A stretch of 36,562 nucleotides of DNA from a virus, in IMG/VR virus record IMGVR_UViG_3300042197_001658, positions 1-36,562 of that record. One strand, written 5' to 3'. Made by a program: the position numbers and the translations under genes. The notes below the pieces were generated by a model. It was not told the origin of the DNA. It did not search any database and worked only from the letters and a program-made list of their open reading frames with translations. Below are positions 1-36,562 of the stretch, piece by piece. The first letter of the stretch is position 1, and the number at the start of each line of letters is the position of its first letter.

Positions 1-49
1 GTACAGATATTAGTAAAGGCCTCTGTGGGACAATCAGTGTGTTTCAATA

Positions 50-123
50 TGGCTCCGGTGGAGGGAATCGAACCCCCACTAACGGTTTTGGAGACCGTCG
101 CACTGCCATTATACTACACCGGA
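50..123 (-). tRNA. tRNA-Trp (anticodon CCA)
   Basis: Read on the minus strand this folds as a complete 74-nt cloverleaf: acceptor TCCGGTG/CACCGGA, D stem GTAT/GTGC, anticodon stem ACGGT/ACCGT around loop CTCCAAA, T stem GGGGG with loop TTCGATT, discriminator G and an encoded CCA. It is the last of three tRNAs in one minus-strand cluster. A small open frame can be read antisense across this cluster, but it is only the complement of tRNA genes. Confidence 0.95.
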
Positions 124-129
124 GTTGCA

Positions 130-214
130 TGGTGGACAACCAGGGAATCGAACCCCGTATACCAAAGGTGACAGATTTACAGTCTGCTGCAGTCGCCAAT
201 GCTGCTCGTTGTCC
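130..214 (-). tRNA. tRNA-Tyr (anticodon GUA)
   Basis: Minus strand, 85 nt. Acceptor GGACAAC/GTTGTCC, perfect D stem GCAG/CTGC, anticodon loop CTGTAAA (GUA), a 13-nt variable region that can form a short ACC/GGT stem (expected for class II tRNA-Tyr), T loop TTCGATT, discriminator A and encoded CCA. Position 8 is G rather than the usual U. Confidence 0.93.
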
Positions 215-219
215 ATATT

Positions 220-296
220 TGGCACACCGTGCGGGATTTGAACCCGCGATCTACGCCGTGAAAGGGCGTTGTCCTAGACCGCTAGACGAACGGTGC
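220..296 (-). tRNA. tRNA-Glu (anticodon UUC)
   Basis: Minus strand, 77 nt. Acceptor GCACCGT/ACGGTGT, anticodon stem ACGCC/GGCGT around loop CTTTCAC (anticodon UUC), T stem CGGGT-type with loop TTCAAAT, discriminator G and encoded CCA. First tRNA of the minus-strand cluster; a good promoter lies about 35 nt upstream. Confidence 0.94.
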
Positions 297-328
297 GTTG
301 TGTTTTGTTTAATCAATCAATATATAAT

Positions 329-357
329 ATTATAGGCCGTTTAACTAGACAAATCAA
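329..357 (-). promoter_or_regulatory. sigma70-type promoter of the tRNA cluster
   Basis: On the minus strand: -35 TTGATT (352-357), exactly 17 bp, -10 TATAAT (329-334). Transcription would enter tRNA-Glu, -Tyr and -Trp. The -35 lies just past the stop codon of the membrane-protein gene at 363-524, so the cluster can be expressed independently of the upstream genes. Confidence 0.8.
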
Positions 358-362
358 GTAAA

Positions 363-524
363 TTATTTGTCTTTTGATTGAGGCCAAGGCCAAGGTTCAC
401 CACTTCTCTGGCTCATTGCTGCTAGCCAAGCCTCGTCCTCTTTTTGCTCTTGTGTAGCCCTAAGCCGCCAAACTACTAAGCCTGCAATTAAAAAGAAGAT
501 GCCTATGCCAAGTAATATTTCCAT
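363..524 (-). CDS. small single-pass membrane protein (53 aa)
   Basis: Reads MEILLGIGIFF at the N-terminus, then one hydrophobic segment (about residues 2-19) followed by a basic WRLR stop-transfer motif and a polar Trp/Pro-rich tail. It begins 2 nt after the stop of the upstream gene (527-1180), consistent with translational coupling. I do not recognise the family. Function unknown; topology suggests N-out with the tail in the cytoplasm. Confidence 0.65.
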   Translation of the reverse strand: MEILLGIGIFFLIAGLVVWRLRATQEQKEDEAWLAAMSQRSGEPWPWPQSKDK

Positions 525-526
525 GT

Positions 527-1180
527 TTAGTCCCACAGTGCTTCATAGTATTTGCCAAACAGCCTATAGCCATTCCTCTTCCGAGCCTGCCAGAGGTCTA
601 AGCCTTCACGGTCAACCTTAATCAGTGCAATTTGCTCCGTAAAGCTCTTGCCCTGCTTCTCCTCCTCAGTAGGATGAGTGTAAAACTTGTCATCACCACA
701 ATCATCATCAAGCTTTTGTTCAAAGGCCCAGATCATTTCGTCTAGTGCCCAGTCCCAGCGCTTGAAGTGGTTGTCGTCAACGTCCCAATCATTTTCTTTG
801 GCTGGCGCACTAGTACTCTGCAAGTGCGCTGGCACATCACTGTCATCTACCTGTGGAGCACCGTGCTTAGTAGCTTTTAGCTGCTTGAGCATTGGTACTA
901 CAATGTGTGCTAGGGTATGATCCATTGACCAAGTATCCCAGTTGTCAATGCGTACAAAGGTTTGTCGAGTCTTTTTACTGTGGATCCACAACAAGAATTT
1001 GTGTAGCAGGGTATTGCTGCCATCCTTGCGCTCACTAAGCCACTCACCAAAGTTGTGTACCCAGCGCGGCTTGTCTAAGATGCCGTCTTCATCAGGTACT
1101 TTCTTGGCCCAAAAGCAAAGCAGTTCAGCTAGCTGATAAGGGCCAAACCAGTTGTTATAGGGGCCAATAATTACCTTCAT
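527..1180 (-). CDS. conserved phage protein of unknown function (217 aa)
   Basis: A well-formed gene starting ATG at 1180 with an AAGGAAC-type ribosome site just upstream. The protein is acidic, rich in Trp and Asp, and has no transmembrane segment. The segment around residues 75-150 (for example WDTWSMDHTLA, NHFKRWDWALDEMIWAFEQ) strongly resembles, from memory, a hypothetical protein found in many T4-like phages that infect marine and freshwater bacteria. No catalytic motif is evident. It heads the 3'-most part of the minus-strand gene string. Confidence 0.85.
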   Translation of the reverse strand: MKVIIGPYNNWFGPYQLAELLCFWAKKVPDEDGILDKPRWVHNFGEWLSERKDGSNTLLHKFLLWIHSKKTRQTFVRIDNWDTWSMDHTLAHIVVPMLKQLKATKHGAPQVDDSDVPAHLQSTSAPAKENDWDVDDNHFKRWDWALDEMIWAFEQKLDDDCGDDKFYTHPTEEEKQGKSFTEQIALIKVDREGLDLWQARKRNGYRLFGKYYEALWD

Positions 1181-1189
1181 TTTAGTTCC

Positions 1190-1495
1190 TTATGCTTGTT
1201 CTCTGTTTAAGTCTAAGTATACTGCTGGTTTTATGCTACTACAGGTTACACGGGTGGGACAGCCAAAGTGTGGACATACATAACCCTGAGCACGTTCAGT
1301 AGTCATACCACATACAGGGCAGCCACGGTATATTGCAGGCTGTACTGGCTGTACTGGAGGTATTAGTTTGTATACAAGTTGTCTTAATTCCATGATCTCT
1401 TGCTCCAGCTTGTAGAGTTTGGTTTCTAGATCTTGCTGAGCCTTTACCTGTGGTGGTGGCATACCTGCCCACATTTGTCCAAGATTACTTTTCAC
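1190..1495 (-). CDS. coiled-coil/zinc-ribbon small protein
   Basis: GTG start at 1495, overlapping the end of the preceding gene by 11 nt. The middle (about residues 18-45) is a heptad-like helix (QQDLETKLYKLEQEIMELRQL); the C-terminal part has four Cys in a CPVC...CPHFGC arrangement (about residues 59-79) that could bind one zinc. An in-frame ATG eight codons downstream is an alternative start. Likely a small DNA/RNA- or protein-binding factor; no specific function can be assigned. Confidence 0.7.
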   Translation of the reverse strand: MKSNLGQMWAGMPPPQVKAQQDLETKLYKLEQEIMELRQLVYKLIPPVQPVQPAIYRGCPVCGMTTERAQGYVCPHFGCPTRVTCSSIKPAVYLDLNREQA

Positions 1496-1688
1496 TGTCT
1501 AACTCCCGCTGTGCCCTAGCACCTTGATGAAACGCTTCCTGCACCCAGTATTGTAAGCTATCATGCGATATATTACCACAGTTTAACATTTCTTCTAAAA
1601 AACCGTTACGATTGCGCTTGCTATCATAACTAGGAAAAGGTTTGTTGTAAAACCACTCAATAAATTTCTTTTGTACAGGTATATTCAC
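1485..1688 (-). CDS. hypothetical protein (67 aa)
   Basis: GTG start at 1688, sharing its first base with the last base of the upstream gene. Soluble, mixed-charge protein (KKFIEWFYNKPFPSYDSKRN...), ending in the overlap with the zinc-ribbon gene. It sits in an unbroken minus-strand string with identical overlaps, which supports it being real. Function unknown. Confidence 0.65.
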   Translation of the reverse strand: MNIPVQKKFIEWFYNKPFPSYDSKRNRNGFLEEMLNCGNISHDSLQYWVQEAFHQGARAQRELDSEK

Positions 1689-1870
1689 TACCAGCTCTCC
1701 ACGTCAGTTATATCTACACTAGTATCACTAGTTTTACCAAAAAGTGAGAATTTTACTTTTACAACTGGTCCAATGCCTGTATGTTCTTCATATAGTTCAT
1801 ATAGCTCTACTTCTTGAAAATGATCTACAATCTCAGCTAATTGGTTAATCTGTTTTCTTGTTAGCTTCAT
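1688..1870 (-). CDS. hypothetical protein (60 aa)
   Basis: Start chosen at the ATG (1870) giving MKLTRKQINQLAEI, because a ribosome site (GGAGGTAAC) precedes it; the longer frame upstream reads through the neighbouring gene. N-terminal helix-like segment, then a beta-rich region (PVVKVKFSLFG). Located between two overlapping small genes. Function unknown. Confidence 0.68.
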   Translation of the reverse strand: MKLTRKQINQLAEIVDHFQEVELYELYEEHTGIGPVVKVKFSLFGKTSDTSVDITDVESW

Positions 1871-1871
1871 G

Positions 1872-2144
1872 TTACCTCCGCATTGCGCTAATGTCTTTGG
1901 CCTCTTGTTGACTAAAAATTGGCACAGCATTTGACTTGTGTAGTGTACCAATGCCAATGATATTACCGCCGGTGTAAACTGGATTTTCACGCTTAGCACC
2001 CACACCTACACCGCTGTCTCGACTAGGAATGTGATCGTTCATAGTGCGGCCTGGTGGCGGCGCTAATTTAGGAATCTTATTAGTGCGGTATTTTCTCATG
2101 GCCATATCCGTCAAATAAAAATCTATTATATATGGTTTAGGCAT
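1872..2144 (-). CDS. hypothetical phage protein (90 aa), start uncertain
   Basis: Starts most likely at ATG 2144 (MPKPYIIDFYLTDMAMRKY...), overlapping the end of the upstream gene; a second ATG at about 2102 (MAMRKYRTNK) is possible. The central, Gly/Pro-rich, basic region (GVGVGAKREN, GGNIIGIGTLHKSNAVP) and the C-terminal EAKDISAMRR are reminiscent of a short conserved protein seen near replication or metabolism genes in T4-like phages. Function unknown. Confidence 0.65.
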   Translation of the reverse strand: MPKPYIIDFYLTDMAMRKYRTNKIPKLAPPPGRTMNDHIPSRDSGVGVGAKRENPVYTGGNIIGIGTLHKSNAVPIFSQQEAKDISAMRR

Positions 2145-2520
2145 TACCGTCAAGATTATTTTTACGCAACTGATGTTTCAATTCCTTACCAAGCCAACCA
2201 ATAGCCCTTTGAAAATTTTGTACTTGTAGTACCTGACCAGGTAACCACTGTGGCTTTAGCGTTAGTGCTAATACTTCATCCTTAGTAACATATATTGGTT
2301 TTACGCTGCCATCTAGCCAACGCAAGCGTCTAGCTTCTATAGTAACTGTTTCAGGACCCTCAACTGAGCCAACCGCTACACGTTCTACAAAGTCCGTAGT
2401 AATCGGGCGCTTTACAGCAACCTTAACACTACCCTCACGCTCTAGTGTTTCTAGTAACCACATGGGTAAATCTACGACAGTAATAGGCTCAAAATCGCTG
2501 GTATACAGTACTATGTTCAT
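2137..2520 (-). CDS. hypothetical phage protein (127 aa)
   Basis: ATG at 2520, coupled to the upstream gene through an ATGA overlap. Mixed alpha/beta soluble protein: an N-terminal stretch MNIVLYTSDFEPITVVDLP, an Arg/Trp-containing middle (EARRLRWLDG), and a C-terminal region (FQRAIGWLGKELKHQLRK). I recognise it only as a type of conserved hypothetical found in T4-like phages. No motif reveals its activity. Confidence 0.72.
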   Translation of the reverse strand: MNIVLYTSDFEPITVVDLPMWLLETLEREGSVKVAVKRPITTDFVERVAVGSVEGPETVTIEARRLRWLDGSVKPIYVTKDEVLALTLKPQWLPGQVLQVQNFQRAIGWLGKELKHQLRKNNLDGNA

Positions 2521-2666
2521 CAGTCAATCCTTGTATAATTTAGTACATTACCAAAACCATACTGTGCTTCTCCTAACAACTTAGCGCTGTAGTCATCATC
2601 TGCCCATATATAGGCATTTATGGTTTGATAGTCATTAACCTTAATCCAAAGTTGATATTTATACAT
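2520..2666 (-). CDS. hypothetical protein (48 aa) coupled to thyX
   Basis: Small gene filling the gap between thyX and the 127-aa gene. It starts at ATG 2666, 8 nt inside the end of thyX, and its TGA overlaps the next ATG. The sequence (MYKYQLWIKVNDYQ... NAYIWADDDYSAK) looks like a compact beta protein. The double overlap and codon use support it. Function unknown. Confidence 0.65.
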   Translation of the reverse strand: MYKYQLWIKVNDYQTINAYIWADDDYSAKLLGEAQYGFGNVLNYTRID

Positions 2667-3324
2667 CACTATCCTCAAAAAATGCTGCCATAGTTACAGG
2701 AGCAATATAGCAAAGTTCATTGTAGGCACACTTAGCTATCATTCTGTGTTCTTTTTGTGTGCTTACATGCAATCGCTGTTTTAGGTAGAATATCCAGCTG
2801 CGCAGTGTACCATTCATATACATGCGACTAGGAGTTAATCCTTCTGGTAAGAGTGCTCTGGCTTGTTCTTTGGCAATACCCATGCTAATAGCCCAGTCAT
2901 ATTGTCGCTGTGCCTCTTCTGCCAAATTTTTTAGCTTATACTCCCACTGTTGACCTAGTTCTCGATCTGTTTCACAAGTATAATCTAGTTGAATACTATT
3001 TTGACGATTCTTACGATCCTGCAGCCTAGCCTCTCTGGTTGTGTCTAGTTGACCAAGTTTTTCAACCACTTGATACCTTTGCGAAAACTCCTGAAAACTA
3101 AACGACCTATGGCGTAGTATTTGGCGACCAATATCGCGTGTTGTATTAATTTCCATACAAACATTAACCATTTCAAATGGACTAACATGGCCTTCCCTAA
3201 TCATATAACGTAGCAAGCCACCATAATCTTGGTTCATTTGATTTTCTGGATTGCTTACTCTGGCAATTTGTGCAATGTTTTTATCAATGTCTGGTGTTGC
3301 CCACCAGGTATGTGCTGTATGCAT
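2659..3324 (-). CDS. thyX: flavin-dependent thymidylate synthase ThyX
   Basis: Makes dTMP from dUMP using methylenetetrahydrofolate, FAD and NADPH, supplying thymidine for phage DNA synthesis. The ThyX signature is at residues 71-84, RHRSFSFQEFSQRY (family pattern RHRxxSxNExSxRY, with Gln in place of the usual Asn). The C-terminal part carries the conserved R-x-M-Y-M-NGTLRSWIFYLKQR region. 221 aa, close to normal length. It is the first gene of a minus-strand string and has its own promoter (3357-3385) directly upstream. No ThyA is seen in the window. Confidence 0.96.
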   Translation of the reverse strand: MHTAHTWWATPDIDKNIAQIARVSNPENQMNQDYGGLLRYMIREGHVSPFEMVNVCMEINTTRDIGRQILRHRSFSFQEFSQRYQVVEKLGQLDTTREARLQDRKNRQNSIQLDYTCETDRELGQQWEYKLKNLAEEAQRQYDWAISMGIAKEQARALLPEGLTPSRMYMNGTLRSWIFYLKQRLHVSTQKEHRMIAKCAYNELCYIAPVTMAAFFEDSDV

Positions 3325-3356
3325 TTTGTTGTATTTTCTTAGTTAAAATATTATAT

Positions 3357-3385
3357 ATTATACCACTAAAGCAAAAGGGCAGCAA
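3357..3385 (-). promoter_or_regulatory. thyX promoter, sigma70-type
   Basis: Minus strand: -35 TTGCTG (3380-3385), 17-bp spacer, -10 TATAAT (3357-3362), about 33 bp before the thyX ATG. The -35 hexamer lies inside the terminator hairpin of the upstream sleB-like gene, so termination and re-initiation are packed into about 50 bp. Confidence 0.75.
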
Positions 3386-3407
3386 GCTAAAAATTTAGCT
3401 TCTGCCC
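3373..3407 (-). terminator. intrinsic terminator after the cell wall hydrolase gene
   Basis: On the minus strand GGGCAG pairs with CTGCCC, enclosing an inner AAGCTAAA/TTTAGCTT hairpin, followed by TTTTGCTTT. It ends transcription of the gene at 3414-3896 and overlaps the thyX promoter. Confidence 0.8.
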
Positions 3408-3413
3408 TGTAAA

Positions 3414-3896
3414 TTAAATATAGAATATGTGCTTACCGATAGTTCTTACGTATCGCTTTTTTGTTCTCCAAGTAGGTTTTACATAATTGGCATGAAAATA
3501 TAGCGCTTCAAATCCTTCTAAAAATAGTTTGCCTTGCAAAATACCCTTAGCTATATGTAATGAGTCCCTCCATTGTTTTTGATCACGAACCATTATATTT
3601 TTATAGGCAGTCCAGCTGAACTGATTTTTTTGGTATACCACACCACAAATAGTCTTGTTAAACTCTTCCTTATGTAATACACGATTTAGCGTTACTTGTG
3701 CAACCGCTACTTTTCCTGTCAAACTCTCTCCCTTAGCTTCGAAGTATATATTCTTAGCTAAACATTCTAAATCTCGTTCATTGTGTTTTATTATGTAATT
3801 TATATTAAGTGGAATATTTGGTATGCTTAGTGTTCTATGTGGGAAAAATAAACTACAAGCCAGGAAAATAGCTAAAGCTATTTTGGCCAGATACAT
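3414..3896 (-). CDS. SleB-type cell wall hydrolase (endolysin candidate)
   Basis: Peptidoglycan hydrolase of the SleB/Hydrolase_2 family (lytic transglycosylase-like), probably lysing the host wall. N-terminal hydrophobic segment at residues 5-18 is a signal peptide or membrane anchor. The catalytic motif is NIYFEAKGES (Glu53 is the likely catalytic residue), followed by AVAQVTLNRV and the C-terminal half with QFSWTAYK and ALYFHANYVKP, all typical of the family. 160 aa, a normal catalytic-domain length. Own promoter and terminator. The presence of a secretion signal suggests it exports itself, as SAR or Sec-dependent endolysins do (inference). Confidence 0.9.
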   Translation of the reverse strand: MYLAKIALAIFLACSLFFPHRTLSIPNIPLNINYIIKHNERDLECLAKNIYFEAKGESLTGKVAVAQVTLNRVLHKEEFNKTICGVVYQKNQFSWTAYKNIMVRDQKQWRDSLHIAKGILQGKLFLEGFEALYFHANYVKPTWRTKKRYVRTIGKHIFYI

Positions 3897-3929
3897 TTAC
3901 GTTCCTTTACCTATAGAGTTGAATATTTT

Positions 3930-3958
3930 ATTATACGATATTGATAAAAAATTTTCAA
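3930..3958 (-). promoter_or_regulatory. promoter of the cell wall hydrolase gene
   Basis: Minus strand: -35 TTGAAA (3953-3958), 17 bp, -10 TATAAT (3930-3935), followed by an AAAGGAA ribosome site before the ATG at 3896. It forms a divergent pair with the plus-strand promoter at 4003-4030. Confidence 0.78.
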
Positions 3959-4002
3959 GTCAAAATATTACACGGTCTGCGCCAACATGCGAAAAATTCT
4001 AC

Positions 4003-4030
4003 TAGACAAAAGTTTGCCTAACTGCTATAA
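4003..4030 (+). promoter_or_regulatory. promoter of the 4052 gene
   Basis: -35 TAGACA (4003-4008), 16-bp spacer, -10 TATAAT (4025-4030), then a GGAGGAAT ribosome site and ATG at 4052. The -35 is one base from the TTGACA consensus at position 2. First promoter of the plus-strand half of the window. Confidence 0.65.
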
Positions 4031-4051
4031 TATAGTGAATGGAGGAATAAA

Positions 4052-4249
4052 ATGTCTAAAATTATTAACTACACGGCAGAATTAGAATATTTAATAGTTA
4101 ATACTTTACTACCAGTTTATGAAGACTATTGTAAAAGATTCCCTTTTAGTCCATTAGCTAAGAAAGACATTGACTATAGTATATTAGGCGAAGTTAAAGA
4201 AAAACGTGATCCTGGGGCACTCTTAAAACCCAGAAAAAATTTATCTTGA
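4052..4249 (+). CDS. hypothetical protein (65 aa)
   Basis: Strong ribosome site GGAGGAATAAA before ATG. Soluble, mixed-charge, with a helical N-terminal half and a basic C-terminus (KEKRDPGALLKPRKNLS). Transcribed alone between two promoters, so it is probably a short early or regulatory gene. I do not recognise the family. Confidence 0.7.
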   Translation: MSKIINYTAELEYLIVNTLLPVYEDYCKRFPFSPLAKKDIDYSILGEVKEKRDPGALLKPRKNLS

Positions 4250-4274
4250 AAATTTTTATTTTATTTGCTATAAT
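4246..4274 (+). promoter_or_regulatory. promoter of the outer-membrane protein gene
   Basis: -35 TTGAAA (4246-4251), 17 bp, -10 TATAAT (4269-4274). The -35 overlaps the stop codon of the preceding gene. A CAAGGAA ribosome site follows at about 4294-4300. Confidence 0.78.
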
Positions 4275-4306
4275 ATTAATTCCGTAACAATTTCAAGGAA
4301 CTTCAA

Positions 4307-4846
4307 TTGAAAAAGACAATTTTAACCGCCGCAGTTGCATTAGGCTTAGGTTCAACAGCTAACGCCGCCTGGATTAGTTATGATCTAGATAATGTTAAAG
4401 CAGATGCCAAAGGTGGCAGCGATAGCCAAGCACACTATATTCGTGCTGGTGGCACAGTAGCTGGACTGAATACAATGATGCAGGCCCGTACTGCTAGCTT
4501 TGATGGTGGTGGTATGGTACATAGCGTAGAGCTTACTGCTGGTAAACAACTTGGTGCATTAAGTCCTTTTGTTGGCGTAGGCCATGACTTAGGGTTTAAT
4601 GGCAGCGGTAGTTTTCAATATGGACTACTAGGAGTTAGTGCTGGAGTACCACTAGGAAAATTATATGCCTATGGTGGAGCTAAAACCCGTGTAAACTGGG
4701 ACGACCATAACCCAAAACAAACAGTAACTTTTATTGGTGTTAGCATGCCAATCACAAAACAATTAAGTGCTAATGTTGGAGCCAGTAAGAGCACACAAGA
4801 CATTAAGGAAACTGCTGTTGGAGCAGGAATCAGAGTTTCGTTCTAA
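4307..4846 (+). CDS. secreted outer-membrane beta-barrel-like protein
   Basis: Start is TTG at 4307, chosen because an AAGGAA site lies 6 nt upstream and the reading then begins with a textbook signal peptide: MKKTILTAAVALGLGSTANA, cleavage expected after Ala20. The mature part (about 159 aa) is Gly/Ser/Thr-rich with alternating hydrophobic residues in short strands (for example QYGLLGVSAGVPLGKLYAYGG), and it ends in Phe (AGIRVSF), the C-terminal signature recognised by the BAM machinery. Likely an 8-strand-type barrel placed in the host outer membrane during infection. Role unknown: receptor masking, superinfection exclusion or nutrient leakage are possible. Confidence 0.72.
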   Translation: MKKTILTAAVALGLGSTANAAWISYDLDNVKADAKGGSDSQAHYIRAGGTVAGLNTMMQARTASFDGGGMVHSVELTAGKQLGALSPFVGVGHDLGFNGSGSFQYGLLGVSAGVPLGKLYAYGGAKTRVNWDDHNPKQTVTFIGVSMPITKQLSANVGASKSTQDIKETAVGAGIRVSF

Positions 4847-4847
4847 G

Positions 4848-4997
4848 GTGTTTAATCTTATAGCAAATCCAGTGTTCTTCAATAGTTATCACCTAACTTG
4901 GTTACTCTTATTTATTTATCTAGGGTGGTTAATAAGTTGGGCAGTGCCTGCTGTAATATTTATATTAATAGGAGCAGCAGTTTTTGCAACAAATTAA
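4848..4997 (+). CDS. small membrane protein (49 aa), start uncertain
   Basis: Starting from GTG 4848, right after the barrel gene's stop, the protein has a hydrophobic region of about 33 residues (WLLLFIYLGWLISW, then VPAVIFILIGAAVF) that could form one or two membrane spans, and a very short C-terminus. An upstream TTG within the barrel gene is an alternative start. A holin-like role is possible given the size but nothing in the sequence proves it. Confidence 0.5.
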   Translation: MFNLIANPVFFNSYHLTWLLLFIYLGWLISWAVPAVIFILIGAAVFATN

Positions 4998-5021
4998 CGC
5001 GGTGTTTGCCCACTGACCGCG
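4998..5021 (+). terminator. GC-rich hairpin after the membrane-protein gene
   Basis: CGCGGT (4998-5003) pairs with ACCGCG (5016-5021) around a 12-nt loop, followed by AATATATAAAAA rather than a U-run. It may be a weak or processed terminator separating the barrel gene unit from the hsp20 leader. Confidence 0.4.
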
Positions 5022-5094
5022 AATATATAAAAACAACTCAATGGTGCAAAATCTAGTATCAAAGACAGCTACAGTAATAGTGTCGGGACAACTA

Positions 5095-5216
5095 GATGCC
5101 GAGATTAAAAATCCCTTTACTGAGGGTTTCTCATCTTATCAGAGGCTAGCAGTGGGAGGATCGGCTAGTAAAATATTCCTCTCGCCTAAATCTTGCTTGA
5201 ATTTAAAGGAGATAAC
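5095..5216 (+). promoter_or_regulatory. ROSE-like RNA thermometer in the hsp20 leader
   Basis: The leader folds into successive hairpins. Hairpin 1: GAGA 5101-5104 with TCTC 5129-5132 and CCCT 5113-5116 with AGGG 5123-5126. Hairpin 2: AGAGG 5141-5145 with CCTCT 5178-5182, inner CTAGC 5146-5150 with GCTAG 5164-5168. Hairpin 3: AUCUUGCUU 5090... read as 5190-5198 with AAAGGAGAU 5205-5213, leaving G5195 bulged. This last helix hides the Shine-Dalgarno AAAGGAG, and the UUGCU strand with its unpaired G is the hallmark of ROSE elements upstream of small heat-shock genes. Heat would melt it and allow translation of the ATG at 5217. Confidence 0.7.
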
Positions 5217-5618
5217 ATGACGCAATTAGATTTAGTTAATCATGCACTTATTGGATTCGACAGAATCTTTAATCAATTGGATAATGTTCGCGCTAGTACA
5301 AAAACTTATCCGCCACACAATGTAGTAAAAATTGATGATGACAATTGGCTTGTAGAGTTAGCGGCTGCTGGATTTTCTAGGGACGAGCTAACTGTAGAAC
5401 TTCACGAGAACACATTGACAATCCGCGGTCAAAAAGCGGAGCAAGCAGGTAGACAATACTTGTATAGAGGATTGGCAATGCGTAATTTTGAGAAGAGCTT
5501 ATACATACAAGATCATATTAAAATTAAACATGCAGAATATAAGGACGGCATGCTTAATATTTATTTAGAACAGCGTGTACCTGAGAGTAAAAAACCTAAA
5601 CAAATTACTATTAACTAA
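5217..5618 (+). CDS. small heat shock protein (Hsp20/IbpA family)
   Basis: ATP-independent holdase chaperone that binds unfolding proteins in the cytoplasm. 133 aa. The alpha-crystallin domain spans about residues 34-125: DDNWLVELAAAGFSRDELTVELHENTLTIRGQ, then the loop with YRGLAMRNFEKSLYIQD and the C-terminal DGMLNIYLEQRVPES, followed by a KKPKQITIN tail. The true start is the ATG at 5217 behind GGAG, not the upstream TTG in frame. The start site is held in a ROSE-like hairpin. Hsp20 genes are common in T4-like aquatic phages and may protect folding of virion proteins. Confidence 0.93.
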   Translation: MTQLDLVNHALIGFDRIFNQLDNVRASTKTYPPHNVVKIDDDNWLVELAAAGFSRDELTVELHENTLTIRGQKAEQAGRQYLYRGLAMRNFEKSLYIQDHIKIKHAEYKDGMLNIYLEQRVPESKKPKQITIN

Positions 5619-5622
5619 TCTA

Positions 5623-5643
5623 GGGGGCGCTAGCCCCCTTTTT
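5623..5643 (+). terminator. intrinsic terminator after hsp20
   Basis: GGGGGC (5623-5628), loop GCTA, GCCCCC (5633-5638), then TTTTT. A strong Rho-independent terminator 4 nt after the hsp20 stop. Confidence 0.9.
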
Positions 5644-5649
5644 ACTATT

Positions 5650-6336
5650 ATGCCCAAACACGAAGAATTTACTGAACAACAAGAATTAAATTTATTTTTT
5701 AGCACTAGTGTTCCACCTGCTGGTAGCGCAGAAGCTAAACGATTAGTTGATGAAGCCCCATATCATCCAGGCTATGAAGGTGCAGTTTTTAGTACTAGCG
5801 TATATCAACCACTAGAGGCAACGAGTATTAGTATCGGTTCGGGAGATACTATAACTCTTAATGGCTGGGCAGCTCAGCCTGTGTCAACACTAAACACCGA
5901 CCCTAAACCAGACTACCACAGCACGCCCATTGACTGGACTAAACTTGTAGTTGATGGTAGTGGCACTAGCGGGGGCAATGTTAGTATAACCAGCGAATCT
6001 ACTAAGTCTGGTTCGGCTATGAAGTTTGACGGTGATAAACTGCCTGTTAACTTATTGAGCACAGAAGCACTCTTACAAACAGCAGCAGTGTTAAAATTTG
6101 GTGCAGATAAGTATCATGCACACAACTGGCGAGATGGTTTTGCCTGGTCAAGACCACTAGCCGCAGCCATGAGACATATTATGGCCTACAACGACGGAGA
6201 GGATAAAGATCCTGAAAGTGGCTTAAGCCACCTTGCACATGCAGCTTGCTCAATTATGTTTTTATTAGAATTCGAGAAAACTCATCCCGAATTGGATGAT
6301 CGTTATAAACCAAATGTATCAACAGTTAGTAAATAA
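5650..6336 (+). CDS. MazG/MazZ-like nucleotide pyrophosphohydrolase (DUF5664 type)
   Basis: 228 aa. The C-terminal half (about residues 120-222) matches the dATP/dGTP diphosphohydrolase N-terminal family (DUF5664, which includes MazZ): KFDGDKLPVNLLSTEALLQTAAVLKFGADKY, HNWRDGFAWSRPLAAAMRHI, and GEDKDPESGLSHLAHAACSIMFLLEF. Such all-alpha enzymes cleave dNTPs to dNMP and PPi through Glu/Asp-bound Mg. The N-terminal half is a low-complexity, Ser/Thr/Gly-rich region with repeats of FSTSV. Start at ATG 5650, immediately after the terminator, with no Shine-Dalgarno. Substrate unknown. Confidence 0.75.
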   Translation: MPKHEEFTEQQELNLFFSTSVPPAGSAEAKRLVDEAPYHPGYEGAVFSTSVYQPLEATSISIGSGDTITLNGWAAQPVSTLNTDPKPDYHSTPIDWTKLVVDGSGTSGGNVSITSESTKSGSAMKFDGDKLPVNLLSTEALLQTAAVLKFGADKYHAHNWRDGFAWSRPLAAAMRHIMAYNDGEDKDPESGLSHLAHAACSIMFLLEFEKTHPELDDRYKPNVSTVSK

Positions 6337-6529
6337 CTTACACAAAACTCATAAAAATCTACTCCAAGTTTGTCAAGAACTTGGAGTAGACATTAACGAA
6401 GTAGATTTAGCTACACTTACCAAGCAAATAGATCAGTGTACACACTGCAACGTATGGTCTAAGCATTTAGTACCAGACTTAGATGATAACCCTATTTGCA
6501 GCTATTGTGTTAAGTTAATTGGCTTATAA
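6314..6529 (+). CDS. small zinc-finger protein (71 aa)
   Basis: Overlaps the end of the pyrophosphohydrolase gene. ATG at 6314 (MYQQLVNNLHKTHK) is preferred; an in-frame ATG at 6296 would add six residues. The N-terminal half is helical; the C-terminal half holds four Cys in CTHCNVW...PICSYC, a zinc ribbon spacing. Probably a small nucleic acid-binding or adaptor protein. Confidence 0.65.
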   Translation: MYQQLVNNLHKTHKNLLQVCQELGVDINEVDLATLTKQIDQCTHCNVWSKHLVPDLDDNPICSYCVKLIGL

Positions 6530-6537
6530 TTATAGAC

Positions 6538-6566
6538 TTGACACATATTCTTAGTAATGATATAAT
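6538..6566 (+). promoter_or_regulatory. consensus sigma70 promoter
   Basis: -35 TTGACA (6538-6543, perfect), 17 bp, -10 TATAAT (6561-6566, perfect). Drives the 67-aa gene at 6598 and the tRNA-Leu (UAG) behind it. Confidence 0.88.
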
Positions 6567-6597
6567 ATTTAATATTTAATCATTCTAGGAGTTTAAC

Positions 6598-6801
6598 ATG
6601 GCCGGATATACACGCGAATTTTTAATTGATGCCTACTTGTGGCGTTTTACTAAAGTACCTACAATTGATATTGAAGGGCTACTACGTCTTGAGCAGATTG
6701 CTAATAAAACCTATGATACATACGGCAAAGATAAGTTTCGTGATTATGCATCACTAGATGCAGAATACCTACGCAATTATAAAGCAGATATTAAACGATA
6801 A
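6598..6801 (+). CDS. hypothetical protein (67 aa)
   Basis: Starts ATG behind TAGGAG and a perfect promoter, so it is probably highly expressed early. MAGYTREFLIDAYLWRF..., helical, ending YLRNYKADIKR. It sits 5 nt before tRNA-Leu (UAG), so the two are likely on one transcript. I do not recognise its function. Confidence 0.75.
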   Translation: MAGYTREFLIDAYLWRFTKVPTIDIEGLLRLEQIANKTYDTYGKDKFRDYASLDAEYLRNYKADIKR

Positions 6802-6806
6802 ATATA

Positions 6807-6890
6807 GCCCCGGTGGTGTAATGGTAGCCACGCTGGTCTTAGAAGCCAGTGCAGAGATGCGTGGGAGTTCGAGTCTCCCCCTGGGCACCA
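6807..6890 (+). tRNA. tRNA-Leu (anticodon UAG)
   Basis: 84 nt, class II. Acceptor GCCCCGG/CCTGGGC (one C-U mismatch), anticodon stem CTGGT/GCCAG around CTTAGAA (UAG), variable arm GCA/TGC, T stem GGGAG/CTCCC with loop TTCGAGT, encoded CCA. It reads CUA, a Leu codon that is conspicuously common in this phage. Confidence 0.92.
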
Positions 6891-6896
6891 ATAGCT

Positions 6897-7091
6897 ATGA
6901 TAAATATAAACATGGGTGGTCAACAGCCACAGGAAATAAACCTAGAACAAATGCACTCACTGCGACAACAACTGTGTCGCTGGTGTGAACATAGAAACCA
7001 AACTATGGACGTGTGTTCTAGACACGAAAAACTTATAACTATTTACAACAAAAAACCTAATAATCACTGTCCTATTGGACGTTGGCACTGA
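6897..7091 (+). CDS. small Cys/His protein upstream of uvsE (64 aa)
   Basis: Begins after the tRNA at ATG 6897 (or ATG 6912, MGGQQPQEINLEQM) and ends with TGA overlapping the uvsE ATG. The C-terminal half has CRWCEH, CSRHEK and HCPIGRWH, a plausible zinc-binding set of Cys and His residues. No clear Shine-Dalgarno. Longer frames starting inside the tRNA were rejected. Function unknown; the overlap suggests coupling to uvsE. Confidence 0.6.
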   Translation: MININMGGQQPQEINLEQMHSLRQQLCRWCEHRNQTMDVCSRHEKLITIYNKKPNNHCPIGRWH

Positions 7092-8101
7092 TGCATACAT
7101 TTGATACAAATATAAAACGTGTAGGCTTTGCCTGCAAAATTCAAATAGAACATGATAAACCAGATAAAAAATTAAATACAACTACTACAACACTTACTTA
7201 TCTTAATCGTCAAACTAAGGATAAAGCGGTGGAGAAGATTTGGACAATTATACATCACAACTGCGAAACATTGAAGCGACAGGTAGAGTGGGTTGGTAGC
7301 CTGCCTAGAGATCAGCGTCAGTTTAGATTGAGCAGTGATTTATTTCCAGCCTACACCCACGAAGATTGGATGTGGTTTTACTTTGAAAGTGACGTAGTAA
7401 AATATCTAGAGACTCACCTAGCTAAAGTAGGTGACATAGCACGAGGCAAAGATGTACGCCTTAGTTTCCACCCAGGACAATTTTGTGTATTGGCTAGTGA
7501 AAATGATGGAATTGTTGACAACAGCATTGTTGAGTTTGAGTATCATACTGACATCGCCCGTTATATGGGCTATGGCAAGCAGTTTCAAGACTTTAAGTGT
7601 AATGTTCATATTGGCGGCAAGCGTGGGCCACAAGGAATTATACAAGCGTGTAATAAACTAAGCCCAGAAGCGCGTAATATATTAACAATCGAAAATGCCG
7701 AATATACCTGGGGTCTAGAGCATAGCTTGGAGCTTGCGCAACACTGTGCACTAGTCCTAGATATACATCACCACTGGATTTACAGCAAGGGAGAGTATAT
7801 TGAACCAGACGACAAACGAATTGCTGTGGTCAAAGATTCGTGGAGAGGTATTAGACCTGTTATACACTATTCAGTATCCAGAGAAGATGTCCTTGTCGAA
7901 CATGCAAGAGATGAACTGCCCGACTACAAACTACTTACAAGCATGGGTTTTACATCAGCTAAATTGCGAGCACATAGTGATTACTACTGGAACGACCGAG
8001 TAAATGAGTGGGCCGCAAATCATAATACTTGGGCAGATATTATGTGTGAGAGTAAGCAGAAAAACCTTGCTAGTAGTAAGTTTGTAAAGAGCTACTTATA
8101 A
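7091..8101 (+). CDS. uvsE: UV DNA damage endonuclease UvsE/UvdE
   Basis: Nicks DNA 5' to UV photoproducts, starting an excision repair route independent of UvrABC. 336 aa, family-typical. A TIM-barrel of the AP endonuclease 2 type: KRVGFACKIQIE at the N-terminus, RLSSDLFPAY (about 80), RLSFHPGQFCVLAS (about 125), NVHIGGKRGP, LTIENAEYTWGL, and DIHHHWIYSKGEYI, supplying the His/Glu/Asp metal ligands. Start is ATG 7091, sharing a base with the previous stop; the TTG three codons upstream is unlikely. Suits a phage exposed to sunlight. Confidence 0.93.
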   Translation: MHTFDTNIKRVGFACKIQIEHDKPDKKLNTTTTTLTYLNRQTKDKAVEKIWTIIHHNCETLKRQVEWVGSLPRDQRQFRLSSDLFPAYTHEDWMWFYFESDVVKYLETHLAKVGDIARGKDVRLSFHPGQFCVLASENDGIVDNSIVEFEYHTDIARYMGYGKQFQDFKCNVHIGGKRGPQGIIQACNKLSPEARNILTIENAEYTWGLEHSLELAQHCALVLDIHHHWIYSKGEYIEPDDKRIAVVKDSWRGIRPVIHYSVSREDVLVEHARDELPDYKLLTSMGFTSAKLRAHSDYYWNDRVNEWAANHNTWADIMCESKQKNLASSKFVKSYL

Positions 8102-8256
8102 TGTATGATATATTGCATAGTATTTTCCGGCACCTACTACATAATATGACTGTAAGTAAAGATCAACTATACACTTTAGTATATACCGATACTAACTGTA
8201 CACCGGAAGAGTTTGATAAGGCATACGGTGAACTATATAAGGCCTATCTAAAGTAG
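8101..8256 (+). CDS. hypothetical protein (51 aa)
   Basis: ATG overlaps the uvsE stop by one base (TAATG). MYDILHSIFRHLLHN..., with a C-terminal EEFDKAYGELYKAYLK helix. A second ATG at residue 16 (MTVSKDQLYTLVYTD) is another start. Short soluble protein, translationally coupled to uvsE. Function unknown. Confidence 0.6.
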   Translation: MYDILHSIFRHLLHNMTVSKDQLYTLVYTDTNCTPEEFDKAYGELYKAYLK

Positions 8257-8266
8257 GCCATATTGT

Positions 8267-8439
8267 GGTGCTCTTTGCTCGTTGCCGAGGCAATGTCGGC
8301 ACATTGCAGAGTCCATTATTAGCGAAGACCGGAGTAGTAGCTAATAGTCGTGTCTGATCCTAAAGTACAGCAAGTCGTCATGAAACTATGTAAGTTTAGG
8401 GCACGGGCTTAGCGGCCTAGGCAGTAAACAAAGAGCACC
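8267..8439 (+). ncRNA. candidate structured RNA of unknown class (about 173 nt)
   Basis: This non-coding stretch is closed by a perfect 11-bp helix: GGTGCTCTTTG (8267-8277) with CAAAGAGCACC (8429-8439). Inside are TATTAGC 8317-8323 with GCTAATA 8340-8346, GTGTC 8350-8354 and CCTAAA 8359-8364 pairing with the region 8395-8404, and a 5' part where GCCGA 8284-8288/TCGGC 8296-8300 and GCAATGT 8290-8296/ACATTGC 8301-8307 compete or form a pseudoknot. No long open frame runs through it. It does not match RNase P, SRP, 6S, tmRNA or group I signatures that I know. It ends 18 nt before the next ATG, so it could be a free RNA or a leader element. Confidence 0.65.
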
Positions 8440-8457
8440 CCAATATGGAGAAATACA

Positions 8458-8772
8458 ATGGATAAATTATACGAACTAGAGTTTTACAATACTCTACTTG
8501 AAGCTATTAATAAAGCCAAAGCTGGAAGTGTAAAGCGAGGAGATAGTGTTAGCTGGTCTAGTAGTGGCGGTACTGCACGCGGTAAGGTTACGCGCATAAT
8601 TACTAGTGGTGAGGCGGACATACCAGGCAGTAGTTTTAAAATTACAGGTACTAAAGAAGATCCAGGTGCACTTATCCGTGTGTATAGACCTGATAGTAGT
8701 GGCAAGTATAAGCCTACAGATACTATTGTAGGACATAAAGTAAGTACACTAACTAAAATAGAGGCACTATAA
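8458..8772 (+). CDS. HVA1/DUF2945-like Tudor-domain protein
   Basis: 104 aa behind ATGGAGAAATACA. The segment from about residue 24, VKRGDSVSWSSSGGTARGKV, through ALIRVYRPDSSGKYKPTDTIVGHKVSTL matches the short 'hypervirulence-associated Tudor' (DUF2945) pattern, a small beta-barrel found in bacteria and phages. An N-terminal helix (residues 1-20) precedes it. Ends in a TAATG overlap with the next gene. The molecular role is not known. Confidence 0.65.
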   Translation: MDKLYELEFYNTLLEAINKAKAGSVKRGDSVSWSSSGGTARGKVTRIITSGEADIPGSSFKITGTKEDPGALIRVYRPDSSGKYKPTDTIVGHKVSTLTKIEAL

Positions 8773-8960
8773 TGCCTTGCTATAAGTGCAGTAATGGCAA
8801 GTGGAAGTATGGGCAAGAGGGTAACTGTCAATTTGACACACTTGCTAGTTGCGAAGCAGCAGAACGAGCAATCCACGCTAGAAAAAGGAGATCTACAAGT
8901 GAGTTACAAACCTATGAAGAAACCACCAAAGAAGAAACCAGGCAAGATGTAAAAAACTAG
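8772..8960 (+). CDS. small CxxC protein (62 aa)
   Basis: Coupled to the Tudor gene (ATAATG). Begins MPCYKCSNGKWKYGQEGNC, then FDTLASCEAAERAIHARK: a Cys-rich knot-like N-terminus that I recognise as a recurrent short protein in T4-like and other phages. The C-terminal tail is Glu/Thr-rich and overlaps another tiny frame (8899-8952). Four Cys could bind a metal. Function unknown. Confidence 0.72.
   Translation: MPCYKCSNGKWKYGQEGNCQFDTLASCEAAERAIHARKRRSTSELQTYEETTKEETRQDVKN
8899..8952 (+). CDS. possible 17-aa basic peptide overlapping the CxxC gene
   Basis: GTG at 8899 behind AAGGAG (8886-8891) opens a frame encoding a very basic peptide, MSYKPMKKPPKKKPGKM. The strong ribosome site inside the upstream gene and the Lys/Pro composition, like short phage peptides, argue that it may be translated. 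Too short to prove; the overlapping frame's Glu-rich tail may be a by-product. Confidence 0.4.
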   Translation: MSYKPMKKPPKKKPGKM

Positions 8961-9003
8961 TAGCCAGTCTAGTTAAAAACTGGCAACACACACAGGAGTA
9001 AGT

Positions 9004-9108
9004 ATGACTAAACAAATATGCAATTGGTGTAATAAAATTTTTATGGCACTAGAGCGTAGTGGTCAGGCAAGAGCCAAGCGTTATATGAACTATAGAGGTT
9101 GGCGGTGA
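9004..9108 (+). CDS. small protein (34 aa) with CxxC
   Basis: ATG 9004 follows ACAGGAGTAAGT, a strong ribosome site. MTKQICNWCNKIFMALERSG..., basic, ending YRGWR. One CxxC pair, half of a zinc ribbon. Its TGA overlaps a GTG that opens the next small frame. Function unknown. Confidence 0.55.
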   Translation: MTKQICNWCNKIFMALERSGQARAKRYMNYRGWR

Positions 9109-9221
9109 CTGGCTGGTGCAGCACTGTATTTAGTGCACTACTAGCAGCACAGCTAACACGTCAGGGTCAATGGCGTCGAGCAATTAAATTAATTAATCCA
9201 AACACACAACACGGAGAATAG
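9105..9221 (+). CDS. small protein (38 aa)
   Basis: GTGA overlap with the preceding gene: translation restarts at GTG 9105 (MTGWCSTVFSALLAAQ...), continues with a short amphipathic helix and a basic part (QGQWRRAIKLINP), and stops 1 nt before the next ATG. Its 3' end carries the GGAG used by that next gene. Coupling supports it, size limits certainty. Confidence 0.5.
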   Translation: MTGWCSTVFSALLAAQLTRQGQWRRAIKLINPNTQHGE

Positions 9222-9222
9222 T

Positions 9223-9447
9223 ATGAATCCTTTTGAAATTCGCGCTCAACTACTTAAAATGAGCAAAGATTACTTAGATAGACAGTTTGACGTTAATACC
9301 GAGTTTACGCGCCAAGCATTTGAAGAGATGGCTAAAAGCGGTCAAGACATGATGAAAAAGTATGAGGAGCTTGCTCCTAAGATGTATACTTTTGAAGATG
9401 TTATTGAACAGGCTAAGAAACTCTATGGCTTCGTCAATAGTAAGTAA
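9223..9447 (+). CDS. helical small protein, paralogue of the 9630 gene (74 aa)
   Basis: ATG behind ACGGAGAATAGT. Entirely helical: MNPFEIRAQLLKMSKDYLDRQF..., ending YTFEDVIEQAKKLYGFVNSK. The same layout (a helical N-terminus with a YLD motif, then P-x-Y/F-x-x-x-[DE]-x-[IV]-x-x-A-K near the C-terminus) is repeated in the gene at 9630-9863, so the two are duplicates. A common type in T4-like phages; function unknown. Confidence 0.72.
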   Translation: MNPFEIRAQLLKMSKDYLDRQFDVNTEFTRQAFEEMAKSGQDMMKKYEELAPKMYTFEDVIEQAKKLYGFVNSK

Positions 9448-9592
9448 TCTGTGGTCTAGGGTACAAGAATACTTTAGTCAGCCTTATTCGCTACAAAAGT
9501 TCATAGAGGATCACAATCCGCAATCAATGGCTGATGTAGAATACTTAGAAAAAATATGGTATTATCATACTGACAAAAATAGTTGGATATAG
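9425..9592 (+). CDS. hypothetical protein (55 aa)
   Basis: ATG 9425 lies 23 nt inside the previous gene and gives MASSIVSNLWSRVQEYFSQP..., ending DVEYLEKIWYYHTDKNSWI. The pattern 'D-[VI]-EYL' followed by aromatic residues recurs in the protein at 9960-10175, suggesting a second pair of related small genes. Function unknown. Confidence 0.6.
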   Translation: MASSIVSNLWSRVQEYFSQPYSLQKFIEDHNPQSMADVEYLEKIWYYHTDKNSWI

Positions 9593-9629
9593 TACTAGTG
9601 CCAATAATAACAATAAGAAAAGGGTAACC

Positions 9630-9863
9630 ATGGCAGATATACATGAGCTGCGTGAAGATCTATTAGAGCACGCAATGGAATACTTAGACTGTAAGTTTCG
9701 TACACAAAAGAAGTTTGCAAAACTATTTTTTGAGCACAAACTAAAGCAGGGTGTTCCTATAGACAATTATACTAGCTATATGCCAACAATATATGCTCCG
9801 CAAGAGGCTATTGACCTAGCCAAAGCTATGGAAGCATATGTTGTTGGCGGCAACGCTAAATAG
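9630..9863 (+). CDS. helical small protein, paralogue of the 9223 gene (77 aa)
   Basis: ATG 9630 behind AAAAGGGTAACC. MADIHELREDLLEHAMEYLDCKF..., later YAPQEAIDLAKAMEAYVVGG, parallel to the 9223 product. A terminator follows its stop, closing a transcription unit that starts upstream of uvsE or later. Function unknown. Confidence 0.72.
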   Translation: MADIHELREDLLEHAMEYLDCKFRTQKKFAKLFFEHKLKQGVPIDNYTSYMPTIYAPQEAIDLAKAMEAYVVGGNAK

Positions 9864-9868
9864 TTTTA

Positions 9869-9887
9869 GCGGGAGTTTAACTCCCGC
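9869..9887 (+). terminator. intrinsic terminator
   Basis: GCGGGAG (9869-9875), loop TTTAA, CTCCCGC (9881-9887), then AATTAAATTTTT. Compact, stable hairpin with a delayed T-run. Confidence 0.75.
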
Positions 9888-9903
9888 AATTAAATTTTTA
9901 CAG

Positions 9904-9932
9904 TTGATTTATTTTCCTTTACAGTGTATAAT
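9904..9932 (+). promoter_or_regulatory. sigma70-type promoter
   Basis: -35 TTGATT (9904-9909), 17 bp, -10 TATAAT (9927-9932), directly after the terminator and before the ATG at 9960 with its AAAGGAAAG ribosome site. Confidence 0.8.
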
Positions 9933-9959
9933 ATTATTTTACTCAGTAAAGGAAAGCAA

Positions 9960-10175
9960 ATGGCTGTTGAACAACTACTTGATAACCTATACTTAGTGCC
10001 AGCTCCTTGGCGAAAGTGGATGCAAACCCGTGCGGAAATTATTAGCGATTGGCAGGCGGGTAAAGACTTTCGTATTGAAAGTGGACCATATTGTAGTATT
10101 CGTGATATTGAATATTTACGCAGCAGCTATAATCGCGTATACATTCTACACAGTCATGGCATTATAGAAGTCTAA
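9960..10175 (+). CDS. hypothetical protein (71 aa)
   Basis: ATG 9960 behind TAAAGGAAAGCAA; a frame-extended ATG at 9924 lies inside the promoter and is rejected. MAVEQLLDNLYLVPAPWRKW..., with IRDIEYLRSSYNRVYIL toward the end, similar in pattern to the 9425 gene product. Soluble. Function unknown. Confidence 0.72.
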   Translation: MAVEQLLDNLYLVPAPWRKWMQTRAEIISDWQAGKDFRIESGPYCSIRDIEYLRSSYNRVYILHSHGIIEV

Positions 10176-10215
10176 TATAGATTACCAATTAATAAGTTTA
10201 AGTGATATAAAAATA

Positions 10216-11058
10216 ATGAATACTCCGCACGTACTGGGCGACAGCCATACTGATCTTTTTCAGCCTTTGGGTACTGTATTTGATCGCGGTGCAGCAGTTA
10301 TCACAGCTGATAGACTAATACGCAAAGATTCTAGCGTCTGGACTAAAATAGAACCCTGGTTGAGGGCACAAAATAATCAAACACTGATAGTCAGTGCAAA
10401 CGAAGTAGACATACGTGGACACTTTTGGCGTCATTGTGTTAACTATCCTCAGGGAGTCTCGGCCTATGTTAGAGCTAGAGCACAGGCACTGTATCAGTGC
10501 TTTGATCAGTGGATCAGCGATTATCATGTGAAGAAAATCATTTTATGGGCACCACCCCCAGCCTGTGATCGTACTACTAATAACCCTGAGTGGCCTTTCG
10601 TGGGCAGCACAGTGACTAGAAATCAGCTGGTTAACCTTTGGACAAGAGAATTTATAGAGTGTGTCAAAAAGGGCACGGGTAAGATAGCTATTGCTACTGC
10701 TTACTATGAATATATGGATTTTGATCGGTGGAGACCACATAATCACCGACCCACGGATGGTGTGCACTGGGACAGGAGCTTGTTTGAAAGATTTTACACA
10801 TATCTGATTGAACCTTTGATCAACAGAGATCAAACAGTCAGCATGTTAAATTCAAAGGCATATGAATCTGTCCGTGGAATAGAACCCCTAATCAGATCTA
10901 AAGTTGTTAGTGAAAAGAATCAGTTATATGACAGCTGGATTTCAGTAAAAACGTTGGCAGAAAAAACTGTTATGTTTGAAGGGCAGGAGTATTATCTAAC
11001 TAGACAAAGTGATCTAGAAAGCTTAGACCCTGGATATCAAGAACTAACCTTAGGCTAG
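10216..11058 (+). CDS. SGNH/GDSL-type hydrolase-like protein (280 aa)
   Basis: Block I GDSHTDLF at residues 8-15 (catalytic Ser candidate in GDSH), a block III-like SANEVDIRGH (about 60-69), and DGVHWD (about 182-187), which fits the block V D-x-x-H dyad. These are the marks of the SGNH fold, used for deacylation/deacetylation of glycans or lipids. No signal peptide. The last 70 residues form a separate tail. Base use looks different from its neighbours (more CTG, CAG, GTG and fewer AT-rich codons), suggesting recent acquisition. Substrate unknown; surface or glycan modification is the likeliest role. Confidence 0.62.
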   Translation: MNTPHVLGDSHTDLFQPLGTVFDRGAAVITADRLIRKDSSVWTKIEPWLRAQNNQTLIVSANEVDIRGHFWRHCVNYPQGVSAYVRARAQALYQCFDQWISDYHVKKIILWAPPPACDRTTNNPEWPFVGSTVTRNQLVNLWTREFIECVKKGTGKIAIATAYYEYMDFDRWRPHNHRPTDGVHWDRSLFERFYTYLIEPLINRDQTVSMLNSKAYESVRGIEPLIRSKVVSEKNQLYDSWISVKTLAEKTVMFEGQEYYLTRQSDLESLDPGYQELTLG

Positions 11059-11084
11059 AGTTTTTTGTATGCAGATTTTATTTT

Positions 11085-11168
11085 GGGGATGTGGTGGAAT
11101 GGTATACACAACAGACTTAAAATCTGTCGCTGAGAGGCATGAGGGTTCGACTCCCTCCATCCCTACCA
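11085..11168 (+). tRNA. tRNA-Leu (anticodon UAA)
   Basis: 84 nt, class II. Acceptor GGGGATG/CATCCCT, anticodon stem ACAGA/TCTGT around CTTAAAA (UAA), long variable arm, T stem GAGGG/CCCTC with loop TTCGACT, discriminator A, encoded CCA. Together with the UAG tRNA it covers UUA, UUG and CUA Leu codons. Confidence 0.94.
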
Positions 11169-11177
11169 AGGAATAAT

Positions 11178-11360
11178 ATGGACGAAAAAGCAAACAGAAT
11201 ATTAAAAGCACTATTAGGCAGTGACGAGTTAGTTCAACGTTGGTGGAATAGCCCTAATCGTGCGTTCGATGGAGAAATACCCGATGATCTCTGGCACACT
11301 AGTAGTGGTCGTAATCGAGTTTATAGCTACCTACTAGATCAAATGGAAGCCCCACACTAA
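11178..11360 (+). CDS. stand-alone DUF2384 (MbcA/ParS/Xre toxin-binding-like) domain, 60 aa
   Basis: Start ATG 11178 follows CAAGGAATAAT directly behind the tRNA; an upstream in-frame start lies inside the tRNA. The protein, MDEKANRILKALLGSDELVQ then RWWNSPNRAFDGEIPDDLWH and GRNRVYSYLLDQ, follows the DUF2384 antitoxin pattern (helix, RW-x-x-x-PN-x-A-x-x-G-x-x-P-x-[DE]-L, then [GS]-R-x-x-V-x-x-x-L). In bacteria this domain binds RES-family NADase toxins. Here the DNA-binding half is missing and no RES toxin is adjacent, so it may be a phage anti-toxin factor. Family assignment is from memory of the pattern. Confidence 0.6.
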   Translation: MDEKANRILKALLGSDELVQRWWNSPNRAFDGEIPDDLWHTSSGRNRVYSYLLDQMEAPH

Positions 11361-11365
11361 TATAA

Positions 11366-11385
11366 AGTATAGCAATTGCTATACT
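11366..11385 (+). repeat. perfect 20-bp palindrome
   Basis: AGTATAGC-AATT-GCTATACT is fully self-complementary. Followed by AAAGTGTTTTCTT it could act as a weak terminator for the DUF2384-like gene, or, as a dyad upstream of the 11453 gene, as an operator. Confidence 0.6.
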
Positions 11386-11420
11386 AAAGTGTTTTCTTAG
11401 AGAACATTTTACTATAGTAT

Positions 11421-11444
11421 AATAACAATAACAATAACAATAAG
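11421..11444 (+). repeat. hexanucleotide repeat (AATAAC x3 plus AATAAG)
   Basis: Three copies of AATAAC and one AATAAG fill the leader between a TATAAT box (11418-11423) and the ATG at 11453. A short A-rich, unstructured ribosome-loading leader or a slippage-prone spacer. Confidence 0.6.
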
Positions 11445-11452
11445 AGCGATAT

Positions 11453-11710
11453 ATGGAAATGCACAATACCTATAAAAATGAAAGCAGATGTGTACTGCTT
11501 AGCTTACCATTAATAATTAGACTGTTTGAGTATATTCGTGAAGAACCAACTACTGACGAAGATCTACATTTTATGGCTGAACGAATTAGTGAACTAGGAT
11601 GGGATGGTATTAGATTAACAATGAATCAATATAGTAGTATAATCCCACAAGAAAAACCTAGAACCTACAGCGCTAGCTATACAAACCATATTGAAGCTAC
11701 TCCTAAGTAG
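11453..11710 (+). CDS. hypothetical protein (85 aa)
   Basis: ATG 11453, upstream leader with the AATAAC repeat and a -10-like TATAAT, no clear -35. Acidic, helical protein (LLSLPLIIRLFEYIREEPTTDEDLHF...); the part with EEPTTDEDLHFMAERI resembles a conserved short protein of T4-like aquatic phages. The C-terminal 25 residues are polar and probably disordered. Function unknown. Confidence 0.7.
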   Translation: MEMHNTYKNESRCVLLSLPLIIRLFEYIREEPTTDEDLHFMAERISELGWDGIRLTMNQYSSIIPQEKPRTYSASYTNHIEATPK

Positions 11711-11716
11711 CTTATA

Positions 11717-11739
11717 ACTGGCAAGTAGTACCTGCCAGT
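11717..11739 (+). terminator. hairpin after the 85-aa gene (weak terminator)
   Basis: ACTGGCA (11717-11723) and TGCCAGT (11733-11739) with a 9-nt loop, without a proper T-run. It lies between the 85-aa gene and the next gene, whose own -10-like TATAAT is at 11760-11765. Confidence 0.4.
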
Positions 11740-11786
11740 ATTACTTGCCTAAACTCCGCTATAATTATAACAACAAGGAGCATAAA

Positions 11787-12548
11787 ATGGCAGAAAGTAT
11801 TACACCAGCTGGTATGATGATGAGTGGTGGTGATGGCCTATTTGGTGGTAATGGTCTTATTGGAGGCCTTATCCTAGGTTCACTACTACGTAACAACGGT
11901 AACCTATTTGGCGGCGATGGTAACTCAGCTGCAGCAGCTGCACTACGTAGCCCACCTGAGCAAGTACAGGCTAACATGAGCCTAATGCAAGCTATTGGTG
12001 CTGTTGACAAAAGTGTGTCTAATGGCACAAGTACTATGGAAGCTAGTCAAGCTACACAAACACTGGGCTTAACAACTCAGCTGAATAATGTAGCTAGTAG
12101 TTTAGCCAGTCGCACTGACGGCGTTAAAGAAGCTGTTAACGCCGGTACTATGGTACTTGCACAGCAACTTAACGGCGTTCAGCAGCAGATCATGGAAAAT
12201 CGCTATGAGCTAAGCAAAGACATTAGCAGTGATGGCGATAAAACTCGTGCACTGTTAGTACAACAATATGAAGCCACCCTAAACCGTCAACTTACAGATG
12301 CTAATGCAGCTGTAATAGCACTACAAGCTAAGCTAGATAATGGCACAGTAGCTCGCGGTGTTGAAGTTACTACAACTAACAACATCAACCAGATGCAGCA
12401 ACAGCAGCAACAGCAACAGCAGTGGGGTCAACTCTACAACCTACTCTGGGGCATTGCTCAAAATATTCAAAGCACTAATAGTGCAATTAATGTTGGCAGT
12501 GGTACACAAACTGCTAATCCAGCCAACACAAACACAAATATTAGATAA
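11787..12548 (+). CDS. Gly-rich/poly-Gln low-complexity protein (253 aa)
   Basis: ATG 11787 behind CAAGGAGCATAAA. N-terminal 50 residues are Gly/Asn/Leu-rich with GG-L-x-GG repeats that could insert in a membrane or self-assemble; the middle (about 60-200) is a long helix/coiled coil (QLNNVASSLASRTDGVKEAV, QLTDANAAVIALQAKLD); then a run of eight Gln after NQMQ; the C-terminus is Asn/Thr/Ser-rich. No enzyme motif. Probably a structural or scaffold-type protein; it and the collagen-like gene that follows may form a virion decoration unit (inference). Confidence 0.65.
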   Translation: MAESITPAGMMMSGGDGLFGGNGLIGGLILGSLLRNNGNLFGGDGNSAAAAALRSPPEQVQANMSLMQAIGAVDKSVSNGTSTMEASQATQTLGLTTQLNNVASSLASRTDGVKEAVNAGTMVLAQQLNGVQQQIMENRYELSKDISSDGDKTRALLVQQYEATLNRQLTDANAAVIALQAKLDNGTVARGVEVTTTNNINQMQQQQQQQQQWGQLYNLLWGIAQNIQSTNSAINVGSGTQTANPANTNTNIR

Positions 12549-12564
12549 CTTTTAATACTTGTTA

Positions 12565-12597
12565 GCCCCACAGTCAAAAGCTGTGGGGCGCTTTATT
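12565..12597 (+). terminator. intrinsic terminator
   Basis: GCCCCACAG (12565-12573), loop TCAAAAG, CTGTGGGGC (12581-12589), followed by GCTTTATT. Nine perfect base pairs. Located between the poly-Gln gene and the collagen-like gene. Confidence 0.8.
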
Positions 12598-12607
12598 GGA
12601 GGTTATT

Positions 12608-13201
12608 ATGTATCAGAATCAATATTTCTTTCCACCACCGCCTTGGTTTTTTACACCGCCACCAATACTACCACAAGTTAAAACAATTAGTGATAACGAT
12701 ACAATAATAAATCAAGGTGGAGTGCAGGGCACGCAAGGTATACAGGGCATAAGTGGTGAGGCTAGTGCACAGGGTTTTCAAGGTGTGCAAGGTATACAAG
12801 GATTGCTTGGCCTACAAGGTATTAGCGGTCAAGATGGTAGTAGCATACAAGGCATACAAGGCATACAGGGACCTAACGGTGGTAGCGAGCCTGTAACTAA
12901 TACTTGTATACTGCCTGCTAAAGTTATTACAGAAAGTTATTATATTCAACCAGAAGATTGTTACATAGGAGTCATCAACACAAAAAGTATAGAAATATAT
13001 CTACCACAAAATCCGCCTAAGGGCAAAATGCTTATAATCAAAGCACAGCAAAAACAGATTGGAAACAAGAAGATCTATATTGTAACACAAAATGGAGATA
13101 AAATTGACGACGGTGACGAAATCGTATTACAATCTCCCTATGAATCGATAACACTAATTTTTAACGACAGTTGGCATATAACAGGGCAGGCACAGGTATA
13201 A
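12608..13201 (+). CDS. collagen-like repeat protein (197 aa)
   Basis: ATG 12608 behind TTGGAGGTTATT; the upstream TTG in frame is not the start. Pro/Phe/Trp-rich N-terminus (PPPPWFFTPPP), then Gly-x-x triplets, mostly GVQ/GIQ/GTQ (about residues 40-95; for example GIQGIQGP), which form a collagen-like trimer, and a C-terminal beta domain of about 100 aa with two Cys. Such proteins are typical of phage tail fibres or capsid decorations. No chaperone or tail genes are adjacent. Confidence 0.78.
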   Translation: MYQNQYFFPPPPWFFTPPPILPQVKTISDNDTIINQGGVQGTQGIQGISGEASAQGFQGVQGIQGLLGLQGISGQDGSSIQGIQGIQGPNGGSEPVTNTCILPAKVITESYYIQPEDCYIGVINTKSIEIYLPQNPPKGKMLIIKAQQKQIGNKKIYIVTQNGDKIDDGDEIVLQSPYESITLIFNDSWHITGQAQV

Positions 13202-13202
13202 C

Positions 13203-13424
13203 ATGAGTAGTATAAAAGTATATCCGCAAAATTGTAAACAACATACGCAAGATTTTGATATTATAATGAGTAGAGTTGATGACGTAGGAGCAGCAGCATT
13301 GGCATTAGCAACTAATGGTGCTCAGGGATATACACAATTTATAGAGTCTAGAGAGAACTTTAAACTAATGGTTAAAGAAATAGCTAGAAACTATAGATAT
13401 GTAAAAGTTGAAGGCGACGATTAG
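13203..13424 (+). CDS. hypothetical protein (73 aa)
   Basis: ATG 13203, 1 nt after the collagen-like gene's stop, so probably coupled. MSSIKVYPQNCKQHTQDFDI..., later SRENFKLMVKEIARNYRYVK. Soluble alpha/beta. May assist the collagen-like protein; no evidence beyond position. Confidence 0.65.
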   Translation: MSSIKVYPQNCKQHTQDFDIIMSRVDDVGAAALALATNGAQGYTQFIESRENFKLMVKEIARNYRYVKVEGDD

Positions 13425-13432
13425 AGTTTTAT

Positions 13433-13462
13433 TATAGCCAAGCATTAAATTACTTGGCTATA
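13433..13462 (+). terminator. perfect 10-bp hairpin (terminator or attenuator)
   Basis: TATAGCCAAG (13433-13442) pairs with CTTGGCTATA (13453-13462) around CATTAAATTA. A T-rich stretch precedes it but no T-run follows on this strand; TTTTATTATA on its 5' side would serve only an opposite transcript. Could also be an operator overlapping a TATACT -10-like box. Confidence 0.5.
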
Positions 13463-13472
13463 CTAAAAAGCT

Positions 13473-13955
13473 ATGAGAATAAAAATGAAACCCTTTGATA
13501 TTGATATAGTAAAACAATATATTCAGCAGAGTAGCCAAGAGAGTAAAATCTACTTGGGTGCAGACAGTGAGCGTACTAGACTAGATAAGGTTTGGTGGGC
13601 TGACTATACTGTAGCTATTGTGGTACATATAGACGGCAAACACGGCTGTAAAATATTTGGCTATCATGTTCGTGAACGTGACTATGATCAAAAGCGTAAT
13701 AGACCTAGTATTAGATTGATGACTGAAGTTTATAAGGTCAGTGAAATCTTCCTAGAGCTTAAGGATGTAATTGAAGACAGGCACGTTGAAATACACCTAG
13801 ACCTTAATCCACAGGAGTGCTATGCTAGTAATCAAGTTGTACAACAAGCTATAGGGTATATTCGTGGTACTTGTGATGTAGAAGCCTTAATCAAACCAGA
13901 TGCTTTTGCTGCAAGCTATGCAGCTGACAGACTAAAATTTATATTAAACCGATGA
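13473..13955 (+). CDS. RNase H-like protein of the DUF458/YkuK family
   Basis: 160 aa (or 156 from the internal ATG 13485). Family features: KIYLGADSERTR near residues 25-36 (acidic beta1 strand), TVAIVVHIDGKHGCKIF, RPSIRLMTEVYKVSEIFLELKD, VEIHLDLNPQECYASNQVVQQAIGYI and KPDAFAASYAADR. This is the same pattern as bacterial YkuK, a predicted RNase H-fold nuclease. The acidic residues that would bind metal are present. Coupled to the next gene by an ATGA overlap. Role in phage unknown; nucleic acid processing is likely. Confidence 0.78.
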   Translation: MRIKMKPFDIDIVKQYIQQSSQESKIYLGADSERTRLDKVWWADYTVAIVVHIDGKHGCKIFGYHVRERDYDQKRNRPSIRLMTEVYKVSEIFLELKDVIEDRHVEIHLDLNPQECYASNQVVQQAIGYIRGTCDVEALIKPDAFAASYAADRLKFILNR

Positions 13956-14170
13956 AATATAACAGATTTGACTTAGAGCAACTAATCTTAAAAAACTGGG
14001 AAATTACTACCGAGATTAAACATCTACAAGAATTAGTCTTGGAGGGCGACCCAACCAAAGATCAGATTGCAAATTATTTACTTGGCTTAGAAACTATTTA
14101 TGAAGTAAAATTTAATAAATTGTGGGATTGCTTTGAAGAACTCTGCCAACATCAAAAGATCAGTAGTTAA
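13952..14170 (+). CDS. hypothetical protein (72 aa)
   Basis: ATGA overlap with the RNase H-like gene. MKYNRFDLEQLILKNWEITT..., all helical, with ETIYEVKFNKLWDCFEELC near the end. Resembles a conserved short protein of T4-like phages. Function unknown. Confidence 0.72.
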   Translation: MKYNRFDLEQLILKNWEITTEIKHLQELVLEGDPTKDQIANYLLGLETIYEVKFNKLWDCFEELCQHQKISS

Positions 14171-14273
14171 TTTTTATAACAGCCAACCATTTACCGTATT
14201 AGAAGCCGTTAGCCTAATATTCGTACTAGGCTATACAGGTTATTACATTTTAGCTGAATTAGCTCAGTGGTAG
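14133..14273 (+). CDS. possible small membrane protein running into tRNA-Thr (46 aa)
   Basis: A frame opened by TTG 14133 inside the previous gene reads ...VLEAVSLIFVLGYTGYYILA, one clear membrane span, and stops within tRNA-Thr. The composition is like a real short membrane protein, but the start is weak and the overlap with the tRNA (21 nt) is a concern. Confidence 0.38.
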   Translation: MKNSANIKRSVVNFYNSQPFTVLEAVSLIFVLGYTGYYILAELAQW

Positions 14274-14327
14274 AGCAACCGCCTTGTAAGCGGTAGGTCA
14301 TCAGTTCGAATCCGATATTCAGCACCA
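14253..14327 (+). tRNA. tRNA-Thr (anticodon UGU)
   Basis: 75 nt. Acceptor GCTGAAT/ATTCAGC, D stem GCTC/GAGC, anticodon stem ACCGC/GCGGT around CTTGTAA (UGU), T loop TTCGAAT (one mismatch in the T stem), encoded CCA. Lies just upstream of the tmRNA acceptor piece. Confidence 0.93.
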
Positions 14328-14335
14328 AGTTATAG

Positions 14336-14395
14336 TTGTATGAAGCTAATAGAAACGTACTGCGGACAGGGGTTCGACTCCCCTCTGGTCCACCA
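14336..14395 (+). ncRNA. ssrA: tmRNA acceptor piece (3' half of a permuted ssrA)
   Basis: Contains the 3' half of a tRNA-like domain: T stem AGGGG (14368-14372), loop TTCGACT, CCCCT (14380-14384), acceptor strand CTGGTCC (14385-14391), discriminator A and CCA. Upstream GTACTGCGGAC matches the usual tmRNA sequence before the T arm. The acceptor strand pairs with GGGCCAG at 14539-14545 (one G-U), not with anything upstream, so the gene is circularly permuted. The exact 5' end of the mature piece is uncertain. Confidence 0.88.
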
Positions 14396-14406
14396 AAAGG
14401 TAACTT

Positions 14407-14565
14407 ATGAAATCAGTAGAAGAATTCATACAAGATCAGTTAAAAAGGATTGATATTGATAGCCAAAGACAGGCTATAATAGATCAAGCTTTTGAAATTA
14501 AGGAGCAAACTCAAAAAATAGCTAAGTTATTTTTTGATGGGCCAGTCACGGTTTCGACGGGGTAA
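14407..14565 (+). CDS. small protein encoded between the two tmRNA pieces (52 aa)
   Basis: ATG 14407 has an AAAAGG site 6 nt upstream that overlaps the CCA end of the tmRNA acceptor piece. MKSVEEFIQDQLKRIDIDSQ..., helical and charged, similar in style to the 9223 and 9630 products; the last 8 codons and the stop lie in the 5' end of the tmRNA coding piece. It would be translated only from unprocessed precursor or another transcript. Intervening segments of permuted tmRNAs are normally short and non-coding. Confidence 0.5.
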   Translation: MKSVEEFIQDQLKRIDIDSQRQAIIDQAFEIKEQTQKIAKLFFDGPVTVSTG

Positions 14566-14725
14566 AGAGTATTGTGGCAGACAACTCGGCAATGCAGAAG
14601 CCGTAGGGTTAGCACTAGCTGGCCATAGAAGCAAATAAGATAAATGCCAACGATGAGGTATTTGCCTTAGCTGCATAAGCTAGGCTGGGGTTTAGGCGGT
14701 TGACCTTATTAGCCAACAACCGCCA
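14539..14725 (+). ncRNA. ssrA: tmRNA coding piece (5' half of a permuted ssrA) with tag reading frame
   Basis: 5' acceptor strand GGGCCAG, then CACGGTTTCGACGGGG, the conserved tmRNA D-loop region, AGUAU (14568-14572) pairing with GUACU of the acceptor piece (P2), and PK1 with CGGC/GCCG. The tag frame starts at GCA 14631 after CATAGAA and encodes ANKINANDEVFALAA, stop 14676-14678; the last ten residues, ANDEVFALAA, look like standard proteolysis tags ending LAA. A GGCGGTTG/CAACCGCC hairpin (14695-14724) closes the piece. With SmpB it would rescue stalled ribosomes. Confidence 0.9.
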
Positions 14726-14750
14726 CCAACAACACAAACAGAGGATAAAA

Positions 14751-14969
14751 ATGGAACTAGAGTTTAAACATGCGGGTATGAGTGTTAGTTTTGAGTGTGA
14801 TGGGGACGATCACTATGATCACGTTGATCTCCTACATAAAATTGCGGCTCTAGTTGAAGAGCTAGCTAGCCATACTGGCGTTAGTCTTATTGTAATGAGC
14901 GATTATGCAGACACTGAAACCAACACAGACGAAGACGAAGACGAAGACGAAGACAAGTGGGCAGACTAG
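14751..14969 (+). CDS. acidic small protein (72 aa)
   Basis: ATG 14751 follows CAGAGGATAAAA, immediately after the tmRNA. An upstream in-frame start would lie within the tmRNA hairpin and is rejected. MELEFKHAGMSVSFECDGDD, then a helix, and a C-terminal run of Asp/Glu encoded by GACGAA repeats (about 14929-14955). Function unknown; DNA-mimic-like acidity is notable but unproven. Confidence 0.68.
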   Translation: MELEFKHAGMSVSFECDGDDHYDHVDLLHKIAALVEELASHTGVSLIVMSDYADTETNTDEDEDEDEDKWAD

Positions 14970-15062
14970 TAGTTTAGAGTACATTAAACTAACAGACCCT
15001 AAACTGTTGCTACGTTGGTCGATAGATAAATATAAGTTTATTCAGGTAGAATTAGTAAAAGT

Positions 15063-15072
<10 letters not shown>
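14905..15072 (+). CDS. possible overlapping gene in +1 frame (55 aa)
   Basis: In the +1 frame relative to the acidic gene, ATG 14905 reads through the GACGAA repeat as Thr-Lys dipeptides and then encodes SLEYIKLTDPKLLLRWSIDK and YKFIQVELVKVRA, which looks like genuine protein. It stops 10 nt inside tRNA-Gly. Either a separate short gene with an unusual start, or a +1 frameshift extension of the acidic protein. Confidence 0.4.
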
Positions 15073-15138
<66 letters not shown>

Positions 15139-15139
15139 C

Positions 15140-15215
15140 GCGGCAATAGCTCAATTGGTAGAGCACCTGCCTTCCAAGCAGGATGTTGTCGGTTCGAGAC
15201 CGATTTGCCGCTCCA
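15140..15215 (+). tRNA. tRNA-Gly (anticodon UCC)
   Basis: 76 nt. Acceptor GCGGCAA/TTGCCGC, anticodon stem CCTGC/GCAGG around CTTCCAA (UCC), T loop TTCGAGA, encoded CCA. With the GCC tRNA it covers all four Gly codons by wobble. Confidence 0.94.
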
Positions 15216-15235
15216 CGCAACATAAGGATAGACGA

Positions 15236-15919
15236 ATGAGTACATCTACTTTAAGTTTTGGGTATAAAACTGCCGATGAAATTAATAATACTATGGCAGG
15301 TGTCTATAAGCACATGGCATTGGCAGTAATAGTAAGTATGTTAGTATCATTTAGCGTTAGTACAGTGCCCGCATTAATGACTTTTCTTTTTACTGGTTGG
15401 ATTAAATGGGTAGTAATGTTTTTGCCTTTAGTTGCAGTATTAGGATTATCAATAGCACTAAATTCAAATCCACCTAAAGAATTAGCACAGCTTATGTTAT
15501 TAGGTTTTGCTGCTATCATGGGACTTAGTTTTGCAGTAATATTTGCCATATATAAATTTAGTAGCATCTTTATTGCCTTTATGAGTGCAGGTGTACTATT
15601 TGGAACAATGAGTTTTTATGGTTACTTTACTAAAAGAAGTCTTGATAGCCTTGGTAAATTTATGTTTGTGGGGCTTATTGCTATTATTATTGCTTCCATT
15701 GCTAATATATTCATTGGCAGTGGGCCTCTTGGTATGGTTGTTAGCACTTTTGCTATTATCATTTTTACGGCTCTAACTGCCTACGATACTCAAAAAATTA
15801 GAGAAATGATTATGGATGGGCAAGACAATGTTGAGGTAATTGGTGCCTTAACTCTTTATATGGATTTCATAAATATATTTCTAAGTATGTTGCAATTATT
15901 CGGAGATAAAAAGGAGTAA
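15236..15919 (+). CDS. BI-1/YccA family membrane protein (Bax inhibitor-like)
   Basis: 227 aa, ATG 15236 behind ATAAGGATAGACGA; an in-frame start at 15155 would lie inside tRNA-Gly. Seven hydrophobic segments: about residues 25-50, 53-74, 84-106, 108-128, 138-158, 160-182 and 200-222. Conserved C-terminal family motif [11 protein letters not shown], plus [21 protein letters not shown]-1/YccA proteins sit in the inner membrane, act as Ca/pH-sensitive channels, and in bacteria (YccA) inhibit FtsH protease. A phage copy could protect phage proteins from FtsH (inference). It is followed 1 nt later by iscA. Confidence 0.92.
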
Positions 15920-15920
15920 T

Positions 15921-16241
15921 ATGTTAAACATAACAGACAAAGCATACAAACAAATAGAATCAGTCATGGTAGAAGAAAATACTACAGATGCCCTAAGAGT
16001 ATTTGTACAAGGAGGCGGCTGTTCGGGGTTTAATTATGGCTTTACATTTGATGAGAATCAAGCTGAAGATGACTTTGTTATGGAAAAGAATGGAGTAAAA
16101 GTGCTAGTAGATGCTATGAGTATGACTTATTTGGAAGGCGCTGAAATAGATTATAAAAAAGATCTTACTGCCGCTCAATTTGTAATTAAAAATCCTAACG
16201 CTACCACTACTTGTGGTTGTGGTTCTTCTTTTGCAGTATAA
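15921..16241 (+). CDS. iscA: A-type iron-sulfur carrier (IscA/ErpA/HesB family)
   Basis: 106 aa, ATG 15921 behind AAAAAGGAGTAAT. Carries [Fe-S] clusters from IscU to apo-targets. The three ligand cysteines are present: Cys34 in [12 protein letters not shown] and Cys98/Cys100 in TTCGCGSSF. The family core ([12 protein letters not shown]...[20 protein letters not shown]) is complete. Its stop overlaps the iscU start (TAATG), so the two are co-translated. Whether it is nearer IscA or ErpA cannot be told here. Confidence 0.93.
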
Positions 16242-16630
16242 TGGCCTACTCGGCGCAAGTATTAGATCACTACGAAAATCCGCGTAACGTAGGATCTTTT
16301 GCAAAAGAACTTAAAAGAGTAGGAACTGGTATGGTTGGAGCACCTGCATGCGGTGACGTGATGAAGCTACAAATACAAGTGGATGAAAAGGGAATAATTA
16401 CAGATGCTAAATTTAAAACATATGGATGTGGTTCAGCGATTGCAAGTAGTTCGCTTGTTACGGAATGGGTCAAGGGTAAATCTCTTGAAGAAGCCGGTAC
16501 GATTAAAAATACACAGATCGCTCAAGAGTTGGCACTTCCTCCTGTGAAGATCCATTGTTCAATTCTGGCGGAAGATGCTATAAAAGCAGCCATAGCAGAT
16601 TATAAACAAAAACATGGTCTTGTTAACTAA
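16241..16630 (+). CDS. iscU: iron-sulfur cluster scaffold protein IscU
   Basis: 129 aa. Builds [2Fe-2S] clusters with a cysteine desulfurase and passes them on. All scaffold residues are present: Cys37 and Asp39 in APACGDVMKL, Cys63 in YGCGSAIASSS, Cys106 in IHCSILAEDA, and the HscA-binding motif LPPVK at 99-103, so it should work with host IscS and HscA/HscB. The true start is ATG 16241, overlapping the iscA stop. No desulfurase is encoded nearby. Confidence 0.95.
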   Translation: MAYSAQVLDHYENPRNVGSFAKELKRVGTGMVGAPACGDVMKLQIQVDEKGIITDAKFKTYGCGSAIASSSLVTEWVKGKSLEEAGTIKNTQIAQELALPPVKIHCSILAEDAIKAAIADYKQKHGLVN

Positions 16631-16745
16631 ACAGGCCGCTCCACACTACGATACCCTTCGCAAGGCAGGTTATACTGTAGAACAATTGCGAGATATTGGC
16701 CGTATTAGTAGTGTGATAACAGCAGTAAGCAAAATAATGGTTTAA
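16614..16745 (+). CDS. small HTH-like protein (43 aa) overlapping iscU
   Basis: ATG 16614 overlaps the iscU 3' end. MVLLTKQAAPHYDTLRKAGY, then TVEQLRDIGRISSVITAVSK: two or three helices resembling a minimal helix-turn-helix. Stops 6 nt before tRNA-Val. Length and overlap limit certainty. Confidence 0.5.
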   Translation: MVLLTKQAAPHYDTLRKAGYTVEQLRDIGRISSVITAVSKIMV

Positions 16746-16751
16746 ATAAAT

Positions 16752-16826
16752 ACTCAATTAGCTCAGTGGTAGAGCGTGGCCTTTACACGGCCAGGGTCAG
16801 CAGTTCGAATCTGTTATTGAGTACCA
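16752..16826 (+). tRNA. tRNA-Val (anticodon UAC)
   Basis: 75 nt. Acceptor ACTCAAT/ATTGAGT, D stem GCTC/GAGC, anticodon stem TGGCC/GGCCA around TTTACAC (UAC), T loop TTCGAAT, encoded CCA. One base from the next tRNA. Confidence 0.93.
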
Positions 16827-16827
16827 T

Positions 16828-16906
<79 letters not shown>

Positions 16907-16922
16907 AATAATATAATACATT

Positions 16923-17441
16923 ATGTATCCACTAATTGTAAATAACTTTCTTAGTAAAGAAACTATAAACAAAGTATACAGCTGGACGGTTAGTAACATA
17001 CACTTATTTGATACTCTAAGCAATACTGACTACTGGAAAGGTAGAAGCTTATTGTATAATTCAATGTCTAGGGAAATACAAGCAATTATTAAAGATGCTT
17101 TTACTAAAGCACTAAAATTATTGCCTGAAGGTGAAATATTAATCACAGAATTTTTACATATTACACGATGGCCACAAGGATATGAACTAGATCCACATGC
17201 TGATGCTGAAGAGCCTAGTGGTAAATTACATCAATATTGGTGGAGGAAATTTGGTGCTATTATATATTTAAATAATAATTTTATTGGCGGCGAACTATAT
17301 TATCCAAAATTAAATATTATTATAAAACCAGAACCAGGTATGCTAGTAATACACCCAGGAACTTTATTATTTTTACACGGTGTAAAACCAGTTATTGGAA
17401 ACACTAGGTTTACATTAACTAGTTTTTTTAAGAATCCATGA
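16923..17441 (+). CDS. 2-oxoglutarate/Fe(II) dioxygenase (prolyl hydroxylase-like)
   Basis: 172 aa. The Fe-binding facial triad is visible: His92-x-Asp94 in DPHADAE and a distal His near residue 152 in FLHGVKPV, followed by the 2OG-binding Arg in NTRFTLTSFF. Core strands GAIIYLNNNFIGGELYYP are typical of P4H-like proteins. Such enzymes hydroxylate proteins, nucleic acids or small molecules. No Shine-Dalgarno is evident before ATG 16923. Coupled by ATGA to the DUF6065-like gene, which suggests the two act together. Substrate unknown. Confidence 0.85.
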   Translation: MYPLIVNNFLSKETINKVYSWTVSNIHLFDTLSNTDYWKGRSLLYNSMSREIQAIIKDAFTKALKLLPEGEILITEFLHITRWPQGYELDPHADAEEPSGKLHQYWWRKFGAIIYLNNNFIGGELYYPKLNIIIKPEPGMLVIHPGTLLFLHGVKPVIGNTRFTLTSFFKNP

Positions 17442-18190
17442 TTACTATACCAGATAATACTATAGCACTTATACCAACTCATGATTATTTTAAGGATGCG
17501 TATCCTGATGTTATATGTCCGTTAATAGGTAAGATAAAACGAGATTGGTTTATTAAACATGCATATTTTTGCTTACCACTAACTATAGCAAATCAATATG
17601 GATTTATAATTACTAGTTTATTTGATTTTACTGTTATTTGGGACGGAGGTAACAGCTCTAGTTCTACTAAAATAGAATTTGTACAAGATAAGCAAGAAGT
17701 AGATCATCTACTTGGTTTGCAACGAATTAGTAGTCATTTTGGTATGGGTACAATAACAGTGCAAATAGGATTTTCAATTAGAACTCCTCCTGGTATTAAT
17801 ACACTAATATCTAATCCACCAAATATATTTATAGACGGTATTGGACATATGACAGCCGTGGTAGAAACAGATAATTTACGTAGAGATTTTACTTTTAATC
17901 TAAAAATAACTAGACCAAATTTTGAAATAAAAATTTCTAAAGGCGATTGTATAGGCTATTTTATGCCATATCCTAGACATTTTATTGATCAGTATAAATT
18001 AGTCAATGGTTATGATATTTTTACTGGTGATTTAGTTAAGCAAGAGCAGCAGTGTGCTAGAGATTTTGGTGTAGAAAGAAGCGCTAAAGACATTAAAAAA
18101 CCACATAAAAATGGTAGACGTTATTTTAATGGTGAAGATGTTTATGGAAATAAGTTTTCAGACCATCAAAAAAAGTTAAACCCAGCCTAA
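17438..18190 (+). CDS. DUF6065-like protein (250 aa)
   Basis: Features of DUF6065, a family common in phages and alongside 2OG oxygenases: FTVIWDGGNSSSST (about 64), SSHFGMGTITVQIGFSIRTPPGINTLISNPPN (about 97-130, the last part split by one Pro-rich turn), MTAVVETDNLRRDFTFNLKITRP, and ISKGDCIGYFMPYPRHFID. Probably a beta-sandwich. The C-terminal 50 residues are basic. Function unknown. Its stop codon lies in the loop of a terminator hairpin. Confidence 0.7.
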   Translation: MITIPDNTIALIPTHDYFKDAYPDVICPLIGKIKRDWFIKHAYFCLPLTIANQYGFIITSLFDFTVIWDGGNSSSSTKIEFVQDKQEVDHLLGLQRISSHFGMGTITVQIGFSIRTPPGINTLISNPPNIFIDGIGHMTAVVETDNLRRDFTFNLKITRPNFEIKISKGDCIGYFMPYPRHFIDQYKLVNGYDIFTGDLVKQEQQCARDFGVERSAKDIKKPHKNGRRYFNGEDVYGNKFSDHQKKLNPA

Positions 18191-18202
18191 GCTGGGTTTT
18201 TT
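18181..18202 (+). terminator. intrinsic terminator overlapping a stop codon
   Basis: CCCAGC (18181-18186), loop CTAA, GCTGGG (18191-18196), TTTTTT. The TAA of the DUF6065-like gene is in the loop, so the stem encodes the last two residues. Confidence 0.92.
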
Positions 18203-18219
18203 GTTGTAAAAAAATTATA

Positions 18220-18248
18220 TTGACTTGTGTATTGTATTTTGCTATAAT
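18220..18248 (+). promoter_or_regulatory. sigma70-type promoter
   Basis: -35 TTGACT (18220-18225), 17 bp, -10 TATAAT (18243-18248), 17 nt after the terminator. Drives the gene set starting at 18276. Confidence 0.85.
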
Positions 18249-18275
18249 AATTATTCGATATTCAAGGAAAGGACT

Positions 18276-18485
18276 ATGGAACAAGATAAAAAATATGTGG
18301 TAGCTTTTCAACATCCTCAAGATGCTGGTATTGACTTAGAAGTAATTTGGGCTAGTAGTCCACTCGATGCAATGTTGCATTTCTTAGACTATGACCATGT
18401 ACCAGAAGGCATTGACAGCGCTCTTGAATTGCAAGACTGGTTGTGGGATACCGAAGAATCATTGATTAATTATATTGAGGTATAA
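18276..18485 (+). CDS. hypothetical protein (69 aa)
   Basis: ATG 18276 behind CAAGGAAAGGACT; an in-frame ATG at 18225 lies within the promoter. Acidic alpha/beta protein: MEQDKKYVVAFQHPQDAGID, SPLDAMLHFLDY, ELQDWLWDTEESLI. First gene of its transcript. Function unknown. Confidence 0.75.
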   Translation: MEQDKKYVVAFQHPQDAGIDLEVIWASSPLDAMLHFLDYDHVPEGIDSALELQDWLWDTEESLINYIEV

Positions 18486-18893
18486 ATGGCCAAAGGCAAA
18501 ACTAGCGGTAAAAGTGATCAAAACTACTGGTCACGGTATAAGTCGAATAAAGTGTGGGAAACAAATCGCAAACGTAAATTGGCTAAACATATTAAAAATC
18601 ATGTTAATGATCTAGTAGCACAACGTGCTCTAGGTAATATTAAATATCGCCGTGCTACTCCCAAAGACCCACAGTGGACTCCTGGTACTATTAAGATTGC
18701 TAAACTATTCAAAGACTTTGCAGGATTTGTTAATAAAGATATGTTTAACAGCAATCATAAGATTCAGCTAGAAGCACTAGCTACTTATAATAAGCCAAAA
18801 GCAGGCGTTCGTGTTAATCAAACTAGTCGTGTAGACTTTACACTTGGTGCCCGCGCGCACGATGGGACTGGTCGACAAGCATGGATTGGCTAA
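18486..18893 (+). CDS. basic phage protein, possibly nucleic acid-binding (135 aa)
   Basis: ATG 18486 immediately follows the previous stop, with GAGG upstream. Very basic, especially residues 1-60 (MAKGKTSGKSDQNYWSRYKS, NRKRKLAKHIKNH), and it has no membrane segment. The rest includes TIKIAKLFKDFAGFVNKDM. Looks like a conserved hypothetical of T4-like phages. DNA or RNA binding is inferred from charge only. Confidence 0.72.
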   Translation: MAKGKTSGKSDQNYWSRYKSNKVWETNRKRKLAKHIKNHVNDLVAQRALGNIKYRRATPKDPQWTPGTIKIAKLFKDFAGFVNKDMFNSNHKIQLEALATYNKPKAGVRVNQTSRVDFTLGARAHDGTGRQAWIG

Positions 18894-19141
18894 CAATATA
18901 CCTAGTATTTGCAGTAACTACAGGTATATGTTGTTGGTTATTCTTTTATGTACCCATAGTCCACGAAGCTAGGCGATTAGGTATTGAAAATACATTTACC
19001 CGCAGCCCTACCATTAGTAGTATTACATACATATGTATTAGTATACTAATAGCTCCTAGCATATTTATACCATTATTTAGTGAGGAAAAAGGCAAGCTTT
19101 TCAAGCAAGCACTAAAGTCAGAAATCTTAAAACAAGACTAA
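18881..19141 (+). CDS. two-span membrane protein (86 aa)
   Basis: ATG 18881 overlaps the preceding gene by 13 nt. Two hydrophobic segments: residues about 3-26 (WLTIYLVFAVTTGICCWLFF) and 47-66 (SITYICISILIAPSIFIPLF), with a basic loop between (EARRLG) and a Lys-rich C-terminus. Function unknown. Confidence 0.72.
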   Translation: MDWLTIYLVFAVTTGICCWLFFYVPIVHEARRLGIENTFTRSPTISSITYICISILIAPSIFIPLFSEEKGKLFKQALKSEILKQD

Positions 19142-19151
19142 AAATTTACAT

Positions 19152-19180
19152 TTGACTTTTAATGCCTAACCCTGTATAAT
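19152..19180 (+). promoter_or_regulatory. sigma70-type promoter
   Basis: -35 TTGACT (19152-19157), 17 bp, -10 TATAAT (19175-19180), feeding the genes from 19211 to the terminator at 20114. Confidence 0.87.
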
Positions 19181-19210
19181 ATTATTTCTGTTGACGATAA
19201 AGGGCTAAAC

Positions 19211-19483
19211 ATGAAACTACTTGAATTTACTTATACTAAACAAGCTGGTGAGGTTAGTAAACGAGCAATTATTGAGTTGGTTACTCCTACAACCTTTGTA
19301 GAAGGCTGGGACGTTACTAATTTAGATGAAAACGAATTTGCTAAATTTGCTGAATCTATGGGTGCACTTCGTCGCAGACAGCATGAAGAAACTATGCAAC
19401 TACTAAAAGACTTTGATCTTAAACATAACTACAGACGATTTAAGCCTGAAGGTATGACTGATATTCAAGTAGAATATGTCTAA
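19211..19483 (+). CDS. hypothetical protein (90 aa), WYL-like pattern possible
   Basis: ATG behind AAAGGGCTAAAC. The beginning, MKLLEFTYTKQAGEVSKRAI and ELVTPTTFVEGWDVTNLDEN, recalls the small beta fold of short WYL-like phage proteins, but the key residues are not clear. C-terminal helix with RRRQHEE. Overlaps the next gene by 8 nt. Function unknown. Confidence 0.7.
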   Translation: MKLLEFTYTKQAGEVSKRAIIELVTPTTFVEGWDVTNLDENEFAKFAESMGALRRRQHEETMQLLKDFDLKHNYRRFKPEGMTDIQVEYV

Positions 19484-19724
19484 GTTTAGAATATGGGACA
19501 GTATTCAAATACATGAAACAGTAAAGTATGGAGTAGAACTAAGAACTAAACTAGAGCAATTGTGTTATGAAAACAGTAAATCACTTGATGAGTTGCCAGA
19601 GAGTTTAGTCCCTAGTGGATTGCTTTATATGTTAGTTGCTAGTAATGAAGCAATGTATAATAAGCTACTAGAACGCGATTTAATAGAAACACTTAATCCT
19701 AAACAAAATCCAAATATACACTAA
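19476..19724 (+). CDS. hypothetical protein (82 aa)
   Basis: ATG 19476, overlapping the previous stop. Helical: MSKFRIWDSIQIHETVKYGV, VPSGLLYMLVASNEAMYNKL. No motif recognised. Located directly upstream of the HTH-type gene at 19735. Confidence 0.7.
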   Translation: MSKFRIWDSIQIHETVKYGVELRTKLEQLCYENSKSLDELPESLVPSGLLYMLVASNEAMYNKLLERDLIETLNPKQNPNIH

Positions 19725-19734
19725 GGAAACAAAA

Positions 19735-20109
19735 ATGGCAACACAAAGCGCATGGACAGATGAACTCAAAGCTAAAGTTATTGAAATGTATGAACAGGCA
19801 GGCCCAACTCCTGAAAGTTCAACTGAAATCATCAAGGATATCGCCGAGGAAATTGAAATGTCACCTAACGGCGTACGCATGGTGCTCGTTCAAGCTGGCG
19901 TATATGTTAAGAAAGACCCCAGTGCCGGTTCAACTAAGACAACTAAAACTGCGTCAGGCGAAGGTACTAAACGCGTCTCAAAAGAAGATTCAATTGCGTC
20001 CTTACGTCAAGCGATTGAAGCTAAGGGAGGCCCTATTGACGACGACATCCTTGGCAAACTTACCGGCAAAGCCGCAGTTTACTTTGCTAGTGTCTTAAAA
20101 GCAGCTTAA
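19735..20109 (+). CDS. HTH/SANT-like DNA-binding protein (124 aa)
   Basis: ATG behind AAGGAAACAAAA. N-terminal helix-turn-helix: WTDELKAKVIEMYEQAG, EIIKDIAEEIEMSPNGVRMV, resembling Myb/SANT-type modules and the repeats of the protein at 25888. A Thr/Lys/Ser-rich linker (about 62-85) joins a C-terminal helical domain. Likely a phage transcription or DNA-organising factor. Codon use is unusually balanced (many GCC, GGC), consistent with high expression. Confidence 0.7.
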   Translation: MATQSAWTDELKAKVIEMYEQAGPTPESSTEIIKDIAEEIEMSPNGVRMVLVQAGVYVKKDPSAGSTKTTKTASGEGTKRVSKEDSIASLRQAIEAKGGPIDDDILGKLTGKAAVYFASVLKAA

Positions 20110-20113
20110 TAGT

Positions 20114-20134
20114 GGCGGCCTAGTGCCGCCTTTT
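20114..20134 (+). terminator. intrinsic terminator
   Basis: GGCGGC (20114-20119), loop CTAGT, GCCGCC (20125-20130), TTTT, 4 nt after the stop of the HTH gene. Confidence 0.9.
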
Positions 20135-20150
20135 ACTTCTGGAGAATCTA

Positions 20151-20777
20151 GTGGCTAGAGTACGAAAAAGAACTGAGCTTGAAGAAGAACGTATGACTGA
20201 TAGCAATCTTAGTCGTGTAATTAGATTGCTAGAACCGGAGGAAGGTAAGAAACCAATTACAAAAAAAGAAGCATGCCAAATGCTTGGCATGGCTTATAAT
20301 ACTACTAGGCTTGCTACTATTATTGAGCAGTTTAAGGAACGTCAGCGTAGAACCGCCGAACAACGAGCTAAGTTACGTGGTAAACCAGTTACTAAAGACG
20401 AAAAGATATTTATTATACAAGAGTATCTTAGTGGTAGTACAATTGATAGTATTACTAAAAGCACATACCGTGGTGTAACTATTGTTAAACAGGTATTAGA
20501 CGAATATAATGTACCACTAAGAATACCTGGTCAAACTTACTTTAATCCACAGCTTATACCAGATGGCGCGGTTCGTGATAAGTTTGAAATAGGCGAAGTA
20601 GTGTGGAGTACAAGATATGTATCATTGGCTAAAGTATACAGTGAAAAATTCGACTCTAAACATGGGCATATTTATCACCTATGGCTAATGGATGAGAAAC
20701 AAAAACAGTATTGCTGGCAGCCCAACTATGAGCTAGCCAGCTTGCAGCATTTAAGAGAACTAGGAGTTCAGGTGTGA
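20151..20777 (+). CDS. HTH-containing phage protein (208 aa)
   Basis: GTG start 20151 behind CTGGAGAATCTA. Basic N-terminus, then an HTH-like part (KKEACQMLGMAYNTTRLATI), a basic helix (ERQRRTAEQRAKLRGKP), a second HTH-like part (DEKIFIIQEYLSGSTIDSIT, ending VKQVLDEYNV), and a C-terminal beta region (GEVVWSTRYVSLAKV, HIYHLWLMDEKQKQYCWQP). Probably a DNA-binding regulator; a conserved type in T4-like aquatic phages as far as I recall. Overlaps the next gene (GTGTGA). Confidence 0.75.
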   Translation: MARVRKRTELEEERMTDSNLSRVIRLLEPEEGKKPITKKEACQMLGMAYNTTRLATIIEQFKERQRRTAEQRAKLRGKPVTKDEKIFIIQEYLSGSTIDSITKSTYRGVTIVKQVLDEYNVPLRIPGQTYFNPQLIPDGAVRDKFEIGEVVWSTRYVSLAKVYSEKFDSKHGHIYHLWLMDEKQKQYCWQPNYELASLQHLRELGVQV

Positions 20778-20950
20778 GTGAAGAGTTAAAAGAAGCAATG
20801 GTTTATGTTACATTAGGATTTGTATTTATACTATTTGTATTTGTAATGCCACTAACTGTGGCCGCAAATCATAAGCGTGATTGTATTAACACTGGTATGC
20901 AAAAAAATTATACAGCTAGTGATATTGTTAGTATTTGCGGCAGGCACTAA
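20774..20950 (+). CDS. small membrane protein (58 aa)
   Basis: GTG 20774 overlaps the previous stop; the stop overlaps the next ATG (TAATG). One strong membrane span at residues about 9-31 (VYVTLGFVFILFVFVMPLTV), then a polar tail with two Cys (DCINTGMQ, VSICGRH). Tight overlaps on both sides support it. Function unknown. Confidence 0.65.
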   Translation: MSEELKEAMVYVTLGFVFILFVFVMPLTVAANHKRDCINTGMQKNYTASDIVSICGRH

Positions 20951-21933
20951 TGGCTGACTTTGTTAAACAAGTATTAGACGCAGGTGGATCAATATATCCC
21001 CTAACAATAGAATTTGAAAAAACTAATGGCACAGGCATTTTTAATCCTAGTGTATACTACGATGAAAACAAAGATACCATTTATCTAAATATTAGACACT
21101 GCCAGGTAATATTGTATCATGCAGAGGACGGCATTTTTGAAAGTTTTTGGGGACCACTCCACTATGGACATCCTGAAAATGATATGAGCCTAACAACAAC
21201 CAACTACTTTGGTGAACTAGACCCTAAATCGTTAGAATATAAGTATATAAATAAAGTTGATACAACAAAACTAGATACTAAACCAATTTGGAATTTTGTT
21301 GGACTAGAAGATTGTAGAATAGTAAACTGGAATGATAAAATTTACTTGTCAGGTGTACGTAGAGATACTACTCCTAATGGACAGGGTAGAATAGAATTAT
21401 CTGAAGTAGTAGTAGAAAATAAAATTGCTAAAGAAATAGCACGAAATAGATTGCTGCCTCCAGGAGATAATAGTTATTGTGAAAAAAATTGGATGCCTAT
21501 TAATGATATGCCATATCATTATGTAAAGTGGTGTAATCCAACAGAAATTGTTTGTGCAGACATGAGCACAAATCAAACTCATCAAACCCATTTAGGAAAT
21601 GCCTTTTGGTATCCTAGGGATTTTCGTGGCGGTTCACAGGTAATAAATCTGGGCAACAATCACAGATTTGCTTGTTTGCATACAGTTAATTTATATAAAA
21701 GTGAATTAGGTAGAAAAAACGCACAATATAGACACTGTTTTTTAGTTTGGGATAAGAACTGGAACTTAATTAAGCATACACCAGAATTTAGCTTTTTAGG
21801 TGGCGAAATCGAATTTTGTGCTGGTATGACTAAATACAAAGACTATTACTTGCTTAGCTTTGGCTATCAAGATAATAGTTCATATATATTAAAAATACCT
21901 GAAAAATTTATGGAAAACCTATGTCTAAACTAA
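20950..21933 (+). CDS. GH130-like five-bladed beta-propeller (glycan phosphorylase or transferase type)
   Basis: 327 aa. Pattern consistent with family GH130 and related beta-mannosyltransferases: FNPSVYYDENKD with NIRH (about 31-49), GLEDCRIVNWNDKIYLSGVR (about 118; the usual EDPR motif with Cys for Pro), EKNWMPI (about 178), FRGGSQVI (about 226) and GGEIEFCAGM (about 284). Repeated strand patterns fit a propeller. Could process or build mannose-type glycans. First gene of a three-gene island with an FkbM methyltransferase and a 2OG oxygenase. Start is the ATG overlapping the previous stop. Confidence 0.6.
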   Translation: MADFVKQVLDAGGSIYPLTIEFEKTNGTGIFNPSVYYDENKDTIYLNIRHCQVILYHAEDGIFESFWGPLHYGHPENDMSLTTTNYFGELDPKSLEYKYINKVDTTKLDTKPIWNFVGLEDCRIVNWNDKIYLSGVRRDTTPNGQGRIELSEVVVENKIAKEIARNRLLPPGDNSYCEKNWMPINDMPYHYVKWCNPTEIVCADMSTNQTHQTHLGNAFWYPRDFRGGSQVINLGNNHRFACLHTVNLYKSELGRKNAQYRHCFLVWDKNWNLIKHTPEFSFLGGEIEFCAGMTKYKDYYLLSFGYQDNSSYILKIPEKFMENLCLN

Positions 21934-23168
21934 GAGACTTACTATCCGCATATGTACATTATCCTAGCTCAGAAAATATGTTTGCTTTAGCTGAGGAATA
22001 CTATGCACTAGGACAATATGCTGGTGCACACTCATTTTATCTGCGAACTGCTGAGCACACAGAAGACAAGAATATAATGTACTATTCATTGATTCGCTGT
22101 GGTCAATGTTTTAATGTTGCAGGCAACAGAAAACACAGTGTAATGACACTGTATAAGCATGCTATAAACTTATTACCAGATAGGCCAGAAGCATACTACT
22201 TCCTATCTAAAGTCTATCATGATTATGGCGACTGGTTTGATAGCTATACTTTTGCGTGTTTAGGTTTAGAAAAGCCAATTATTGACGATACTTTCTCTCG
22301 TAAACTATCCTGCAATAATAAATATTATTTATTATATCACAAAGGAGTAGCTGCTTGGCATATTGGTAGAAGCTTTGAAGCTAGAGAAATTATACATGGT
22401 ATAACAAAAAATTATTATCAGGTACTAAACCCAGAATATAGTTATCTTGTAGCTAAATACGGCCTGCACATAGGTAGTGGACCATTAGGTGTTTGTAATA
22501 TACCTTATTGGCGCGGTATGAAACTTCGCTATGAGTTTAAAGACTGGCTTAGACCGGATAGAAACTATTCACAGGTATGTCAGGATTTATTTGTATTAAG
22601 TATGCTAGATGGTAAGAAAAAAGGAACTTATTTAGAAATTGGTAGTGGTGATCCATTTAAATTAAATAATACGGTTCTTCTTGAACGTGACTTTGAGTGG
22701 ACTGGCAAAGGTGTAGACTGGAATGAGATGTTTCGCGAGGGACACAAACAAAACCGATCAAATGAACTTCTTTGTGAAGATGCACTAAAAATAGACTATG
22801 TTAAACTACTTAATAGTATTACTACTACAGGAATCGTAGATTACTTACAGCTTGATGCAGAACCATCACATGTAACCTATGAAATAATGACTAAAATACC
22901 TTTTGATCAATTTAAGTTTAGAGTAATTACTTATGAACATGATCATTACGTAGATATTACACAAAGTGTTAGAGATAAAGCTAGAGCTTTTTTACATAGC
23001 AAAGGATATAAATTAGTAGTCAATGATGTAGTTTCTGGAAAATATGATTTTTGTCCATTTGAAGACTGGTGGGTTCATCCAGATCTAGTAGATAAAAATA
23101 TACTAGACATAATGTTAGACGACGATTTAACTAAACCTAAATTAATAGAAAAATATATGTTTAAGTAA
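21921..23168 (+). CDS. TPR-repeat/FkbM-type methyltransferase fusion (415 aa)
   Basis: Overlaps the propeller gene by 13 nt. Residues about 1-150 look like tetratricopeptide helices (ENMFALAEEYYALGQYAGAH, NLLPDRPEAYYFLSKVYHDY). From about 215 the FkbM-type SAM-dependent methyltransferase: YLEIGSGDP (about 236, SAM-binding motif I), NNTVLLERDFEWTGKGVDWN, YLQLDAEPS (about 309) and a C-terminal VVNDVVSGKYDFCPFEDWW. FkbM enzymes O-methylate sugars and other hydroxyls. Together with its neighbours suggests modification of a glycan on the virion or host surface. Confidence 0.8.
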   Translation: MSKLRDLLSAYVHYPSSENMFALAEEYYALGQYAGAHSFYLRTAEHTEDKNIMYYSLIRCGQCFNVAGNRKHSVMTLYKHAINLLPDRPEAYYFLSKVYHDYGDWFDSYTFACLGLEKPIIDDTFSRKLSCNNKYYLLYHKGVAAWHIGRSFEAREIIHGITKNYYQVLNPEYSYLVAKYGLHIGSGPLGVCNIPYWRGMKLRYEFKDWLRPDRNYSQVCQDLFVLSMLDGKKKGTYLEIGSGDPFKLNNTVLLERDFEWTGKGVDWNEMFREGHKQNRSNELLCEDALKIDYVKLLNSITTTGIVDYLQLDAEPSHVTYEIMTKIPFDQFKFRVITYEHDHYVDITQSVRDKARAFLHSKGYKLVVNDVVSGKYDFCPFEDWWVHPDLVDKNILDIMLDDDLTKPKLIEKYMFK

Positions 23169-23177
23169 GGATATATT

Positions 23178-23777
23178 ATGTTTAATATAAATCCACAACC
23201 AACAGCCAATTCAACTGCTTGGATAGTTGATAATTTTTATGAAAATCCTACGCTTGTTAGAGATTTTGCCCTAGCGCAAGAATATAGTGAAGGCGGCTTT
23301 GGTCGTGGATTTATAGGCAGAAGAACTGTACATCAATATTTATTTACTGGACTAAAAGAGCGTTTTGAAGAAATTATGTCTAGAAAGATTACTAGGTGGC
23401 ACGAACATGGTCAAAACGGCAGATTTCAAATTGCTTGGTCTGGAGAACCACTAGTTTATCACTGTGATGAGCAACAGTGGGGAGCCTGCTTGTATTTAAC
23501 ACCAAATGCTCCCTACGAGTGCGGAACTACGCTTTTTGCACATAAAATAACTAAAGCTAGAACATATTATCAACATGGTTGGGATGCTTCTTGGACAAAT
23601 ATGAAAGGAGACTACCATCTCGATGGTACTCCTTTTGAACAAGTAGATGTTCTAGGAAATGTATTTAATAGATTAGTTATATTTGACGGCAGCGCAATAC
23701 ATAGCGCATCTAGATATTTTGGATCAGTTAGTGAAAATGCTAGACTGTGGCAAATGTTCTTTTTTGATTCGAAATAG
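23178..23777 (+). CDS. 2OG-Fe(II) oxygenase-like protein (199 aa)
   Basis: ATG behind TAAGGATATATT. Iron site: His95-x-Asp97 in YHCDEQQW and distal His near 175 in DGSAIHSASR; preceding strand FQIAWSGEP. The double-stranded beta-helix pattern includes ACLYLTPNAPYECGTTLF and NRLVIFDGSA. N-terminal DNFYENPTLVRDFALAQ is typical of this phage oxygenase type (DUF6445-like). Likely hydroxylates a glycan, protein or small molecule with the neighbouring propeller and methyltransferase. Substrate unknown. Confidence 0.75.
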   Translation: MFNINPQPTANSTAWIVDNFYENPTLVRDFALAQEYSEGGFGRGFIGRRTVHQYLFTGLKERFEEIMSRKITRWHEHGQNGRFQIAWSGEPLVYHCDEQQWGACLYLTPNAPYECGTTLFAHKITKARTYYQHGWDASWTNMKGDYHLDGTPFEQVDVLGNVFNRLVIFDGSAIHSASRYFGSVSENARLWQMFFFDSK

Positions 23778-23779
23778 TT

Positions 23780-24061
23780 ATGGATAGCAACATATTATAT
23801 GAACGTTTAATAGAAGAAAACATAGAAAAAGGTTTTCAGGTTCGGCTAGTAGTAAATGACTTTAAAGAAGTTACTTACATACAACTACGTAAGTATTTTC
23901 TTACCTATGAGGGTGACTGGCAGCCTTCTAGAGAAGGTATTAGTATTCCAGCTAGTATAGAAAATATACATAGCCTGTTATATGGACTCCTAGACATTTG
24001 CAGCAAAGCCGAAGGCGAACAAGTAATTAAGCACTTCTACGACGAGATAGTTAAAAAGTAA
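23780..24061 (+). CDS. PC4/YdbC-like ssDNA-binding protein (93 aa)
   Basis: ATG 2 nt after the oxygenase stop. The core FQVRLVVNDFKEVTYIQLRK, YFLTYEGDWQPSREGISIPA, ENIHSLLYGLLDICSK follows the PC4 (Sub1/p15) pattern: a beta-sheet, a W-x-P-[ST]-[RK]-x-G-[IV] turn and a C-terminal helix. PC4 homodimers bind single-stranded or melted DNA and promote transcription or repair. Located at the border of the replication module. Assignment by pattern. Confidence 0.68.
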   Translation: MDSNILYERLIEENIEKGFQVRLVVNDFKEVTYIQLRKYFLTYEGDWQPSREGISIPASIENIHSLLYGLLDICSKAEGEQVIKHFYDEIVKK

Positions 24062-24062
24062 C

Positions 24063-24091
24063 TTGACAAATACTCCTTAAACCGCTATAAT
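24063..24091 (+). promoter_or_regulatory. perfect consensus promoter giving a leaderless transcript
   Basis: -35 TTGACA (24063-24068), 17 bp, -10 TATAAT (24086-24091), then only ATTATT before ATG 24098. Initiation 7 nt after the -10 would put the transcript's 5' end at the ATG itself; no Shine-Dalgarno is present. Confidence 0.88.
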
Positions 24092-24097
24092 ATTATT

Positions 24098-25051
24098 ATG
24101 AACAAATTACATAAATTATTAGACAAAGCTAGTGAAGCCTACTATTCAGGTAGTCCCACTATTTCAGACTATGTGTTTGATGAATTAGCAAGCGGTTGCG
24201 GATACAATAAAGTTGGTGCGACTGTACACGGTAAGAAAGCTAAGCATCTTTATCCTATGTACAGCCTACAAAAATTCTATGAAGATGAGGGTAAGGCTGA
24301 TCCGCTAGCAGGCTTAGACGTTACTACCAGCATTAAACTAGATGGCGCAGCCATTAGCCTGCTATATGTAGACGGTATCTTAGTGCAAGCACTTACTCGT
24401 GGTGATGGGGTTGAGGGTCAGCTAATTACGGATAAGATGTATGAACATGGTAAATTAGTACCACTTAATATTGAACTAACAGGCACTATACAAATTACGG
24501 GTGAAATTGTGGCTCCTCTACATGTAGAGAACAGTCGTAACTATGCAGCAGGATCGCTGAATCTTAAAGACCTTGCAGAGTTCAAAACCCGCGCAATCGA
24601 GTTCTTTGCCTATCAAATAACACCAAACCTAGACCCAACTTGGAGTGGTGATATGCGTGTGTTAAAAGAATTTGGTTTTAACACTGTGCTAGAACCAGAA
24701 CTTGCCAACATATATCCTAGTGATGGTATTGTTGTTAGATTGAATAATAACCATCAATTTGAACAATTAGGCTATACTAGTAAACATCCGCGCGGTGCAT
24801 ATGCTAGAAAGGAACGGGCACAGCATGTAGAAACCAAATTATTGGCTGTTGAATGGCAAGTAGGTAAAAGTGGCAAGGTAACACCAGTAGCACTTCTAGA
24901 GCCTGTTAAAATTGGTGATGCGCTGATCAGCAGAGCTACACTAAATAATCCAGGATTTATAGAAGCACTAGACCTACAACTTGGCGATACAGTGGCAGTT
25001 GCCAGGGCAGGTGAAATCATACCTTGCATACTACACAAGGTTGATGCCTAA
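24098..25051 (+). CDS. ligA: NAD+-dependent DNA ligase, N-terminal subunit (Ia, adenylation, OB)
   Basis: 317 aa. First half of a LigA-type ligase. Residues 1-60: domain Ia (AYYSGSPTISDYVFDEL) that binds NMN. Nucleotidyltransferase domain with the adenylated Lys80 in IKLDGAAIS, RGDGVEGQ (about 105), DGIVVRLNN, then the OB-fold (VGKSGKVTPVALLEPVKIGD, GDTVAVARAGEIIP). Ends where the Zn finger of a normal LigA would begin. The rest is the separate gene at 25137. Seals nicks in phage DNA. Leaderless start is likely. Confidence 0.9.
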   Translation: MNKLHKLLDKASEAYYSGSPTISDYVFDELASGCGYNKVGATVHGKKAKHLYPMYSLQKFYEDEGKADPLAGLDVTTSIKLDGAAISLLYVDGILVQALTRGDGVEGQLITDKMYEHGKLVPLNIELTGTIQITGEIVAPLHVENSRNYAAGSLNLKDLAEFKTRAIEFFAYQITPNLDPTWSGDMRVLKEFGFNTVLEPELANIYPSDGIVVRLNNNHQFEQLGYTSKHPRGAYARKERAQHVETKLLAVEWQVGKSGKVTPVALLEPVKIGDALISRATLNNPGFIEALDLQLGDTVAVARAGEIIPCILHKVDA

Positions 25052-25083
25052 ATTTTCTCTGCCAAGGTAATAAAAATTTTAGC

Positions 25084-25112
25084 TTGTAACACACTGCTTA
25101 ATACTGTATAAT
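25084..25112 (+). promoter_or_regulatory. promoter between the two ligase genes
   Basis: -35 TTGTAA (25084-25089), 17 bp, -10 TATAAT (25107-25112), about 25 nt before ATG 25137. It allows the C-terminal ligase subunit to be made independently of the N-terminal one. Confidence 0.78.
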
Positions 25113-25136
25113 TATATCTTAGGTTGAAGAATACCC

Positions 25137-25895
25137 ATGAAGATTGAAATACCCACACACTGTCCATGTTGCAGCTACAAATTAGAACTGGTTAACGATC
25201 AACTATTTTGTCGTAACCAGGCTTGTGATGCTCAGTTAAGCAAGCGTGTAGAACACTTTTGTAAAACAATGAACATCAAGGGTATGGGTGCAAAAACTAT
25301 TGAAAAACTGGACCTAGCTGATATAACTGAACTCTACTATCTAGATTTAGATGAAGTTAGTAAACTACTAGGTAGTGTAAAAGTAGCCGAAAAACTATTA
25401 GCAGAAATTGACAAAAGTCGTAGTGCCAAACTCAATCAAATATTAGCAAGTTTTAGCATTCCACTAGTAGGTAACACAGCTAGCACTAAGATAGCTAATG
25501 TAGTTAATCATATAAGTGAAATCAACCTAGAAACATGCAAACAAGCAGGCTTAGGCGATAAAGTAACACAAAATCTCTTAAGTTGGCTTGAAGTAGATTT
25601 TCCTGAAGTTAGAGAGTTTTTACCGTTCTCATTTCGCAGTGAAATGCTTGCAGCACAAACCACTGGACCAGTGGTTTGTGTTACAGGCAAACTATCTTCT
25701 TATAAAACCAAAGCCGAAGCCTACAAGCAACTGCAAGAACATGGATTCCGTATAAGCGAATCTGTAACAAAAACTACGGATTATTTAGTTGACGAAGAAG
25801 ATAAAAGTAGTACAAAACGTAAAAAAGCCGAAACACTCGGCATTAAAATTATCACAAACTTAAATACTTTTTTAAGAGAAAAAATCAATGACTGA
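25137..25895 (+). CDS. NAD+-dependent DNA ligase, C-terminal subunit (Zn finger, HhH, BRCT)
   Basis: 252 aa. Four-Cys zinc finger with Cys9, Cys12, Cys25, Cys30 (CPCC...CRNQAC), then the tandem helix-hairpin-helix domain (about 40-160: IKGMGAKTIEKLDLADI, FSIPLVGNTASTKIANV, AGLGDKVTQNLLSW) and a BRCT domain (about 180-252: VVCVTGKLSSYKTKAEAYKQ, TDYLVDEEDKSSTKRKKAE). Together with the 24098 product this makes a full-length LigA in two polypeptides; the subunits should assemble to grip DNA. Start ATG 25137. Split NAD ligases are known in T5-like phages. Confidence 0.9.
   Translation: MKIEIPTHCPCCSYKLELVNDQLFCRNQACDAQLSKRVEHFCKTMNIKGMGAKTIEKLDLADITELYYLDLDEVSKLLGSVKVAEKLLAEIDKSRSAKLNQILASFSIPLVGNTASTKIANVVNHISEINLETCKQAGLGDKVTQNLLSWLEVDFPEVREFLPFSFRSEMLAAQTTGPVVCVTGKLSSYKTKAEAYKQLQEHGFRISESVTKTTDYLVDEEDKSSTKRKKAETLGIKIITNLNTFLREKIND
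25654..25680 (+). repeat. perfect 13-bp inverted repeat inside the ligase subunit gene
   Basis: CACAAACCACTGG (25654-25666), central A, CCAGTGGTTTGTG (25668-25680). It falls in the coding sequence at the junction of the HhH and BRCT domains (residues about 173-181). No T-run follows. A stable hairpin in RNA or a dyad DNA site. Confidence 0.85.
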
Positions 25896-26637
25896 AAAAG
25901 CCAAAAAATGGTCAGACGCTACAGTTGACCAACTTATGAAACTTGTTGGCAGCCAACGCCCAGTTAGTGCTGCAACCGTTGAAAGTACTGCTGAAGCACT
26001 TGGTGCAGAATTTACAGCACGTAGCGTAGCTAGTAAACTTCGTCAACTTGAAGTAGAAGTTGCTAGCATGGCCAAAGAAAAAACTAGTGCATTTACTGAA
26101 GATGAAGGTGCTGAACTTGCCGAGTTTGTAATTAGTAATGCTGGCGAGCTTACCTATAAACAAATCGCCGAAGAATTCATGGATGGCAAATTTACTGCTA
26201 AACAAATTCAAGGCAAATTACTAGCACTTGAACTCACTGCTAGTGTTAAACCAGCAGACAAAGTAGAAGTTGCCAGAACATACACTGATGCAGAAGAAGC
26301 GAAGTTTATTCAAATGGCAGAGCGCGGTGCATTTATTGAAGATATTGCCGCAGCACTTAATAAAACTGTTGCTAGTGTTCGAGGTAAAGCTCTTAGTCTT
26401 ACGCGCAAGGGTCAGATTGCTAAGATTCCTGCACAGAAAAATAGCTATGCCAAAGAGAATGTTGATCCTGTAGTTCAATTAGGTAATAAAATTCATCAGA
26501 TGACTGTTGCAGAGATTGCAGCGGCTGTTGACAAAACAGAGCGCGGTCTTAAGACACTTTTAACCCGTCGTGGTATTAAAGTTGCAGATTATGATGGAGC
26601 TGCAAAACGAGCTAAAGCAGAAGCCAAAGCTGCCTAA
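25888..26637 (+). CDS. tandem helix-turn-helix repeat protein (249 aa)
   Basis: ATG overlaps the ligase stop by 8 nt. Four related HTH/SANT-like modules of about 50 aa: WSDATVDQLMKLVG...ARSVASKLRQLEV; FTEDEGAELAEFV...AKQIQGKLLALEL; YTDAEEAKFIQMA...VASVRGKALSL; DPVVQLGNKIHQM...ERGLKTLLTRRG, then an Ala/Lys-rich tail. Related in style to the 19735 product. Codons are biased to a regular, high-expression set, and a strong terminator follows. Probably an abundant phage DNA-binding or nucleoid-like protein (inference). Confidence 0.72.
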   Translation: MTEKAKKWSDATVDQLMKLVGSQRPVSAATVESTAEALGAEFTARSVASKLRQLEVEVASMAKEKTSAFTEDEGAELAEFVISNAGELTYKQIAEEFMDGKFTAKQIQGKLLALELTASVKPADKVEVARTYTDAEEAKFIQMAERGAFIEDIAAALNKTVASVRGKALSLTRKGQIAKIPAQKNSYAKENVDPVVQLGNKIHQMTVAEIAAAVDKTERGLKTLLTRRGIKVADYDGAAKRAKAEAKAA

Positions 26638-26654
26638 GTAGTAATAAAAACCCA

Positions 26655-26687
26655 GGCCGGGAGAGGTAAAATGCTCCCGGCCTTTTT
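26655..26687 (+). terminator. strong intrinsic terminator
   Basis: GGCCGGGAG (26655-26663), loop AGGTAAAATG, CTCCCGGCC (26674-26682), TTTTT. Nine perfect GC-rich pairs. Ends the ligase/HTH transcript. Confidence 0.95.
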
Positions 26688-26700
26688 CCTTTAGGCCAGT

Positions 26701-27000
26701 ATGAAAGTTACAATTACCTATCATGATAATCAGAGTTTTACAGTAGAAGAAGTAGTAAAATTAGCTACTGACAACTATGGCCGCACTGCACAAGTTGAGG
26801 TAATGCCAGAATCTACAATGGCTTACGATCATATATACTTCGGCCTACAACAGTTAGTAACGCATGAGCAGCTTAGCTTATTGTTCGAACGAGATGCAAG
26901 CTATCAACAAGATATTAAACGATTACGACAAGAAGTACTATACAAAGTAACGGAAATTATAGATCAAGTTATCATAGACAATGAATCGAAAGTAGGTTAA
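26701..27000 (+). CDS. hypothetical protein (99 aa) before the helicase
   Basis: ATG 26701 directly after the terminator region, no obvious Shine-Dalgarno. N-terminal beta strands (MKVTITYHDNQSFTVEEVVK) and a long C-terminal helix (RDASYQQDIKRLRQEVLYKV). It sits where helicase loaders or SSB-like genes occur in other phages, but no loader motif is seen. Confidence 0.72.
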   Translation: MKVTITYHDNQSFTVEEVVKLATDNYGRTAQVEVMPESTMAYDHIYFGLQQLVTHEQLSLLFERDASYQQDIKRLRQEVLYKVTEIIDQVIIDNESKVG

Positions 27001-27001
27001 T

Positions 27002-28381
27002 TTGGATACAAGTGCAGTAGTCTTAAATAAACTACTAGCAGAGCAAAACCTAGAATTATGGGCACGACTCAAGCTAGTATTTTTAGACCCTGCGTACAGC
27101 TCTCTTTACAGTGCAATCAATAAACATTATGAAAAGTACCATCAGGTACCTAGTTTTGATGATTTAGCATTAACCATAAGGGAGGGACCAGCGTCTAAGA
27201 CGTTAGCTACTCTCCGCTTAACGGAAGTGCCTGACGTTAGTGCAGAAATTGCACTAGATGCATTAATAGATCAATATACACAAAACGAAACTGTAAAATT
27301 ATTAGACAAATTCGTAGATAAACTGCCACTTTACGATACTAATGAAATAAAAGAAAACTTATCTACTATAGCTATGACTATAGAGGAAAAGACCCATACC
27401 AGTGAAAAAGTATTTACTATGGCTGATATGATGTTATTTCGTCACCCAGACGATTTGGAGAAAGAACGTGTTTATTTGGGACTTAATAATACTTTTGATG
27501 CTGTTCTTGGTGGTGTGGCTAGACAAGAACTCATACTCATCGGCGGAAAGCGAGGCAGCGGTAAAAGTATTACTAGCAGTAATATTTTTATTAATCAGTA
27601 TGAGAATGGGAATAGCTCAATATATTTCTCTATAGAAATGACAGCATACGAGGTTATGGAACGTAATCTTAGTATACTAGCTGGTGTAGACCTACAAAGA
27701 TTAAAGCAAAATAAACTAACTGATGACGAAGTACTAAAGGTAGTAAAAGCTAGAGCAGGCATGTTTCAAGAATCAGATCAAACTGTACTAGACTTCTTAC
27801 GTCATCGTGATAGATTTAAATTTGAAGAAACTCTAGTGCGAAATCATCAACTAAAGCCAGATAATCAAATGATTATTGTTGATGACAGAGACCTTACCAT
27901 TAGCAGTATTGATCTACATATTGGCAAAGCCAAAGCTAAATTTGGTGATCGGCTGCAGGTTGTAGTAGTTGACTACTTAAATCAAATTGTAATTGAAGGT
28001 GCTGATATGTACGACTGGAAGCCTCAAATTGAGGTATCAAAGAAACTAAAGAATTTAGCTAGAAAGTACGAAGTTGTCTTAGTAAGTCCCTATCAAATTG
28101 ATGCAACTGGTGAGGCAAGATTTGCTAAAGGTATATTAGACGCTGCCGACATTGCACTGGTTATGGAGGCACACGATAAAAGTAGTAATGCTATTAGTTT
28201 TGAAACTACTAAAATTCGTGGCGGAAAAGAGATGAAATTTACCAGTCCAATTGATTGGGAAACATTAAAAATTAGTCCGCAGAGTATAGAAAAACCACAA
28301 GAAAAAGAAACAATTAAAAAAGCCGGAAAGAAAAACTTAAAACAAGATGATGCTAGTGCTGATTTACCTTGGGACGCATAA
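27002..28381 (+). CDS. DnaB/gp41-like replicative DNA helicase (459 aa)
   Basis: Start is TTG 27002, one base after the previous stop, with AGTAGG upstream. RecA-fold helicase: Walker A GGKRGSGKSITSS (about 180), VYFSIEMTAYEVMER-like motif (IYFSIEMTAYEVMERNLSI), Walker B VVVVDYLNQIV (about 320), and the sensor segment EVVLVSPYQIDATGEAR and TTKIRGGKEMKF. The N-terminal 150 residues form a helical domain with SFDDLALTIREG, like gp41/DnaB N-domains. Unwinds DNA 5'-3' at the fork, working with the adjacent primase. Overlaps the primase gene by one base. Confidence 0.9.
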   Translation: MDTSAVVLNKLLAEQNLELWARLKLVFLDPAYSSLYSAINKHYEKYHQVPSFDDLALTIREGPASKTLATLRLTEVPDVSAEIALDALIDQYTQNETVKLLDKFVDKLPLYDTNEIKENLSTIAMTIEEKTHTSEKVFTMADMMLFRHPDDLEKERVYLGLNNTFDAVLGGVARQELILIGGKRGSGKSITSSNIFINQYENGNSSIYFSIEMTAYEVMERNLSILAGVDLQRLKQNKLTDDEVLKVVKARAGMFQESDQTVLDFLRHRDRFKFEETLVRNHQLKPDNQMIIVDDRDLTISSIDLHIGKAKAKFGDRLQVVVVDYLNQIVIEGADMYDWKPQIEVSKKLKNLARKYEVVLVSPYQIDATGEARFAKGILDAADIALVMEAHDKSSNAISFETTKIRGGKEMKFTSPIDWETLKISPQSIEKPQEKETIKKAGKKNLKQDDASADLPWDA

Positions 28382-29226
28382 TGACAGATCCAATCCTAGA
28401 ACTACTACAAAAGAACAGCTTAGCTTATACAGTAAGTGGCAGAGACTACTTAGTCAAATGCCTAAACCCAGAACATGAAGATAATAACCCTAGTTTTCGA
28501 ATTGATAGAATGAGTGGTGCCGCCCATTGTTTTAGTTGTGGGTTTAAAACTAACATCTTTAAATATTTTGGTGTATTTACTAATCCTGTGCCACTTAGGA
28601 TTGCTAATCTTAAAAAGAAACTACAAGAACTTAATACAAAACGAGAAGTAGATATACCACTAGGGCATACGCCCTGGACTAAACCTTTTCGTGGTATTAG
28701 TAGCCAAACACTAAAACATTTTGATGCATTTTATACCAATCAAGTAGAAAAATTACAAGATCGTATAGTATTTCCTATACGAGATGTAACTAATGAAATC
28801 AAGGTATTTGTAGGTCGCCATACACTAAGTAATGTAAATCCTAGATATATTAACTATCCTAGCGGCGTGCAACTACCATTATTTCCTAGTTACCTAGAGC
28901 AACCTAGTCGTAGTATCGTTCTAGTAGAGGGCGTATTTGATATGCTTAATCTTTATGATAAAGGAGTTAAAAATGCAGTCTGCTGTTTTGGCACAAATAC
29001 ACTACAAAATACTACAAAGCAAAAACTCTTACCATTTAAAGCACAAGGTGTTACGAACATATACATCTTATTTGACGGCGATGAAGCAGGCGAAAAAGCA
29101 GCACGTCAGCTTAAGCCAACGCTAGAAGATGACTTTATAGTGGAAATAATTAAACTGCCAGATGGTGTTGATCCTGGCGAATTAGATCAGTTTGATGTAA
29201 TGAGCATAAAAGAGTATATTCAATGA
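28381..29226 (+). CDS. DNA primase (CHC2 zinc finger plus Toprim, 281 aa)
   Basis: ATG 28381 overlapping the helicase stop (TAATG); an in-frame TTG further upstream is not needed. Zinc-binding Cys27, His32, Cys50, Cys53 (KCLNPEHED, HCFSCG). Toprim domain with LVEGVFDMLNL (about 181) and ILFDGDEAGEKAA (about 229). Short compared with bacterial DnaG because it lacks the helicase-binding C-domain. Makes RNA primers for the Pol I-like polymerase. The gene order helicase-primase-polymerase with overlaps is a compact replisome operon. Confidence 0.92.
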   Translation: MTDPILELLQKNSLAYTVSGRDYLVKCLNPEHEDNNPSFRIDRMSGAAHCFSCGFKTNIFKYFGVFTNPVPLRIANLKKKLQELNTKREVDIPLGHTPWTKPFRGISSQTLKHFDAFYTNQVEKLQDRIVFPIRDVTNEIKVFVGRHTLSNVNPRYINYPSGVQLPLFPSYLEQPSRSIVLVEGVFDMLNLYDKGVKNAVCCFGTNTLQNTTKQKLLPFKAQGVTNIYILFDGDEAGEKAARQLKPTLEDDFIVEIIKLPDGVDPGELDQFDVMSIKEYIQ

Positions 29227-31502
29227 AAATTGCCGTAATTGACAAAGCACCTAACCGTACAAGATATAGTGATTATTTTAACTTTGATTTTGAACACTTT
29301 CACATGAGTTCAAAACCTATTACAAAATTACTAAAAAAAGATGTCGACTTAGATATTGATACCGATCTCTACGATTTAGTGATCTTGGTAGGCGCTGAGG
29401 CGGCTAAAGAGTATGCTAAAATTACTAGTGTAACTAACTATGCCGGTCAACTAGTAAATGAAAAGTTTATACCTATCAGTAACCCTGCAATGTTGGCATT
29501 TAAGCCAGAAGGCAAGCCTGATTTTGAGCGTGCACTAGACAAAATACATAAGCATATAAATGGCGAAACTCGTGGTGTTAAAACTGGTGATTTTAAGGGT
29601 ATTGATAATGAAGCAGAAGCACTAGCTTTCTTCCAAGAAGTACTAGACAACGCACAAGGTATTGTTGCTGTAGACACAGAAACAACTGGTCTTTATCCGC
29701 GCGATGGGTATGTACTCGGCATTAGCATTAGTTATAAACCAAATCACGGTAGATATATTAGCTGTGATTGTATTGGTGAAAGTACGTTTAAGCTATTGCA
29801 GGAAATTTGTACACGTTTTACCGTAGTGTTTCATAATATGAAATTTGACTATAAAATGCTTAAATATCATCTTGACCTAGAATTTGATCGCACTAAAGTA
29901 CACGATACTATGGTTATGCACTATGTACTAGACGAAACAGATGGTCACGGCCTAAAAGACTTAGCACTAAAGTACACAGACTATGGCGACTATGATGCTA
30001 AACTGGATGAATTTAAGAAGGAATATTGCCGTCAACACGGTATACTCAACGAGAACTTTACCTACGACTTAATACCATTTGACATTATCAGCGAATATGC
30101 TAGTATAGATACAGCAGTTACACTAGAACTATTTAACAAGTTTTGGCCTATTGTACAAAAGAATGACAATTTGCGTAAAGTATACACAGAAATATTAATT
30201 CCAGGTACACTATTCCTAATGGACATGGAAGAAGTAGGTATTCCTATTAGCCGTGAACGTATGCAACTAGCAGACGCCTATCTCTCAACTAAGATTGAAG
30301 AAGCTAAACAGCATATTTATACTTTTGACGAAGTAAAACAATTTGAGATACATAACTGCAAGCAGTTTAACCCTAATAGTGTTATACAGTTGCGTAGTAT
30401 CCTATTTGATTATCTAGGATTAACACCCACTGGCAAAAAGACTGGCACAGGTGCGATTAGTACTGATGCAGAAGTCCTAGAACAATTAAGTGAAGAACAT
30501 GAACTTCCTAAAGCGATATTACAAGTACGTAAACTATCCAAAATCCAGAATACATATATACACAAGATACTTCCTGAGCTTGATAAAGATGATAGGATTC
30601 GTACTAATTTTAATCTTATCTTTACCACTAGTGGTCGTCTTTCTAGTAGTGGGAAGTTTAATGCACAACAAATCCCCAGAGATGACCCGATCATCAAAGG
30701 CTGCATCAAAGCTCCACAAGGATACAAAATAGTTAGTCAAGACTTAAGAACTGCTGAGATGTATTATGCTGCTGTGCTGTCAGGTGATAAAAATCTACAA
30801 AAAGTATTTACAGATGGTGGAGACTTTCACAGTAGTATTGCTAAAATGGTGTTTGACTTACCCTGTGATGTAGAGCAGGTAAAGAAAATTTATCCAGATA
30901 TGCGTCAAAGTGCTAAAGCTATTAGTTTTGGTATTTTATATGGCAGTGGAGCTGATAAAGTCAGTGTTACAGTTACTAAAGCAACAGGCCAGCATTATCC
31001 AGTAGATCGTGCCCGTGATGATATTAAACAGTATTTTACAACTTTTAAGAAATTAAAGCAGTGGTTAGACACTCGCAAGGACTTTATTCAACAGAATGGA
31101 TATACTTACTCGTTTTTTGGCCGAAAAAGACGGCTTCCTAACGTATTCAGCAGTGACAAAGGAATCGCAGCCCACGAAGTACGAAGTGGTATTAATTCAG
31201 AAATCCAATCGCTGGCAAGTGACGTTAACTTACTCGGAGCTATTGGAACTGCTAGAGAAATTGTCGAGCGCGGACTTGACGCAAGAATCTTCATGCTTGT
31301 CCATGACTCAATCGTGGCACTTGTTAAGACCGAGCACGTAGAACAATATTGTAGTATACTACAAAAGAATACACAGTATGATTGGGGCTGTAATATTGCG
31401 GGCTACCCAATTGGTGTAGACCAAGACATTGGAGATGACTATAGCTTTGGACATTTTGAGGAAACCTACAACATTACAGAATATAGTTTGGCCCGTATTT
31501 AG
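29223..31502 (+). CDS. family A DNA polymerase with 3'-5' exonuclease (759 aa)
   Basis: Overlaps the primase stop (ATGA). 3'-5' exonuclease: VDTETTGLYP (Exo I, about 150), VVFHNMKFDYKML (Exo II), YASIDTAVTLELF (Exo III). Polymerase: motif A SQDLRTAEMYYA (about 505; the catalytic Asp is present, the following residues differ from the common DYSQIELR), motif B RQSAKAISFGILYGSG (about 561), motif C FMLVHDSIVAL (about 693). No 5' nuclease domain. It is the replicative enzyme, as in T7-like phages. The C-terminus overlaps the next gene. Confidence 0.95.
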   Translation: MKIAVIDKAPNRTRYSDYFNFDFEHFHMSSKPITKLLKKDVDLDIDTDLYDLVILVGAEAAKEYAKITSVTNYAGQLVNEKFIPISNPAMLAFKPEGKPDFERALDKIHKHINGETRGVKTGDFKGIDNEAEALAFFQEVLDNAQGIVAVDTETTGLYPRDGYVLGISISYKPNHGRYISCDCIGESTFKLLQEICTRFTVVFHNMKFDYKMLKYHLDLEFDRTKVHDTMVMHYVLDETDGHGLKDLALKYTDYGDYDAKLDEFKKEYCRQHGILNENFTYDLIPFDIISEYASIDTAVTLELFNKFWPIVQKNDNLRKVYTEILIPGTLFLMDMEEVGIPISRERMQLADAYLSTKIEEAKQHIYTFDEVKQFEIHNCKQFNPNSVIQLRSILFDYLGLTPTGKKTGTGAISTDAEVLEQLSEEHELPKAILQVRKLSKIQNTYIHKILPELDKDDRIRTNFNLIFTTSGRLSSSGKFNAQQIPRDDPIIKGCIKAPQGYKIVSQDLRTAEMYYAAVLSGDKNLQKVFTDGGDFHSSIAKMVFDLPCDVEQVKKIYPDMRQSAKAISFGILYGSGADKVSVTVTKATGQHYPVDRARDDIKQYFTTFKKLKQWLDTRKDFIQQNGYTYSFFGRKRRLPNVFSSDKGIAAHEVRSGINSEIQSLASDVNLLGAIGTAREIVERGLDARIFMLVHDSIVALVKTEHVEQYCSILQKNTQYDWGCNIAGYPIGVDQDIGDDYSFGHFEETYNITEYSLARI

Positions 31503-31992
31503 ACTAGGCGAACGTGAGCCGCAACAACTAGGCGGCTTAGTGTTTTATACTAAACAATACTTAGACTTAGAGCAGGTAAAATTTACTGATACGTATAGAA
31601 TAGTAGACGATAAAAATATCGATAAACCAACACTAGGCCTACGCAGACTACAAATTGGTGAAAAATTATTTTATATAGGTACAGCAATATATTTTTTACA
31701 GGATGTAATAAAGTTATCAAAATCAACTACTTGGTTTATTGACACAGAGGGTAAAGTTTTTCAACATAAAAAATCTACGCGCGCCAAGCTAGAAACATAC
31801 AGGATCAAACAAATATTTCCTGCGCAGGGCATAGGGTGTGTACTAGAAGTATATGGTCTAGCTGAGCGATTTAAAAGCCTACAAGTACCAAAAGAAACAG
31901 AACCTTATTGTGGAATATTAACTTATTATGGCAGCAATTTATTATATGGATATTATAGTGAACCAATTAAACCTACTTGGAGGCTAGTGTGA
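31435..31992 (+). CDS. hypothetical protein (up to 185 aa), start uncertain
   Basis: Frame open from TTG/ATG near 31429-31435 inside the polymerase gene; the reading from about 31485 on (VWPVFRLGEREPQQLGGLVF) is clearly coding and a start closer to there is possible. Mostly beta-rich, with KLFYIGTAIYFLQDVIKL and a Lys/Arg-rich middle (KKSTRAKLE). No domain recognised. Sits between polymerase and UvsW-like helicase, so a replication accessory role is plausible. Confidence 0.65.
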   Translation: MTIALDILRKPTTLQNIVWPVFRLGEREPQQLGGLVFYTKQYLDLEQVKFTDTYRIVDDKNIDKPTLGLRRLQIGEKLFYIGTAIYFLQDVIKLSKSTTWFIDTEGKVFQHKKSTRAKLETYRIKQIFPAQGIGCVLEVYGLAERFKSLQVPKETEPYCGILTYYGSNLLYGYYSEPIKPTWRLV

Positions 31993-33281
31993 AAGCTATT
32001 ATTAGTAATAGAATTTACATGGACAATCCAGGCAGTGCTGCTAGTAAATTTATTATGAATACACTTACCTACAAAATACAGAAGAATACTGGTAGCAAAA
32101 AGTTTGTTAGTGTAGAAACTATTAAAAACTATAAAAGTTTTAGTGGTGGTATATTAAGTGTACCACAAGGTCGCACAGATCTAATACCAGACGGCTATAG
32201 CCTAGTTGATAAGCGAGTTACTGTGCCAGTGCCTTTTCCTACACCTAAATATCAACTTAGATCGGATCAGCAAGAAGTCTATGATCAAGTTACGGATACT
32301 TGCTTTATTAATGCGCTACCAGGCTGGGGAAAAACATTCACTGCCTTACATATCGCACATAAATGGGCACAAAAAACACTAATAGTAACTCATACTACTG
32401 CACTGCGTGATCAATGGCGTGAGGAGATTGAAGCATTATTTGGCATAGCACCTGGTATAATAGGCAGTGGTAATTTTGACATAGAAGATCACTTTATTGT
32501 AGTTGGTAATGTGCAGAGTATAGTAAAAAATCTAAGTAAACTTGGCAAAGAATTTGGTACGATAATCTTAGACGAAGCACATCACTGCCCTGCTACAACC
32601 TTTAGTCAAACTATAGATAGCTTTCACAGCAGATATAGGCTAGCACTTAGTGGCACTATGCAACGCAAAGATGGTAAACACGTAATATTTCAAGACTATT
32701 TTGGCACTACAGTATTTAAACCTGAACAAGCCAATACTATTAATCCAGTAGTACACTTAGTAAAAAGTAATATTACACTAAAGCCCAATGTGCCCTGGGT
32801 AGAGAAAATTAATGAATTAACGCAAAATGACTATTATAGAAAGTTTATTGCTGGTATTGCTAGTTATCATATTATGGCAGGCCATTCCGTACTGGTAGTT
32901 GCAGATCGTGTCGAATTTTTAGAAAAGGTAAAAGAATATGTTGGAGAAACGTGTTTGTTGGTTACTGGCAACACCAGCTTTGAAGAACGGCAATATGCAA
33001 AAGAGCAAATCCTTAACAAACAAAAAATGTGCATTGCTGGTAGCAGACAAATCTTTAGTGAAGGAATCTCAATCAACATACTCAGCTGCGTTATCCTAGC
33101 AGTACCAATGAGTAATGATAGTTTACTAGAACAAATTGTAGGCAGAATAATGCGCGAACATCCAGGCAAACTGAATCCTATAGTAGTAGACGTTCAATTT
33201 AGCGGCTGGGCTGATAAAAAGCAAAATAATGATAGGCTTGGCCTGTATATGAAAAAAGGCTGGGAAATAGTATCGGTATAG
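31989..33281 (+). CDS. superfamily 2 DNA helicase, UvsW-like (430 aa)
   Basis: Start GTG 31989, chosen because TTGGAGG (31977-31983) gives a good ribosome site and a GTGA overlap with the previous stop. SF2 motifs: ALPGWGKTFTAL (Walker A, about 112), TLIVTHTTALRDQW (Ia), IILDEAHHCPA (DEAH, about 195), LALSGTMQRKDG (III), and SNDSLLEQIVGRIMRE (VI, about 382). N-terminal 90 residues form the UvsW-type substrate-recognition domain. In T4, UvsW drives branch migration and resolves R-loops and stalled forks; a similar role is expected. Confidence 0.9.
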   Translation: MKAIISNRIYMDNPGSAASKFIMNTLTYKIQKNTGSKKFVSVETIKNYKSFSGGILSVPQGRTDLIPDGYSLVDKRVTVPVPFPTPKYQLRSDQQEVYDQVTDTCFINALPGWGKTFTALHIAHKWAQKTLIVTHTTALRDQWREEIEALFGIAPGIIGSGNFDIEDHFIVVGNVQSIVKNLSKLGKEFGTIILDEAHHCPATTFSQTIDSFHSRYRLALSGTMQRKDGKHVIFQDYFGTTVFKPEQANTINPVVHLVKSNITLKPNVPWVEKINELTQNDYYRKFIAGIASYHIMAGHSVLVVADRVEFLEKVKEYVGETCLLVTGNTSFEERQYAKEQILNKQKMCIAGSRQIFSEGISINILSCVILAVPMSNDSLLEQIVGRIMREHPGKLNPIVVDVQFSGWADKKQNNDRLGLYMKKGWEIVSV

Positions 33282-33291
33282 AAATTTTAAC

Positions 33292-33320
33292 TTGCACTGG
33301 TATGTGTATTGTGGTATAAT
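33292..33320 (+). promoter_or_regulatory. promoter giving a leaderless transcript
   Basis: -35 TTGCAC (33292-33297), 17 bp, -10 TATAAT (33315-33320), then only ATATT before ATG 33326. As at 24063, the transcript should begin at or next to the start codon. Confidence 0.82.
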
Positions 33321-33325
33321 ATATT

Positions 33326-33682
33326 ATGAATCAAAAAAGTTCTCTAAAGTTTAACCTTGAAAAGCTAGAAAAACTAGCCAAAGGTGATCCAATTAAATTA
33401 GTTGAATTACTAGAAACATATTACAAAGGATTTAATAATAAATTATCAGGCACTAGTTATTTGCTAGCACCAGATAAATTATTTTTTGATCATACCACAG
33501 ACGTACTATTTAAATCGCAGTATATACAGCTAGCGGCACGTAGAAGTTATCAGCAGTATAAAGATTTAGGTTACAAACATTTAGACTTAAGTTATTATCC
33601 AGACCTAAAAATTGACGCACTAAAATACAATCCGCTAATAACAATTAACAACAACAAATTATATTTCAAATACGAGGAATAA
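33326..33682 (+). CDS. hypothetical protein (118 aa)
   Basis: No Shine-Dalgarno; starts 6 nt after the -10 box, so likely leaderless. Helical N-terminus (KFNLEKLEKLAKGDPIKLVE), Tyr-rich middle and C-terminus (YQQYKDLGYKHLDLSYYPDL). Directly followed (same-base junction) by the SSB-like gene. Function unknown. Confidence 0.75.
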   Translation: MNQKSSLKFNLEKLEKLAKGDPIKLVELLETYYKGFNNKLSGTSYLLAPDKLFFDHTTDVLFKSQYIQLAARRSYQQYKDLGYKHLDLSYYPDLKIDALKYNPLITINNNKLYFKYEE

Positions 33683-34324
33683 ATGGCACTTAGCTTTAAA
33701 CAAACTAAAGGTAAAGCAGCTACAAACAAAGTAGAAACTTACGAATACAAAGACGGCGAAAATACTGTTAGACTAGTTGGCGGAGTTTTGCCACGTTATA
33801 TTTACTGGACTAAAGGCACTAATGATAAGGATATTCCTATTGAGTGCTTGGCCTTTAGCCGCGAAAAAGAAAAGTTTGACAATTTAGAAAAGGATCACGT
33901 ACCTGACTACTATCCTGATCTAAAATGCAGCTGGAGCTACTCTATTAACTGTGTCGATCCTAAAGACGGTAAGGTTAAAGCACTAAATCTTAAAAAGAAA
34001 TTGTTTGAACAGATTCTTACAGCAGCAGAAGATTTAGGTGATCCCACAGACTATGATACAGGCTGGGATGTAGTATTTAAGCGTCAAAAAACTGGCCCAC
34101 TTGCATTTAATGTTGAATATACACTACAAGTATTACGTTGCAAGCCTCGCGCTCTTACACCGGCAGAAAGAGCTGCTGCAGATAGTGCACAAAGCATTGA
34201 TGAAAAATTTCCAAGACCTACAGCAGATGAAGTTAAAGCTCTCTTAGAAAAGATTACCACAGCTAACTCTGAAGGCGATGATCTAGACGAAAGTCAAGCC
34301 GAAGCTATCAAAGAACTAGGTTAA
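33683..34324 (+). CDS. probable phage single-stranded DNA-binding protein (213 aa)
   Basis: ATG 33683 follows AGGAATAA. N-terminal basic segment (FKQTKGKAATNKVET), then an OB-like beta-rich core with aromatic residues (TVRLVGGVLPRYIYWTKG, PDLKCSWSYSINCVDPKDG, FNVEYTLQVLRCKPR), and a helical, acidic tail ending EGDDLDESQAEAIKELG. Size, position between UvsW-like helicase and SbcCD genes, and acidic C-terminus fit a gp32-type SSB. No zinc site. Terminator follows. Assignment from pattern and context. Confidence 0.62.
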   Translation: MALSFKQTKGKAATNKVETYEYKDGENTVRLVGGVLPRYIYWTKGTNDKDIPIECLAFSREKEKFDNLEKDHVPDYYPDLKCSWSYSINCVDPKDGKVKALNLKKKLFEQILTAAEDLGDPTDYDTGWDVVFKRQKTGPLAFNVEYTLQVLRCKPRALTPAERAAADSAQSIDEKFPRPTADEVKALLEKITTANSEGDDLDESQAEAIKELG

Positions 34325-34330
34325 TAACAA

Positions 34331-34365
34331 GGCCCGGTAATTTAGGTTACTGGGCCATTATTTTT
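34331..34365 (+). terminator. intrinsic terminator after the SSB-like gene
   Basis: GGCCCGGTAA (34331-34340), loop TTTAGG, TTACTGGGCC (34347-34356, one G-U), then ATTATTTTT. Separates SSB from the recombination nuclease genes. Confidence 0.88.
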
Positions 34366-34374
34366 GAGAAATCA

Positions 34375-35334
34375 ATGAAAGTACTATTTTGTGCAGATAT
34401 ACATATAAAATTAGGTCAAAAGAATGTACCACAAGATTGGGCCAGAAATAGATACAATTTATTGTGGCAGCAATTAGCTGAGCAACAAACCAATGCCGAC
34501 TTATTTGTTATCGGCGGTGACGTATTTGATAAATTGCCTAGCATGGAAGAGCTGGAAATATACTTTGACATGATCGGTCACTGTAATATCAACACTATTA
34601 TATACAGCGGCAATCATGAAGCAGTTAAAAAATCTACAACATTTTTAACTAATCTAGCTAAGGCCACTAATCGAATGAATCGAAAGGTTATTATAGTAGA
34701 TGACTACTACAGTGACTATGGTATTGAGTTTGTTCCCTATAATAAACTAAAAGATTTTGAGCAAAGTAATCCTTGGCCTGAAGGCGGCGAAATATTATGT
34801 ACGCATGTTCGTGGTAGTATACCTCCACATGTAACGCCAGAAGTAAATCTAGATATTTTTAGTGGTTGGGATGTAGTCTTAGCCGGAGATCTACACAGTT
34901 ACGAAAACTGTCAACAAAATATCTTATACCCAGGCAGTCCAATAACTACTAGTTTTCATCGTCAACCTGTTGATACAGGTGTAATATTATTAGATACAGA
35001 AACACTAAAACATAACTGGATCAGACTAGAACTGCCACAATTAATACGTAAAACTGTTGGTGTAGGAGACCCTAAACCGCCAACACCTTATCATCATACA
35101 ATTTATCAAGTTGAGGGTGACCTGCAGGAGTTGGGCGAATTAGAAGATAACGAATTAATAGATCGTAAGGTGATCAAGCGCACAAGTGATGTGCAATTAA
35201 TGTTAGATAGCGAAATGCCACTACTAGAAGAAGTGCGTGAGTATTTACGCTATATACTTAATCTACCTGAAACAACTATTGAGCGTGCTGCGGTTGAGGT
35301 TCAAAATTACCTAGATAGGATAGAAAGTGAATGA
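34375..35334 (+). CDS. SbcD/Mre11-like (T4 gp47-type) nuclease subunit (319 aa)
   Basis: Metallophosphoesterase: Asp8 and His10 in FCADIHIKL, Asp49 in GGDVFD, Asn80-His81 in SGNHEAV, His in THVRGSIPPH (about 142), and GDLHSYENC (about 173), then YPGSPITTSFHR. These are all the two-metal ligands of the Mre11/SbcD family. The C-terminal 90 residues are the capping/helical part that binds SbcC. Processes DNA ends for recombination-dependent replication together with the partial gene at the window end. ATG 34375 after TGAGAAATCA. Confidence 0.92.
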   Translation: MKVLFCADIHIKLGQKNVPQDWARNRYNLLWQQLAEQQTNADLFVIGGDVFDKLPSMEELEIYFDMIGHCNINTIIYSGNHEAVKKSTTFLTNLAKATNRMNRKVIIVDDYYSDYGIEFVPYNKLKDFEQSNPWPEGGEILCTHVRGSIPPHVTPEVNLDIFSGWDVVLAGDLHSYENCQQNILYPGSPITTSFHRQPVDTGVILLDTETLKHNWIRLELPQLIRKTVGVGDPKPPTPYHHTIYQVEGDLQELGELEDNELIDRKVIKRTSDVQLMLDSEMPLLEEVREYLRYILNLPETTIERAAVEVQNYLDRIESE

Positions 35335-35834
35335 ATATCACCCAGAATTTTTTAGATATTGAAGTTTTTAACAGAATTAAGAATACATTTTTTGACTGCA
35401 ATTTTCCATGGTATTATCATTCGTCTGTAGATTACGATCCAAAAAGTGTAGATTGGTTAGATTCGCCTTGGAATTTTCAATTTGTTCATAGTTTCTATGC
35501 TAACTATGTTCCAAATAGTTCGTACTTAGAATTACTGTACCCTATAATTGAAAAAATACAGCCTAGTGCAATATTAAAAATAAAAGCCAATTTAATAACA
35601 CGTTCTGAAAAAGTATTAGAACACAATATGCATATAGATACAGAGTCAAACGTCCTGTGTAAAACTTCAATTTTGTATATAAATTCTAATGACGGGTACA
35701 CTAGATTCGAGTCTGGAGAGATTATTAAATCCGAAGAAAACAAATTAGTAACTTTTAATTCAAATCTAAAACATACTGGAACTACCTGTACTACAGAAAA
35801 AAGTAGAATAGTATTAAATTTAAACTATTATTAA
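35331..35834 (+). CDS. 2OG-Fe(II) oxygenase, phage P4H-like (167 aa)
   Basis: Inserted between the sbcD-like and sbcC-like genes, overlapping sbcD by ATGA. Iron triad His101-x-Asp103 in MHIDTESN and distal His148 in LKHTGTTC, with the 2OG-binding Arg in SRIVLNLNYY. The core TSILYINSNDGYTRFESGE matches a well-known phage 'hydroxylase' type of T4-like marine phages. Substrate unknown. Its position in the recombination operon is odd and suggests mobile insertion. Confidence 0.85.
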   Translation: MNITQNFLDIEVFNRIKNTFFDCNFPWYYHSSVDYDPKSVDWLDSPWNFQFVHSFYANYVPNSSYLELLYPIIEKIQPSAILKIKANLITRSEKVLEHNMHIDTESNVLCKTSILYINSNDGYTRFESGEIIKSEENKLVTFNSNLKHTGTTCTTEKSRIVLNLNYY

Positions 35835-35836
35835 AA

Positions 35837-36010
35837 ATGACTGAATATCATCCTAATATGGTTTATGTGGCTAGAATAATTAGTGAACGTAGTTGTGGCG
35901 ATCAGGAGCGTTGGTTTGACTACTATGATGAAGCAAAAAACATAATACTCTTAGTAGAACAACTGGGATTTTTAAACAAGAAAAAGTTTTGGAAAAATGA
36001 TAACAATTAA
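35837..36010 (+). CDS. hypothetical protein (57 aa)
   Basis: ATG 35837, 2 nt after the oxygenase stop. MTEYHPNMVYVARIISERSC, WFDYYDEAKNIILLVEQLGF, basic C-terminus. Overlaps the start of the sbcC-like gene by 14 nt, indicating coupling. Function unknown. Confidence 0.65.
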   Translation: MTEYHPNMVYVARIISERSCGDQERWFDYYDEAKNIILLVEQLGFLNKKKFWKNDNN

Positions 36011-36562
36011 AGAACTACGATGGAGCAATTGTTTTAGTTATGGAACTGGTAATGTTATCAATTTCGTAAAAGCTCCACTAACACAACTAGTAGGTAAAAA
36101 TGGCCATGGTAAAAGTAGCATAGCACTTATACTAGAAGAAGTACTATTTAATAAGAATACTAAGGGCATTAAAAAGGCCGATATACTCAACAGGTATATC
36201 AAAGACAAAAGCTATACTATTGAACTAGACTTATCTCGTGATGATAATGATTATACTATTAAGTGTGTGCGTGGTACGCAACAAACAGTTAAATTATTAA
36301 AAAATGGTCAGGATATCAGTGCTCACACCGCTACACAAACTTATAAGATTATTGAAGATATTATTGGTATAGATCATAAAAGTTTTGCACAAATAGTTTA
36401 TCAAAGTAATGCTAATAGTCTAGAATTTTTAACTAGTGCTGATACTGCGCGTAAAAAGTTTCTTATAGAAATCTTAAACTTAACTAAATATACTCGTGCA
36501 AGCGAAATATTTAAACAAGTATCACTAGATCTTGGCAAAGAAATTGGTGAGTGTCAAGCTAA
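35997..36562 (+). CDS. SbcC/Rad50-like (T4 gp46-type) ATPase subunit, 5' part only
   Basis: ATG 35997; runs off the window end after 188 codons. N-terminal ABC-ATPase lobe: MITIKELRWSNCFSYGTGNV, Walker A LVGKNGHGKSSI (about 32-43), and the Q-loop region IVYQSNANSLEFLTSAD (about 139-155), followed by the start of the coiled coil. Partner of the SbcD-like nuclease; powers end resection. The signature and Walker B motifs lie beyond the window. Confidence 0.93.
   Translation, partial: MITIKELRWSNCFSYGTGNVINFVKAPLTQLVGKNGHGKSSIALILEEVLFNKNTKGIKKADILNRYIKDKSYTIELDLSRDDNDYTIKCVRGTQQTVKLLKNGQDISAHTATQTYKIIEDIIGIDHKSFAQIVYQSNANSLEFLTSADTARKKFLIEILNLTKYTRASEIFKQVSLDLGKEIGECQA

Follow-up and report, generated by a model that had tools for sequence, protein, structure and literature searches.

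A previously undescribed structured RNA of uncultured phages, ~190 nt long, is best explained as a stand-alone, processed molecule whose copies probably associate with one another. We characterized it in a 36,562-base virus record (the window, meaning the whole stretch of DNA analysed) that carries ten tRNA genes and a permuted tmRNA. The RNA fills the gap at 8257-8457 between two open reading frames. A sequence-only reading had called this block free of genes, as the frame boundaries bear out, and had named a conserved short protein across it as one observation that would speak against an RNA. None was found: no frame of at least 40 amino acids crosses the block in the window or its close relatives, and the P2 loop has insertions and deletions whose lengths are not divisible by three, so we rejected a coding function. 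The neighbouring genes and the parts of the RNA are as follows.

5575-6336: dATP/dGTP diphosphohydrolase-domain protein, near the RNA, as is UvdE
7082-8101: UvdE-type UV endonuclease (Pfam UvdE, E = 9e-40)
ending at 8256: 51-amino-acid frame, 3' of the endonuclease gene
8241-8259, plus strand: P0 hairpin (8241-8246 with 8254-8259), window group only, sharing two nucleotides with the start of P1
8258-8448, plus strand: whole RNA, 191 nt, bounded by the closing helix, which does not define the mature ends
8258-8277, plus strand: 5' strand of closing helix P1, 20 positions, mismatch at 8266
8284-8300, plus strand: P2 hairpin (8284-8288 with 8296-8300); its loop-closing pair is A-U in the window and G-C in relatives
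8307-8356, plus strand: P3, with P3a (8307-8310 with 8353-8356) and P3b (8315-8323 with 8340-8348)
8329-8332, plus strand: CCGG palindrome of the P3 loop, proposed self-kissing site; a six-base palindrome in other groups
8359-8400, plus strand: P4, with P4a (8359-8364 with 8395-8400 and 8366-8369 with 8389-8392) and P4b (8373-8375 with 8385-8387)
8378-8383, plus strand: UCAUGA palindrome of the P4 loop, second proposed self-kissing site
8405-8418, plus strand: P5 hairpin with a CU[UAGC]GG cap, invariant in alignment A3, above a covarying stem
8420-8429, plus strand: almost invariant single strand GGCAGUAAAC, which most relatives have as GGYAGUAARC
8429-8448, plus strand: 3' strand of P1, whose pairing recurs in homologues and covaries
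starting at 8458: 104-amino-acid frame (Pfam Hva1_TUDOR, E = 4e-8)

Many isolate phages encode relatives of UvdE, at less than 60% identity.

The overall architecture is a five-way junction of P1 and arms P2 to P5. The 11-bp terminal helix reported earlier is present at 8267-8277/8429-8439 but is not the full extent of P1: past one U.C mismatch (8266.8440) eight more pairs follow, giving a helix of ~20 bp with 19 of 20 positions paired. The proposed GCCGA/TCGGC helix corresponds to P2, a hairpin with CCG..CGG that is kept through compensatory change. P3 contains an internal loop, and within the window group both sides change at four of the nine P3b pairs. The P4b pairs 8375-8385 and 8374-8386 show two-sided change. 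The P0 stem varies among relatives as GGCCUA..UAGGCC, AUAGCCUA..UAGGCUAU and AUAAUUUA..UAAAUUAU. A second helix overlapping P2, GCAAUGU/ACAUUGC, had been read as a pseudoknot or switch. It is missing from the relatives in alignment A1, and L004, L005, L006, L007 and other close relatives cannot form it; being confined to the window, it leaves the pseudoknot or switch unsupported. The predicted folding energy is -59.8 kcal/mol for 8267-8439 (z = -3.5) and -73.3 kcal/mol for 8250-8470 (z = -4.6). Since plus and minus strands alike fold better than their shuffles, folding alone is silent on the strand; the excess of G-U over A-C cells (98 versus 30) points to plus as the folding one.

We gathered relatives by searching viral contigs with the two neighbouring proteins and then with the motif CTTAGCGG-N-AGTAAACA. 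IMG/VR contigs yielded about 40 distinct homologues: 38 full or nearly full copies and a more distant group (L040, L044, L048, L116 and L126). The ends of P1 pair at 18-20 of 20 positions in every retained homologue, compared with at most 15 in false pattern matches. Close relatives of the window share 84-91% identity; the remaining ones lie beyond full-length blastn. Alignment A3 comprises 25 sequences, excludes the window type and carries a structure drawn manually from folds of individual sequences. In it, 87.8% of cells pair, both sides change in compensation at 38 of 47 pairs (a count inflated by shared ancestry), and the covariation score of 0.679 exceeds the 0.236 of shuffles (reached in 0 of 500) and the 0.07-0.19 of slid controls, whose maximum is 0.185. 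The window group alone shows two-sided change at 12 of 55 pairs, and 0 of 500 shuffles reach its score, these counts being likewise inflated by shared ancestry. The covariance model built from A3 matches the window at 8266-8440 with 97.3 bits (E = 2.3e-21); since no window-group sequence contributed to the model, this is an independent test. The homologue collection and covariation check suggested by the sequence-only reading thus turned up compensatory change well beyond chance, and we confirm that the block is a real, structured phage RNA kept through such change.

The RNA matches no catalogued class. The Rfam scan that had also been suggested (4227 models) returned nothing over the window RNA at gathering score, nor weakly at E up to 5; across the window and its relatives it found only tRNA, tmRNA and one chance match, none over this RNA. 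With the covariation and the independent model match, this upholds the earlier view of a structured RNA of no class that could be named. When we searched isolate phages at the nucleotide level with the window region plus four further representatives, none carried this RNA; the matches were tRNA flanks or short and due to chance. Among the short ones was a 26-nt match in PA5oct that gained no support from the covariance model. In a megablast of the window, phages matched at tRNAs alone. The bacterial genomes searched contained nine pattern matches, none closed by P1. We also ran the model on T4, PA5oct and 35 viral records, nearly all of the latter being relatives in which the stretch examined had shown no copy. 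It found the RNA only in the record of L053, where it was known already, apart from a match at chance level in T4. Occurrence across relatives is patchy. One relative (L010:7055-7105) is missing the core and keeps just an 18-bp P1-like hairpin between the UvdE and 104-amino-acid genes, and L009 is a deletion copy without P3 and part of P4; the RNA is thus dispensable, or in the course of being lost, in some phages. The L040-type group (L040:7286-7461, also L044, L048, L116 and L126) has the CUUAGCGG cap placed on P4, a GNRA tetraloop (GCGA, GUAA or GCAA) capping P5, and CCGGCCGG within its P3 loop. In the open-access literature, most subscription papers being outside reach so that a prior description is possible, we found no description of this RNA.

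Genomic context links the RNA to tRNA genes. Most of the distant copies begin exactly on the CCA of tRNA-Pro(UGG), the first three nucleotides of P1 are the CCA of tRNA-Pro in most tRNA-linked copies, and several copies end at the start of the next tRNA; the window group and the L025/L028 group have no adjoining tRNA. Depending on lineage, the RNA is followed by the 104-amino-acid gene, a 42- or 55-amino-acid frame, tRNA-Ala, tRNA-Leu or tRNA-Ile. The earlier reading had left the choice between a stand-alone RNA, a ribozyme and a leader switch. A cis-regulatory leader or riboswitch would be expected to keep one kind of downstream gene and an alternative helix; we found no such gene kind among the groups and no such helix among the relatives in A1. 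With no constant gene downstream from group to group, neither a leader nor a riboswitch is likely, and the unconserved overlapping helix likewise leaves both unsupported. Different things following the RNA in different lineages favour a stand-alone RNA; a ribozyme is without evidence.

The same observations bear on a local mRNA element, in which P1 would be the functional part, as an RNase III site between the UvdE and 104-amino-acid genes with the start site of the latter beside its 3' strand, for processing or stability or as a leader. The 9 nt from the end of P1 to the start codon suit such an element, as does the hairpin that L010 retains in the same place. Against it, downstream neighbours vary by group, and inner arms with compensatory change and nearly invariant single strands would be superfluous in a plain hairpin. 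We regard this explanation as quite unlikely.

The apical loops of P3 and P4 point to self-association of the stand-alone RNA. Apart from the window group and L009, the deletion copy, every copy has a self-complementary hexamer in its P3 apical loop: CCCGGG, CCUAGG, UCUAGA, UCCGGA, ACUAGU, CUCGAG or CACGUG. By type, seven of eight distinct hexamers are palindromic, which none of 100,000 shuffles matched when the 3' halves were permuted among the eight types; including the most distant group, the figures are eight of nine and 0 of 200,000. The background palindrome rate elsewhere in these RNAs is 1.2%. Members of the window group have a shorter, unvarying P3 palindrome, the 4-nt CCGG within ACCGGA, in a 16-nt loop. 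The P4 loop is palindromic in 34 of 38 copies (UCAUGA, UAAUUA or UCGCGA) and imperfect in four, being broken in L180 and the L016 group; by type this signal is weak (three of five, reached in 5.8% of shuffles).

Columns 71/74 and 169/172, the inner palindrome positions, are among the most strongly covarying pairs outside the structure. Bases this near to one another have little chance of pairing inside a single chain, which makes intermolecular pairing the simplest explanation; OLE L9.3 and GOLLD L21a have been interpreted by this argument (PMC12286853). The P3 loop combines a palindrome with adjacent-nucleotide covariation, as in GOLLD, ROOL and OLE, and its variation reads as the covariation signature of symmetric kissing loops. 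Loops that change yet stay self-complementary suggest pairing between copies of the RNA. Two intramolecular pairings looked possible by eye and were set aside: the P3 loop with a 3' CCUGGG, which is possible in some copies, fails in L021 and the window, and is not among the covarying columns; and a P2-P4 loop-loop pairing that suits some groups and not others.

A monomeric stand-alone RNA whose palindromic loops are bound by a dimeric protein or by another RNA would suit all the structural evidence equally, and we consider it unlikely. The near-fixation of the P4 loop as UCAUGA in many sequences and the shortness of the window's P3 palindrome fit a monomer. At least seven P3 palindrome sequences are hard to reconcile with a sequence-specific partner and easy with self-pairing, and an unrelated RNA family in the same arrays repeats the pattern.

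That second family emerged from a survey of tRNA ends. Among 751 distinct tRNA ends, 79 have a helix with 17 or more of 18 positions paired that starts on or a few bases from the CCA; among 2,253 random anchors, 10 have one. Across all loci, with both strands counted, CCA..TGG helices number 166 against 1-13 for seven other trinucleotides; ACC helices, which overlap the CCA ones, number 86. As these modules were picked for pairing, their P1 pairing is itself no test; the counts against controls are. The enclosed cores are ~90-230 nt long and sort into dozens of groups unrelated to one another. The same core type can occur behind more than one kind of tRNA (Thr and Asp; Thr and Trp; Lys and Gly; Lys and Gln; Pro and Tyr), and a single tRNA, Lys, has several core types. 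Examples with 5' ACCATAT.. and ..ATATGGT 3' ends are L016:9893-10017, L121:2050-2177, L050:7502-7610, L029:8687-8782 and L013:3617-3767. A few modules enclose a tRNA. Behind tRNA-Ser in L184 and L049 a tRNA gene lies inside a long flanking helix, as if the same kind of closing helix carried tRNA cargo; the matching stretch of L011 has tRNA-His. The window's permuted tmRNA, phage-encoded, spans 14253-14769 (tag ANDEVFALAA), overlaps a tRNA-Thr call and contains a long helix from CCA at 14390-14540.

The second RNA family, unrelated to the first and mostly linked to tRNA-Thr (L121:4028-4138, L111:2364-2474, L011:11336-11452, L186:7768-7894, L032:12148-12260, L123:5396-5508 and L095:8031-8139), has an apical loop of CGUACG, CUCGAG, ACCGGU, UCCGGA or CUGCAG. 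Five of six loop types are palindromic, matched by two in 200,000 shuffles. The remaining modules hold 81 palindromes against 75 expected; without enrichment over all of them, we rejected palindromes as a general feature of CCA modules and take them as a trait of some cores only.

Modules with unrelated cores also raise the possibility of a MITE- or REP-like mobile element, its ends forming inverted repeats, that inserts at the 3' ends of tRNAs and whose hairpin acts as DNA. The same type of ends (CCATAT../..ATATGG) around unrelated cores, and one core type behind different tRNAs, are compatible with mobility. Yet terminal repeats of one family should match in sequence, whereas these ends keep their pairing although the inner sequence changes; the internal arms covary; and L010, with both P1 arms and no core, is unlike an excision. 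The G-U excess suits an RNA of tRNA sense, though a folded single DNA strand would give it too. We consider a mobile element highly improbable. A broader reading that we hold tentatively, as a possibility somewhat short of probable, is an undescribed set of modules in which a ~20-bp helix on the tRNA CCA carries exchangeable cores; at least two families, the present one and the tRNA-Thr-linked one, would form homodimers through fast-changing self-complementary kissing loops, keeping the RNA of each phage with its own kind.

The RNA is not a member of the GOLLD, ROOL or OLE families, whose models, within Rfam, match neither the window nor its relatives; if the dimer is real, it is akin to them in working. 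GOLLD and ROOL likewise come from phages or prophages, frequently lie close to tRNA islands and have no known function. They are RNA-only homo-oligomers with symmetric kissing loops and covariation-backed intermolecular contacts (PMC12286853), whereas oligomerization of the present RNA is inferred. It also differs from them in size (~190 nt, against more than 800 nt for many GOLLD RNAs), in matching neither covariance model and in a closing helix that overlaps the tRNA CCA. OLE, an RNA-only dimer, shares the palindrome switching, its symmetric L9.3 loop alternating among GGCC, GAUC and AGCU (PMC12286853), and differs in carriers, size and fold. T4 rnaC and rnaD (species 1 and 2) are small stable RNAs of unknown role that likewise lie directly 3' of a phage tRNA gene; their folds lack a closing helix on the CCA, and we rejected homology because the model's sole T4 match is at chance level and elsewhere. 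Natural RNAs also include the HIV-1 dimerization initiation site in the viral genomic RNA leader and the phi29 pRNA of the packaging motor. Both self-associate loop to loop (PMC12286853, in part), and we found no homology to either.

The account we favour, a processed and self-associating RNA, builds on what the sequences show: a conserved fold on the plus strand, linkage to tRNA genes, palindromes that change, and no kind of downstream gene kept between lineages. The ~190-nt structured RNA would be encoded by a single lineage of uncultured tailed phages and excised from a longer transcript: in most of the distant relatives a tRNA array, with P1 starting on the tRNA-Pro CCA, and in the window an mRNA between the UvdE-type endonuclease and 104-amino-acid genes. 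P1 is long enough for RNase III, and tRNA enzymes may cut the flanks. Two or more molecules would then pair through symmetric kissing loops, chiefly P3 and in most groups P4 too. The resulting small RNA-only homodimer or oligomer would be comparable to OLE, GOLLD and ROOL, and its role during infection may be that of a scaffold or binding platform. The sequence-only interpretation as a whole is partly supported; the extended helix, the tRNA linkage and the palindromic loops were beyond its reach.

Natural RNAs whose sequences give evidence of self-association are very few; this compact phage RNA joins them and, at ~190 nt, is an easier object of study than ROOL or GOLLD. Because its palindromes change while self-pairing is kept, the dimer hypothesis is directly testable by loop swaps. 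The finding also suggests that phage tRNA arrays hold a layer not reported before, RNA modules closed by a helix on CCA ends, which may account for some of the unexplained spacers of long phage tRNA arrays.
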